This document shows positions 1 through 64,000 of a DNA stretch of 64,000 nucleotides, one piece after another. Made by a program: the position numbers and the translations under genes. The DNA lies in NCBI GenBank assembly GCA_015501585.1, contig JADNRY010000052.1:62001-126000 (forward strand), in the 5' to 3' direction. Each line of letters begins with the position of its first letter. Within the stretch, counting starts at the first letter, position 1. The notes under the pieces were generated by a model, which was not told the DNA's origin, searched no databases, and saw only the letters and a list, made by a program, of their open reading frames with translations. The stretch is from Rhodocollybia butyracea (lineage: Eukaryota; Basidiomycota; Agaricomycetes; Agaricales; Omphalotaceae).

Positions 1-1
1 A

Positions 2-265
2 GGCACACTCAAAACAACTAGCAAGCCTACCCAGGTCGATCCGGACGGGAAGATTCATTCTGCTTGCACGGATGTTCCCCACAATTCGGTGGAAGTGAGG
101 TTGGATAAATCCTTGCCTACACAATGTATGCTCGAAGCATGGGGACCAGAAGAAGCAGTGGACACTATTTATGGACAACTAAACTCAGCTCTAATCCATC
201 GGTTTAAGGGTTTGAAGTACATTTACCATCTGTGTGTTACATGTGATGGATATCGTTACCTGTAG
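2..265 (+). CDS. SSP family member, type A, 3' part only (5' end outside window)
   Basis: An open frame runs from the window edge to TAG at 263-265, 87 residues. It contains LPTQCMLEAW and ends near HLCVTCDG. These match the type A members downstream, which have LPRNCILK or IPENCVLE followed about 40 residues later by a short strand ending in Cys. The signal peptide lies off-window. A family-typical intron (271-320, GTAAGT to TAACAG) follows the stop, so here it lies in the 3' UTR. Function is unknown; secretion is inferred from complete paralogues at 18203 and 44025. Confidence concerns family membership. Confidence 0.55.
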   Translation, partial: GTLKTTSKPTQVDPDGKIHSACTDVPHNSVEVRLDKSLPTQCMLEAWGPEEAVDTIYGQLNSALIHRFKGLKYIYHLCVTCDGYRYL

Positions 266-719
266 ACATAGTAAGTTTTCTGCTCCTTTTTCTTCACTGC
301 GAATCTAACTGGAGTAACAGGTGCCTATGGCATGATTTAGGAAACGTGAAAGTCCGGGGTAGAGATTCGTTTGAGCGGGTTGAGCGGATTAAAGTCGTCT
401 AGATCGGAATGTATCTCGCCCAACTCCTACCCTCTTCTGGGTTGCGATAGTACCACTACTTCTAATCCAATCGTGCTGCTGTTGGTTCTAACGCTGTGAT
501 CAGGGCGTTACTTGAGGATATGCGCAAAGATAGGTATCGTAGAACATAGACAAGGTATATAACAAGCGGCGATGTCGGACGGAAAGATGGATATCGAGTA
601 CGCTTCAACGAGGTCAACATGACTCTCCATCTGAGGAACGACCATTCCGTGGCCTATAGCAGCTACACCTGGTTCAGGACAATGTCTATTTATTCTCGTA
701 TGCCTTGTCAATGGTACAT
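266..719 (+). repeat. SSP 3' tail (terminal intron plus conserved 3' exon/UTR)
   Basis: Holds the family intron (271-320) and then a downstream stretch repeated after most SSP copies. It has a (T)ACTTCTAATCCAA box near 456 and a GTAACAAGC-like/ATGGATATCGAG stretch near 560-600. The same blocks recur near 5700, 18750, 35050, 36960, 43330, 44630, 47220 and 53540. No separate gene is supported. Confidence 0.55.
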
Positions 720-2890
720 CGTCTGGTCGTCATTTGCCGTAGTTTCAGTGACTAGAGGATTGGTACTGGGGAGTGTTGATAGAGGTCCTTGACTGAACAC
801 GAGATTCGACTGAGACGCAGTTGAGCAGGAAAGATCGTGCGGCGAGCTTGTTTCAAAAAAAGTCCGGGTAGGCGTGAGCTGATTGAGATTTATCGCACCT
901 GGTGTCGTCCTCCATCTTTTACGTCAAGGTAATATTGATTGTTCGAACGCTTGAACTCGTCTCTGGAAGTGGAACCGTTCTTGAGGCGTTCGCGGTTTCC
1001 AAAACATTATCTGAGGAATTATCCAGGACAAGTGGCGTGCTGGAAGAGTTTTCAACAGACGAGAGCATTCTGATGGGACAACATTATCTTCACGGTTGGA
1101 ATCGAGCTGGGTAAAGTCTCTGGATGGTGTGTTGCTTTCGAACTGGCACCGCCCACCTTCAGCGACGGACTTTAAGAAGTTTTTTCTTCCAATTGGATAT
1201 GCTATTTCACCTAAACAGCCTAGGTTAGGTAGAAGAGAGCAGCATTAAAGGTACGAAACGTACCAGAAAAATTGTCTATTACAGTCAGTGTCTGGTCGGT
1301 GTATCCCATGGACAGGTCACTAAACCTAAAATCTAGGCCTTGATCTTTCTCAAAAGCTGAGCAACGCTGATAGATGTCTTCAGCGAAGCGCTTTTTCACT
1401 CCATCTTCGTACTGCAGCGCAGCTGTATTCTCACCGCGTCACTGTATTCAAAAGGTTTGCATATTGATTTCCGACTTGTTTGGTTACAGAGAGGAGTTGA
1501 AAGGCCTGAAAAGTATGAAAAGAAATTCGTCACAACTTGCGGTTTATGCTTGTGAAGTTAAGAGGATATCTGCAATTGAAAAAAGGAGACATCGTGCATA
1601 TCCACTCGTAAGCTTCCATTCAAGATTGCGTGAACAGATAAGTGGACGAACGAAAAAACGCATCGGCGATATGTAGTCATTTCGCCTGTGGTAACGGTTC
1701 CGCTCAAAGTCTTCCAGCGGCTTTACACCGAACAAATTTGGAGCATTTTCTGTTGACTATTCTGTTGGTGAATATACAGTAGAACCCGAGTGAGCAAAAG
1801 TCACATCCTGCGTAGATTTCACTATATCTTGATCTGGAGAACATCGAAGCAGGAGATGAGACTCCCGGACGCCTGAAAACAGTCTCTACAGAGAAGACGC
1901 GCATGTAGTACTTACCCTGTATCGTCTGCCTGAGTAATCGCGTACGAAAGAAGTAACTGGCTTCTTGAACCCGGTGTGAGGAAATGTATATTCTTGTTTC
2001 CTAGTATCGGGAGCAAGACGTCGAACCCGATACGAGGCCGCACGACATAGAAAGAGGGATTGCTGGCTGGTAGCGATGTTTGGCTGATCGGTAACAAACT
2101 GAAAAAATCAAAAACTCGTCGCAGGGATAACCTCTTCTTCGGTATTGCCTATAAGATATCAAATTTTGGTATATGGTAGGGATCCTCCTGGGGCATTTCC
2201 ATGGCTATCTGACCTGAAGTTAACGTTGTGAATCGCGTTCGGGCTGAGTCCGGAACTTCTGAGCTGGTAAGAGCACCGCTAGGTATATTGAGATCTGGCA
2301 AGAATGCTTTGAAAATCCATTGAGGCCCAAAATCGCATCCTTTTCTTCGTTGTTGTACATGGGGAAAGACTGAGAGCGAGCGCTAATCGCAACGAAATTC
2401 CGGCCCGCATACTCAGGCGTTAACACGCTACCATCACCTCTGTGAAAGCACTTTCTGTCCTAGAACCGGTAGAGTTGGCTCACCTTGCATCGACACATCC
2501 GAGACGTACTTTAGGCTTCAAGCTTCTTTAATTATTACCTGATGGAATGCCCGGCGCATCGGGGAAGGCTGTAACTGGAACATCGGATACCAACAGACGC
2601 ACTGGACTCCACCACATTGCACGAGAACCACTGCTATGGAAAGTTGAACAGGTAGAGGGCAGCGGATAGGGAAAATCTCGCATCTTGTTTCGCTATTGCG
2701 GTAGAACAGTGGAAGAAGGGGAATCAGAAAGTATTTTGGATCCGGAACTTCGGCGAGTGTTCTTTTGATTATTATACACTCGAGAAACTGAAATAGTAAA
2801 CAGTTTAGGAATCTAGTACTAGTCCTTGTCTGGTCTGTCATTGAACGTCAAACTGCGCGCTCTGAGTGAGTTTCAGAACGCTGAAAGAGT
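720..2890 (-). pseudogene. TAF1-like (TFIID subunit 1) 5' portion, decayed copy 1
   Basis: The minus strand carries several open segments separated by intron-like gaps and breaks. Around 1250-1420 it reads AEDIYQRCSAFEKDQGLDF, followed by an intron (GTACGT, then CTAACCTAG) and IAYPIGRKNFLKSV. Around 1060-1110 it reads RDFTQLDSNREDNVVP. Parallel copies at 37.2 and 45.4 kb add NLLLLSNWEDQ and GQLTVEHAYLAQKLQLPF, which resemble the TAF1 core (WED motif, and the VEHSIPAVELRQPF region of animal TAF1). TAF1 is the scaffold of TFIID; only part of its 5' half is represented here. It is convergent with the SSP copy at 2-265. Interpreted as a non-functional co-duplicated fragment. Confidence 0.5.
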
Positions 2891-3329
2891 AAAACGGTGG
2901 AAGACACGCGCACTGTAACCCAGCTATCTCACACATTACCCTCCTGACACATCAGTCGCGTTCACATTCGCACCAGCGTCTAGAGCATCCATCACCCCTT
3001 CAGACGCTTCTCGTCAGCGGACAAAGCCAGCGCTCATCGACATCTTCGGACCTCCTCCATCCCATTTTCGCGTACACCTTGGGACAGATAGCTGATAATT
3101 TAAATAACACCTCGTCAGCTATCAAAGGCAGCAATAGTCGAACTGTTATTCTCCCCTCTCCCCAACTCTCAAGCCTTCCCATCCGTCCAGTAAAATTCCT
3201 TCTTCCGGGATCCAGATTCCACTTCGGATCACCATACTTAGTAGTAGCTTCATACCGTGGATGTATACCACAATGCGACGTGAACGCGTGAACGCCGAGC
3301 CCTTTTCGTCTCTCTTCTTTCAGCAAGCT
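2891..3329. other. No gene recognised
   Basis: Short overlapping open frames on both strands here show no recognisable motif and no conserved counterpart elsewhere in the window. The stretch probably links the TAF1-like remnant with the next SSP leader. Confidence 0.3.
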
Positions 3330-3934
3330 GGTTTTGTCTCTTAAAACTCTTCAAGCCATATGTACGTCAAGCTGATCTAGCCTAGGACTATCCACGAAAA
3401 ATCGAAACAAACATGCATCGCTGCTGCTCTATTTTGTCACAGCTGCCACCTGTTCCTGTCGGTCATGATTCCCTTCTGTCGGTCGTGATTCCCTTCTGTC
3501 GATCGTTCATCCCATCCTGTCCAACTTCGATTACTTTCACCTAGCCCTCCTTCATATACTGCTCCCACAAAATCGTTATCGCGGCCTATCATATATGATC
3601 CCGAGTTTTTTGTTTTCACCCCAATTCTCCAACTTGAGTGACAGAGTCACAGAGATCTATCATCGATGGTCAAGGATATAAATTGCGCGCTGGATCGCCC
3701 TGTAGAGTTGGCGTTTGCGCGGGTTTACATAAAGTCATCTGGATCCTGCTTTCATTGGTTTGGAAAGGGTTCAAAGTAGTATATCTAACAGTGTTATTAC
3801 TGTCGAAGCTGTGGTTAGGCGGTAATGCTTGATATGACATTAATGGGAAACTACACAAGGTAACAAGCCAACGGGATCGACATGATTAGCCATGAATATA
3901 CCTTGTGTGCCGTTTGACCCGTTCATAATAGTAA
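3330..3934 (+). pseudogene. SSP pseudogene with leader and 3' tail
   Basis: A degenerate leader (GCTGGTTTTGTCTC, then CAAGCTGATCT) precedes a signal-peptide-like stretch at about 3412-3460 containing CTGCTGCTCTATTTTGTCA and CCTGTTCCTGTCGGT. This is recognisable against the intact copy at 18203. The mature region is replaced by short CTTCTGTCGGTCGTGATTCC-type duplications and frameshifts. A decayed family intron ends near 3650, and an SSP 3' tail follows to the MITE. Not expected to encode protein. Confidence 0.5.
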
Positions 3935-4454
3935 GGCCCTGTTCTGCTCCCGCGACTCAGTGAGATACGATAAAATGTGATACGATAGAAAAACAAATTC
4001 CGCATCGTATCAAACTTGATGCGAGTTGGAAAAGTTCAGACGCGACCCTACACGACCCTACCTGCGGATCACGATGTCCGGTGCTCATCAACACTGCCCG
4101 ACGTCGCCCTTGAGAGGTGTCTTGTCGTCGTTGTTCATGACAAACAGACCACAAATGCAGAAAAATAGAATATGAGTTTTCTGAATTCTTGTTAGTTGCG
4201 GAAGTCTTGGTTCACGCCTTAGCCTATTACCTCTAAAAATTAAAAAGTGGCTGTTATCATCGTTGCCAGCAATGAGCACGAGAGTCCCACTCGTCGACTA
4301 CATATCACACTAACTTACACCAAAAATCACCTTTGGTGTTGCGGAACACAAAAAATGTGAGACGAGTGATCCAAAATGTGTATCGTATTTCTCACGGAAA
4401 TTTGGCAGAGGGATTTTATCGTATCTCATTGAGTCGCGGGAACAGAACGGGGCC
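3935..4454. mobile_element. PIF/Harbinger-type MITE, 520 bp
   Basis: Inverted termini begin GGCCCTGTTCTGCTCCCGCG on the left and GGCCCCGTTCTGTTCCCGCG on the right. The match continues through GACTCAnTGAGATACGATAAAAT, about 45 bp. A TAA flanks both sides (3932-3934 and 4455-4457). A 3-bp TWA target duplication with a GGCC-starting TIR is characteristic of PIF/Harbinger-derived MITEs. The interior has no open frame. It lies between two SSP copies. Confidence 0.8.
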
Positions 4455-4859
4455 TAAGTAAGTATGGGGGGCTTGGGAATTACTCGAGGATGTTTACAGG
4501 ATGTCGCGCCTGAGCATATGGTAGGCGGAGCCGAGTTTTTGTTTGTGGCAAAAATTACGAATGCTCAAACTGATGCGCCCCACATGTTGCGACCTGTTGC
4601 AACTAACCCTTGATTTATTCTTGCGCCATTTTCAGTCACCCTGGTCACCCTCCAAGCTCAAGGTTAGCACTAAACTGTGGACAGTACCAGACAGTACGAT
4701 TAGGAGTTCGAACAATCCTAAAAGGCATATTTCGGTGAAATATGGATATGGATATTCAATGGGACCAGAGTCTTGAGGAGAGCGAGCCTTTCGCCATCAA
4801 TATCGGAGAATTGCCGGACCATGGGCCATTCTGGGGCTAGCCGGTTTCATCATGAACCT

Positions 4860-4974
4860 GCATCTTTTGGGCACTTAAACTCAAGAATTTCCCTTCTTTC
4901 AATCCCCAACGAGCTGGTCTTGTCTTCCAAAACTCATCAGTCATACGTCGAGCTGGTCTCTACCACAAAAAAAT
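4860..4974 (+). promoter_or_regulatory. SSP conserved leader
   Basis: The sequence immediately upstream of the start codon is shared by most SSP copies: an ACTTAAACTC box, CTTTCAATCCCCAACGAGCT, then a second GAGCTGGTCT about 45 nt later and a short A-rich run before ATGCGCAC. The duplicated GAGCTGGTCT decamer is the clearest element. Whether it acts at the DNA or RNA level is unknown. Confidence 0.5.
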
Positions 4975-5587
4975 ATGCGCACAACTGCTTTTCCATCTCT
5001 GCTACTCTACGCCATCCTAGCCATCACCACTTTCGACTGCGGTCTCGCTGTTCCTGTCCGTGGCGGTTCGCCACCTCGCTACGCGGAGGCCGCCGGTGAT
5101 CCGCCACCTACCTACAATCCACCTAGCTTCCATGATGCTTCACTGTACAACGAACCAATCAGTATCCAGTTCACCACTGCCAACGATGTAAAGACCCGCA
5201 AACTCGAAAAAAATAACAACATGCCTGTCAAGAGCAGAACTCCTGGCATATTCCTTCATTTTGGACGCGTCCATGCTGAGAATACGGCGAAAGGGGTGTT
5301 TTTTGAAGGCCTTTCCAAAAAACTGTCTCCTCGAAGCGGAAAAAATAATCATAGAGCATGGAGAGGAAGTTTGCGACGGCACCCATACGATCCATGGCGT
5401 CGGACAGGCCGCGAATGAGCATTTTGATCTTGGTGGGGTCTATAACTACCTGTCTGTTATCTGTTTCCCGCATGGGCATAAAGTAAGTTTCTTGCTCCTT
5501 TTCTTCACACCGAATTTCTGACTCGAGTAACAGGCTAACATGGCTCAGGTCGAGCATTTGATAGCGGCTGGAGCACCAAGTGGGTGA
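4975..5587 (+). pseudogene. SSP family member, type A, single frameshift
   Basis: Begins MRTTAFPSLLLYAILAITT, a signal peptide probably cleaved near LAVP (about residue 25). It continues through a Pro-rich segment (GDPPPTYNPPSFHD) and an ISIQF strand. After about residue 105 the frame is lost near a T6 run (about 5296-5302). The homologous continuation (FPKNCLLEAEK, later SVICFPHGHK) lies in another frame. The terminal intron is 5483-5533 (GTAAGT to TAACAG, phase 0), and exon 2 ends at TGA 5585-5587. A single indel could be a real mutation or an assembly error, since everything else looks intact. It follows the conserved leader and precedes the family 3' tail. Confidence 0.6.
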
Positions 5588-5995
5588 GCTGGAGCCATTG
5601 TCGGCCACTATTTCCAGCCGCTCCCATCAACTTGTAGAGTCAGTGCGTTTGTGTGGGTTCCTGCCCTCAACGGTTTGGAAACTGGGGTTGCAGTAAGTAG
5701 TTCCCATACTTCTAATCCAACCGTATTGTTGTCGCTTCCGAAGCTGTACGGTGCTTAGACGGGACTTCAGAGTACTTGAGGCATTGAAACTGATATGCAT
5801 ATTCTCAGACGCAGAGCTTATTGATGGTACATCATCGATCATCCTTCGTAGTAGTGGGAACTGGGAACGAAAGTCACGATTAAATCCGAGATTGGACTGG
5901 GATGGAGTTGCAGGCTGGGCTCGTAGCAGGCAGCGATGCAGCAGAAGGTACAACAGGTGCAGTTTTTAAGTGTTAGACTCCTTCCAGCCCAGGAA
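5588..5995 (+). repeat. SSP 3' tail and adjoining duplicated sequence
   Basis: Contains the TACTTCTAATCCAACCGTA box (near 5707), a degenerate GCTTCCGAAGCTGTACGGTG stretch, and a CGCAGAGCTTATTGATGGTA segment also found at 44953 and, diverged, at 37225. No gene is supported. Confidence 0.45.
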
Positions 5996-7163
5996 TGGGA
6001 TTCCATTCTCTTAAGGAAAAGGACTCTATTTATGATCAGTATACTTTAAGTACATCACAACTACTTAAGAATATAAAACTACTTAAAGACTACAAAATAC
6101 TTAAGACTATGAAATTGCTATCAGAGGACAATGGAAAGGTTCAAGTAAAGATCTTAAGGGACTCATTAAGAGCAACCTTAAGAATATTTTGGAGCCTTAC
6201 TGTTCAATTGAGTCCTGTCTTAAGGATGTCATTAAAGAACATGTAAAAAGCTTAATGCAACCAGTCACTTACCCGCATCTCATTATCTTATCATTCTCCC
6301 TTTCGCTCTTGCATCTTTTGCTATCAGAGTCATCTGGTGCCACTGCAAGTTATTTTTGAACCTGTATCACCAGCGGTCAATTGAGGACAGTGCTGTCAAC
6401 AGTCTGTGAGTTGTGCAAGCCACCACACCAAGTCGTAGGCAGGGCCCAGTAATGACAGACAGTGGATTGGATGAGTCGATGTGGCGCAACGAGGATGAAA
6501 GAAAGAGGAAAGAGGCGAAGCGGTGTTAGCGCCCTTTTCCATCAACCATGTGATGGGTCAAAGCACCGCTCGGAAAATACAATAAGTATCATCATTGTAA
6601 GAGCCGGCATGGGCTTTGTCTGGTCTCCTTTTGTCTTTTAAAACAATAGAAGCACTTCAAGTTTAAAATGCCTGATCACCGCGGGCTGCCGTCTTCTTGC
6701 CTTTTCCCTCCCCCCTCCTGCCTACGCCGTATCGTACTTGATGCAAAGTGATTTCAAAGCGTTCAACTCGGTCCTCGGATTTGAATAGTGTGCCCACGCG
6801 CTATTGCAGGCAACAATTTTGTATTACTGGGTGGTCAGCAGTGGTCAGCGAGGCAAGCGGCGAGGTGATCGAGAACAGAACAAATGATAGGTTTCGTCTC
6901 GCTTGATAAGTGTCTCCTTATGCATTGGCAGGCATGGCTATTTCTTAATGAATTTTTTTTACCTTAAGAGAACAATTCCTTAATCTAACTGTTGTTAAGA
7001 TATTTTTAAGAGCGTCACAATGTTCTTAAAGAAATTTTTCTTAAGAATCAGGTATTTCAAAGAATAGTTGTTAAGAACTTGTTGGGGAATTTTATTTCTT
7101 AAAGAATATCTTAAAACAATAGATCATAAATAGTGTCTATTCTTTAAGAACAATGGAATCCCA
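5996..7163. mobile_element. Non-autonomous DNA element with TTAAG-rich subterminal arms
   Basis: The termini are perfect 12-bp inverted repeats (TGGGATTCCATT). Imperfect homology continues about 50 bp, including CTATTTATGATC on both sides. Each ~250-bp arm is crowded with CTTAAG/TTAAG motifs, roughly ten per arm, while the ~650-bp core has almost none. Clustered subterminal repeats are typical of transposase-binding regions. No clear target duplication was found and there is no transposase frame, so the superfamily is undetermined. Confidence 0.6.
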
Positions 7164-7449
7164 CTGTACTCCAGCCGACTTGGCATCTTCCGTTGGTGTC
7201 TGAAAGAAATTTCCTTGTGAGGTACACTCTCGATAGTGTTATACTCATGCGTCCACAGTGACCACAATGCCCCTGATCCCGGTTTTTTTGTTCGAAAATA
7301 CAATCAATTGGCTTAGCCTATACCGTTGTCCACCATTTCGACGGTTTATTCGTTTGCAAGGATTTATCAGCCATCATGTTCTCCTTCAAGATAGTTTTCC
7401 TCGATAGTTTACCATTTACAAACATAAATGATTGTTCGACGAGAGATAT
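7164..7449. other. No gene recognised
   Basis: AT-rich stretch between the TTAAG element and the TAF1-like remnant. No open frame with recognisable content. Confidence 0.3.
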
Positions 7450-8059
7450 CGAATTCGTCTCTGCATAAAGTCTCTGAATGGTGTGTTGCTTTCGAACTGG
7501 CGTTGCTCATCTTCAGCGAGGGACTCCAGAAAATTTCTCGGAACTTCATGGAAATGCTATTTCACCCAAACAGCCTAGATTAGGTAGAAGAAACTTAAAG
7601 CAGCAAGTAATGGTACGAAACGCACTGGCAAAACTGTCCAAAGCTTTATCAATTATTACCTGACAGAATGTACGCCGCATAGAGAAAGCTGCTAGAAAAA
7701 TAAGCTGGAGGAGGAGGAAGAATTAATATTGCTGGAATATCGGATTCCTACTCACATCATCAGGCGCACTGATCCACCTATTCAGGATTTTACCACAGGA
7801 AAACTATCACCATACAAAGTTGAACGGGTAGATAGACAGGAAAAATCTTACATTTTGTTTTATCGATTATCTTTCATTCAGCGCTCATCGATACCATGTT
7901 CTTTCTAGACCAGAACTCTGAATTCGAAAGGAGTATGGTGAAATGAGTACTGAGGCCTCCGCAACTGCGATGCTGTTCCTCATCCACCAACTGTTCATAC
8001 TCACTTGATCTGTCTTTGCTCGTCGAACTACGCACTCAGCATGGCAATCTTCAGGCCTC
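7450..8059 (-). pseudogene. TAF1-like remnant, copy 2, cut by LTR element
   Basis: Shares the block TAAAGTCTCTGAATGGTGTG and the CAGCCTAGATTAGGTAGAAG intron region with copy 1 (near 1110-1230) and with 37.7 and 45.4 kb. It is missing the central exons. Several in-frame stops are present on the minus strand. Its left-hand (5') end abuts the target-site duplication of the LTR element at 8060. Confidence 0.45.
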
Positions 8060-8312
8060 TATAACACGCCCTATGGGCAAAGTCCTTAAAAACACCGGTG
8101 AACACGACAAATAGGATACTATTGTGTGTACGACGGTGTAAAAGACTAACTAGACTCTTAAGTAATCGTACGATACTTATAGTAACGGATTTATTATATA
8201 ATTAATAATAAATAGAATAATAAGATAGACCGTTTGGTCTATCGGCGGCGTCTAGGATGACCGTATCGCCGGATACGGTCAGTGGTGATTATGGAGAGGC
8301 GGAGGCGTTACA
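8060..8312 (-). repeat. 3' LTR of gag-only element
   Basis: 253 bp, paired with 17342-17594. The adjacent purine tract marks it as the 3' LTR in minus orientation. Confidence 0.85.
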
Positions 8313-8324
8313 CCCTCCCCCACC
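8313..8324 (-). other. Polypurine tract of gag-only element
   Basis: Minus strand GGTGGGGGAGGG directly abutting the 3' LTR; expected plus-strand primer site. Confidence 0.7.
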
Positions 8325-9015
8325 AGATTAACATCAGGGATGTGAATCGAAAATGGTAATGACATCATCACCATCCAAACCATTTTTAATTTGGTTTAAC
8401 ATAGAATGATCCCGTATCAAGTACGGGATTAATTGATGCGGCGCATCAGACTTTCGGACTTGTCCGAATCAAACGATAGTGGGGCGTACCACTAGAGCAT
8501 GATTTGATTCGGAAATGTCCGAATGTTCAACGCGCAGACTCGGAAGTTTCCGAGTATTGCTTAATGAGGATTCTCAGTGAGAATCCGGGCTGAGGATAAG
8601 TAGTGATGCCCAGGTAAGGCATATTACCTGGGCGTCGGAATAAACCAATAAATCATTCGGAAGGTTTATCCTTTCCGATACTTAAGGAGGTGTCCTCCTC
8701 GATTGGCTCAAGAACATTTTTAATGTTCTCGGTGTCCGACTCATCGGGGTGTTCTGATGATTCAAGTTCATCGTCTCTATTCCTAGAAGAGACATAATAT
8801 TTAGTGAGGGCCGTGTGGTCCTCAATGCGTGTGACGGCTCTGACCATCACTTCTAATTTGGCATACTCCGGAACGATCCCCTCGTTTGTGAGTTGCCTAA
8901 TAATATTGAAGGGTAATCCCTCAATGAACTGTTTCTGCATTGTTGCATCATCCGGTGTTTGGAGCATCCGTGATGCCCATTGTGTAAGTGAGGAATAATA
9001 ATCCCTCACACCCGT

Positions 9016-10401
9016 TGAGAGGGCATTACTGTGGCTAAGCGGAAAGTGTGAGAAACAGCCAATAAATAGCCAAAACATCAACACAAACCACTAAACTACA
9101 ATAAAGACTTCTAAGTTCAGAGGGGGATGTGAAATTACAAAGAGTTGAACTTTGAAATGATAAGTGAATGCAGGAACTAAGGTAAAAGGGGGGGGAGAGG
9201 CGGAAGGCTATATAATACAAGAAAGCACTGACCAGAGGTTGTCTACCCAGACAGAGCTCTGACTGCAGCCTAACTACAATACTTTACTGGACTGAACTTG
9301 AAACAAAACAAACAAAACTAATAATACAACTGTGTGAAGTGAGGAGGAAATCCCTGCCTCTAATGTGAGGGGGAATCCAAATCTTGGGGATCAACTATCA
9401 ATCTGGGCTACATTATATAGAGCAGGAGCGCGGCTGTGTAGTGTGCACAGACCACTTAAGGGTGTGTCAAACCGCTCTCTAGCTTCTAACGAGCCGAGTT
9501 TCATGTTTCTATTATATTTCAATTCAAATTTCAAATCAACACTCCGAAATTGGAGATTATCACTCTTCCCTGTACTTGGGAAGGGACAACAAGCTTCTAT
9601 AAATGCTTGTACTCGGTTATAGCGATGCTAGAGGGTCTAGGGACACTGTCCTATCTCGAAAGTACCACAGAGGATGCAGGGGAACGGCGGTTTTAGCTCA
9701 TGTTCGGCTTAAACAAATAGTGACCTAATTTCGGAGTTATAGCAAGATCTCCGTATTTCAACCACTTCCGGACATCGGCACGACTCGGGACTTCGGATTT
9801 GGACTCTCTAGTATATCTATTGAGTTCTCCAAATGCCGCCGCAATCATATTTCGCATGCGTGACACCTTTCTAAAGAGGTTCTCTTCTAATCCCAATATT
9901 ATAAGTAGTAATGGATACAGCCTTCATAACTCGTGAAGTGGTGCTGCACAAATGCTACAAATATTACTGGGAGTGATTCTAGTGTATTCCCATTGAATAG
10001 ACCTCAGGGAACCAAATATACATAACAAACTCCTTTTCTTTCAGAGTTGTCAAGCAGGGGATGAATTAACATATAGTGAGAAGTGCATATATCACAATTC
10101 TGAGCAAATAGAGGTTGGAGGAGCTTGTATTACATTGGATTCAAGCGAAACACATTGATACACAAGGTCCAGACCATAGTCTCTTGCATGCTTTATCAGA
10201 TGGAGCACTGCATACTGATCAATCCTTCTGGATATGTGAATTGTAGAGACAAGACAGATACATATGAGACTACAGGGTTTGAGGGTGGGTTTCAGTAACT
10301 AGAGATCATGGGTAGCACTCCCAATGACTTCCAGATACTATGTACACTGCAGAAATGCCAAAAAACAGTATTCTAGGGCCAAAAGGGTTTTGGGCGTATC
10401 A
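9016..10401 (-). repeat. 3' LTR of LARD-like element
   Basis: 1386-bp direct repeat partnered by 13806-15194, with only scattered indels and substitutions between them. Short open frames inside it occur identically in both copies and are not evidence of genes. Confidence 0.8.
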
Positions 10402-10414
10402 TCTCCCCCTTACT
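10402..10414 (-). other. Polypurine tract of LARD-like element
   Basis: Minus strand AGTAAGGGGGAGA immediately inside the 3' LTR. Confidence 0.65.
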
Positions 10415-12479
10415 AAATATGAACTGTCCTCAGTTCAACATGAGGTCCCAGGCCGACTGGTGGCTAAGTCTGTCAATGATACATTGGGTATCTCAATCCT
10501 TGCAAGTAACACAGCTCTGAATATTAACTCCGTAGCAGGATTAACAGGCAGGCATTCCAACTTCCAATGCTTGTGAGACAGTGGACAGTACATGTGCATC
10601 AGAGAGTAAATATTACATTTGATTTTCACAAGACTCCAGTCCTCATATCTCGATTTCAATGTCAATCCAATTTCTGGTTCTACTGCTTGTGCTATTGTAC
10701 ATGTGTTTGTACTAAGGTCACATCATCTTTTTCAATCTCTAGGTGACTGATGCTAGCCAAATGCTTTCAGAGTCAGATTCTCCCTTGAATGGGATGGCTC
10801 TTCTTGGTATATATAATTCCATCAAGTTCAAATAATCCTCTGAACAAGTTGATTTTGTCAATCTTGTTGGGAAACATTCTTTCCAAACATCAAATCATTC
10901 CAAGCAACTTTACAGTCACTATAGTTACAAGTTTATTTTCAGTAAAACTTGGATTTCATTCATTCTTATGTTTATTCAAATATGTGGCAGAAGGAGTTTC
11001 ATAAAGATGCAGAGCTTAATCTTGTCAAATCTTTGTCTTTAAACAAAATCTACTCTGTTGATCCAAATGCTACCAGGTCAAAGGAGTCAAGAGATTGGGG
11101 ATCCATAGTGACATCCAATTGACTTGTAACTTCTGCTTGTAACGAGAGGTCCACATTCTGCTAAGTCAGGAATGGACTTGTGCAGAATGATTCCATATCC
11201 CAGAAACAATTAAGTTTCATATCACATATTCAATAGTTTGCAATCATTCTGTTCATATTCTTATGAGCTATTTAATGATGTGGGAAGAGATGAGACTACT
11301 ATGAAACTTGTGTCATACACTGGGCATATTGTGACACAGTTCCTCCAGTAACTCATCTTGGACCTCTCATTATTTACTCTGTAGTTCATTCTTTCAAGTG
11401 TTTAACCTATTTGCACTCAAGAAACTCGAGTTTGTCAATAAGCTTCCTGGTAATAACCATGAGTGCTAATGACAATGCAACAGGCCACATCATTTGCAGG
11501 TTAGTGGCTTTGACTCTACTTTGTCTGACTGACTTAGATGTTCCCATGAGATCATGGTAGTTATCAAAGTCTGAATTCTGATTCAATGCTTCTTGAACAG
11601 TTGGTTTACTTCCATGGTGTTAGTAAATGCACCAGGTAGTTACTAAAACTGTTCTTCAGCTCTAATAAAGGGTAGCATTTGAACAGAATTCATGTCAAGC
11701 CCTCAATTCCACAAAAAAAACTAGTTCAGCTCAAAAGCTCCCTAAGAACTCTGTACTATTGAGAAGGTTAAGTGACAACTTTTTCCTACTCAGGACAGTT
11801 GTCCAAAGATGACTTCTGATGGTTTATCTTTTCTCTTGTGAGTCTCATCAGTGATAGTCTTCACTAGAGAGTTACTCTAAATTCAATTCTTGTCTGGCTG
11901 TCAGGGGCCAGATATCCCTTTTAAATAAAATAGAGACGGAGTCAACAGGAATGTTGAAGTTGGATAAGAAAGTACAGGAAGGGTTTGAAGGAGCGAGTTC
12001 AAAGATGAAAACTGGACAGTTGAAGCCCAGGGATATCAAGGTTGAAACATGAGAAGTACTGTTGGAGTAACTTCAGTTTCTTTTTGGGTGGCTATGATAG
12101 GCCTTTTTAGTTTAAGCAATAAGTTGCTCAAAGTGGCGGCTGTAAAGCCAAGTGCAAGTGCAAGTACAAGTCTTTTCAAGCAGGACTTTTGATCTAGTAA
12201 GACCAAGAACATTCTCTTTCAAGCGATAAGTTGCTCAAGTTTTATGGCGGAAAAGCCAAGCTCAACAAGTTCAACAATCAACTTTGGTCTGTAAAACCAT
12301 GCACAAATTTTTGTTTCTAAGTCCCTGTATGGGACTCAAGAGACTGCTCTGGGGACCAAGCTACATCTCAGTGTGATGAAGCTAGCTATGAACTGCTATG
12401 CTATCTTTAGCTACCTTTGCTTAACAATGTGAGCTCAGGTTGGCAATGAAGCCATGATCAAAAGTCTACATTCATTCAA
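10415..12479. other. Non-coding interior of LARD-like element
   Basis: About 2 kb without a convincing frame on either strand. Contains a dispersed GCGATAAGTTGCTCAAG-type motif (near 12115 and 12220) and otherwise unstructured AT-rich sequence. Confidence 0.5.
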
Positions 12480-13440
12480 AGTTACTGGTCAGGTCACTGC
12501 AGCTAACTTCAAATTCCTGAGAGACTGAAACTCCGAGGTTACTATGCAGGTTCAAACAAGGACATCATTCTCTTCTGATACCATATCACTTTAAGTTAAA
12601 GCATTCTGATCTGCAATTACTCTAAGTGCATGAAAGATTTCTGTTTCCTCGAGAAGCACTCTGAAACTTCTGAACCCAAGACTTGTGAAGACTTAGAGAC
12701 ACAGAGACCACCAGTCCAGGTTGCTCTTGTATCTCTTATATTTGCCAGTCAACAAAGTCATAGGACCTCAGTAATCTGCAAGTATCTCTAGTTTCTGTTA
12801 ACTTTAGAGCTAGTCAAGCTGGAGAACACTTAACACTTTGTCAAAGTCACTGGTAACAAGCTGCAGCTGACTTTAACTTGGTGAAAAGGCAAAACTCTGG
12901 TGATTCAAACTGTGTCTGAACTCTAAGTCTCTAATACTTCAACATAGAAGTGGTACTATGCTTGGGTCACAACACTATGAGGTATTGCTTTATGGTCTGC
13001 AATGACTCTAAATGAGTGAAAGAACTCTGCTTTCTAATATGAAGTACTGTGAGAGCAGCTGAACCAAGACCCGTGATGACTTAGAAGAAGTCAGCAAGAT
13101 CAGGGGACACAACAGTCTGTAAGCGACTCCAAAGGTTTCTAGGTGACTTTAAAGCTTGTCAAGCTTGAATGGACTTGAAAGTCCAAGGTATGAACCAATG
13201 AACTCCACACCAAATTATTGTCACTGGTAACAAGCTGCAGCTGACTCCAAAATGGCAGGTGAAACTCTGATATCAAGGGGCTTTCTCTGAGACTTCAAGA
13301 GGAATCTTTCTTGTGGTCACTACACTCTAAATCACTGTTAAATGATCTACAGCTGACTGTGAGTGAGCGAGAATTCAACTCTGTTGTCATGTTCTGTTAT
13401 GAAGTTCTCTGAGAGTGACCTCAGGTTTCTAAAGGTGACT
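12480..13440. repeat. Degenerate ~370-bp tandem repeat, about three units
   Basis: A GTCACTGGTAACAAGCTGC-like block occurs near 12480 (diverged), 12848 and 13218. Each is followed at similar spacing by CTGCAATnACTCTAA-like and GAAGnaCTnTGAGAG-like blocks, and each unit carries a GAnTTTAnAGCTnGTCAAGCT core. Period is about 370 bp. No coding content is seen. Confidence 0.55.
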
Positions 13441-13479
13441 TTTCAGGTAGTAAAACCTGCTCTGTTCTTGACTTTAGAG

Positions 13480-13755
13480 CTGGTCAAGCTTTCTTGGGGA
13501 TCTGACTTTGAAGCTAGTCAAGCTTGTTCTAGTGGGGCGACTTTAAAGCTGATCAAGCTGACTCTATGGGTGACTTTAAAGCTGGTCAAGCTATGCATGC
13601 TCTAGATGGACTTTAGAGCTAGTCAAGCTGGACCTCAAGCGACTTTAAAGCTAGTCAAGCTTGCTCTGGTATGACTTTAAAGCTTGTCAAGCTGACTTTA
13701 AAGCTGATCAAGCTATCTCTGGTTTGACTTTAAAGCTAGTCAAGCTTTGCATGCA
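13480..13755. repeat. Clustered 21-bp hairpin repeats
   Basis: Nine or so copies of GACTTTAAAGCTnGTCAAGCT lie at irregular 20-45 bp spacing. The AAGCT-n5-AGCTT core can form a 5-bp stem with loop AGTCA, GGTCA or GATCA. They sit just downstream (minus sense) of the primer binding site, where RNA packaging or dimerisation signals normally lie. Confidence 0.6.
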
Positions 13756-13783
13756 GGTATCAAAACAAAGCTCAAATCCTTCA

Positions 13784-13803
13784 CCCCCTCGCGGTGGGCT
13801 CCA
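13784..13803 (-). other. Primer-binding-site candidate of LARD-like element
   Basis: Minus strand TGGAGCCCACCGCGAGGGGG starts 2 nt inside the 5' LTR. It begins TGG, as expected for complementarity to a tRNA CCA end. The tRNA could not be identified by eye. Confidence 0.5.
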
Positions 13804-13805
13804 GA

Positions 13806-15194
13806 TGAGAGGGCATTACTGTGGCTAAGCGGAAAGTGTGAGAAACAGCCAATAAATAGCCAAAACATCAACACAAACCACTAAACTACAATAAAGACTT
13901 CTAAGTTCAGAGGGGGGATGTGAAATTACAAAGAGTTGAACTTTGAAATGATAAGTGAATGCAGGAACTAAGGTAAAAGGGGGGGAGAGGCGGAAGGCTA
14001 TATAATACAAGAAAGCACTGACCAGAGGTTGTCTACCCAGACAGAGCTCTGACTGCAGCCTAACTACAATACTTTACTGGACTGAACTTGAAACAAAACA
14101 AACAAAACTAATAATACAACTGTGTGAAGTGAGGAGGAAATCCCTGCCTCTAATGTGAGGGGGGAATCCAAATCTTGGGGATCAACTATCAATCTGGGCT
14201 ACATTATATAGAGCAGGAGCGCGGCTGTGTAGTGTGCACAGACCACTTAAGGGTGTGTCAAACCGCTCTCTAGCTTCTAACGAGCCGAGTTTCATGTTTC
14301 TATTATATTTCAATTCAAATTTCAAATCAACACTCCGAAATTGGAGTTTATCACTCTTCCCTGTACTTGGGAAGGGACAACAAGCTTCTATAAATGCTTG
14401 TACTCGGTTATAGCGATGCTAGAGGGTCTAGGGACACTGTCCTATCTCGAAAGTACCACAGAGGATGCAGGGGAACGGCGGTTTTAGCTCATGTTCGGCT
14501 TAAACAAATAGTGACCTAATTTCGGAGTTATAGCAAGATCTCCGTATTTCAACCACTTCCGGACATCGGCACGACTCGGGACTTCGGATTTGGACTCTCT
14601 AGTATATCTATTGAGTTCTCCAAATGCCGCCGCAATCATATTTCGCATGCGTGACACCTTTCTAAAGAGGTTCTCTTCTAATCCCAATATTATAAGTAGT
14701 AATGGATACAGCCTTCATAACTCGTGAAGTGGTGCTGCACAAATGCTACAAATATTACTGGGAGTGATTCTAGTGTATTCCATTGAATAGACCTCAGGGA
14801 ACCAAATTATACATAACAAACTCCTTTTCTTTCAGAGTTGTCAAGCAGGGGATGAATTAACATATAGTGAGAAGTGCATATATCACAATTCTGAGCAAAA
14901 TAGAGGTTGGAGGAGCTTGTATTACATTGGATTCAAGCGAAACACATTGATACACAAGGTCCAGACCATAGTCTCTTGCATGCTTTATCAGATGGAGCAC
15001 TGCATACTGATCAATCCTTCTGGATATGTGAATTGTAGAGACAAGACAGATACATATGAGACTACAGGGTTTGAGGGTGGGTTTCAGTAACTAGAGATCA
15101 TGGGTAGCACTCCCAATGACTTCCAGATACTATGTACACTGCAGAAATGCCAAAAAAACAGTATTCTAGGGCCAAAAGGGTTTTGGGCGTATCA
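13806..15194 (-). repeat. 5' LTR of LARD-like element
   Basis: 1389-bp partner of 9016-10401; the target duplication CCGT follows at 15195-15198. Confidence 0.8.
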
Positions 15195-17341
15195 CCGTAT
15201 CGGGTGAATACTCAATAAGGTCAAACTGCCGTGCAGCTTGATGAATGGTCGTTGCTTGGATGCAACGATCAAAGACACCAATGATGGCGCCTTCAAATGT
15301 CCACTTAAGGACAGTGCGGTGTATACCAGCGACTTCGTCGTTATACCAGTCAAGGGCTTTGCCCTTTAGAAACATGCCAAGCACGGCAGTCCGTGTAGCA
15401 TCGTAATTGTCACCGCACATGCGGTTGACTACCATCCATTGGAGAAGTGACATTAGCCACCGCTCAAAGACATCGACATCCGGAGATCCGTCATAGACCT
15501 CCGGAGATGGAACTTTAAGAGCTTTACGGCTCTCAATGGGAGGGATAGGATTCCCTACCTTATCTCGAATTTGTTTACGGTACACTTTGTGTACCTTGTG
15601 TTTCCATCGGGAACGACATTTGTCGTCACCTGTTGTTTCTCGCATCTTAGATGCAAGTGAACGCAGTATTTTACGGCGCTCATTAGGAGTAATTTTACCC
15701 TTACGGGTAGCAAATTTGTCTAGCCAAGAGGCATCAGACGAAGAGTCAGTATTTGACTCGGTATCACTAGAGTCAGATGATTCATCCGACCATGGCCTGC
15801 GTTTGCGGCCTTTGGATTTAGCACTCTTGTGCTTCCTCCCCCCTTCACGGATTTTTTGCTAGGCGCTTTCGCTCCGGCATTATTGCTTGGTCCTGGAAAG
15901 GACTCAGTGGTGGAATGTAAAATCGATCCCAGATTTCTCTGGAGTAGTCATTTTATCAACGGGTATTCCGTCGACATTATATCCCACCATTTGTCGGGAA
16001 GCCCAGATGGCGCGAATCCGAAATCTCGGAGACTGGTGTTATGTTGGTGTTGAATTGCTATGCGACTCATCCAATCTTTAGCTACTCCCAACGGAAGCGG
16101 CTGTGGTTGCAACTCGGCCAATACCGTTGTACTGGCATTGAACTTGGCTCTGGCGCATTGCTGGGCGGCAATTTGGGCAGTCTTACGGTAGTGTGTACTA
16201 CCGGAGGGCAACACTTTGTGTCGCCGGGCGATGGATATGGTAGTAGGAACTACCGGAAGGTACCGTGTTGCAGTCCCATACTGGAGTGATCTCCAGTAGT
16301 GTTCAGTACAACTACTGGAGGTGTAATAATATTGGGTACCATTGGCGCCCTTGCAGTAGGGAAGTACATTGTACTTTCCTGTGGTGGTATCGCTACTACC
16401 TGATTGAAGTTACAAGGTAACTTTGGTTCACTTTTAATGTTCACCGCGCTTTGTGGTGAGCAAGATTTGGTCACTGGTAATGGCCTGGGACCTCGCAGTG
16501 TCAGAGACGCTGCCTCCGCATTGGGACTCTGTCTCATGCGGGATGTGTAGATGGGTGTCGGTATAGTTACTGACACTGGTGCGTATTCCTGTTGGAATAC
16601 AGGAACATGACGGGGTGACTTGGTCATCCCTTGTGAATACTGTTCGTCCAACAGTGATTGTTGGACTGACGGTGCCTTGGGCACAGTCTCACGCCATTGG
16701 CGTACCGAGTTGTTTGCCTCGGTAGGAACAGATGGTGCTGCATTGTGCAATACCGGCGGTGTGACGGCAGGCCATCTCGGTGTGGGTGCAGCAATAGTGA
16801 TTCTATTGCTGTTTCTTGATGAAGAAGATCTTTCTTCATTAGATTGGATGCTAGATGCATCCCATTTCTCAGTTATATTGAGAATACGATTGAGTACTTG
16901 CGTACTCTTGTCGAGTGATGCCGCTACATCTCGTAGCGCAGAAGAAATCTCACTTAAACCCTCTCGGGTTGGCTGTTTCTTATGAATAGTCATAGACTGT
17001 TCATTAGGTGGACTCTTGTCCTGCCTGTAGTGCTGTCTTTCAGACGCACGTACGGAATGAGTCGCTGATGCGACTGAATAGATTGAGTGTGGTGACACGT
17101 CACCACGAATGGAAGGTGCGCGATCGCGCACACTCTGATATGACTTCTCTGATTGATTTCGAGAGGTCATGGGGACAGCAAATGATATAGCGAGAAGGAA
17201 AAATGGAGCGGATTTGTATAGCTTGTTGAAGCGAGTTGGAATAGTGATTGTTATACTTGGTAGTATAACTGTTTTTAGCTTGTTTTAACTAATAGCTTTG
17301 TGTTATTCACACAATAGTAATTTTTTTGATGTTCAAAAAAG

Positions 17342-17594
17342 TATAACACGCCCTATGGGCAAAGTCCTTAAGAACACCGGTGAACACGACAAATAGGATA
17401 CTATTGTGTGTACGACGGTGTAAAAGACTAACTAGACTCTTAAGTAATCGTACGATACTTATAGTAACGGATTTATTATATAATTAATAATAAATAGAAT
17501 GATAAGATAGACCGTTTGGTCTATCGGCGGCATCTAGGATGACCGTATCGCCGGATACGGTCAGTGGTGATTATGGAGAGGCGGAGGTGTTACA
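17342..17594 (-). repeat. 5' LTR of gag-only element
   Basis: 253-bp partner of 8060-8312; target duplication GCCTC at 17595-17599. No obvious tRNA-complementary site was found just inside it. Confidence 0.8.
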
Positions 17595-17599
17595 GCCTC

Positions 17600-18129
17600 C
17601 ATCCCACCTTCTCGTACTTACCGCCATGCCAGTCATCAAAGGCGTGGCTCATTTGAAAGTAACTACCAACGGACTAGGATATTTCTAACTCTCACCAAAG
17701 CTCTGGTATCGGGTAACCAGCATCGAAGCTGAAGCTTTGAAGCTTGAAGACCTGCCAGTTGACCTCGCTCATGAAACTTTTGGATATTCTTCATCTTCGG
17801 CCGTATTCAAAGCACTTTATACAAAATGTTGGAAAACAGTGGGCAAGACTCTGAGCATGCTGGCGAGGCTCATTTGATAACACTGGTCCCCGCTAGTCCC
17901 TTCTTGTGATTATTGTTTTGGGTAAGTACTTACAGGTGAGTACTGTCCATGGTTTGGTGCTGTACAATCATTGTCCTGTCCCCCTTGCCATACAATCAAG
18001 GGTCAATTCCTGCTAGAGTAGTCTTGTCCTAGCTAGTGGTGGCGCACAAGCGAACAGCGGCATCATTAGCGAAATGTGAGAACACCGGACCATTGGACCG
18101 AGATACCTTTACATGACACGCGGATGTCA
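17600..18129. repeat. Accessory repeat block R (copy) and spacer
   Basis: Near 17825-17900 the sequence TTGGAAAACAGTGGGCAAGA... GCTGGCGAGGCT matches blocks at 35350, 46940, 47530, 50030 and (inverted) 51650. The following GGTAAGTACT...GCGGCATCATTAGCGAAA stretch is shared with 35430-35565. No gene is supported. Confidence 0.45.
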
Positions 18130-18202
18130 GTCTCCCTTCTTTCAACACCCAACGAGCTGGTCTTATCTCCTGAAATTGAGCTGGTCTCGAATCCAAACAA
18201 AC
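18130..18202 (+). promoter_or_regulatory. SSP conserved leader
   Basis: CTTTCAACACCCAACGAGCT followed by a second GAGCTGGTCT and AACAAACATGCGCAC. Same architecture as the leaders at 4860 and 43930, slightly shorter. Confidence 0.5.
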
Positions 18203-18580
18203 ATGCGCACAACTCTCCCTTTGCTGCTGCTCTATGCCGCCATTGCCATCACCACTTTCACCTCAGTTCTCGCTGTTCCTGTCGACCGTGCGCATGATTC
18301 CCAACGTGATTCCCTTCCTCTTCAGCCTCGATTACTACCTGGGTCTCCTGCCCTTGATCCATACTACACCAAGAAGATCAGTATTAAAACCGTCAAGGCT
18401 CCTGGTTCAGAGAGAGTAAAGTTCTTGACATTCATTCCTGAAAACTGTGTCCTCGAATTGTTCAAACACATGGGTCAAATGGGTCAATTCACTGTCAGTG
18501 TCTGCACTTTTAACGGAGACCAGAGAGGCAATCTTTTTGAAGAGTTCTTTGATGAGATGACACTTTCCTGTGTCGAATAA
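18203..18580 (+). CDS. Small secreted protein, SSP family type A
   Basis: 125 residues, starting MRTTLPLLLLYAAIAITTFT with a signal peptide probably cleaved after LAVP (about residue 26). An upstream in-frame ATG exists, but the family start MRTT at the end of the conserved leader is preferred. The mature part has a Pro-rich linker (SLPLQPRLLPGSPALD), a KISIKTV strand, FIPENCVLELF, VSVCTFNG and a C-terminal LSCVE, so three cysteines. The stop is just before a family-type intron relic (18596-18644). Function is unknown; no catalytic motif is visible. Lineage-specific secreted proteins of this size are often called effector-like, but nothing here proves that. Confidence 0.65.
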   Translation: MRTTLPLLLLYAAIAITTFTSVLAVPVDRAHDSQRDSLPLQPRLLPGSPALDPYYTKKISIKTVKAPGSERVKFLTFIPENCVLELFKHMGQMGQFTVSVCTFNGDQRGNLFEEFFDEMTLSCVE

Positions 18581-18870
18581 AAGCTGGACGATTGAGTAGG
18601 TTGCTCTTTTTCTTTTCACCCTAAACCTCTAACTAAAGTAACAGAGGTCCGTCGAGGACATCTGAAAGTCCGATTGGTTGTATTTGCGCGGGTTTAAAGT
18701 GGTCCGGATCTGAAAGTTCTCAGCCCTTGCTTCGTTTGCTCCTTGCTTCGTTTGTTTAGAAAGGGTGCACCATGTCGGTACTGATACTTTCTAATACAAT
18801 GCGTTATTGCTGTTTTTGAAATTGTGATGAAGCGGTACATTTAATATGCACAAGTATGAGGGCTTATGAG
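18581..18870 (+). repeat. SSP 3' tail
   Basis: Includes the relic 3'-UTR intron (18596-18644, ending AACAG) and the diverged TTCTAATACAATGCGTTATT box near 18788. Confidence 0.5.
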
Positions 18871-19458
18871 GGCTGCTCAATTCCACTACTATCTTACCAG
18901 ACTTTTGAACAAGGTTTGTTTCAATGGCGCCGTGTCATTATGAGTTATGACTGACTAGCTTTTCGCTTGGGTAGGTCGGTCAGCCTTGGCCTGGAATTCT
19001 TTACGTGACTCTCTTGCCGTATCATCGAGGATTACGACTATAATCTCTAGTATCATACTCAAAGTTGTAGCCTTTGACGGATTGCCATGGTGGTCATGAT
19101 GCTCTTGACAATGCTCATAGGCCTGATATGAAGCTGTCAACTTCAGCTTTCGATCCTTTTCCCTGGGGATGAAACAAACTTACAACTTGTTCCCCGCCAC
19201 ATATACTTCACTCATCCCCTGTGAAACGGATAAGTACTAGCCTCAGATCGTACATATACAAACGACTCGTATTGTAGTAGATAATTACCTGTGAAACGGA
19301 TAAGTACTAGCTAAAAGTATAAGCGTAAGTATAAGTTTCATAGTAATATAAATAAAAGAAGCTTACCCTCAGATCGTATGTATACAAACGACTGAGGGCT
19401 GAAAGGACGAAAGTCCTGAATATAAGTAAAGTACGCGAAACTGCCAAGGAGATACCAG
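18871..19458. repeat. Spacer with short direct repeats
   Basis: CCTGTGAAACGGATAAGTAC occurs at 19218 and 19287, and a CTCAGATCGTAnnTATACAA block at 19241 and 19370. These may be LTR debris, but no partner terminus was found. ATACCAG at 19452-19458 is the left target duplication of the next element. Confidence 0.45.
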
Positions 19459-20189
19459 TGAAGTAGGCGGATTGGCCGAGGTTACTTTTTTCATTTTCAT
19501 CAGACCACTGATGCCGATCACAGGTTCTTGGTCCGGCGACACATGATTGGCTGAGCCTCTGATGTCCGTGTATCTAATAATATGTGCTCACTGCTGAGGT
19601 TGTGTATCCAATAATCTAAGTAATAGGTCTTGTGAGACGAGAGTACTGATACATATCCCAATTAAGTAGCATACAGCACACATAGTACCAGTCATTTGAC
19701 AGTAGCTTGATGTATATACTTATGTATATATAGGTGCTGAATTGCTTCTCTGCCTGACCTTTGCCTCTATGACCTCCATTCCCTCCAAACCAAGGCCAAG
19801 CAAGAATGATTTGAGTGGGTGATGTTCATGTATATTCACCATTATTGTGATATTTTTCTGTAGGGTGGAACTGGCTCCAGAATGAAGGGGCTGGCCTGAT
19901 GAGAACAGTGGAAGCTGAAGCCTTCCATACTCCCTCCCACAGACTTCTTACCTGCATGGGGAGTTTTTGGGAAAGGAATGCGATGTGAGTTAGACTTTAA
20001 GACCGAAAAGCTGGAATTGTATGAAATACAGCATTTCTAGTGGCCAATGTTCTTCCGAACGACTAACCAGCTATTGACAATATTTAAAGATGCAGAAGTT
20101 GTTGAGATTGTACAGAGTGTCTTTCTACAATGGCTGCAAGCCATAGATCATATGGAGAGAGGCTACACATAATCAAAAACGCAAACTTG

Positions 20190-21616
20190 TAGGGTTTGAA
20201 GGTCCAATTCAATAAACTGCATAAAACCAATGAATTGCACTGAACTGAACCGCAAAATGAACTGATGATAGATGGACCAGTCCATGATTTAAACCTGGTC
20301 CAATTCATGGTTCATCAAAATCTCAGAAAAAAAGTGAACCGCAGAGAATCAGTTTAAACCGGTCTAAACCAGCACAGCCACATAGTAAATATAATCTAGA
20401 TAAATGAGTATATTTTCTTCAACTTTTATCCATAAAATTCATATTTTCTAATGGTCTCAAACAATAAGACCTAATATAAGGCTGCCAGGCCTGGAAAAAC
20501 TACTCATAACCTATTGAACAGTGCCATGCAACAAGTCCGAGAGCCAGTCCTGATACAATGCACTACCCATGGTCTGTTTTAACAGGCAACCAATGACTGC
20601 CAAACCTGGAAAGCATTTCCCAATGGTAACAGAGCAGTGTAAGGCAGCCTGGAGCATAGATACTTGAATGTTTTATAGTAGTTTCTTATGTTGTTTCACT
20701 CATTACATATCATGCATGTACAGTTTAAATCAGTTTAGACCAGTCTGCACCAGTTTAAATTTGCACTGATTTAAACTGCATGAACTATGATGAATTGGAC
20801 CAGTGCACCAGTGCAATCAGTGCAGGTCCATGATTCATCCAGATTTAGGTATTTTATGGACCGGTCCAATTCATGATTCATTGAATTTTTGGTAAATAAA
20901 CTGAATTGGATTGGACTGTAAGGTATCAAACCAATTCATGCCAAAAGTAATGAAGGGAACACTCCTAAATCCACATATATTACATTGTATACTTGTTGAT
21001 TGTTAAGTTACTGTGTCCTCAAGTGTTGCCTAACCTTCTGAATGACTTGGAATGACTCGACAAACCAGATCAGCGGAACATGCGGATATGGCCTGCCTGA
21101 CCATGTGACTATTTAAATGACTTACATCGAGTCATTATCTCACTTAAGAAGGCTTACCTGTACAAACCAGTTTGCCTTGAGGATAACACATGTACTATAT
21201 ATATTTAATTACTTAATGATCTCCCATGTAAAAGACTATAAAAGGAGGGGATTATTGATACACCCTTTTTCTTTAGTCTCTATATTTTGTAACCCAGTAC
21301 CTACAAGAATTACACTTGTTATCTCGATTCTTTGTGTGAACAACACCTGAGGAATTATCTACTGAGTGAATACAGCAAGACTCACTTTAATATCAAGGAT
21401 ATTGAAGGTACGTATTCCCGACACTTATTGTCACCAATACCCGTATAGTGCACACCAACTCTATACAAAGATACCCCCAAAACACCGTAACGTTTAGGTT
21501 CTTGTAAGCATTATCTACCGAGCAGCCCCCGAATCTGTTAGATCGGAAGTATTAGTTAAATACAACTAGTTAACAAGCCTCTTTGTTCGAGACTTGACAT
21601 GGACCTTCAAACCCTA
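20190..21616. mobile_element. hAT-like non-autonomous element
   Basis: The ends TAGGGTTTGAAGGTCCA are perfect 17-bp inverted repeats, flanked by an 8-bp direct duplication CAAACTTG (20182-20189 and 21617-21624). An 8-bp duplication with YARNG-type termini is the hAT signature. The interior has inverted GGTCCAATTCATG and AGTTTAAACC-type blocks and no transposase. It contains a solo LTR at 21053-21599. Confidence 0.75.
21053..21599 (+). repeat. Probable solo LTR inside hAT-like element
   Basis: 547 bp from TGACTCGACA to GAGACTTGACA, with TATAAAAGG near 21238 and flanking TGGAA/TGGAC (4 of 5 bases equal). No internal retroelement sequence adjoins it, so it is read as an LTR-LTR recombination product. 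Confidence 0.45.
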
Positions 21617-21789
21617 CAAACTTGTATGCTGCAGGTTGACTCTTCCCTAAGATTTTTCTTATTTATTATTCCAGATATTAAATTTGGGCATTTCTCAGCA
21701 GCCCTATACTGTCAGAGATGCAATTTTAAGTGGATGTTCCACATTCGAGCATCCCTTAGGATTTACCATCAAGCTTATCCAGCGCAATG

Positions 21790-23176
21790 TTATCTGAGCT
21801 TGAGGCCATAGTTCGCAGGGAAATCAAAGATAACATTCGGGGCAACACCTGAAGGAAGGTTGCTATTGACCTGCTTTCTTGTCTTGTGGTCATTCCAGTA
21901 GTGAATAAAGCTGTCAACAGCTTGCTGGATAATTTTGGGCCAAATCCAATGGAATAGATCACTAGAGAAAGAATGAGCCTGAACTAAATGCCAAGATAAA
22001 TTGCAGATGATTTACATATGAAAGGGCTTGCTCGGATTAAAGTATCCCTGGGACTGTCCCAACTCAATCGCCTCTCGTATAGTTTTACCCTGATATCAAA
22101 GCCAATGCTTCCATGACCCTTCAATCACAACATTTTGAGTACTCGGAAGTGCAACAAATACTGTGCGAGATTCGAAATCAGGAAAATGTCTCTGACTACT
22201 GTGATATCAGTCGCAGAAGGATAAATATGTATTGATATCTTGCATACCGGAGTGCTACATGACTTGCATACATTTCTCCAGTCTCGCTCCCATCATTAAC
22301 AGTCAGCTTCTCACATACCACTGGGGAAGAATTATGGAATCAGCTATAGCCCAGGTAGAACAGTCATAATAAGAAACTTGCTGCCATATTTCTCAACCAA
22401 ATCAAGATAGATGTGCCCAATAGTACTGGAGCAGTGAGCATTTGGAACAGCCACCATGAGAAGGACCTTGCCTGAGGAGTGGCACCGCCCATCATATATG
22501 TCAATACTCACTGAACCCATTCTAAGAGCTTTTGCACAGAGCTTTTCATGACCATCAAAATGCACTTCCTGAAACACTCCTTGTCCAAGCTGAAGGTGTC
22601 CTCAAGGCCTCAGAACCTTTTTTCCAGGGAACCAAATCTCAGCTCCCTCTGAATAATTATCTTTCATGATAGCTCTAACTGTGTCACTGTAATAGTCAGT
22701 GAGCACCAAAGTTCATGAAGTATAATAAGTTGCAGAACTTACCGAGGTATCAATACACCATCCTGCTGAACAATTGTTTGCCTGATTGTGTTTGGCCCAT
22801 TTCTTGCTGCAGTATTGGCTGATACTGCTTTTGATACATAGGTAGCAGCTGTCAGGAGTGGAGGTGGCTTCCGTACAGTCGGAACCTCAAATTGGCGATT
22901 CAATTGTTTGAGTGTAGAATAGCTAAGTGAACGTCGATAAGTATAAGTTAAACAATAAAACAAATGTATATACCTTATTTTGTAGCCTTCTTGCTGCTCA
23001 AGATAAAGAAGTCGTTCTCTAAGCAAGAGTCCTCGCAGTGCATAATCATGCAAGACAGTCTGAAGTCGCTCATCTGAAGGGCCTGGGAAAGGTTTAGCGC
23101 AGACAGACATTAGATCAGCTGCAAGGAACTTACGAGTGCCATTGTAGTGTCCATTGGAACCTGAATAGTTTGGCAT
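21790..23176 (-). pseudogene. Integrase-core (DDE) protein gene of mobile unit 1, degraded
   Basis: The frame starts MPNYSGSNGHYNG and reads DERLQTVLHDYALRGLLLRE, an intron (donor near 22970) and STLKQLNRQFEVPTVRKPPP. It continues with NGPNTIRQTIVQ and then, after a break near 22605, VHFDGHEKLCAKAL (first acidic residue). Further along are TVNDGSETGEMY (second D), VVIEGSWKHWL (E) and DLFHWIWPKIIQQAVDSF, ending at TAA 21790-21792. The order matches the integrase catalytic core of retroviral/retrotransposon type. At least one nonsense codon and shifted frames are present, so it is probably inactive. It is divergent from the alpha-kinase at 23426. Confidence 0.6.
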
Positions 23177-24262
23177 TGGCAGTGATATGGAAGCTTATGA
23201 AAGGGAGAGGATACAGAACATTTGGGGGGAGCAGCTCGATGTTTATATATCTAACCTAGTACCTATCATGTCACCATCAAAAGCGACATGGCACCATCAG
23301 GAGTGACATGTTGATTGCTATAACAGGGGCCATAGGATCTAAGAAGTCATACTGTGCAACACAGCAAAATATGTATTTAAGGAGACTGCTTGAGGTAACG
23401 AGTTATTTGCAGTGCATTCAGCAAAATGAGTACTGACAGCAATATCAATAACCCCCAAATCTGCATCGACCCCGCCAGGCCAGGATATGGGTGCCAGATG
23501 TCCTTTGATCATAAGATTGATATGGGTCTATATGCCAGGTGCACATTCCTCAGTATTTCCGACCCAGGGTCAGACGGGTTCAAAAAAATGTTGGTGTGTA
23601 TAATTCATATAACATCAGAGTTTCACCAATGCTAACCAGAATTTCGAGACTGCCCCCTTTTGCAAGGGATGTGGAGCAATTGTGATGTTCATGGCGCCAG
23701 GGAAGGAGTTTTGTGGAAGTTGTGAACAAAAAAGTGAGTAGCTGTTTTTAACTTATTCATACTGATAATCATTCCTTTGCTAGTAGGTACCCAGTCGTCT
23801 GCTACAGATGCCATCAAAGATCTGCAGGCACACCAAGTGGCTAGTATATCTAACTGATAAGCACAAAGCATCCCAGCCAGTGCCATTGCGATCAAACTGG
23901 GTTGCCCGGACTCCTGCTGGAGTGACTAGAATTTGATCTTCTCTATGCCTCGATTCGTGAAATCAAAGATGCAGATTCTTCGGACCAGTATGAACTGGTA
24001 TGGCCAGAGGATCTCTGTAAGAGCCCTGACTCTTAATGCCTCAGACCATGAGCAAGATCTCGTTCTATTAGAGAAATAGACCAAAACGAGTATGTGGTAC
24101 GAGGATAAGAGTAGACTAATTATGTAATATCGGCGCTAACGGCAATGAACGTGCTGTAGGCATTACACATGCCCCCTAGATTGACCCCACAGGTCCATCT
24201 TACCCAAAAAAAACAAAAGAGAAAGATGGAAAAGGGAAAACATAACAAAGAGAAACATACAG

Positions 24263-26921
24263 TCATCTAATAGGTAACGTACGATGTAGTATGCTGGCAA
24301 TTTCCATAAGTGCAGAAGAAGAGAAAGTGTCCTGTGAAAATTGCCGGATTCTCTGGATGCTGACACTAAGTCCAGATTGAGATGGTGGTGGCACATTGGA
24401 GACAGTAGATCTCCAGCACCATGAATGGGAGCATTGATTGGGAGCACAAATATGGTGATGGGGAGTTTCAGTGGGTGAGGGTGATGGCATGAGTGTACCA
24501 GATTGGGATGGGCAACGACTTGAACGAAGCAAGAGCAAACCAAACGCACCATACACATTGTGTTTGACACATTTACGAAGGCCTGTTGGTGGAACAGCAG
24601 TCACAGGGGCAATATAAGGCACAGGTGTACACTCAGTTGGAGTGTTTGAGAGATGAACACGAGCTGGCGGTGTGCCAGCTGTGTGTTCGAGCCCCATGAC
24701 ATGTTCATCCATGAATACTTTAAGTTTCCGGCCTGCTTTCCGCAGTTCAGCCACCTCCCATGCAAACTCTGAGGTTGGTTGGAGTCGAAATGAAGGGGAA
24801 GTGGGTTTGGAGGGTGAAACCAATGTCAGAGCATGTGGAGATGATTTCAATGTGTTCAATGCGTTCAAAGCGAGCATGGGAGTCGGTGATGAGGCAGTAG
24901 GAGCGGTCAAAGGTGATGGAGAACTTGGAGCAGGAGGTGGTGTTTGAGATTTGGACAGTTCCATCCCAAACTCTTCTCCCAGTCTCTTAATAGACTCTAT
25001 CATCTGAAAACAGACCTCTGCCTGGAAACCTTCTTCCTTCACTGCCCAGCAACATCTTAATGTTGAATCCTGCACCACTGCCTCTGCCAAATCCCTACCA
25101 GCCACTGAAAGACCATGTTGTTCCCAGAGCTGCTTAAAGTTGACTAGCAGCTGTTGAATTCCCTGGGAGGAGAAGTCCAGGATGTTGGTTAATAAAGACT
25201 CCTAGACTCTTAGATGGCTCTGAGATGGCTCTGAGATGGCGGTTCAAGACTACTATTAGATTGTTATCAAGGGTTGTAGTTACACATCATTTGTATATAT
25301 GTGTTTGTCCACAGCCTTGATTGAGCAGCCCAGGATAAATATCCAACACTCCCCCTCTGCGAAACAAAGAGAGCTCCCCCTAAGCTATAAATATAATCAA
25401 GCATGAAAATCAATATACTCCTCCTCTTCAAAGGGTGGACAAGTAGGATGAGCAGAAAAACCATAAGTATCAATAGGAGCAATGAAATGTGAAGAGATGT
25501 TATTGGGAGGATTGTGAGTGATGTGCGCAGTGTCATATGTGCGGTTAAGACACCAGTGCTTGACTTCCTCTGGCATGTCCTTGACACAGTTAGAAGCCTT
25601 GTGCGACATACCTCCACAACGGTGACAGCCATCCATAGACATATCGCACCAGCGATTTCCGCGACTGTCTATAAATCCTTGTCCATCTTCATGGCCGCTT
25701 CCATTGGAAGCTCCCCCTCTTCCTCCCCCTCTACCACTAAAACTTTCCCTAGTACCAGATCCATTCCGACTTCCTCCTTTACTTCCCTTTCAGAAAGCTG
25801 TAGCATAAGCATGAGCAGCCTCTACACAGGAGGATGGTTCAGACGGGTTATTAATCCCATCTAAAATTTCATCGACTCTCTTCTCAGGGTCAAATGAAAC
25901 CATAGCACTCTCAAGAACAGTGCGGCAGGTTTTAATATTGGGCTCGCCAGTAGGTTGGGCGAGAAGAGATGTTTTCCAGGCCTCGAATGATGAATGAAGG
26001 TTCTGGAGCATGATATCCTTGTGATAACTATCAGAGATTGTTTCACCGGAAGGGAGTAGTGCCTGAAGACGAGCACACATATCATCCAAAGCATCAAGAT
26101 AGACTTTGGTTGGTTTAAGCGGATCATGCGTAATGCGGTGATAGGCAGCACGTGTAGCTGAACGTGAGGAAAATGATGATTTTTCAAAATAGGAGACAAG
26201 TGCACTCCAGATTTCGGAAGCATTTGTCTTATCCTTGTAGATGTTTCGGCAGTCTCGATTAGTGAGGGATTTAATGATGGACGCAGCCTGTGAGTTGAGT
26301 CGATCCCATTCCTTGGCATCAGCAGCCTCTGATGGACGTGAAGTCAACCCTGTGGCAATCTTGGCGCTCTGACCATCTGCACTAAGCACCATTTGCAGAA
26401 CATCCTCTTTCCAGTTGCTCCAGTCATCAGCATTTGTAGTGGAAAGTAGGGGAATGTTCCTTCCAAGATTAAGAAGAGCTGAAAGTGTGGCCATAGTGAA
26501 TGAATATGAGTCATTGAAAAGGGATTGGGGATGGGATGATGAAATGAGTGAGATTGAGTGATTGGGTGAAAAGTAAAGCTCCTAGATGATGAATAAAACT
26601 CCTAGATGTATAGTGTGGACACGGGGCCCATAACCTGTTGGTTAATAAAGACTCCTAGACTCTTAGATGGCTCTGAGATGGCTCTGAGATGGCGGTTCAA
26701 GACTACTATTAGATTGTTATCAAGGGTTGTAGTTACACATCATTTGTATATATGTGTTTGTCCACAGCCTTGATTGAGCAGCCCAGGATAAATATCCAAC
26801 ACAGGATCCCAGAGATGTGTGAGAGAGGATCATGAGGGAACATGGAAAGGATTTGAGAAAGAAAAGAGTAAGCCAGAGCCATGACAGAGTCATGGCTTGA
26901 GTTGTGCTGTTGTGTGGTCAT
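24263..26921 (-). CDS. Gag-like protein of small LTR element, split by nested element
   Basis: Starts MTTQQHNSSHDSVMALAYSF at 26921 and continues past the nested element to TGA near 24263. Removing 25183-26801 and one TCCTG copy keeps the frame open across the junction (ISGILDFSSQG). The product is about 370 residues: a helical N-terminal part (LVNFKQLWEQHG, CFQMIESIKRLGEEFGME), a Pro/Ser/Thr-rich middle, and a Ser-rich C-terminus. No protease or polymerase motif is present. It is called gag-like by position and size only; no zinc knuckle was seen. Confidence 0.45.
25397..26494 (-). CDS. Copia-type gag with zinc knuckle and one in-frame UGA
   Basis: Starts MATLSALLNLGRNIPLLSTT and has the UBN2-type gag layout: NADDWSNWKEDVLQMVLSAD, then MLQNLHSSFEAWKTSLLA. 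After AHAYATAF a TGA (25790-25792) interrupts the frame. The same frame resumes with a Gly/Ser-rich stretch and a CCHC zinc knuckle (CHRCGGMSHKASNC), ending at 25397. Total about 365 codons. With no frame change, the UGA is either a single nonsense change or a readthrough site. Gag forms the virus-like particle and packages RNA; here it would need polymerase from elsewhere. Confidence 0.75.
26623..26635 (-). other. Half-tRNA primer binding site (initiator tRNA-Met type)
   Basis: Minus strand GGTTATGGGCCCC directly abuts the 5' LTR. It is complementary to the anticodon stem-loop (GGGCCCATAACC) typical of eukaryotic initiator tRNA-Met, as in Copia elements that prime with a tRNA fragment. Confidence 0.65.
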
Positions 26922-28307
26922 ATTGCTGTAATAGTCCTATTCAGGACAAGGTTGCTCAAAAAAGTGTAAGAGCCCTGACTCTTAATGCCTCAGACCATGA
27001 GCAAGATCTCGTTCTATTAGAGAAATAGACCGAAACAAGTATGTGGTACGAGGATAAGAGTAGACTAATTATGTAATATCGGCGCTAACGGCAATGAACG
27101 TGCCGTAGGCGTTACAATCTCACCCAGCTCCAGGGGGGGTATAATTCTGATACTGAACTTGATCATGGGGTGCCCAAAAGAGCTTTCCGAGTAAGATTAG
27201 CCAATCTTATCATCGCTGGACCTAATATGCTATTCAGCTCCTTGTCGATAACAAACCATATGTGGCGAAACAGTTTTATAATGTCAGAAGTGCCAATAGT
27301 CCTGTGTCCCCCAAGATGAATCTGAGGTATTTCGTCTGACCTGAGCTCACCAGGTGCTTGAAGCACTTAAAGCCCATGCTTTGGAAGCAAAGGTTGATAT
27401 CTGCCAGGGTAAGAAATAATCCATCATAGAGCATACCTGATGTACTGAATTGGTCACTGTAGAAGTCAAGGTTACCAATTTTCAAGTCGCTGTCAAGGTT
27501 TCAGGAAAAGACAAAATCCCCTTGCTGGCTTCTGGGTACACTCGTAACGATATCAAAGGCATAGAGCCTGGAGATCAGACTCTAATCTGGTTGATCGAAC
27601 CCCAGCGACCCCAGACGACAACCCAGAAGTGGTCTGGAACCATGCAGCACCCAAGTCACAGGAGCAAACTAGGCTTAATGATGACCATTTTTGCTCACTT
27701 TTTCACTCGAGTGGACAGAAAAGACACTGGTTTTTTGTCGATCTCCAGAGTAAGTGACAGGGAGTAGTGGCAGGGAGTAACAATCTTACTTACTTACTGG
27801 TGTATATAGCATCAGTGATTAATCAGGCTGGTAAGGGACAGACTAATGTCCTGTTTGATGTAATGTCTCATACAATAACTGGGTGGGTCTGGGACTAATC
27901 TGGTCCAGCCATGCTTACTGACTACTGCCTACAGTGACAGTGGACTCGGTGACTTTGGCCAGGAAGGCATTCAGGCATTTATTGATCAACACTGCTGTGA
28001 TAAAAAGTGTCAAGAACTGGGCTAAAACGGCTTAAGGACAACGACGAAAGCAATGAGGAAGAGTACTAGATAATTTTAGACCTAGTCTACTATCTATTAG
28101 GATATCTAGATGAAGGGAATAAACACGGTGACAGCCAGGACTGAATGATTAACCTCCTGCATCACTGTGGGGACAGGCTGAGGCTTCGTTTAGTCACAGA
28201 AGTGGAGCGTAGTCCATTAGGCTATCAGGGCATTTTAATAGTTAGTATATTGAAAGCATATGATATAAATTTGAATACTCAGACCGAGAACCTGTGATCG
28301 GCATCAG

Positions 28308-29704
28308 CATCAGCAGATTCACAACCCTGTAGGAAGCATAGGGGGTGTAAAATGTATGGGCCATTTTGGTCCCACATACATCCCACACCTCCTACATCTC
28401 ACATACACACTACATATCATATTCACCCCACATACAGAACGCTAAGTACTATGACTCGGAGTTAGTGAGATAAGCAGTTTATTCAAGTCTATGTTTCTAT
28501 ACAAATGTAACGAGACTAGTAAGTGAGCAATTTTACTTTCCTGAGGCGAGTCGGCGACCAGTGCCAGGGCCGATTATTTCCTCCGACTCATTGCGAGTCT
28601 CTCCACCAGTTGGACCCAAGTAGCATTGCATTGACTCCCACAGATGTTATGACACTGTCTCCTGGTAAAAGGAAGAAGCAATGCAGGAACTTAAGCATAA
28701 CAACACAGCTTGAAAGATGAAAGAACTTTGCCAAATTAATTTCTCCAAGTTGCCGGCGCCCGGCAGAGCACATTATGATTAGGCAAGATCAAAAAAAATG
28801 CACGTGGTCTTTGTTCCTCTTTTTCCCTTCCCTCCATCGTCTCTATCGCCTCTATTCTCTCATTGATGTTCGGGTGCTTTGGGTGTTATATCTTTCTTTT
28901 CCACAATTACAGCCGCTGATCATTGAGTTTTGAATATCCATTGGATGATTGTTGTATATACATGCGGAGAAAACAACAAACAGTCCCTGTGGTGCGTTGA
29001 AGTGTATTCTGATGTATTTTCCTCATACTCATTATTCTTTTTTCCAGCTTGTTTGACTCTATGGTAGTATATGGTATGTGTCTTATTTTTTGACTTGCAT
29101 GCCATCTAATCATCTCAATTGTACAGTACTGTTTTTGGGATTTTTGCTGCAAACCAAGTATCCCAGCGTTAACGCTCTGTCAACAGCCGTTTAATTTGTC
29201 TGACGTTGTCTCATTTCCAAAGTTGTTTTATTCATATTGTGGTCCACTATTGGTGAGTCTGAGTTCGTTCTTGTATTATTTCTGATTCTAATGAAATTAT
29301 AGTTATTCTGGTGTTTCTGCCACGTTGGCTCCTCTATCTGATTCCAACTCAGCCCATATGTGACGTTTGGTGAGGTTGTGGACTTGAGATGCAATGCGAT
29401 TTGAGGTTTGTTGATTAGTACTGGTATATCATATTATGTGTTAGTTATTCCATCAGTTAATACAATGTTTTTATTCATACTACCACTTGAATGAGCGAGC
29501 ATGTAAACATCTGACATGAGACCATAGAAAGGCAATGTAGAGTGTGGGGGGTGTGGATATGGTAGTGTAGGAGGTGTAGACCCATGAATTTTGACAGTGT
29601 AGGTTTATGCAATCCCCTTGTAGCCACACACCTGATTGTGGGGCATAGGAGGGCATAGGGAGCATAGTCCTATGCCCTCCTACGGGGTTGTGTAACTGCT
29701 GATG
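28308..29704. mobile_element. 1.4-kb terminal-inverted-repeat element, non-coding
   Basis: The ends read CATCAGCAGATTCACAACCC and, in inverse, CATCAGCAGTTACACAACCC. The element sits inside the right TIR of mobile unit 1. Comparison with the intact left TIR shows exactly what was inserted and a 2-bp AG duplication. Subterminal regions hold several GTGTGG and TACACnCC motifs. No transposase frame. Superfamily unclear: a 2-bp duplication other than TA is unusual. Confidence 0.7.
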
Positions 29705-30093
29705 AGTGGTCTGATGAAAATGAAAAAAGTAACCTCGGCCAATCCGCCTACTTCATACCAGGCTACGGTAGGCCGGACGTCCACAGTTCAAATTTCAAAC
29801 TGGTCCGGCTTATATTCCGGCATTGCTTAGTCGTACCTATACTTATGCATATCAAACCAATGTTTAGTGTATAATTTAGTGCATGCAAGGCATTGCAAGC
29901 TACTTGTTACACGGTACTCTGTCTACGAGTCTCAATTGCATCAGACATATGTGCAAATACTGTCCAGCTGTTGTCAAGCGTGATTTTGGGTGATCCAATA
30001 GCTTGATATGCACTTCTAGCCTCTTCTTCAAACTCGACACTGACCCAGCGGCTGTACTTTTTCCTGCAGACCCACCTCTTCATTCAATATCTC

Positions 30094-31508
30094 TCAGAGC
30101 TCATTCACCGATTCCATGGGCACTTTTATGAGACAATTGAGCCCATTATAGAGTTCCGGGTGCTCCAATGCATCTGCAGGAATATGGCCTGAGGGCATTA
30201 TCTTCTCAGGCTGGCGCCTTACACAATGTTCATTCCACCAAAATCCAAACTCATCCAGTGCCTCCTGAACTAGTGGAGGGAATATCCAATGGAAAAGATC
30301 GCTATCAAGCTATCAGCATATCAACACACGCTTACTGTTTGAGACTCACATATGGAAACTGGCAATATCACTGAATATATGTTCTGTCTTTCCCCGCAGA
30401 ATGTGATCCTTTATATTTAAGCCTTTCTTCTCAAGGAGCCACTTCCAGAAACCTTCAATTGTTGTATGATGGACACTTTTCATCTGAACGGCAGGTGGGT
30501 AAGTTCGTGGATCTATATGTGGTGCATGCATCTCCCTTCGTTGGTAAGCATCACAAAATTGTACGAATAGCAGTCAATTTATTTTACTTACCGTAGGACA
30601 CATTGAAGCGTATATTGCCATCCTACCTCAGAGCCCTTATCCATGGTCAGTGTAATCGGTATTCCTTTAACCAGTTCAATGATGCATTCAGAATCTGGAA
30701 ACATGAATTTACCTCCTATTTCCGACACGAAATCAAGCCATAGGTGACCGATTGCACCAATCGAGCGACAATCAGGAATTGCGTAGAGTTTGAGTATTTT
30801 GTCACTCCATTTATCTTTGTATCCATATACCGAGATACTTGCATTTCCCATCTTCAAGGCTAACCGTGCAAACTTCCCATGTCCATCACAGCCATTCTGA
30901 TGGAAGGGACCGATGGCTTCCTGGGGTTTTCGAGGAATTTTAGGCACTTTCCTTCCTGAAAATCTTCGATCAAATCCACTGTCTGCGACGTTGTGCATGA
31001 TCTTCCGGATAGTGGCTCTACATATCTCTGTAAGTTTCGGCAAATGAAAGATATTTTATATGAGACTTACCGAGGTATGTGAACATTTTTCAGTGCTAAT
31101 GTTGTTCTCACGAAGTTTGGGCCATTATTCTGCATCGTATCTTTATCAACTTCGTCTACCACCGCCTGTTTTACATCCTCTGATGCAACTTTTATTAAGA
31201 CTGAGAATAAATTTTCCCAAGTATTCACTCACCCGGATTCATTTGATTTCAGCGGACACTGGGAATATGCAACCGTTTCTCGATCTTGCTCAACTTGGAT
31301 TTTTTTTGGGACAAGCACACATCAATAGTAATCATCAAGCTACAAAGACAATGTACTTGATGTCCAAGCCATGGTCACATTGAAGGCGAGTTAATTTTTC
31401 CTCGCGTGAAAGTCGACGCTGTGAGTACTTCATCAAACTCTCTTTCAGGACTTTGTCTGGAGGATCTACATTTTCAAAGTGTAAGTTTTGCTTGCCGGTC
31501 CAATGCAT
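30094..31508 (-). pseudogene. Integrase-core (DDE) protein gene of mobile unit 2
   Basis: Exon 1 starts MHWTGKQNLHFENVDPPDKV and carries KYSQRRLSREEKLTRLQCDH. Next come LSKIEKRLHIPSVR, a break (in-frame TGA), VDEVDKDTMQNNGPNFVRTT, and the core. The core has QNGCDGHGKFARLALKMGN (D), ITLTMDKGSEVGWQYTLQ (D) and HHTTIEGFWKWLLEKKG (E), with 42 residues between the second D and the E. Then come KTEHIFSDI and DLFHWIFPPLVQEALDEF; TGA at 30094-30096. Introns of 50-60 nt separate the exons. The catalytic triad is complete, but the early nonsense codon argues for a pseudogene or a wrongly placed exon border. Paralogous to 21790-23176. Confidence 0.65.
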
Positions 31509-31763
31509 GATACTAACAGTTTTTGTCACCGTATCGCACACATCAATAGTAATCATCAAGCTACAAAGACAACGTACTTGATGTCCAAGCCATGGTCACA
31601 TTGAAGGCGAGTTAATTTTTCCTCGCGTGAAAGTCGACGCTGTGAGTACTTCATCAAACTCTCTTTCAGGACTTTGTCTGGAGGATCTACATTTTCAAAG
31701 TGTAAGTTTTGCTTGCCGGTCCAAGAGCCAATGCATGATACTAACAGTTTTTGTCACCGTATC
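31315..31763. repeat. Tandem duplication (221-bp period) at the integrase 5' end
   Basis: Two adjacent copies (31315-31535 and 31536-31763) start GCACACATCAATAGTAATCA. The second has a 7-bp insertion (AGAGCCA-type). The unit covers the first integrase exon and intron, so part of the integrase 5' end lies duplicated between the divergent genes. Confidence 0.8.
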
Positions 31764-32037
31764 CATTTTTCCCACTGTAATTGGGCATCCACAACAAAGG
31801 GGATTCAGTAAGGATAAGTATTGTCTTTCACTGAAATGCGAGTCGCCTTTTATCTGTGCCCCATATGATTCAATAACATTCTCTACAATTCCTTGGCTTT
31901 AGGTAACCTGGGCAGAGAATGTTCTGGTATTTTCTGACGTTAGTTCTAGCAGTGCACAGACCATCTAGCAAGGTATTTATACATGCATTGTGAAATACCT
32001 ACCTCCCCATCCAACTTATCCAGTCTTTACAGGTTTA

Positions 32038-34525
32038 ATGTCTAGTGTTACTCTCTCAACTACCCCATCTGGCTGCCCAGACTGCTTACTAGTCTTTCCC
32101 CGTCGTCAAAATCCTGATCAAACTTGCTTGAAGTGCAAGAAGCTTTGTGACTTCAATTATGGATCCACAGAGTATGAAGAATTGATCGTATGTACCACAT
32201 TTATCTATCTGCCACCACTCATTTATCTTGTGTAGAAATGGCCCCAGTGTGCTGGATGTGGTGTTACTGGCCGTAACCTTGCTCGACCTCCAATGGGCCA
32301 AAAGCAAACATGCGGTGATTCACTTTGCGCCGAAATTGTGAACAGGGCTGTCGTAATTGGAAACATTGCGCCCACTGTTGCATTACAAGGACCTGCTAAC
32401 AGTAAGTTCATGTGTCAAATATTCTTTACACCTACTGATTTTGTTCTTTCCAAAGTCCTTCAATCCATTGGCAACAATATGTCCGATGCAAATGCTTCCC
32501 GCCTTGATGCAACCAGGCGCCGGTTGAACCTTGACAACCAGCCACGAGCCAGTGGAACACCTCTCGACACTGCTACTCTGCTTTCACATCAGCAGAATAC
32601 TAGCCGTAGCAGCGCAGCTGGGATAATTCCAGCTGATCAAAAGATATGGATTGGTGCCCAAGTATGTTCATCTCCCATCGAATTAGCACTATTGCCACTG
32701 AAACAAAATTTCTTAGGCACGACTGAGTAGCAAACCTCTGAAGATTGATGCCGATTTAGGGTTTCAATGGATCTGTTGTTCGAAATCAGATTACCTCCTG
32801 GGTAAGCTTCTTCGTGTTCTGGATTCAGTAGTACTCTGCTAATTTTTCATTTGAAAGACGTTAAAGCACGTCTTGTCAGAGCTTTCAATGAGGAGTATAC
32901 CCGAAATGGGCGCAAGCTCATACATAAGTAAGTCTTGACTCTTGACTTGCTTATTGGAAGTTAAGTTCTCTCCGACAGTGAGGATTGTACTATCTGCTTT
33001 GCAAATAATCAGCTCCTTGAGCCCAACACATCTGGTCTGTCCATGAGTGACTTTCACGCATACTACACCCATCCATCCAGGGGCGATGTGTGTGCAAATG
33101 CCCCAGCAACTTACAAACATCACTGCAAGACTGTGCGCGGGTTTTCCGTGATGTATTTGGAGATATACATTGACCAGACTGCGGTATGCTTCCACTCATA
33201 TTGAGCCAACGCTCTTTGTTTAAAGTAAATATATAGTTGAATCTCCGCATTGAGGCAGAGTCTGGCCGCACTCAAAATTTCAGTTTGGCTAAACGCAACC
33301 AAGTAGAATCCCTTCTTTCGGGACCACGAAAGAGCCGGCGTATGGGATCAGCGCTACGTAGGTTATTTCCTTCATGTGGGGTATTCAAATTGTTATCATT
33401 CCATCACCCTATAGGCCCTGCTACATCGGAGTTCTCACTTTCTTCGCATGTGGGACAAGCACCGATCTATGAGGATGTCCAGTTTGTTGGACAAAAGATT
33501 ACCTGCAGAATCACTGATGATACTGGGGAATGCGAACTTGTCAAGGCTAATACTATCATTTCTGGCCACATCGCGCGCACTCCATTTGCAAAGGGAACGA
33601 TGAAAGCCGCTCACCAAGTACGTGCTTTATTCTGTTTAGCTTGACATGTCTCACAAACTTTATAGGTTGTACTTGATGATGGTACCCAGTTGGTGTTCAA
33701 AGAGTTTTTCAAGCTTTCCCAGAACCGTTCAGCCTCAATATCCCAGGAAGCCAATCATATTGAACTTGAACATGACTTGTTTCGTCTCACTCAAGCCCAA
33801 TGGTTTCTTGATGCATTCAAAAGTATCCTGGATGAAGAGCTCTTGAATGCTAATATTGATGTCGACAGTGAGTGTTGGTCATTTATTCCTTAACTTTATT
33901 CATTCTGAAAGTACCCTATAACAGCCATTCAAATTGCACACACTTATCTGGTTCAAGAGACTGAGCCTTTCTCTCTAGTGTCCAGTACAACTAATACCGG
34001 AACTGAAGGTCCAACTTGGCTTGTAGAACGAAGGCGGCCGTCGGCAACAACAAAATTCACAGGGACGATGTCCCATCAAGCCCGACGTACCGATCGTTTG
34101 AGCGCAATCATCCATGCTTTCTCCCATTTTGTTTACGGATACAGCAAGGGGAAGCTTGTGCTTGCCGACATTTAAGGTAAGATTATCTAGTTGTCTTGCG
34201 CCCCAGCTCGATTAACTGTACACATTAAAGGTACATTGACAAATATTGAGGGCAAGGATATCATGGTTCTGTTTGACCTCATGACGCATACAGAGTCAGG
34301 TCCGCTTTTCCTGCGTAGCTATACTGTTACATTTGACACATCTTTCTTTCAAATTCTAGAGTGTCAGGTGTTGGAGATTGGGGAGATGAGGGCATCCGCA
34401 CTTACATTGATGAACATGACTGCCAGGACTTATGCAAGAACCTCGGACTAAACGACATGTATCCACTTACTCAGGAGGTACCGGTGGAGGCAGATGATGT
34501 GGAAGCAGACTCCAACTCTTCCTGA
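32038..34525 (+). pseudogene. Zinc-finger/alpha-kinase gene of mobile unit 2, one nonsense codon
   Basis: Eleven exons: 32038-32187, 32236-32401, 32456-32661, 32717-32801, 32858-32927, 32979-33183, 33237-33617, 33666-33867, 33925-34176, 34231-34299, 34362-34525. They sum to exactly 650 codons. The N-terminus has two Cys sets (C13, C16, C30, C33; C55, C58, C76, C81), probably zinc-binding. The kinase part shows QLVFKEFFKL (ATP-site Lys), LVERRR, FSHFVYGYSKGKLVLADI, VLFDLMTHTES and SGVGDWGDEGIRTYIDEHDC with GDWG and the zinc-binding Cys/His tail. A TAA (34173-34175) replaces the Gln codon of the catalytic DIQG motif. Otherwise intact, an atypical Ser/Thr alpha-kinase. Its target is unknown. Confidence 0.75.
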
Positions 34526-34763
34526 ACAGTTCCATTGATGGACTACCACAATTTGCAACGATGTCATTGATTTTATACCCAATCCTTGTTTGCTGCATAT
34601 CCACTCTTTAATACTCATCTAATCACACACTCTTTAGTAGTACATATTAGTATACTAGCACTCCAGCAAAAGTACCAATAATACCCTAAGGCGAAGTCAC
34701 TTGCCGGTTTGACAGATCACATCAAAATTTGAACCGTGGACGTCCGGCCTACGGTAACCAGGC

Positions 34764-36229
34764 ACTCGGATAAACGAAATCGGGAGGATAAATAAAACTA
34801 AAGCGGTAAAACTAACGGCCCCCAGTGGGGAAAACCTATCTTGCATCAAAAACATGTCCCATGTCCTATGGAGGCAAAAGGCGGGGGCGAGACTCCCTTG
34901 GCATGCCGTATCTCCTTCAACATCCCCCCCTGCGGTTAGTAGTATTCCTTCACTTTCCTCGATTTCATTAGACGTGTATACGTCCAGATTGCACCCTATG
35001 TCCTTACGCACATCCTGGCTCATCATTTTAATGAACAAGTCCTAATACTTCTAATCTGATTGCATTGTCGTGGTTTTCGAAGCGACAAGGCTTGATAAAT
35101 ATGCACAAACAAATGACCTTGTAAGTACCTCCTTGTACCCTTGTTTCCCGACTGGTTGTGTAATAGTATCATCGATGATCGGAGGGCTGTGATACCGACC
35201 GCTGTGATTTTGGTTGATGTCGCGTCGGGTCTTGGCATCACAGGCGGCCTTGCGAGCCGGGTTCTGTAGGGTTCTGTCCTGTTCTGTCGTCTGTTTTGTT
35301 TGTTCAGTTATGATTACGGCGAAAATAATCTGCAGCAGCGTACGAAACGCCGGAAAACTGTGGGCAAGTCTCTTGAGCATGCTGGCGAGGCTCAGTAGTG
35401 GCTCATTTGATAACGCTGATCCCTTCTTGTGATTATTTGGGTAAGTACTGTCCACGGCTTGGCGATATGCTTATTATAACTTACGTCGGGAGTGTTCTGC
35501 GAACAATCAAGGGTCCTGCTAGTAGCCTTGTCCGCACAAGCGGCATCATTAGCGAAACAGGAGCTAACAGGAGCCGAGATACCATTGAGGATATCAAAAC
35601 CTATCAAAAGTTAAAACCCCCTCCCCTCCAGTCGCCTCGAAAGTACTACATTGCTCTAGATTGCTCTCCGTCCGTGATACGTACTAAGATGAGTATTGTG
35701 GCCCCAGATCCGTGATGAGTTGACGCGGAATATCAGCAGCAAAAATCACAAATGCTCACAAGATCACATATCAAACGAGACCTGATGCGCTGATGCAGGC
35801 GCCTATGTATACAGGCTCGTCCAGAGGCCCAGGTCCGCTGTTGCGTACGTCGGATGTTGGTATACATCTTCAAGCCACTCTTCACTCTCCAAGTCAGCAC
35901 TACTTACTGGCAGTCCGACTAGGAGTTCAAACCAATCCTAAAAGGCATGCATATATGAATATGCAAAGGGACCATTGTTATCAAGCCATTAAGGGTCTTG
36001 CCATGGGCTCATAACCCTTCATAACCCCGACGTTTCGTACTCGTTTCGTACGAATCGACCCCTATCGACCCGTCCGGCTTGGCGCAGATTACCCCCGACG
36101 GCCCTCGGCCGTCCTGATCCAACATCAAGTGGCATCAGATATTTTATTTTATTTCATTTTATTTTGTTGTGGAACGTTGCCAAGCTGTCAACGACCGAGA
36201 CTATAGATACTTAAACTCGAGAATCTCCT
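34764..36229. repeat. Decayed accessory repeats, no gene
   Basis: Contains an SSP 3'-tail relic (35040-35130: ACTTCTAATCTGATTGCATT), an R block (35330-35420, GGAAAACTGTGGGCAAG...GGCGAGGCT) and a stretch shared with 17930-18080 (35430-35580). Short open frames show no motif. Confidence 0.45.
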
Positions 36230-36333
36230 TTCTTTCAATCCCCACGAGCCGGTCTTGTCTCCCGAAATCCTTCAGTCATACATACGTCGAGCTGGTCTCT
36301 ACCAATCCAAACAACTCTACCGATCCAGACATC
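36230..36333 (+). promoter_or_regulatory. SSP conserved leader
   Basis: CTTTCAATCCCCACGAGCCG, then CGAGCTGGTCTCTACC and an extended A/C-rich spacer before ATGCGCAC. An ACTTAAACTCGAGAATCTCC box precedes it at 36210. Confidence 0.5.
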
Positions 36334-36855
36334 ATGCGCACAACCACTGTTATTTCTCTGCTATTTGCTCTCACCACTTTCAACTGCGTTCTCGCCGCTC
36401 CCGCGCCCAGCAAAATATTAGTCATTGCCTATGATTCCGCAGGGGAGGTATGCCGCATCGAAACAACTTACACGGAAGCGTCCGTAACGAGTCAAAACGA
36501 AATCTGTGAAGAATTCACGTACGGGAGGATCATGACGACCTTGCCCTTAGACTGTAGCGTCTCGCTGTACACAGTAGACCACACAGGATTTGTCCTCCGT
36601 GGTTACCGGAAGGGGCGGCTGGAAGCGGACCCGCTTCACCCTATCACTATGAGGTTAGAGGGCGGCGATGTGGCTACCGGAATAACAGTTTCATGTATGG
36701 AGGAAGAAGTACGTTTGTTGTTCTTTATTTTCACTTCTAATATCTAACTGGAGTAACAGTCGCCCAGCCCTCACAGCCCTCACAGCCCTCACAGCCCTCA
36801 CAGCCCTCACAGCCCTCACAGTCCTCACAGTCCTCACAGCCCTCGCAGGGTCTGA
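36334..36855 (+). CDS. Small secreted protein, SSP type B, with (SPH)8 tail
   Basis: Exon 1 is 36334-36708, intron 36709-36759 (GTACGT to TAACAG, phase 0), exon 2 36760-36855; 156 residues. The signal peptide is MRTTTVISLLFALTTFNCVL, cleaved near AAPAPS. The mature part starts ILVIAYDSAGEVCRIETTY and has EICEEF, LPLDCSVSLY and VSCMEEE, so four spaced cysteines. Exon 2 encodes eight Ser-Pro-His triplets and then SPRRV. Upstream in-frame ATG codons were not used because the family start follows the leader. Function unknown. The His/Pro-rich tail could bind metal ions or cell wall, which is speculation. Confidence 0.65.
36766..36846 (+). repeat. 9-bp microsatellite AGCCCTCAC in the SSP coding exon
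   Basis: About nine tandem 9-mers (two with AGT for AGC), in frame, giving Ser-Pro-His repeats. Because the unit is a multiple of three, length changes keep the frame. Confidence 0.85.
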
Positions 36856-37149
36856 TCACGCTGTAGAGTTGTTTCTGAGTGGGTTGAAGTCGACTGGATT
36901 TGAATGTATCCAGCCCAAGTTCTGCCTTCATGGTCGGCTGCAGTAGAGTACATACTACTAATACTTATAATCCAACTATATTGTGTCAAGCTGCGATTAG
37001 ACAGTAAGACATTGCGACTGACATGCACAACGATAGGTACAAGGTAATAGGCAGCAACGTCGCACAAAAAGCTGGGTATCGAGCACGCTTCACGGAGGTC
37101 GACACGGCTGTCTCCGTGAAAGACAGCGATAGGCTAACACGTTACAGGA
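36856..37149 (+). repeat. SSP 3' tail
   Basis: Contains TAATCCAACTATATTGTG (near 36970) and the GGTAATAGGCAGCAACGTCG / GAGCACGCTTCACGGAGGTC stretch shared with other tails. Confidence 0.5.
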
Positions 37150-38990
37150 CACTGTGGCCGCTGTCATAATAACCGACCATTGAGAAAGCTAGAGAAAGAC
37201 ACTTACTACTGGATCTATTATCGTACGTCGAGCTCGCCGACGGTATATACATCGCAGTGGCAGCAGCCATACCAACTAGTAGTCAGAAGATTGGTAGCGG
37301 TAAGTTTGGATGGAAGTTCATGATTGAATCCCGAGAATCGACTGGTGCGGAGTTGCAGCTGGAGGGATCAAGCTTCGTGTTTCAAATACGAGCACTAGTG
37401 AGAGCTCAAGCAAGAAAATGACGCGAAAAGACTTGAGTGGACGAACAAATGGGAGCTGTAGTTTCTGAGCCAGGTAAGCGTGCTCTACTGTGAGTTGACC
37501 GAGAGTTCGTCACACACGTTGTCGTCCTCCATCTTCTGCAACTGCACGCTGATCATTTGAACTCGTCTCTGGGAGCAGGACCGTGTTTCGGCATCGGAAA
37601 TCATCATCTAACAGGACGAACAGCACACTTGGGGAGGGATTTTAACGGACAGACGTGAGTGAGATGACGGGAGAACATTACCTTCGTGGTTGAAGTTGAG
37701 CTGCGTAAAGTCTTTGAATGGTGTACAAATGAAATTTATTCATGGAGTAGCCTAGCGGTTTCCAGTAGTTCGACGAAGAAGGCAGAACGTTCAGGATTGG
37801 ACTCGTAAGTAATCTGGTCCTCCCAATCCGACAAAAGGACCAGATTGAACGAACGGTCATGTACAGGCAGCGGTAGTTGAAACGTTGACCACTAGTCGCT
37901 TTCCGTTCTTGTGAGACTTGCAGATAAGAGTTGGGCTCGATAATGTAAGGACCTCCAGGGCTCGCCGAAGATCAAGTTTTAACGTTTTAACTTTGATACT
38001 CCGGGAGATATGACCTCTTTTAACCGCTTGCTTGAACTGACCTAAACAGCGTAGACTAGATTGTAAGGTAGTAGAGAACAGCAACAATCGTACAGAACGC
38101 ACCGGTAAAACTCTCTCTTCCCCAAGCCTTAACTAGCTTAACTCACAGGCATATTCCTCGATCGGTTCACTAAGCCTAGAGCTTGATCTTCCTCGAAAGC
38201 TGGGAAACGTTCATAAACACGAGTGTTGGACAAAACGCTTGACGAACAGCTTTGATTGTATCTCAACGCAGGCAGCTCCATTCTCGTCGCATCGTTGCAC
38301 TCTCCGTCCATCTCCATGTCTATTTGAACCTCCTAGCTGCCGCGCTGTCGTCTCCTTGGTCCAGACTAACTGCATCTGCACCTTCGAATTTGCCTCTGCA
38401 TATCGCGTTCGGGCTGAGTCCAGATGTTTCAGAACTTCCGAGGATTTGTGAGAGGCGGTCTAGGTATATTGAGTTCGCCAAGAATGCTTCGAAAATTCAT
38501 TGAGGCCCAAAATCGCATCGTTTTCTTCGTTACCGAAAGACTGAAAGCCACTGAAAGCGAGCGCTAATCGTAATGAAATCCCGGCCCGTCATACTGATCG
38601 ACAAGGCGTTAAAACTTGACACGCTACTATCACCTCTGCGAAACCACTTTCTGTCCTAGAACTGGGAGAGTTGGCTCACCTTGCAAGCGCGACGCACTTC
38701 GAATAAGCTCACAAGCTAAGCCTCATTAATCATTACTTGACGCAATGCCTGGTGCATCGAGAAGGCAGCAGCAGGAGTTAACTGGAACCTTGGATCCAAG
38801 ATTCCACAACATCATAGGAGAATTGCCGCCATGGACAGTCAAACGGGTAGATTGTCAGGAAAATCTCGCATTTCTCTCGCTTTTCATTTCCCATTCGCTC
38901 AGCTCTCTTTTCTCATGAACAAAAAGTACGTCGATACTATATTCTAGCCCCCCAGAACTCCGAAGGATCGCAACATCTTGGCCAAATGAT
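37150..38990 (-). pseudogene. TAF1-like 5' portion, decayed copy 3
   Basis: The minus strand gives NTVLLPETSSNDQRAVAEDG and GQLTVEHAYLAQKLQLPF (about 37440-37600). It then gives RSFNLVLLSDWEDQITYESN (about 37800), SRSIKVKTLKLDLRRALEVL (about 37950) and, further upstream, FQLTPAAAFSMHQALRQVMI (about 38740). The VEHA...LxLPF and WED motifs match TAF1. Segments lie in different frames with stops between, beyond what introns explain. Convergent with the SSP gene at 36334. Confidence 0.55.
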
Positions 38991-39059
38991 TACGGTGAAA
39001 AGATTGAATATCGATTTAGCCTTGAGGCCTGAGGGTCTAGTGACAAAGGCAAAAATGGA

Positions 39060-39383
39060 CGTCTGAACGGCCGAACTCCCCTCTTTCAACGCCCAGCGAG
39101 CTGGTCTCTAGGAACAGGTTTCTGGCTTACCCGGCAATCTCTTAGAGGGAGCTGCTTCAGGCCTAGCTGGTCTCTAATCCACACAAACAAGCACACAACT
39201 TTCCTTCGCTGCTGCTGTGCTGCCATCGCCGTCGCCGCTTTCTCGCTGTCGACCCCGCGCGTGATTCCCAATATGAACCCTTCCTCTCCAACCCCTCGAG
39301 TACTATCTAGCTCTCCGGTCCTTGATCCATACTACGCCCACAAAATCAGTGGCCCATGATGATTCTAGACCCATACTCGAAAC
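39060..39383 (+). pseudogene. SSP pseudogene, 5' part (start codon lost)
   Basis: The leader CTTTCAACGCCCAGCGAGCT and the body CTTTCCTTCGCTGCTGCTGT... parallel the intact copy at 18203 through DPYYAHKIS. The ATG has become AAG in ACAAGCACACAAC, and a ~55-bp insertion splits the leader. It continues after the inverted-repeat element at 42580. Confidence 0.55.
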
Positions 39384-39996
39384 TATGGAAAGCAAGAAGG
39401 GCCTGCCACCTCGGATCATGATTTTTGACATAGCCGAACTGATGGTGCCAAATCGGGACATGGACCTCGGGCACTCGTTACAATTATGTAAATCTATTAC
39501 TATTTATCCATTGGTACGTTCTCATTGCTCCGTCGATTGAGAAAAAATGCTAGACACGCTGCAAATTAACAGCAGAGTATACTACTGCCTCATATATGGT
39601 CACGGCGGTGTCATAAAAGATGGTCGTGAGCGTGCAAAGTAGTGACCATGTTGCCATCCCGCTTTACCCGTTTTTTGAGCCTACCACTTGTAACTATAGT
39701 GCTGAGTTCATCAAGGGCTCATTAGGAGGCAAGCACAATATTCAGGTCAGCTTGAGCCTGTACAAATTTACCACTGAATTGATTACCCAGGCCCGGGCTT
39801 TATTGCTGTTTGCTGTTAGAGCTGATCTAGGGACGCCTTAGGTTGACGAACATGATTCAGAGATTCAAGAAGAGCTAACAACTCTTTCTCTGTACCAGAA
39901 ATCAAACCTCACTGCTATTAAGATTTACCATCCAAGCATAGGTGTAAACCGACTGTGCTGAAGGTCGGAAATCACTGAGATCACAACGCGAACCAA

Positions 39997-40991
39997 TTGT
40001 GAGGACCACGCTATATTTGACGAGCGGGAAGAGGTGTACGAGAGTACAAGATAACGGTAGAGAACAACTAAGGAAAGTGTCACAGAGGTGACCAGTAATT
40101 AAAGTAGGTACACGTGACTAAGGTAACAATATGCAGCGTAGTAAACAAGAGTGTTTACAATAGGCCAGCCTTCCAGATTCCATTCATGATTCCTCTATGG
40201 AATAAGTAAGTACAATATCCCTCAGTAGTAAACTTGATTGTTAATTCACTGGATTAAACTGCACTAGTACCTGTAGAATGAGTCATACTTGTATAAGTAA
40301 CAGGCACTGATTAGCTACTAGTAAACTTACTTAAACACACCCCAAGACAAGCCCTCAGAACTTAGAAGTAAGTACACTTGACTGTAATCAACTGAGGGCA
40401 CTGATGTATGGGAGAAGTTTGAAACATACTAGATAGAAATCTAGATGGGTGAACAATTCAAGGTCAATTCAGTAGGTCAATTCCGAGTCAGATGTGGGTA
40501 ATTCAGATTTCCTCCTGATGAGCTTGGGATTAGAGTGGGACTCAGCCGCGGTACTTACCCTTTATGATATCTTGGCTAGAAAGTCTGTGTTTGTCACATA
40601 CTTGTTCAATGTATTTGGTACTATTTGGGCTCTTGAACCATCTGGAACTTAGCTCGTGACACTTGCACCAACTCCAATCTAAGTATTCAAGGCGGGAAAG
40701 CCTAGCTTTTCAAAGCAAATTCCAAAGTCTTCTGAGTGAGAATACTGTTGTAGTTGCCGATCCGACGATGACATCATGTCAATCCGGTACTGATTCTCTT
40801 CCGACATTGATTACTGATCTACTTACTAAGTACTTAGCAAGGTAGTAGAACATCGTAGATTACTCTAGAATAACTGTGCTGTAGTATATAAGGCCTACCT
40901 CCAAGGCCTAGTAGTATAACAGTTATCTTCTCTTATCCCTCATTGCCTGAGCCTCACGCTCTGAGCCCCACTGCGCCGGATACCTACGACA
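39997..40991 (+). repeat. LTR-like remnant
   Basis: Starts TGTGAGGACCACGC and ends GGATACCTACGACA, with TATATAAGG at about 40884 and a typical promoter-to-leader layout. There is no matching partner or target duplication, so it is tentative. Confidence 0.3.
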
Positions 40992-41950
40992 AATACTTAG
41001 GTCTTCAAGTGAGAGAGTCTGGCTAGTTACTCCTAAGTAATTAGTCCTTTAAATACTAGCAAGGATTTCAGATTGAATACTTAAATGGTTTATTGAAATA
41101 AGTAATTATAGTATGTAGTTCAGCAAACCATGTGGCAGTTCACTGGCAGCATGTACAAGACTGCCACACTTGCCATGGTCACAGCAATGTATTAAGCAGC
41201 TGTTCTGTGTCGAAGGAAGTACTACGGGAAGTCCTGCCCGCCCACCTTTTGCTTCCGAGGTAGTTGGGACGTGTTTCGGTCCTGGTTTAGTTTATCCTCT
41301 CGTGGGGAGCTTCATTTTTCCTTGCCTCTTTTATTTAACCTATGTATCTTGTTTATCCGAGTGCCTTTCTACGACTTGGCAGTTTTGTGCATTTACTTAT
41401 ATATTCAGGACATGTTGTCCTTTCCCTCAGTCGTTTACTTTATCTATTTATCTGTGGAACTCGTACTTACACTTATACACTGTACTTATTTGTGTTTTAC
41501 AGGTACTTACCGCTCTCAATACAAGTTGTTTGTATTGTACACTTCTGAGGCCATACTTATAAGTTAATCGTGTTTTACATTTTGTCGCTGCCTCACTGGT
41601 AAAAGGTACTGCCAGGGAGAAGAATGACTCCAGGATATAGAGATGTTTGTTTGAAAACTAGAAGAAAACTGAGATGCCACAGATTTTTCTAGTTTAGTTT
41701 CAATAGTGACACAAGATGGCAAGCTTCTATTACTGGACCTGCAGGCAATTATGACTTTGTTATGACTTTAGATTTAATCTATTGGGCCTGATTCAACAGG
41801 CTGTGATTTTTCGAGGCTGGTCTTGTCTCTTGTATCATGCAGCTCTGTGGAGACTATCAGAAGATTTGGAAAACTGTCAGCCCTTACTATAGGAGTCCAA
41901 GTAGTGCAGTGTGATTACTTATGATTTCTGACGGCACTGAATAGCATGGT
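40992..41950. other. No gene recognised
   Basis: AT-rich interior of the inverted-repeat element. Three overlapping open frames near 41170-41567 are low-complexity and hydrophobic, and show no motif. Confidence 0.3.
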
Positions 41951-42350
41951 CTAGGGCTTGCCACCATTTTCGTAGCCTATGGAGTACGGCCGGAAGTTAC
42001 GGGAAATCTTCCGTACTGTAAGACCTTCGAATGAACTATATTTTATCATACCGTTATGTATTACGCCGTATATGATGTATCATCACACGCACGTATAACG
42101 ACTTTTTCTTGCAATTCTGAAGTAGGAGAAGCACAGAATAAGAGCCTTAAGCCCTTGATACATGCAAAATAATACCATTCACCACATATTTGGGGGCAAA
42201 GGAGTTCATTGTCATGAGTGAACCTAAGGTACCGTATACTGAAGATGGCCGTATTTTGCCCGTACTGTACCATAGGAGACAAGATTGGTCCGTAAATATG
42301 GAGAAAATCTCCGTACTACCGTATAAGTTACATACGGTGAAGAGCCCTAG
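41951..42350. mobile_element. Possible small TIR element
   Basis: Imperfect inverted ends CTAGGGCTTGCCACC / CTAGGGCTCTTCACC, with repeated CCGTACT/CCGTAT motifs in both arms. No target duplication is evident. Confidence 0.35.
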
Positions 42351-42579
42351 TATGGCCACACGTGGGGCATACACAGAGCACTTAGCCTTGTACTCTTAGC
42401 TAAGAGCATTTATCATCTGAGAACAGAGCAATGAGAACAGCGGTGATAAATAAATTGTATTAGATTTACATAATTATGACGGGTGCTCGAGGTCCATGTC
42501 CCGATTTGGCAACATCAGTTCGGCTACGTCAAAAATCATGATCCGAGGTGGCAGGCCCTTCTTGCTTTCCATACGAAAC

Positions 42580-42790
42580 AGCTAACGCGCCTAACTGTGT
42601 TAAAACCAGCTCTTGTCGGTGTCCGCAGTTCTCAACGACCAGAGAAATGTGATGAGATTCTTGAAAAATACCTTGATTATACTGCAAAGTAAAGGACGGA
42701 GTAATTTGCTCTTTTTTTTTTCTTTTTCACTCCGGATGTCTAACTGGAGCAACAGAGATCTATGGTCGAGGATCGATCACCCTCTGGAGT
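42580..42790 (+). pseudogene. SSP pseudogene, 3' part, with terminal intron
   Basis: TGTCGGTGTCCGCAGTTCTC and CGACCAGAGA correspond to the 3' half of the 18203 copy. A family-type intron ends at 42755 (GGAGCAACAG), followed by AGATCTATGGTCGAGGAT of the 3' exon. It is the continuation of 39060-39383. Confidence 0.5.
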
Positions 42791-43372
42791 TCATAGTTGT
42801 CGCCACTTTCACCTCTGTTCTCGCTGCCCCTATCGTCGGGCTACCAATAAATATTATTGGCTATGATGTGGCGGGGAACAATGTATGCGAGATCAAAACA
42901 ACTATCGAGAAAGCGATGGTGGAACCTGTTAGCTGCAGAGGCCCCATTACAAAAGGGACATTCAAGGAGGACTTTGATGGACACTGTCGCTTCCTGCTGT
43001 TCGAAACAAAGTTAGAAGGCGATCAGGAAATTCCTGTCCGGACAAAAATCTTTTCTGGATTCAGGAGACAGACAACTTCTTGGACGTTGAAGCCGGCGGC
43101 CGAATCATTACTGGAATGTCGGCCCCTTGCAACGCCAGACTTTGCAGCTGGCATTGCAGCACTGAATTCGAATCGAGTGAGTTTCTTGGTCCTTTTTTCC
43201 GCTATAAATCTCTGACTGGAGTAACCGTTAGACGAGTGGCTTGATGAGTGGGTTGAGTGGGTTGAAGCCTGAATGTATCCAGCCCAACTCCTGCCTTCAT
43301 GGATGTGGAAAGGGTCGCACGAGTACCAATACTTCTAACCCAACTGTATTGTTTTTGCTTTCAAAGCTGTAA
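42791..43372 (+). pseudogene. Chimeric SSP type B copy lacking its signal peptide start
   Basis: Type B mature sequence follows directly on a 3' exon of another copy: VVATFTSVLAAPIVG, INIIGYDVAGNNVCEIKTTI, VSCRGP, GHCRFLLFET and LLECRP. The MRTT start and the first half of the signal peptide are missing. Exon 1 ends at 43176. The acceptor TAACAG is mutated to TAACCG, though TTAG 5 nt later could serve (intron 43177-43231). The readable exon 2 would end at 43372. An upstream ATG at 42613 is open through the junction, but that reads intron sequence. Recombination between two SSP copies is the simplest explanation. Confidence 0.5.
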
Positions 43373-43930
43373 TTAGGCGGTAACGCATTGCAACTGATAT
43401 GGACAAAGATAAATACATTGTAAGTTTATGTGCGCACAAGGTAACAAGCAGCGACGGCGGACAAGAATGGATATTGAGCACGCTTTGCTGAGGTCAACAC
43501 GACTCTCCATGACCACACTGTGCACAACAGGCGTTAGTAAAACGTTATGGAATCTTGCGCAAGCATGTAGACAGTAGCACTTCATTTTGCCTTTGGGCTT
43601 TTACATCCACGAGAAACAGCACTGTACAACTACACTCCCCCCTCCCCCGAATCGAGTGTGAATATAGAGCTTTGGGAGAGGAGTTCTCTTGGGGGGCATA
43701 AGCTCGCGTTGCCAGTACGTTCGGTGATCAGTCGCCATTATATTTGAATTGCGCGAAGGAAGTGTGACTGTAACCTATGTGGCACTGTACTACTTACCGC
43801 AAAGTGATTTCAACATTTGAAATATCGGAGAACCGCCACAACCCTTTCTGGCCAGCTTGGGGTTTCATATCAGGCGTGAACCTGCGTGCACCTGGATGAG
43901 TTTCGAGATACTTAAATCTGAGGCTCTCCC
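43373..43930 (+). repeat. SSP 3' tail and spacer
   Basis: Holds the GTAACGCATTGCAACTGATA and GTAACAAGCAGCGACGGCGG tail elements. The rest (43560-43930) is unique spacer up to the next leader. Confidence 0.45.
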
Positions 43931-44024
43931 TTCTTTCAATCCCCGACGAGCTGGTCCTGTCTCCTGAAATCCTCCAGTCATACGTCGAGCTGGTCTCTAC
44001 CATCCACAAAAAATCCAAGCAACC
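43931..44024 (+). promoter_or_regulatory. SSP conserved leader (best preserved)
   Basis: CTTTCAATCCCCGACGAGCT, CCTGTCTCCTGAAATCCTCC, ATACGTCGAGCTGGTCTCTA, then an A-rich run and ATGCGCACAAC. An ATACTTAAATCTGAGGCTCT box lies just upstream. Confidence 0.55.
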
Positions 44025-44447
44025 ATGCGCACAACTACTTTTCCTTCTCTGCTGCTCTATGCTGTCATGGTCGTTGCCAGCGCTCTCGCTTTTCCTATTG
44101 ATAGGTACTACGACCAAAAAATCAGTATCGTTTGCTTCAAGCCCGATTACCAAGTGTCAACAACAGTTACGACGACTAACTGGCCCGACAAGGCATCAGA
44201 TAGACCTAATGGTGTTACCTTCGATGTTCCCCTTTCGAGGACCGGGGTGTTTACGACGACTCTTCCCAGAAACTGTATCCTCAAAATGATCATGCGAAAC
44301 TTAGAAGGAGACATTGTGAGAACGTACACCATCGACAAACCACAGGCAGTGAATGCGGTTTTTAAGCCTGAGCCTCCCTGGTTGTTTAATCAGCTGCACG
44401 TTATCTGTGTCGAACTGGAGGATATAAAGCTACCAAACGTGCATTGA
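44025..44447 (+). CDS. Small secreted protein, SSP type A (best-preserved copy)
   Basis: 140 residues. Signal peptide MRTTTFPSLLLYAVMVVASA, cleaved near ALAFP. The mature part has KISIVCFKPDY, GVFTTTLPRNCILKMIMRNL, a TYTIDKPQAVNAVFKPEPPW stretch, and a closing strand LHVICVELEDIKLPNVH. Three cysteines. The pattern suggests a small beta-rich domain, but no known fold was recognised. TGA (44445-44447) directly precedes a family-type intron (44448-44503). The full leader and tail are present, so this copy is the most likely to be expressed. Convergent with a TAF1-like remnant. Confidence 0.65.
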   Translation: MRTTTFPSLLLYAVMVVASALAFPIDRYYDQKISIVCFKPDYQVSTTVTTTNWPDKASDRPNGVTFDVPLSRTGVFTTTLPRNCILKMIMRNLEGDIVRTYTIDKPQAVNAVFKPEPPWLFNQLHVICVELEDIKLPNVH

Positions 44448-44909
44448 GTAAGTTTCACGCTCCTTTTTCTTCATCATCGCCAAATCTCTAACTGGAGTAC
44501 CAGAGGTCTATGGTCGAGGATATGTGAAAGACCAGTGTAGAGTTACGTTTGTGTGGGTTAAAGTCGTCTGGATCTGGATGTATCTAGCTCTACTCCTACC
44601 TTCATCAGTTTGCAACATGTAGTTCCAATACTTCCGATCCAACCGTATCGTTGCTTTTGAAGCTGTGATTACGCGGTACTTGAGGCATTACAACTGCTGT
44701 GAACAAAGATAAGTTTCGTAGAAAATAGCTACGGTATGTAACAAGCAGTGGTGTCCGATAAAAAGATGGATGTTGAGCACGCCTCACCGCGGCCAACTCC
44801 CTTCATGACTACAGTAGCCCACTGAGGAATGACAGCAACAGAATAACACTTCAGCGCTTCAGCCTCCAATTCCATAAAATTATACCGATCATAAAAAGGA
44901 ATATCATGA
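44448..44909 (+). repeat. SSP 3'-UTR intron and tail
   Basis: Intron 44448-44503 (GTAAGT to TACCAG), then GGTCTATGGTCGAGGATATG, the TACTTCCGATCCAACCGTAT box and the GAGCACGCCTCACCGCGGCC stretch. Confidence 0.5.
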
Positions 44910-46562
44910 CCTACAGCTCCTACAGTACCTGAGAACGTTTAATTGATTACGCAGAGCTTGTCGATGATACATCGTTATTTGCAGTAGTCATAGGCCAACT
45001 GGTAGCGGATTGATAGTCAGAGATTGAATCCGAGATTTGACTGGGACAGAGTTACAGCTGGAAGGATCCAGCTTGTTGTTTCAAAAGACAAGTTTTCAAC
45101 CAGAGGGAGCTCAGGTAAGATAATGACACAAACAACTTAAGTGGACTCACGAATGGGAGTTGTACGATACTCTATTGTGAGTTTACCAAGAGTTTTTCGC
45201 ACCTGGTGTCCTCCATCTTCAGCACTGATCGTTCGAATTTGTCTCTGGGAGCAGGACTGCTCTTGAGGCGTTTCCGGTTTCAAAAACCATCATCTAGTAT
45301 GTAATTATTCAGGACCGTTGAGCAACACACTTGGGAGGATTTTTAACAGATGTGAGTGTTCTGATAGAGAACATTAGTTTCGTGGTTGAATCCGGGCTGC
45401 GTAAAGTCTCTGAAAGGCGCGCCACCAAATAGTACTGCGTCCAAGCCCCAGATTCTGATATATTGTTCACGGGAGTAGTCGATGAAGTGGCAGAACGGTC
45501 AGGATTGAACTCGCAGATAGTCTGGTCCTCCCAATTCGACAAAAGGAGCAGGTTGAAAGACATGTCATGTAAAGGCAGCGGTACTTGACCACCAGTCGCA
45601 TCCCGTTCCTGTGACACTGCCAGATAAGAGTTGAATTTAATGCAAAGGAACAGCGTGCAGACCTCCAGTGCTCGCTGAAGATCAACTCTGATACTCCGGG
45701 AGATATCACCTCTCTTACTCACTTGCTTGCTTTTGAACTGATGTTGCGCATCTTTCAGCGACGCACTGTAAAAAGTTTTCCAGAGCTTTCTTCTTCCTTG
45801 GATAAGTTATTTGACTTGAACATCCTAGATTAAGTAGAAGGGAGCAGCAACCTGAGTAATCGTACAAAACGCACCGGCAAACTGTCTCGAAAGCTGGGAA
45901 ACGTTCATAGACGGTCTTTGGATTCTGGTCCGTTTTTGCTTGTATCTCAACGTAGGAAAGTCCGCCTCCATTCTCTCTGCATGATAATTTGTACCCTAGG
46001 CCATCTCCATACCTATCTGGTCTTCGTCTCCTTGGTCCAGGCCAACTGCATCTGCTTGTCGTTAACTTGTAAATTACGTTCAGGCTGAGCGCAGGTATTT
46101 CAGAGGTTCCGAGCTGAAGCGCTGATTGGTGAGAGCACCATGGGGTATGTTGAAACCGCCGAGAATACTTCTCAGTGAGGATCCATCGAGGCTCGAAATC
46201 CCGTCGCTTTCTTCTGCCAAAAGACGAAAGCGAGCGCTAATCTTACAATGAAAGTCCGGCCCGTCATAACTTTACACGCTTCAAAGCTTCATCTACCGGT
46301 TCAAACGTTCATATACATACTGTGGTTATTCACACAAGGCTCGCTCTTTTCAGAGCCCCAGATCTTCCCTTCGCAAAATGTTGGTAGCCATACAGTAGAT
46401 GGCATAAGCAAAGAAGGCATAAGAAGTAGAATTGGGCAACTTTGAATTGGTGAGGTTTTATGGTTGTCTGACAATCGAGTAAATGAGATGGCAGGCTTTT
46501 CAGGAAGCCGGTCCTTGATTCATACTGATTCTCCTCGTCGAACTGCGCACTCAGCGCAGACA
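44910..46562 (-). pseudogene. TAF1-like 5' portion, decayed copy 4 (with start)
   Basis: The N-terminus MSALSAQFDEENQYESRTGF starts at 46562. Downstream segments include GDISRSIRVDLQRALEVCTL, NLLLLSNWEDQTICEFNPD, VNNISESGAWTQYYL and SETLRSPDSTTKLMF (45720-45309). In working TAF1 this region binds TBP and nucleates TFIID; no bromodomain or later part is present. Frames are broken between segments by stops and shifts. The 46262-46450 stretch (TTCACACAAGGCTCGCTCTT) recurs at 48132. Confidence 0.55.
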
Positions 46563-47689
46563 TCTTCTGGCTTGCATCCCGCGCTCGCGTACACCCTGGG
46601 ACATATACGGCGGTAACCAGTATACGTTTGGAAACCAGACAGGGTAGATAAGCAGACTGCCAAGAAGATAGAAATCGAGCACGCTTCACCGAAGTCGACA
46701 TGACTCCCTATAACTCTCCATGAATATACCGTTGTGTGTCCTGGTTGACCAGTTCGTATCATCGATGATCAGAGGACTAATAGTCTACACCAGTTCTACA
46801 CCCTGTTAGAATGTTCGCTTAGGATGTTGCAGGATGTCGCGCATGGGCATTACAGGGCCGATTCTTTGTATCCGCGAATCAGGCTGTTCAATTCTAATTG
46901 AGGCAAAAATGTCAAGCCTGACGGGTCGATGCAACGTATGAAACGTCGGAAAGCTTTGGCCAAGACCCTCGAGTATGTTGGCGAGGCTGCTTCAGCTGTC
47001 GAACTTGCAAGCTTTGGACATCGACTGGTCAACCGGTCACTTCCTGCTTAGTGCCAACAGGCGAGTAGTAGAAGATCCCCTAGACTACTCCAGACTACTC
47101 CGAGTGGTCAGAGGTGGTCAAGAGTCGCCGAGAGTAGTGGAGTGGCCCCGGTCCAGCCACCATCATGCAGCATCTGTGTCAGTTTCCATTTGATCCGCTC
47201 AATTTTTGCCGCAATTAGATGGAACGCTACTGTTGTTGCTTTTGAAGCTGTGATTTAGGAATGTACAAGCGGGACACTCTGGAAATTAGATAAGGTAACA
47301 AGCAGACTCGCAACGTACGACAGAAAAAGATGGCTATTGAACACGCTTCACCGAGCCCAACATGACTGCAGCAGCCCGCTGAGGTCACTGCAGGCAGCAG
47401 ATGTTGCATCACAGCGACAGGGCAGCCGCTGGCAGGAAGGAGCCGATTTTTTCAGGCTGTTCACTGTTGTTCAATTCCCAATAGTCAGACGCAAGAGCTG
47501 GGGACGGGTCAATGCACCATATGAAATGTCGGAAAACTTTGGGTAAGATACTGGCAAGATCCTCATGAGCAAAGTCACTGGTGACTAGTGACTGGCGAGG
47601 CTGCTTCAACTGTTAGACTTGATAACACTTGTCCCTTTGATATATTCACAGATATTCACTTGAACTCCTTTTCTAAACGCTTAACGATT
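46563..47689. repeat. Accessory repeats: SSP tail relics and two R blocks
   Basis: R blocks near 46880-47080 and 47490-47640 share CGGAAAgCTTTGGccAAGA and GGCGAGGCTGCTTCA. An SSP-tail relic lies at 47220-47380 (GCTTTTGAAGCTGTGATTTA). The 47080-47215 stretch (ACTACTCCGAGTGGTCAGAG) recurs inverted at 52870-53005. No gene is supported. Confidence 0.45.
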
Positions 47690-48190
47690 CTGGTCCGTTT
47701 TGTATCTCAACGCAGGCAAATATCTACCTCCATTCTCGCTACATGGTTGTACCCTGGGTCATCTCCATATCTATCTGATCTTCATTGATCATCTCTTTGG
47801 TCCAAACCAACTACATCTTGTATATCTTTGAACTTGTCGTGGACTTGTAAACCACGTTCGAGCTGAGCGCAATGATTTCAGAGATTCCCAGCTGAAGCGC
47901 TGATTGGTGAGAGCACCACGGGGTATGTTGAGATCGACAAGAATACTTCTCAGCGAGGATAGGCGAGGATCCACTGAAGGCCGAAATCATCGTTTTCTTG
48001 CGCGTTTTCTTCCAGACGAAAGAGCGCTAATCCTGCAATGAAAATTCCGGCCCGTCCTTACAGCTCAAGCTTTCAAAGCTTCCTCGATGTCATCTACCAG
48101 TTCAAACGTTCATACTCTATAAAAGAACTAGGCTATTCACACAAGGCTCGCTCTTTTCAGAGCCCCAGATCTTCACTTCACAAAATGCCG
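47690..48190 (-). pseudogene. TAF1-like remnant, copy 5
   Basis: The minus strand reads MDPRLSSLRSILVDLNIPRG and ALTNQRF, matching copy 3 (MNFRSILGELNIPRPPLTN) and copy 4. It lacks the WED exon. The end at about 48190 (ACAAAATGCCGGTA) parallels 46375. Confidence 0.45.
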
Positions 48191-48430
48191 GTAATCATTC
48201 CCGCTACCCTTTAGGTAGTGGGTCTTGGGAGTACCTTTTTTGCAGGTTTTGGCAGAGATCTTCGAAATCGGAGGAAGTTCTGAAACATGACGTGTATGTT
48301 ACGTCGGTATCTAGTGTCAGCAACTCCGGCATGTCGGCGATTTTCGGTAATTGGGTTTGGATATAGGGATTCTGTACCACTTCACCAAGTAACCAATGCA
48401 CTCCTCTTAACTGTGGTCAAGAAATAAGTG
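48191..48430. other. No gene recognised
   Basis: A 65-codon minus-strand frame (48204-48401) shows no known motif and no repeat partner in the window. Confidence 0.25.
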
Positions 48431-49400
48431 ATTTTACCTTGTATCATGACCCTTCCCTTGGCCAATCTGTGTTTTCCCCTGAGTATTCAGGGATCACTAT
48501 ATCGGTCGAAGCTGTTATACACAGTTCAATAATAGGAAGGGACATTGTTTTGGGTCACGATTTTTCCTTGGCTTGTAATTGTGTACTGCAGCCAGACATT
48601 CCATCGAGCTTGCCGCCCCTGCCTTATTCCTTACCTGCACAGGCCAGATCTTACCAGAAATTTTGGGTAGTATGCCATCCAGTGAGTGCCTTTTGTCTTC
48701 TCTCATATTAACTTATGGTCATTCTTTCGTAGGTCATAAGTAATACCAATAAAGAGCGCGAAACTTCTGTGTCAATGTTGACTGCTACGCAGTCAACCTC
48801 TCGTTCAAATGATCTGCGTATCTTCATCTTTGTCTGTTAAATCTGTATCTAAGCATCCGTCGTCGAAAACTTTAATATCGGAAGCATGTTTTCTTGGTGC
48901 GTTTAAGAGCGGTGTCCGCTGTTCGCTGTTCTCATGTGATCTTTCTACATTGCAGCGGTATGCATGTATTCATGGGTTTAAACCCAGTTCATTGACAACG
49001 CTTAACCAATGCTTTACTGCACTGGTCTATCATCTAGTAAATGGAGAGTGCTGTATTAGTTCATTTCAACCCGACGCCGAAGCTTGTCGTATATTTTCGG
49101 CCGATTTCTCATCGAAGCAGGAACTTAGTACCAATGTTATGAATTTGAGCAATCGTTATTTCCCAGAACATTATTCCTTTTGCTTTACAGCATTCAACAT
49201 ACTTCAACGACGTGAGCTGCTCTTACGCACATCTCTGAAGACCAAAAAATCTGGTTTCAAATCGTTGGCCACCCAGTTTGCAACTATATCGTCTGATGCT
49301 ATACGCGCTGTATCCGAAAGGCTAGCGAAAGGGGACAGCCAGACGGCTTGTAACGCTCAAGAGTCTACAGTGCTCAAGAGTCTACAGTGTTGTCACTGAT
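48431..49400 (+). pseudogene. Fragment of a Helitron Rep/helicase-type ORF
   Basis: The first segment (48439-48711) reads SVEAVIHSSIIGRDIVLGHD and SYQKFWVVCHP. An intron-like gap ends at 48733 (TTTCGTAG). After a frameshift near 48810 a 196-codon frame reads LQRRELLLRTSLKTKKSGF and FATISSDAIRAVSERLAKGD, ending at TGA 49397-49399. The LQRR...SLK(V/T)KK...ISS.A...SERLAKGD stretch resembles the region preceding the Helitron-like N domain in Agaricomycete Helitrons; this is from memory of the family. Rep and helicase motifs are absent, so it is a fragment. Confidence 0.4.
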
Positions 49401-49439
49401 GGATGTAGTGATACTATACGGTAGTGATACAGTATGAGA

Positions 49440-49652
49440 AAGAAGGAGCTGGGTAGCGGGCCCTGCCGCTTGCCGGCGCTACCCGATTATATGTACAGTA
49501 GATGGCATTCGAAAAGATGGCATAAGAGGTAGAATTGTGCAACTTTGGTGAGTTTTCTTTGGTTGTCTGACATTCAAGTAATGACAAGCATTTTAGGAAA
49601 CTGGTCCTTGATTCATACTGATTATCCTCATCGAACCGCGCACTCAGCGCAG
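49440..49652 (-). pseudogene. TAF1-like N-terminal remnant, copy 6
   Basis: Reads MPALSARFDEDNQYESRTSF on the minus strand, almost the same as the start of copy 4, then LKCLSLLECQTT. Only the first exon region survives. Confidence 0.5.
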
Positions 49653-50159
49653 GCATCTTCTGGCTTGCATCCCGCGTTTGCGTACACGGCGGTAACTGGT
49701 AAAGCTGATATACGTTGGGAAACCAGACAGGGTAGATAAGCAGACTGCCAAGAAGATAGAAATCGAGCACGCTTCACCGAAGTCGACATGATAACTCCCT
49801 ATAACTCTCCGTTGTGTCAGTCGTCACATGTGTCCCGGTTGACCAGTTCGTATCATCGATGATCGGAGGGACTAACAGTCTACACCCTGTTAGAATGTTC
49901 GCTTAGGATGTTGCAGGATGTCGTGCATGGGCATCACAGGGCCGATGCTTTGTATCTGCGAATCAAGCTGTTCAATTCCAATTGAGGCAAAAAATGACCA
50001 ATAGTCTGACGGGTCGATGCAACGTATGAAACGTCGGAAAGCTTTGGCCAAGACCCTCGAGCATGTTGGCGAGGCTGCTTCAACTGTCGAACTTACAAGC
50101 TTGGACATCGACTGGTCACTTCCTGCCCAGTGCCAACAGGCAACTAGTAGAAGATCCCC
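49653..50159 (+). repeat. Duplicate of 46563-47080 region with R block
   Basis: Runs parallel to 46590-47070 (AAACCAGACAGGGTAGATAA, CAGGATGTCG, GACGGGTCGATGCAACGTAT, GCATGTTGGCGAGGCTGCTT). A recent segmental duplication is likely. No gene is supported. Confidence 0.55.
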
Positions 50160-50272
50160 TAGGCAATGACCCATACTTGTAGCTCAATGATAGGAGCGGC
50201 GATAACATGGCTGAAGGTGGCGACAGTTATGAGAGCACAGAGAAGGAGAGAAGGAAGAGCAATTGTGCGCAT
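50160..50272 (-). pseudogene. SSP signal-peptide fragment (type B)
   Basis: MRTIALPSLLLCALITVATF, then SHVIAAPIIELQVWVI, cut at about residue 36 where a duplicated block (AGTAGAAGATCCCCT) begins. The conserved leader precedes it (50273-50340, minus). Confidence 0.6.
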
Positions 50273-50474
50273 GCTTTTTGGATTTTTCGTGGATAGTCGA
50301 GACCAGCTCGTGGGGATTGAAAGGATGGGAGGAGCGTATTTGCAACTGCTAAATGCATTGGCACATGTAACGAGGAGATGACGGCGTGACAGGGTTGCAG
50401 TCGACGTTGCGAGGAGACGCTGAGGTACCGGTAACTGAGCCGGTTGCAAATAGTATCTCTAACGCTCCGAGATT

Positions 50475-50672
50475 CTAATTGGGGCAAAAATCGAGTGAAA
50501 CAAAAGAGAGCCGATAGCGATAGATAGCGATGCGATAGCGCTGATTAGCGCTGATGTAGTGATGCCTGCCTGGACTCTGGAGGAGCCTGGGGGATCCTGG
50601 GGGTAGGAGTATCACCGCATAATGACAGCTATGACAACGTGGGGCGGTGGAAGGAAATGCAGCTGTGCGCAT
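50475..50672 (-). pseudogene. SSP signal-peptide fragment, frameshifted
   Basis: Starts MRTAAFPS after a full leader (50673-50770, minus), then shifts frame in the signal region. The rest is unrelated to the mature SSP. Confidence 0.5.
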
Positions 50673-50910
50673 GTTGTGTGTATGCGTGTGATAGAGACCC
50701 GCTCAACGTTGGTTAACATATGACGGAGAGATTCAGGGAGACAAGACCAGCTCCTGGAGGGGAAAGATTCCCGAGTTTACAGAAGTATCCGCCGATCCGC
50801 CCGCTGGTACCGGTGGGACCCCGGGACCAGAGGCCAGGAGCAGGTTGGCACTATCGCAGAAAGTACTAGTAACATGGACGTCTGGACAGCAATAATGAAA
50901 AGCACTACGC

Positions 50911-51600
50911 CAGCGTCAAAAAATATCGGGCGAAATTATTGCCGAAATTATTGTTGTAATTGCTTACCTTTTTCGATAGAGATTTCGCGTGTAAATCTTT
51001 GATAATTTCGGCTGAAAAATATACTGTAATTGATTATGTTTTTTCAATCCGAATTTCACCAGTAATCTGTTATCTATTTCGTCCGAAAAAGATAATGAAA
51101 TTCCTTATCTATTTCATTAAAAATTTCGCTCGAAATTATTACAAGGTAATAACTGGCCAAGAACTGGGAGGCTCGGTCATGTGATGCATCTGACAATATT
51201 TTAGGCGAATGTGAGAGCAGAACTGGACAGAGGTGTAGCAATTTTATGTCTGGGTGTGACTAGTGCAGCCATGCATGTACAGGATCCCATAAGTCGCGTT
51301 CAAAGACAGGAAATCTTGTCAGATGCATCACATGACCGAGCCTCCCAGTTCTTGGCCAGTTATTACCTTGTAATAATTTCGAGCGAAATTTTTAATGAAA
51401 TAGATAAGGAATTTCATTATCTTTTTCGGACGAAATAGATAACAGATTACCGGTGAAATTAGGATTGAAAAACATAATCAATTACAGTATATTTTTCAGC
51501 CGAAATTATCAAAGATTTACACGCGAAATCTCTATCGAAAAAGGTAAGCAATTACAGCAATAATTTCGGCAATAATTTCGCCCGGTATTTTTTGACGCTG
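50911..51600. mobile_element. 690-bp near-palindromic foldback/MITE element
   Basis: Two ~290-bp arms in inverse orientation begin CAGCGTCAAAAAATA and are almost identical throughout (50911-51200 against 51311-51600). They flank a ~110-bp centre. The arms are rich in nCGAAATTAT-type motifs. No open frame and no clear target duplication. Confidence 0.8.
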
Positions 51601-51609
51601 CCACAGTGA

Positions 51610-51872
51610 AGGAGCTCAAGTGGGTATATCAAAGGGATGAGCGTTATCAAGTCTAACAATTGAAGCAGCCTCGCCAGGCGACTATGCTCGAGGATCTTGT
51701 CAGTATCTTGCGCAAAGCTTTCTGACGTCTCATATGGTGCATCGAAAGGATCGTCCCAGATCGTCCCCAGTACTGAATTGAACAGCCTGAAAAAATCGGC
51801 TCCCTGTCCCTGTGGCTGTGATGCGATATCTGCAGCGACTGCGGTCATGGAGAGTCGATGAACCGTACTCAA
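51610..51872 (-). repeat. R block, inverted copy with an open frame
   Basis: Minus strand reads QGADFFRLFNSVLGTIWDDP and DKILEHSRLARLLQLLDL. Plus-strand R blocks near 47450 (ADFFRLF, NAPYEMSENFG) and 47000 (ARLLQLSNL) encode the same pieces in broken frames, so this copy may keep a piece of a real protein. It was not recognised. Confidence 0.4.
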
Positions 51873-52119
51873 TAGCTGGCATCTTTTCTGTCTGACGTTG
51901 CGAATCTGCTTGTTACCTTATCTAATTTCTGTGGTTCAATGTCCTACTTGTACATATCCTAAATCACAGCTTCAAAAGCAACAACAGTACGGTTGGATTG
52001 GAAGTAGTATTAGAGCAACATTTTCCGAACCAATGAAGGCAGGAGCTGAGATGGATACATTGAGATCTAGTCGACTTCAACCCCTCCTTCAAACGCAACT
52101 CTACGGGGTGATTGGACCT

Positions 52120-52660
52120 TCAAAGCCATGTTGTCTGTTACTCCAGTCAGAGATTCGGAGTGAAAAGAAATAACCAACGAACTTACTCGATCGGAGTCTG
52201 ACGTTGCGGGGTCACGACAGTAAACTCGCATTTCATTAAAGACCCCCGCCACTTGCATTTCATTAAGGACCCCCGCTTGCCTCGGCGTTATCCCCCAAGG
52301 CTCTCCCCTCTTTAATCCATTCACATTCAAAGTCCGGCCATGTCCTAGTTGCCCGCTTGGGAGCGTTTTTGACTCAATCAGTATGAGGTCGCAGTAGGTA
52401 TCAAAGAAGTCCGACATGAACTTCCCTTTCACCAAACCATAACAAGGGCAGGTAGAACCATGAGGGTGCAACGCTTCCCTGATAGTTGTGTCGACTTCGC
52501 ATGCCTCATCCCCATTGGCCTTATAGCCAATGACATGTACGTGACTATCCAGGATATGGGGACGGACAGGGATGGATAGTTGATGAACAGGAACAGCGAG
52601 AACAGAGGTGAAAGTGGTGACGGCGATGACAGCGGAGAGCAGGAAAGCTGTTGTGCGCAT
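52120..52660 (-). CDS. Small secreted protein, SSP type B
   Basis: Exon 1 52660-52187, intron 52186-52135 (GTAAGT to TAACAG, phase 0), exon 2 52134-52120; 162 residues. The signal peptide MRTTAFLLSAVIAVTTFTSV is cleaved near LAVPV. The mature part has HVIGYKANGDEACEVDTTI, STCPC, TYCDLILIES and RVYCRD. The fragment at 53014 shows the same cysteine spacing. A 30-bp internal duplication gives GVLNEMQVAGVFNEMRVY. A full conserved leader lies upstream. No known domain was recognised. Confidence 0.65.
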
Positions 52661-52775
52661 GTTTTTTGGATTTTTCGTGTATAGTCAAGACCAGCTTGAC
52701 GACGTATGACTGAAAGGTTTCAGGAGACAAGACCGGCTCGTGATTGAAAGAAAGGGAGATTCTCGAGTTTAAGTA
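52661..52775 (-). promoter_or_regulatory. SSP conserved leader (minus strand)
   Basis: In minus sense: CTTAAACTCGAGAATCTCCC, TTTCAATCACGAGCCGGTCT, then CAAGCTGGTCTTGACTATAC and ATGCGCACAAC. Confidence 0.5.
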
Positions 52776-53013
52776 ACTTATCTCGGGGCACCGAACTTTT
52801 GCTTATCTCGATAGACAAGCTCGTTTGAAATCGCAAGCTGCTAGTACGCTCTGAGCGTTCCATCAGTTGTTCCACATCTAATTAGATCTAATTGCGGCAA
52901 AAGTCGAGTGAATCAAATGGAAACTGATACAGATGCTGCATGATGCTGGCTGGACCGGGACTACTCCACTACTCCCGGCCACCTCTGACCACTCGGAGTA
53001 GTCTGGAGTAGTC

Positions 53014-53464
53014 TATAAGCACAATGGGGACAAGGCATGCGAAATCGATACAATTTTCAAGGAAGCGCTGGTGAGCGACGGGGGTGTTAGCTGCCGTTGT
53101 ACCGGTGTGGTGAAAGGAAAGTTCCTATCGGACTTCTTTGAAACATACTGTGACCTCAACCTGTACCAATTAAACACGCTCCCAAACGGACGCCAAGAGC
53201 GTGTCCATTCTAAGCGTGTGAGGGGACTGAAAAAGGGAGAGTCTTGGGAGTTAAATTCGGAGGAAATGGGGGTCTTTAAATTTAATGAAATGGAAGTTGA
53301 ATGTCGCGACCCCAGGGAGCCAGACTCGGATCGAGTAAGTTTGTTGGTCCTTTCTTTTCACTCCGAATCTCTGACTGGAGTTAAAGTTACAGAGGTCTGC
53401 TTCACATAGTCCGAGCACGTCTGGTTCACCGTATCCAGCCCATTCGAGTAATTCGAGTAGGTAG
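53014..53464 (+). pseudogene. SSP type B, 5'-truncated copy
   Basis: The frame enters abruptly at YKHNGDKACEIDTIF next to a duplicated AGTAGTCTGGAGTAGTCTA block, so signal peptide and start are missing. It continues KGKFLSDFFETYCDLNL and EVECRD, close to the 52120-52660 protein. Intron 53335-53392 follows; exon 2 is Ser-rich (SASHSPSTSGSPYPAHS) and ends at TAG 53462-53464. Unlike the neighbour, its exon 2 adds 23 residues. Confidence 0.55.
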
Positions 53465-54400
53465 AAGTCGACTGGATCCGAATGTATCTACCATTCAGCT
53501 CAACTCCTGCCTTATGCTTTTGGAAATCGGGGTTGCACTTGTACCAATACTTCTAATCCAATCGTAGTGCTGCGTCTTTCAAGGCTATGATCATGACCTC
53601 AACACGTCTCTCGTTTTTCTTACTCCTCGCAAGTCCCTCCTTAGTCCTAGACCATGATAACGAGCGCCGTCCTGTTTTCCTCCTCGATAGCTTGAACTTC
53701 AAGCTAGTCAAGTACAAATATATGCATAAGTGACAACACGGGCAAGGGCAAGATACATGCCCACACAGCGACCTGAGAGCCGATGAGAAAAGGTTTACCG
53801 TAATTTCTTTGGCCCTAAAGCAAACACGCTGAGTACCAAAAGGCAGAGCCATTCGCCACTGTACTTCAACTCGTATACCGTGACAGATAAAGATAAAGGG
53901 GCACAGCGACAATACAATATGCACGTCCAGGCAATTTCGCAAGCGTTTTCAGTACAGAGACAAAAATATCAAAGTCTGGATATCAATATTGGAAGAGATG
54001 ATGCAAAAAGTACAGATGGGGTTCGTTACTTGTTGTCTGAGTCAGAGTACGTACGTATGAGGATATATAGGAAGATCAGAAAAGCTTGATAATGAGGGGA
54101 ATGTATCGCAGGTATCATACAATATTAAAAAAACCAAAAAAACAATCTAGAATAACTTTATGATGAAGTACGATGAGAGGAGTCATGATGACGAGACAAA
54201 AACAGAAAAGGGAAGGTGGGTCATGAGAGGTATACGGATTAACGGATGGGTATGAAAACATTATCCTGTCCTCTGATCAAAAAAAAAAAGAAAAAAGAAG
54301 CTCAAATGGCCGGTTGACAGGTTATGCAGAAAAAGAAAGAAAGTCAACAGTGTTAATTCACTGGTATCCTAGCAGAAGCAAACCATACTCGTCCGTCTGT
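53465..54400. other. SSP tail remnant, then spacer without a gene
   Basis: 53465-53600 repeats the SSP tail (TACTTCTAATCCAATCGTAG). From there to 54400 open frames on either strand look spurious. This is the transition from the repeated accessory region to single-copy genes. Confidence 0.4.
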
Positions 54401-57400
54401 TCAGCCGCCATTTGTCTTCCAACTCGACGGGGGTGCCCTACGTCCAGGACTCCGATCGCCAGTATCATGATGTCGGGCTGATTGAGCAGGCTGGCTAACT
54501 GTACGAGCCCTCGGGTTGATAGACTGTTTCGTAGTCGCCGCATTTTTATTTGCCTGAGGAGGTATAGGCGGAACCGGTGGAAAGTACCCAGAATCGCGAG
54601 TGTAAGACGACATTCGCCCTCGATTAGGGGTGTTGGGTGATTGTCCACCACGTCCAGAAGGAGAAGATGACGAAGGGCCGAAAGATTCCCCGTAAACACT
54701 CCGAGAAGAATTCCAATTCCCACCTCTTCCACCTCCACCACCATATTCGCTCATAGCGCCGCTTCCATACATCGACATCCTAGATCCAGAAGGAGGGAAA
54801 ATCGTCGAGCCAGTAGACCACCCGTTACCTGCACCCATGCCATAAGGCGAACCCATCATAGACGGAGCCGACGGTGGCATGCCATACATGCTCTGGCTAC
54901 TATTGAATCCGATAGTCGAACCGCGCTCCCATTCATCCGCTGCTGCAGCCATAGCCTGCTGCGCGACAGCCATCTGATACGCCTGTTTGGCGAACATCAT
55001 AGCTTGTTGATGCGCAGCAAAGAAAGCCGGATCCGCTGGAGGTGGAACCATGAACTGGGAAGGGGATAACATCTGACCAGGCATTTGAGGCATCTGAGGC
55101 ATTGCCGGCCATCCCCACATCGGGCTCCCAGTCGTTTGAGGTGCTAGCATACCAGGCATTGAAGGGTTCATCATCATCGGGTTCATGCCGTTCATTCTAG
55201 CAGCAGCAGTTTGACTGATAGGTAGGTCTTCATCGTCGTCGTCATCAAGGATAGGACCTGGGCCATTGATAGTGTTTCCAAGCTATATTGTCAAAGAGTC
55301 AGATACGTATCCCTTAAAATTCTTTAAAAATTTGGCGCACCTCGATGGCAGCTCGAGCTTCACTCCTCCGCCGTTCTTTCCGTCTAGCTTCACCATCTCG
55401 GGGCGTCTCTTTATTCTTCCCATTACCAGCTACACTTCCAACCTCGTCCTCAAACGCAATACTCTTCCTCCTCGAATGTTTCGCCCCAAAGCTCAACCCG
55501 CTAACACCGCTACCCCATTTCTCTTCCTGGAACGGTTTATGTGCGATACTATCTCCAATATCACTTCCGTCTCGGGGGGTGTTCGGTGCACCGTTCGCGC
55601 TGCTCGACCCTCCTGTAGAGCTTGCGGGACTTTGCGACTTTGCGAACGGTTTGATAGGGATGGGCCCGGGGAACCGTGACGTCTGAGAAGGAACAACGCT
55701 AGGCATTTGATTCGCACTCATTGATCGCGGGGGAGGTTTAGACACCGCCAGCCGTTGGCGGGGCTGCGCGCCAGTTTGCGACGGCTCAGAACCATAGCCA
55801 CTGCTAGCATTCCCACTCCCGCTCTTGCCACTACCCGTGCTCGCCGAACTCGTACTGCTTGCTTCAGAGTCTGCTGTCGGGGAGGACGGCATATCTGATA
55901 CATTGGGTGTAGACGGTTTCGCCAATAAAATGCTTGGACCGGGTCTCATCGGTGGGTTCGACGGGGAAGGCTTGCTCGGGCCGCCAGATAAAAGAGTGGT
56001 ACTCCTAGGTCTCGGAGCATCTGGTGATGGAGGACCCCTTGTCCGTGTAGCCGTGGTGGTGGTAGTAGTCGTCGCAGTTGTAGTGACAGAATCCACAATA
56101 GTGTCCGAAGTCATTGAAATGATGTTCAGACTCGCACCCCTTCCGTGCGTGGGTCTCGAAGTGACACTGAACGAAGGGTTGGCAGGCCTCGTTTTGACCA
56201 CGATTGGGGTAATACGATTCGGCGACGGCGGTGGGTCATAGGCAAGACGAGCAAGCGAACGTGGTTCACTAAGTTCTTCTGTCTCTGCACTTCCACCTTC
56301 ATTTCCAAAAGGTAAATCCATGTCTGGTTGATCCTCGCCATTCACACTGACTAATTTGATACCAGCACCCAGCAAAGCAGCCAGATCCTCCATCGTTCCA
56401 CTGTCCTCGCTTTTCCTGAGCTCGACACTCTTTCTGGCCAATGATTTCGGTCTCGGCACTGGTTTCGAAAAAGATGCAGGTGAAGCAGACGCAGGAGTAG
56501 AAACCGTCTCCGAAAGATCAACATCGCCGTTAGACCAATCGCTTCTATGACCCGGCCTGAGCTTCTCAAGCATCGGCGAAGGCGAGGAAGTGCGCAGGAC
56601 GTCCAAAACATCCGAAGAGGGACGACCAGTGGTGTCAGCCGTGCTTCGGCGTAAAGGATAAGAATCCTGCATATTTGGAGACGAGGTAGCGCCCTGAGCC
56701 ACGACTTTCGACAACCGCTCACTCAGCAAGTCCTTCTTTTTACCTGCTGACCCTCCACTACCATCATTACTGCTAGCTGTGCTGCTCACCATACTCAATG
56801 CATCAGTATCCTTCCTGCCTATTGGTATCCTCCTTTGTACCAGCCCTGCAGGAAGCTGCGACAGCATTTGAGGACTCGTTGAATCGGGTTTACGATGAGC
56901 CAAAGTGGGAGATGGCGGAGGAGAGACAAATCGTCTCCCCGGAGGCGACGTTGACGTGACACTGGACGGAGTAGGGGATACTACCTTTGTCGAGGATGCG
57001 CTTTGGGTAGTACTAGCAGAAAGCAGTGTCGCTCCACCAGTGAAACCCTCTTGACTCTTAGCTTTACCTGCTATGTCCGGCGAACGTTTGTTGGGTCCAG
57101 TAAGCTCAGTGATATCAATCAAAGGCTTTGGCATTGGATTGGAACCGACTCTAGCTCTCATCGCTCCTCCTCCTGCCCTGCCCATAGAATGAACGGACAC
57201 TGAGTCCGAGTGTGGATTGGAGCGATTGGAAGCAGCGCTGCCAGGCCGTTTAGGCGGTACCAATGTCGCCAAAGGCGCATCATCAGAATCATCAGAATCT
57301 GAATCACTTGGCAAAAGTCGTGGAAGGGTAGCAGATCTGACTTGCGGTGGAGCACGCACTGTGTGTGAAAGTTAGAACAGATATAGAATACGATGAATTA

Positions 57401-58696
57401 AATCTGTGACGTACGGGCAGCAGTGCGGGAGCCCAATGCACCTGTTGATGCACTGGCAGCTATACCGTTCAGATTTGGGTGGGTTACTGGATAGACAGCA
57501 GACTGAGACCGAGGAGTAGCGGTATTCACGGCTGCGTTTGGTCGAAGACTAGTCCCTGATACAGGGAAGGTAGACGGTGAAGGTTTGTACGAACTCGAGC
57601 TCGAACCATGGCCGATCTCGGACTTGGCTTTCGACTTGAGTATGCTCTTTTTAGACTTTACCCGCTTATCCGAATCCGAATCATCGTCTTCCTCGGAAGA
57701 TAGATCTTCTTCCTCCGAAGAAATCGCTTTTCCGAGAGCAACCAACGAGGTTGTCCTTTGTCGAACATCGAGGGCATTTGAAGTAGGAGAACGATGATGT
57801 GAAAGATTGGGCCCTGGACTGGGAGACCTTGGACCAGGTACTGGTGAGCCAGCCTGACTACGCCGAGCCTGGGCTTCTCGGAAGGCGGCGACGGATATAC
57901 GCTGCTGTGATGCAGAAGGATCATTTAATGAACCGATACTAGAGTTACGCGAACGTGATCCTGGAATTGGGCGTGGCGGGACAAGAGATGCGGAAGATGA
58001 ATTGAGGGAGTCGGTAACAGAGTCTCTGCGGCCTGCCGGTGGCGGAGGAAGCTCTGGAGAAGGAGCACGAAGGTGTCGGAAACCCTTCAAATTAAAAGAA
58101 GAATCATCTTCGAGTGCAGCAGATATATCTTCTACCCTTGGGGGAGGAGGTTTCGGTTTAGGCTTTTTGGTAGTGTTGGGCTGTGATTTTGAAGACCAAG
58201 GAAAGAGAGGTCTTTTCGGAACTGGAAGTGTTTCAGTTGATGTAGGATATTCGGTTGGTAAAGACCTTGTGGAGCTAGCACTATGGGGATCAGCATATGC
58301 TGAGAAAATCGCTGAGCGACTAGGCGGTGGACCCAAATTGCGCCGTATTTCTGCTGAATCCGCCTCTGAGGCAATGCTAGTGCTGAGACGGTTGGAAAAT
58401 GGAGGTGGAGGCTGTAAAGAGACCTCTGAAGACGAGGCAATTGACTTGGCAACTTTTCTACGACCAAAAAGCCGTAATTTACTAGATGAACCGGGAGAAG
58501 CTGCTACAGATGGATAGACACTGCTATTAGTGGATTTTGTTGGCGAAGAGAGGAGAGCATCGTCTGGGTGAAGTGTACGACGTGAATGCTCTGAGGTTGG
58601 TGACTCTGCAGCTGTGATTGTCGGACTAGTTGGTATGGGTTCTCCGAAATCCGAGCGTGATTTGTTCTTTTTAGAGAAAAAATCTCGTAGCGGCAT
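54401..58696 (-). CDS. Large Ser/Pro-rich, probably disordered protein
   Basis: Three exons (58696-57415, 57358-55341, 55282-54401) give 1,393 residues. Introns are 56 and 58 nt with GTACGT/CAG and GTGCGC/TAG borders, and the exon sum is an exact codon multiple. The N-terminus is MPLRDFFSKKNKSRSDF, followed by long Ser/Pro/Thr-rich tracts and a basic-acidic cluster (LSSEEDDDSDSDKRVKSKKS). A short conserved-looking helix MEDLAALLGAGIKLVSVNGE and a charged coil EARRKERRRSEARAAIE follow. Near residues 1130-1230 there is a Met/Pro-rich region and an AHQQAMMFAKQAYQMAVAQQ helix. I do not recognise a function; the composition suggests a phosphorylated scaffold or cell-cortex protein, as inference only. 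Confidence 0.8.
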
Positions 58697-60935
58697 CTAA
58701 AACTGCTAGAAAATTGAAATTTCACGCTGTATGAGAGAAACAAGCACATACGAGACAAAGTCTTCCAACACCACTAGTATACTCAAGCAAGATTTCCGAC
58801 TGATATGTCGATTGGCCGCCACGAATAACGGGGACAGCGACAAGGGAGAGGTAAAGAAGGAAAAGGCGGAAACTAAAGGTCCTAAATTAACGACGCCAGC
58901 ACGTGGCCTACAAGAGCTTGATCGTTCCAATTTCCAAAAACGGAATTTCAATATTTGCCGATTAATTACTTTTTGGTTTCCAGATTTCAAAGTAGCCAAG
59001 TATCCAAGCCATTATGCTCATTGTAACGACGTGGACAGTGAAATTCCACGAAAATTCCGCCCGAAGCATAGCGCCGCAGCCTGTCAGCGCTCAGCGATTA
59101 CTAAACTTCCGGTGTGCTTCGCGTCTTTCGACTCTGAAATTTGGCCGAAACCTGATTAATTCCAAGAAGCTTTATCGGCAATAGTCGCACTCAGAATATC
59201 ATGTTCTCGCACGGAGTGTGGTTAGGGGGGACCCGAACGCTGTGCATCATCAATTGCAGACGCCCATTATCGATGTCCGTGTCCTGTATCCGGGTCACAC
59301 TTTCTTCCAGAGACCTTTATCGGTTACACTTCAAACAGATGAACGGGCAGAGAAAAAAGCAAACCAGCCGAAAACTCTGTATACGGGTGAGTGCACTCTG
59401 CCGAGCACCTGCATCGACACCTGAATTTTAGATATTGAATATCACTTGGTACAGTAATTCAATGCGATTTTCGGTACGGCATGCTAACAGGAGGCTAGTA
59501 TAATTAACAGCGATAATCAGCGACATCAAGTGGATGTAACAACCTCTCAGCTTTCCCTCCAAGTTTCTCAAGTATTTGACCAGTATCTCATGAAATGAAA
59601 TCTTCCTCAGGCTTCGATTCCTTCCCATCGTCTTTGACGTATCACAGTTGATCTTGTTCTTGTGTAACTATCGGAAAGATCCACCTTTTAACGACCGACA
59701 GCCTATCTCCCATAGGCAGACCCAACCGCGGCAGGTGAGCTTAATTTAGACGACAGCCAGGAACCATAGCAGGCTGGTGTAACTACAAGGCAAAAATTGC
59801 GCGTAATCAAAATCAACCTTCATTGAAGGTTGGCTTGAACACCTACGCCCCTCTGGGATTTTGAATATCGCTGTCTTTATAGCCAGTAATCAAACTCCTC
59901 CCCCAATTATGAGACCGATAATCGAGGAGCCTCGAGGCCAACTAGTGCCTGCCTGCACTTCAATGACAGCGAGAAGTACCTCTTGACCTTAAAATACTTA
60001 TATCGGGCATACGATTGCTCTGACAAAAAAATCCAGAATGCTCACGCGCTCTCGACCTCGGGCTAGTTTCAAGGGTGTTAATAACCGACGAAATGAAAGA
60101 ACATTACCTCGCCTAGCTTTGAATATGATCGTCGCAGTACTTTAGCTCGAGAGTCCCCAGATTCTACAAGATCTCAACTTCATTCTGCGATGATACCGAG
60201 GAGACAGACACTTGGAATCATTAAGTAAGAACAGATATGCATAATAGAACAAGTTATCTGTCATTGCACACATAAACGCAGTATGTAGTATTGATATTCT
60301 CCGAACGTTCATTTAACACGCCACATACACACATCTCCTAATTTCTCGTCATCCAAAGCGTAATAGGAACGCGACAAAAGTATTACAAGGAGGAGCAGTA
60401 TTACAAGGATCGAGCACTATGTACCCCAGAGATGCGGGTCGGAATCAATTCGAGGGATTCAAGTGTAAGTAGTATGGAGCAGGACGAAAATGGTATAGCG
60501 AGCGAAAAAGGATACTATGTATATGTTCAACAAAGCAATGCAGTTATAATATTATACAATTGTGAGAGAGACGAAGGGGAAAAAAAAAGACGGAGAAAAT
60601 GAGTGGGGTCCTGGCAGAAAAGGAAGTAGTGGTAGTATAACCGACATGGTCGTACTAGTGGTTTGCCAGCAAAATCAATAGGTATCAGATACGTAGTGTA
60701 TATACAGAGCATGGGCTCGAAAAAGATGGATATGAATGTAAATGTATGTTCGGACAAAGGAGCGACAATGACAGAAGGAGGGATGACTAAAAAAAGAAAG
60801 GTTAACAAATACAAGTGGTAATCGTCCAAGCAGAAGCCCAAAGGAGAAAGGAATTATCGGGGAAAAGAGGGACGGTCTACGACTGAATAAGAACAGAAAG
60901 AGTAAAGCCGACGTTGCATGCAACCTGTCACTGTT
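58697..60935. other. Intergenic region, no gene supported
   Basis: About 2.2 kb between the start of the Ser/Pro-rich gene and the 3' end of the coiled-coil gene. It should contain the promoter of the former. Open frames such as 58731-59159 lack motifs. No repeats shared with the accessory region were seen. Confidence 0.4.
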
Positions 60936-62788
60936 TCATCGAGCGTTCGGCTGCGGTACACGAGGAAGCGGTCTTGGAGTCTTGGGTCTTCTATCCGAAG
61001 GCGACCGCGATGCTGACGGTGTAGGAGGGGTCGGCGTCGCAGGAGTTGGAGGTGGTGGAGCTAATAGGATTGAGTGAGATAGTCCACTAAGATATACAGA
61101 ACAACGTACCATCGATATAGTAGGACGAATAGTGTGAAGAATGGGCGGTGTATGTGCTCACAGGCGAAGATGAACCGTTATCATAAGCAGGAGGGACGAA
61201 ATTAGCTGACTGTCTGAACGACCCGTTGTTTTCCGGTTTAGGGATGATCAGCTGTGGAGGTAGATGTGGCGGTGGTTGAGAGTGTCGGTGGGGCTGGTCA
61301 TAACTGGGTGGTGCATCTTGTAAACCTTCAAAATCAAGATCTGTAGGCTCCTCGAGTTCGCCAGATTTGAGCTTGGAAACGATTTCGAGGAAAGTGGTTT
61401 TACGAATCTCGCGAAGGTCCTTTTTGCGATCCGCTATACCCTGTTCGGCTTCCTGGACAGCACTCTTTGCGTCGGCTGTACGGTCTCCACAAGCTTTCCA
61501 TTCTGCTATTAACTGCGGGCGAGATTTGAACGTTGAACCGAAGCAAATATACTAGACCTACCTGCGAATATGTAGTACCGAGCTCCGCTGCGTATACTTT
61601 CAAAGTCTCTGCAAGCTTTATCAGTATGGTTGAACTATCGCTCTATCAAGCAAATGGCCACACCATGAAACTCGGTATCATTCTCTTTACGGACAGGCAA
61701 CCTAAAAAAGAACAGGCAATGTAAGCGCGCGTAGTATGACGTTACATCAAAAACGTACTCTCTGGCTATACTCGGAGTCTCTAGTGTTCGAACATGGGGC
61801 GAATATTGCTGCGCATCGCGGACAAGAGCCTGAGCCTTCTGCGCTAAAGAATGGGCTGATCGCAATGAAGCCGATTCCTTCGATTCCGCCGTTCGTCCCC
61901 CAGCGAGCATGGCTACTTAATGCAAGAGCTATGGGATCAACGACAAGGAGAGTAGGATGACTGCTTACAGGCAGTGGCCCAATAAATCGCATCTTTCAGC
62001 TTCGACTGGCATTCTCTAAACGTTCTTTCCGATCGGGAAAGTATCTCGAACGCATCATTCTCTGTATTGAAGTTTGCTTTTGCCCGTTCGGTGACTGAGA
62101 AAGAAACCTGAACTGCTTGTTCCAGCTCGTCTTCTTTGGGATATCCTAATCAGCGAGATGAGATATCGAAAGAAACTTTCCAGTCGCGACAGATGTACCT
62201 GGCGTAGGCCCATTGAAGATTAAGCCATACAAGGCATCTAGTTTGCCAATGAAATCGTCGTATTCGTTCATTTTGACCAGCAGTTCGGCTTTCTACTTTG
62301 TCCGGTGAGCAAGCTTTCAGGCAGATGTAAGTTGAGACTGACCGCAGTCTGTGCGTTTTTCAATGATTGTTCCAGAGAAGCTTTTCTTTCGCGTTCGTTG
62401 TTTTCTTCTACCCTTGCCTCCTCGAACAACCTGTAGAGAGTCTTTTAGTCAAATAACTTTGTAGAATGGATTTCAGTTCGCACCTCTTGTTTCTTTGCTC
62501 TCGTTCTTTCTCCTTTTCTTTCTCCTTCCTGCCGCGAAAAACCTGCGAAAATTTCAGGCCTCCCGGTATAATGCCTGGGTCAGCATTTCTTCTCTGATTC
62601 CTCGTCTTCTCGAACAACACGGCAACATTTGCTTCGCATTCCTCGAGCTGCGCTTGTAGCTCTTCCACTTCGTTGATTTGCTGCTTCAGCTCATCCGGAA
62701 TTGCTTCGAGTTCAGATAATGAGTTGATTAGTTGGGTGTGTCTAGATGAATTTTCTGCGACAGCCTGTTGAAGAAATGAAGACGACAT
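60936..62788 (-). CDS. Coiled-coil protein with Pro-rich tail, paralogue 1
   Basis: Nine exons: 62788-62484, 62430-62343, 62292-62199, 62145-61969, 61912-61759, 61701-61664, 61608-61562, 61512-61110, 61060-60936; 476 residues. The start MSSSFLQQAVAENSSRHTQL leads into a long coiled coil (INEVEELQAQLEECEANVAV, then a KEKEKEREQR basic stretch). Next come IFNGPTPG, LAQKAQALVRDAQQYSPHVR, PSIARELPVRKENDTEFH, KSAVQEAEQGIADRKKDLRE and GELEEPTDLDF. A Pro-rich tail (PPPHLPPQLIIPKP; APPPPTPATPTPPTPS) closes it. It resembles an uncharacterised basidiomycete coiled-coil family; I have no function to assign. Two exons are very short (38 and 47 nt). Confidence 0.75.
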
Positions 62789-63253
62789 GGAGGTACATGA
62801 AGAGCCCGGCTTATGACACAAAATTTGGGCGGCGAATAGCTGAGCTACGGCAACCCCGGTGCCTAAACGATGATGGGGATAGAATGAAATATTAGGATAC
62901 GCGCTTAAATCCTTATCAGCATGGGGAAATCCTTTCGTTTCTCCAAGTTTTACAGCTTTAAAAGAGGCGTGCAATAAATGTTGAGAAATACCTCAGCTGA
63001 GTGAATAACCAGACCTTCAATTTGCCCAAGCCTTTTTACTACCTTTGCTATTTCAGTAAGAGCGCTGGACCTTCTTCAAACCACAATTACGGGAAATTTG
63101 TTGTTTTCTTTCCTCATCCCATAACTGGTACTCAGGACATACAGTACAGAAGTACTACAATCTCCAGCGGCTGGTATAGCTCTGCAACATTAATGATCAG
63201 CGCAGAAAAGTCACACTGTATATTCAATAATCGTAAAGCATATTCCTCGCTGA
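62789..63253. other. Spacer between tandem paralogues
   Basis: 465 bp between the start of paralogue 1 and the stop of paralogue 2; presumed promoter of paralogue 1. No repeat or gene seen. Confidence 0.4.
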
Positions 63254-64000
63254 TCATCTTCCTTGATTAAACCTGGATAACTTCTCCTGCTGCATCACCT
63301 GTACATTCGTATAGTCATAACTTGGGGGTGGTTCCTCAAAGTTACCATCATTAGGCTCCTCAAGCTCGCCAGAATTGAGCTTGGACACGATGTCGAGGAA
63401 CGTGGCTTTCCTGAGTTCGCGAAGCTCTTTTGCTGGGCCCGCTATACCTTGTTCGGCTTTCAGGACAGCACTCTTTGCGTCTTCAGTGCGCTCTTCACAG
63501 GATTTCCGTTCTGCCAATAACTGCAAGCGGGATTTGAGCGTCAGGAACGAATACACCGGAGGTGCGCGCCCACACTTACCTGCGAATATGTGTTACCGAG
63601 CTCCGCTGCATATACTTTCAAAACCTCTACAAGCTTTATTAGTACACTCAATTATCAAACTGACAAGGGACCCGCCACACCATGAAACTCGGTGTCATTC
63701 TCTTTTCGGACAGGCAACCTAATAAACAGGTATGTGAGCGGTACGGTATGACATGAGATAAACGTACTCTCTGACAATGCTCGGAGTCTCAAGTGTCCGA
63801 ATTTGTGGCGAGAGTTGTTGTGCTTCGCGCACAAGAACCTGAGCTTTCTGCGCTAAAGAATGTGCTGATTTCAATGAAGCCGATTCCTTTGTCTGCGCTG
63901 TTCGTCCTCCAGAGACCATAGCTATTTAATACGAGAGCTTGATCAACGCCCAGGTCAAGATTAACATGGAGACTTACCGGTAGTGGCCCAATAGATCGCA
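63254..64000 (-). CDS. Coiled-coil protein, paralogue 2 (5' end outside window)
   Basis: Exons within the window: 64000-63978, 63921-63768, 63718-63681, 63626-63580, 63520-63254. The gene continues beyond the right edge. Exon borders and phases match paralogue 1 exactly, including the 38- and 47-nt exons. It reads SAHSLAQKAQVLVREAQQLS, LPVRKENDTEFH, KSAVLKAEQGIAGPAKELRE and GELEEPNDGNFEEPPPSYDY. It then ends NVQVMQQEKLSRFNQGR, so the long Pro-rich tail of paralogue 1 is absent. A tandem duplicate of an uncharacterised family. Confidence 0.75.

Follow-up and report, generated by a model that had tools for sequence, protein, structure and literature searches.

IS3EU transposons that pair a transposase gene with an alpha-kinase gene have been described in rust fungi and in the truffle Tuber indicum. 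In these families the two genes are oppositely oriented, the target-site duplications are 6 bp and the terminal repeats exceed 30 bp; the rust elements have TAYGG..CCRTA ends (Kojima 2025, PMC12730594). GingerRoot elements encode an integrase-like transposase, make 6-bp duplications and have TA..TA or occasionally TG..CA ends; their named hosts are a clubmoss and, supposedly, animals (Kojima 2023, PMC10045372). Styx of Zymoseptoria is an IS3EU-related transposon whose extra genes encode GATA, CCHC and DUF3577 proteins (PMC10853768).

Two adjacent units in the mushroom Rhodocollybia butyracea, and their relatives in the same genome, resemble these systems. As in the rust and truffle families, the transposase and kinase genes are opposed, 6-bp duplications occur and terminal repeats exceed 30 bp, and six elements have the TAYGG..CCRTA ends of the rust families (PMC12730594). 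The rust and truffle families described in that paper bear a TET/JBP dioxygenase gene between the pair, whereas the Pfam Tet_JBP profile, searched for here as a third gene, gave four genome matches, all below the cut-off and none at these loci. The integrase-like transposase, the 6-bp duplications and the TA..TA ends (TG..CA in unit 1) are shared with GingerRoot, which, unlike the elements here, is described with no mention of a kinase in the main text of its report (PMC10045372). Styx is likewise fungal, IS3EU-related and equipped with genes besides the transposase, but the text available for it mentions a predicted protein kinase only as a neighbouring duplicated gene (PMC10853768). The elements are very probably of the IS3EU/GingerRoot kind, here in a mushroom, the kinase pairing itself having already been reported (PMC12730594). 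The available text of that paper covers neither the two gene orders, head-to-head and tail-to-tail, nor the Cys4 motifs that precede the kinase domain, nor the third-position bias of both genes.

Structure and decay of the two units

The window – the whole stretch of 64,000 nt that was analysed – contains the units listed in Table 1. Inverted termini, proposed for both units in the first-pass annotation, were confirmed by an inverted-repeat search: 54 nt at 98% in unit 1 (19459-19512 / 29702-29755) and 38 nt at 89% in unit 2 (29758-29795 / 34725-34762 with target bases; 29764-29795 / 34725-34756, 32 nt, without them). The best inverted repeat in 19001-36000 scored 51 vs 12-16 in 20 dinucleotide shuffles. 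A GTAGGCnGGA motif in the termini and 7-bp flanking duplications had also been proposed for both. These details fit unit 2 and needed correction for unit 1, where the motif reads GTAGGCGGA, leaving GTAGGC as the common part, and the duplication is 6 bp.

Table 1. Features of units 1 and 2 (positions in the window)
Feature	Position	Strand	Remarks
Unit 1 left target-site duplication	19453..19458		TACCAG, 6 bp, flush with TGAAG end
Unit 1, decayed DNA transposon	19459..29755	.	ends TGAAG..CTTCA, i.e. TG..CA
1.4-kb terminal-repeat DNA element in unit 1	20190..21616		TAGGG..CCCTA; 8-bp duplication CAAACTTG, by eye
Unit 1 integrase-like transposase remnant	21781..23176	-	FDGHEKL (first D) and VIEGSW (E) kept; in-frame stops
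Unit 1 alpha-kinase remnant	23426..28055	+	Cys motif, VAKQFY, DLQS, VLFDVMSHT, SGLGDFGQEGI, HCCDKKC
LTR element in unit 1 kinase gene	24016..27116		LTRs 24016-24167 / 26965-27116 (97%); 5-bp duplication ATCTC
Younger LTR element, nested in the preceding	25183..26801		identical 167-nt repeats; 5-bp duplication CAGGA
1.4-kb repeat inside unit 1 right terminal repeat	~28304..29704		ends approximate; 95% relative at C1079:16654-18053
Unit 1 right target-site duplication	29756..29761		TACCAG; overlaps unit 2 left duplication
Unit 2 left target-site duplication	29757..29763		ACCAGGC, 7 bp, flush
Unit 2, DNA transposon	29764..34756	.	4993 bp; ends TACGG..CGGTA, i.e. TA..TA
Unit 2 integrase-like transposase gene	29913..31788	-	several introns; D (DGH), D (DKGSE), E (TIEGFW)
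Unit 2 alpha-kinase gene	32038..34525	+	two N-terminal Cys4 motifs, full alpha-kinase domain; paired Cys, LVFKEFF, DLMTHT, SGVGDWGDEGI
Unit 2 right target-site duplication	34757..34763		ACCAGGC, 7 bp, flush

Foreign DNA makes up much of unit 1: a terminal-repeat insert, two nested LTR elements and a right-end repeat. Its own terminal repeat runs on as 19508-19533 / 28282-28307, with an insert now between. The outer LTR element splits the kinase gene; the nested one has a CCHC-type gag-like frame on the minus strand and is found only in the window haplotype, being absent from the second. The second haplotype (C583) contains both units at the same site, which ruled it out as an empty site. In each haplotype the four genes carry damage, in the form of in-frame stops and, in the unit 1 kinase gene, the split made by the outer LTR element; these two copies are probably dead.

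The minus-strand D, D, E integrase core expected in both units is kept in full in unit 2 (D about 152, D218 and E261 in model P0006); in unit 1 the second D is out of register in both haplotypes, reading VNDGSE vs DKGSE in most relatives. The unit 2 integrase has one in-frame stop near its C-terminal end in both haplotypes and, in the window haplotype only, a 221-bp tandem duplication (31315-31535 / 31536-31763). A 7-bp indel was rejected as a further break, since it is intronic in P0006. An integrase fold is predicted for the transposase – a fold search matched integrases – and weak matches to IS3 and IS481 models were also obtained; the protein has the features of a DDE transposase of the IS3/IS481/retroviral-integrase kind, with the first D within 100-300 residues of the N-terminus. 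The integrase profile found no match at E 1 among sequences of solved structures, and in viral contigs 61 stretches fit the integrase alignment pattern, with 0 confirmed as relatives.

The plus-strand gene with Cys pairs and alpha-kinase hallmarks is present in both units, as first annotated. The spliced unit 2 model covered the whole of Pfam Alpha_kinase PF02816 (1-185) at E 3e-25 and matched TRPM7 chain 1ia9 at 1.5e-7. It has the full domain, with the Lys, the DxQ, the Gly-rich motif and the His/Cys zinc residues; one in-frame stop lies within the DxQG motif in both haplotypes. In unit 1 the string FFVDLQS occurs in the window haplotype; C583 lacks it. The kinase domain of TRPM7, MHCK and eEF2K is accompanied by channel or WD parts. 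The kinase here has the same type of domain, and unlike those proteins it is transposon-borne and has N-terminal Cys4 motifs. No homologue reached E 0.001 among the best 7997 word-sharing candidates scored from a protein collection, a result taken to mark the limit of word-based search and not an absence of homologues.

Paired genes and termini across the genome

A PF02816 search of the genome listed 14 matches, equivalent to 11 non-allelic alpha-kinase loci. For eight of the 11, the fetched stretch also contained an integrase relative at E 1e-4: units 1 and 2, C180, C816, C459, C823, C525 and, weakly, C712. Seven lay within terminal repeats flanked by flush duplications of 6-7 bp, and nine had an integrase relative, such termini or both. 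Another paired element, C472, is not among the 11 loci, and C1083/C32 contains pieces similar at the DNA level to both genes, with no integrase match for C1083 at the protein level. The same search found neither gene in the window outside the two units (~49 kb).

The paired genes are always on opposite strands – head-to-head in units 1 and 2, C180, C816 and C459, and tail-to-tail in C823, C525, C472 and weakly C712. The integrases of the paired families are ~35-50% identical in the pieces compared. In unit 2, C823, C525 and C472 two Cys4 motifs precede the kinase domain (no shuffled control), and the DxQ is readable in unit 1, C180, C1227, C712, C647, C823, C525 and C472; a scan of the C816 kinase domain did not identify it. 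A third large gene in the C816/C459 family had no clear Pfam match. Single genes were also found: in C759 the ends are clean and a kinase is present with no integrase detected; C620, which sits in a large inverted repeat, has an integrase with no kinase within 9 kb; and C478 has a short integrase piece with no kinase match in the 5.8 kb up to the contig end. At the kinase loci C1227 and C647, no integrase and no spanning terminal repeat were found within 10 kb.

Eleven elements have two readable ends. Seven have flush 6-bp duplications (unit 1, C759, C816, C927, C823, C525 and C439) and three have 7 bp (unit 2, C180 and C594); one further base would match by chance in roughly one case in four. 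C472 is bounded by long inverted repeats with no target duplication. C439, a 2-kb relative of unit 1 with the duplication GTAACA, and C594, in which one end is partly lost, were read by eye. TA is present at both ends of unit 2, C180, C759, C816, C927, C823, C525 and C472, while unit 1, C439 and C594 have TG..CA. TAYGG is found at both ends in the last six of the TA elements, at one end in unit 2, and at neither in C180, unit 1, C439 and C594. The terminal inverted repeats range from 31 nt (C759) to 362 nt (C472), with 34 nt in C525, 36 in C180 and 75 in C823.

The search for empty sites that the first-pass annotation suggested was partly successful. Near position 24684 of C1205, the flanks of C759 are uninterrupted and contain a single TATTGG – a paralogous empty site for this sister insertion, which has the kinase and no detected integrase. 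Queries with the whole C823, C525 and C180 insertions found flank repeats and no recognisable uninterrupted site; the C823 query also matched relatives of its element. The proposals that the genes travel as a pair within shared ends, and that integrase and kinase form a mobile module, are upheld in this genome by diverged copies with their own terminal repeats and 6-7-bp duplications and by the one empty site. Spread of the kinase by transposition fits nine of the 11 listed loci; for the wider expansion of alpha-kinases assumed in Agaricomycetes, no statement was found in the literature searched.

Helper or cargo, and placement of the elements

Taken together, the two units are very probably adjacent IS3EU/GingerRoot transposons, each with a transposase and a divergently transcribed Cys-rich kinase as a likely regulatory second protein. 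The placement is based on the following traits: duplication size, ends, terminal repeats >30 bp, a DDE transposase and an opposed kinase gene.

Codon positions were compared in defined exons of three elements (126-127 kinase and 278-293 integrase codons). Between C823 and C525, differences at positions 1, 2 and 3 numbered 35, 23 and 76 in 126 kinase codons and 50, 28 and 125 in 286 integrase codons, and the third-position bias in kinase exons also extends across C823, C525 and C472; the exons are the recognisable ones, a choice that favours conserved exons. Among the young copies (C759, C816, C459), kinase dN/dS was 0.49-0.74 in the main exon and 0.36-1.17 in the second, and 0.14 in the third for one pair. 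These values indicate that recent constraint on the kinase is weak or uneven. Values of dN/dS from tblastx pieces, which may include wrong-strand pieces, were set aside in favour of defined exons.

The kinase could be cargo carried passively, taken from the host genome in one or several captures and doing nothing for transposition. The weak or uneven constraint in young copies, the kinase of C759 with no integrase detected and the two kinase loci outside recognisable elements all suit this explanation, which nevertheless appears improbable: pairing recurs in families with integrases ~35-50% identical and in the rust and truffle elements as described (PMC12730594), Cys4 motifs occur in both gene orders, and the third-position bias in recognisable kinase exons favours a helper. 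From the sequences, the kinase is more likely a helper than cargo.

Membership of another integrase-type group, either Ginger1/Ginger2 or a fragment of a Polinton, is quite unlikely, even though an integrase-like DDE core is common to all, the comparison with IS3EU drew on its described traits, and Polintons also give 6-bp duplications (PMC10045372). The elements here have duplications of 6-7 bp vs 4-5 bp in Ginger1/2, they are small with TA..TA and TAYGG ends, and an alpha-kinase partner has been reported for IS3EU (PMC12730594). That unrelated genes and repeats came to lie together by chance, in a region where nested insertions are abundant, has almost no probability against terminal repeats far above shuffles, flush duplications, an empty site, and recurrence of the pair at C180, C816, C459, C823, C525, C472 and weakly C712.

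For IS3EU/GingerRoot elements with a helper kinase, the repeats, duplications, pairing, predicted fold and sister empty site suggest that the transposase would cut at the terminal repeats and join the ends to a target opened by cuts staggered by 6 bp. The kinase would most likely be another transposon protein under selection, with a role in regulating or enabling transposition. Its substrate may be, for example, the transposase or a host factor of chromatin or repair, and the Cys motifs may steer the kinase towards DNA or a partner. A more far-reaching idea, offered tentatively and rather doubtful, is that the kinase is obligatory for fungal IS3EU, with kinase-controlled movement, and that most mushroom alpha-kinases are resident or escaped transposon genes.

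It is unusual for a DNA transposon to encode and maintain a protein kinase. With the pairing recurrent, in both orders and showing signs of coding constraint, what the literature mentions briefly becomes a question open to testing – what does the transposon phosphorylate? Most of the Pfam-listed alpha-kinase loci of this genome lie in such elements, and the alpha-kinase counts of mushroom genomes may largely be counts of transposons.

Pairing of alpha-kinase and integrase genes across the genome

A whole-genome search of the 95.6-Mb assembly with the Pfam alpha-kinase domain gave at least 14 matches at 11 or more non-allelic loci. The 11 listed loci are units 1 and 2, the adjoining DNA transposons of the window (contig C850), and one locus each on contigs C180, C712, C759, C459, C816, C1227, C823, C525 and C647. 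The stretch fetched around each locus was searched with 61 integrase relatives as queries (E 1e-4). Eight of the 11 have an integrase relative (units 1 and 2, C180, C816, C459, C823, C525 and C712), the match at C712 being weak (3.7e-6, one query); the 61 queries found none in the stretches of C759, C1227 and C647. Terminal repeats with flush duplications enclose seven (units 1 and 2, C180, C759, C816, C823 and C525), and nine have at least one of the two features. The first-pass annotation had proposed that the gene pair is a mobile module, and its recurrence beyond the window bears this out. The same integrase search had no match in the rest of the window (ca. 49 kb).

At C1227 and C647, both lacking an integrase match, no terminal repeat spans the locus within 10 kb, and a twin Cys4 motif is absent. 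These two kinases may be encoded by host genes or may have escaped from transposons.

Outside the Pfam-listed loci, C472 has a further paired element, with TACGG ends and long terminal repeats and no target duplication. C1083 and its partner C32 have DNA resembling parts of both genes, with no protein-level integrase match and no readable ends. C478 has a short piece of integrase and lacks a kinase match up to the contig end. Of the other integrase places (C620, C1173, C628, C929, C777, C339, C994 and C739), the one read, C620, has no kinase within 9 kb.

Gene order is head-to-head in units 1 and 2, C180, C816 and C459, and tail-to-tail in C823, C525, C472 and, weakly, C712. The 10-kb form at C816 and C459 has a third large gene besides those for kinase and transposase (C816:196479–200726, C459:93315–97280), with several frames of up to 639 aa open and no clear Pfam match.

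Element ends, target duplications and evidence of movement

The inverted terminal repeats are far above chance (top score 51 versus 12–16 in 20 shuffles). The duplications of units 1 and 2 overlap (29756–29763), so one element was inserted at the other's edge. On C439 the unit 1 terminal repeat also flanks a 2-kb copy, with GTAACA as 6-bp duplication. It recurs on C594, with part of the right end missing and a 7-bp match (TTCCAAT). The two duplicated sequences were read by eye.

Coordinates, ends and duplications of the elements described
Element	Position or length	Ends or repeats	Duplication	Remarks
Unit 1	19459–29755	TGAAG..CTTCA	TACCAG (6 bp)	
Unit 2	29764–34756	TACGG..CGGTA	ACCAGGC (7 bp)	
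1.4-kb terminal-repeat element	20190–21616	TAGGG..CCCTA	CAAACTTG (8 bp, read by eye)	
Older LTR element	24016–27116	152-nt repeats (97%)	ATCTC (5 bp)	in unit 1 kinase gene
Younger LTR element	25183–26801	identical 167-nt repeats	CAGGA (5 bp)	CCHC gag-like frame
Repeat	ca. 28304–29704			within unit 1 right terminal repeat
C180 element	5216 bp		GTACTAG	
C759 element	6823 bp		TATTGG	
C816 element	10331 bp		GGAGAC	
C823 element	5948 bp		AACGAG	
C525 element	5673 bp		ACTGCC	
C927 element	180154–197063		AGAAGG	C759 family, outside Pfam-listed loci

One of the checks proposed at first pass, a search for empty sites, gave one, for the copy on C759 with the kinase alone. C1205 runs uninterrupted through the flanks of this copy, with TATTGG once versus twice at C759. 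The flanks are repeats, 84–90% identical, so the empty site is paralogous, not allelic. The C759 copy resembles what an internal deletion would leave of the 10-kb C816 form, whose integrase is located in the part missing from C759. The C927 copy is 96% similar in DNA to the C759 family over the kinase part.

State of the two units

C583, a second haplotype, is ca. 98–99% identical to the window around the units and has both in the same place. Decay is evident in both units. In unit 2, each gene has one in-frame stop in both haplotypes, and the integrase gene also has a 221-bp duplication in the window haplotype. Exact 12-residue matches to the unit 2 integrase gene of the window take in 350 of the 364 residues of P0006, a public gene model from Rhodocollybia butyracea, and such matches to C583 take in 335; the window is thus probably from this mushroom. 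The integrase of unit 1 lacks the second Asp in register and contains in-frame stops, and the unit 1 kinase gene is broken up by LTR elements.

The older LTR element carries a 312-aa minus-strand frame and is interrupted by the younger one, in which no long polymerase-like frame is listed. The younger element is missing from the second haplotype, which makes it a polymorphic, recent insertion. The 1.4-kb element is presumably hAT-like. The repeat at the right end of unit 1 has a 95% relative at C1079:16654–18053 and partial relatives elsewhere.

In C583, near 25145, the left end of unit 2 (window 29757–29775) lacks ca. 10 bp including terminal bases, so this end is damaged in that copy. Relative to window position 19685, C583 has ca. 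370 additional bases beginning ATCAGGAAAAGCTGTTTTT; this start resembles the hairpin-type repeats of C180 and C647, which indicates a polymorphic small repeat.

Classification and the place of the kinase

The elements agree with IS3EU and GingerRoot in ends, 6-bp duplications, terminal repeats longer than 30 bp and integrase type, as described by Kojima 2023 (PMC10045372) and Kojima 2025 (PMC12730594). According to the latter, every TET-bearing IS3EU family has a TET/JBP gene between the transposase and alpha-kinase genes, which are oppositely oriented, and the named hosts are rusts and one truffle. Since these published families have a transposase and an alpha-kinase, the kind of element is already known. 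Other papers list IS3EU elements in Ganoderma (PMC8955403) and mention Styx as thought to derive from an IS3EU element (PMC10853768). A search of open-licence full texts, Repbase entries not included, found no publication that reports the pair in mushrooms, describes the Cys4 motifs or gives the kinase a function. An alpha-kinase expansion in some Agaricomycetes, taken as known in the first-pass annotation, has no support in the literature searched: a 2010 kinome survey counts one alpha-kinase in 30 fungi (PMC2838846), though the present genome has 11 or more loci.

A simple pattern scan, run without a shuffled control, found two Cys4 motifs upstream of the kinase domain on the kinase strand in unit 2, C823, C525 and C472, one in unit 1, related motifs in C816 and a single looser match each in C712 and C647; it found none at C180, C1227 and C1083.

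Nucleotide differences by codon position (1/2/3) in the kinase exons were 35/23/76 (C823/C525), 37/23/80 (C823/C472) and 38/30/81 (C525/C472), and in the integrase 50/28/125, 76/47/164 and 78/40/163 for the same pairs. In these exons, picked because they are recognisable, the differences are a sign that both proteins were constrained during divergence of the families. Between young C759-family copies, kinase dN/dS was 0.49–0.74 in the main exon, 0.36–1.17 in a second and 0.14 in a third (one pair compared), so recent constraint on the kinase is weak or uneven. The main rival explanation is that the kinase is cargo.

Given its family and the duplications, the transposase would most likely recognise and bind the element's terminal repeats, excise the element and insert it into target DNA with a stagger of 6 bp. 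The kinase, retained beside the transposase in diverged families, would most likely serve as a second transposon protein. In the simplest case it would phosphorylate the transposase or a host chromatin or repair factor, and the Cys motifs could be its DNA- or partner-binding parts.
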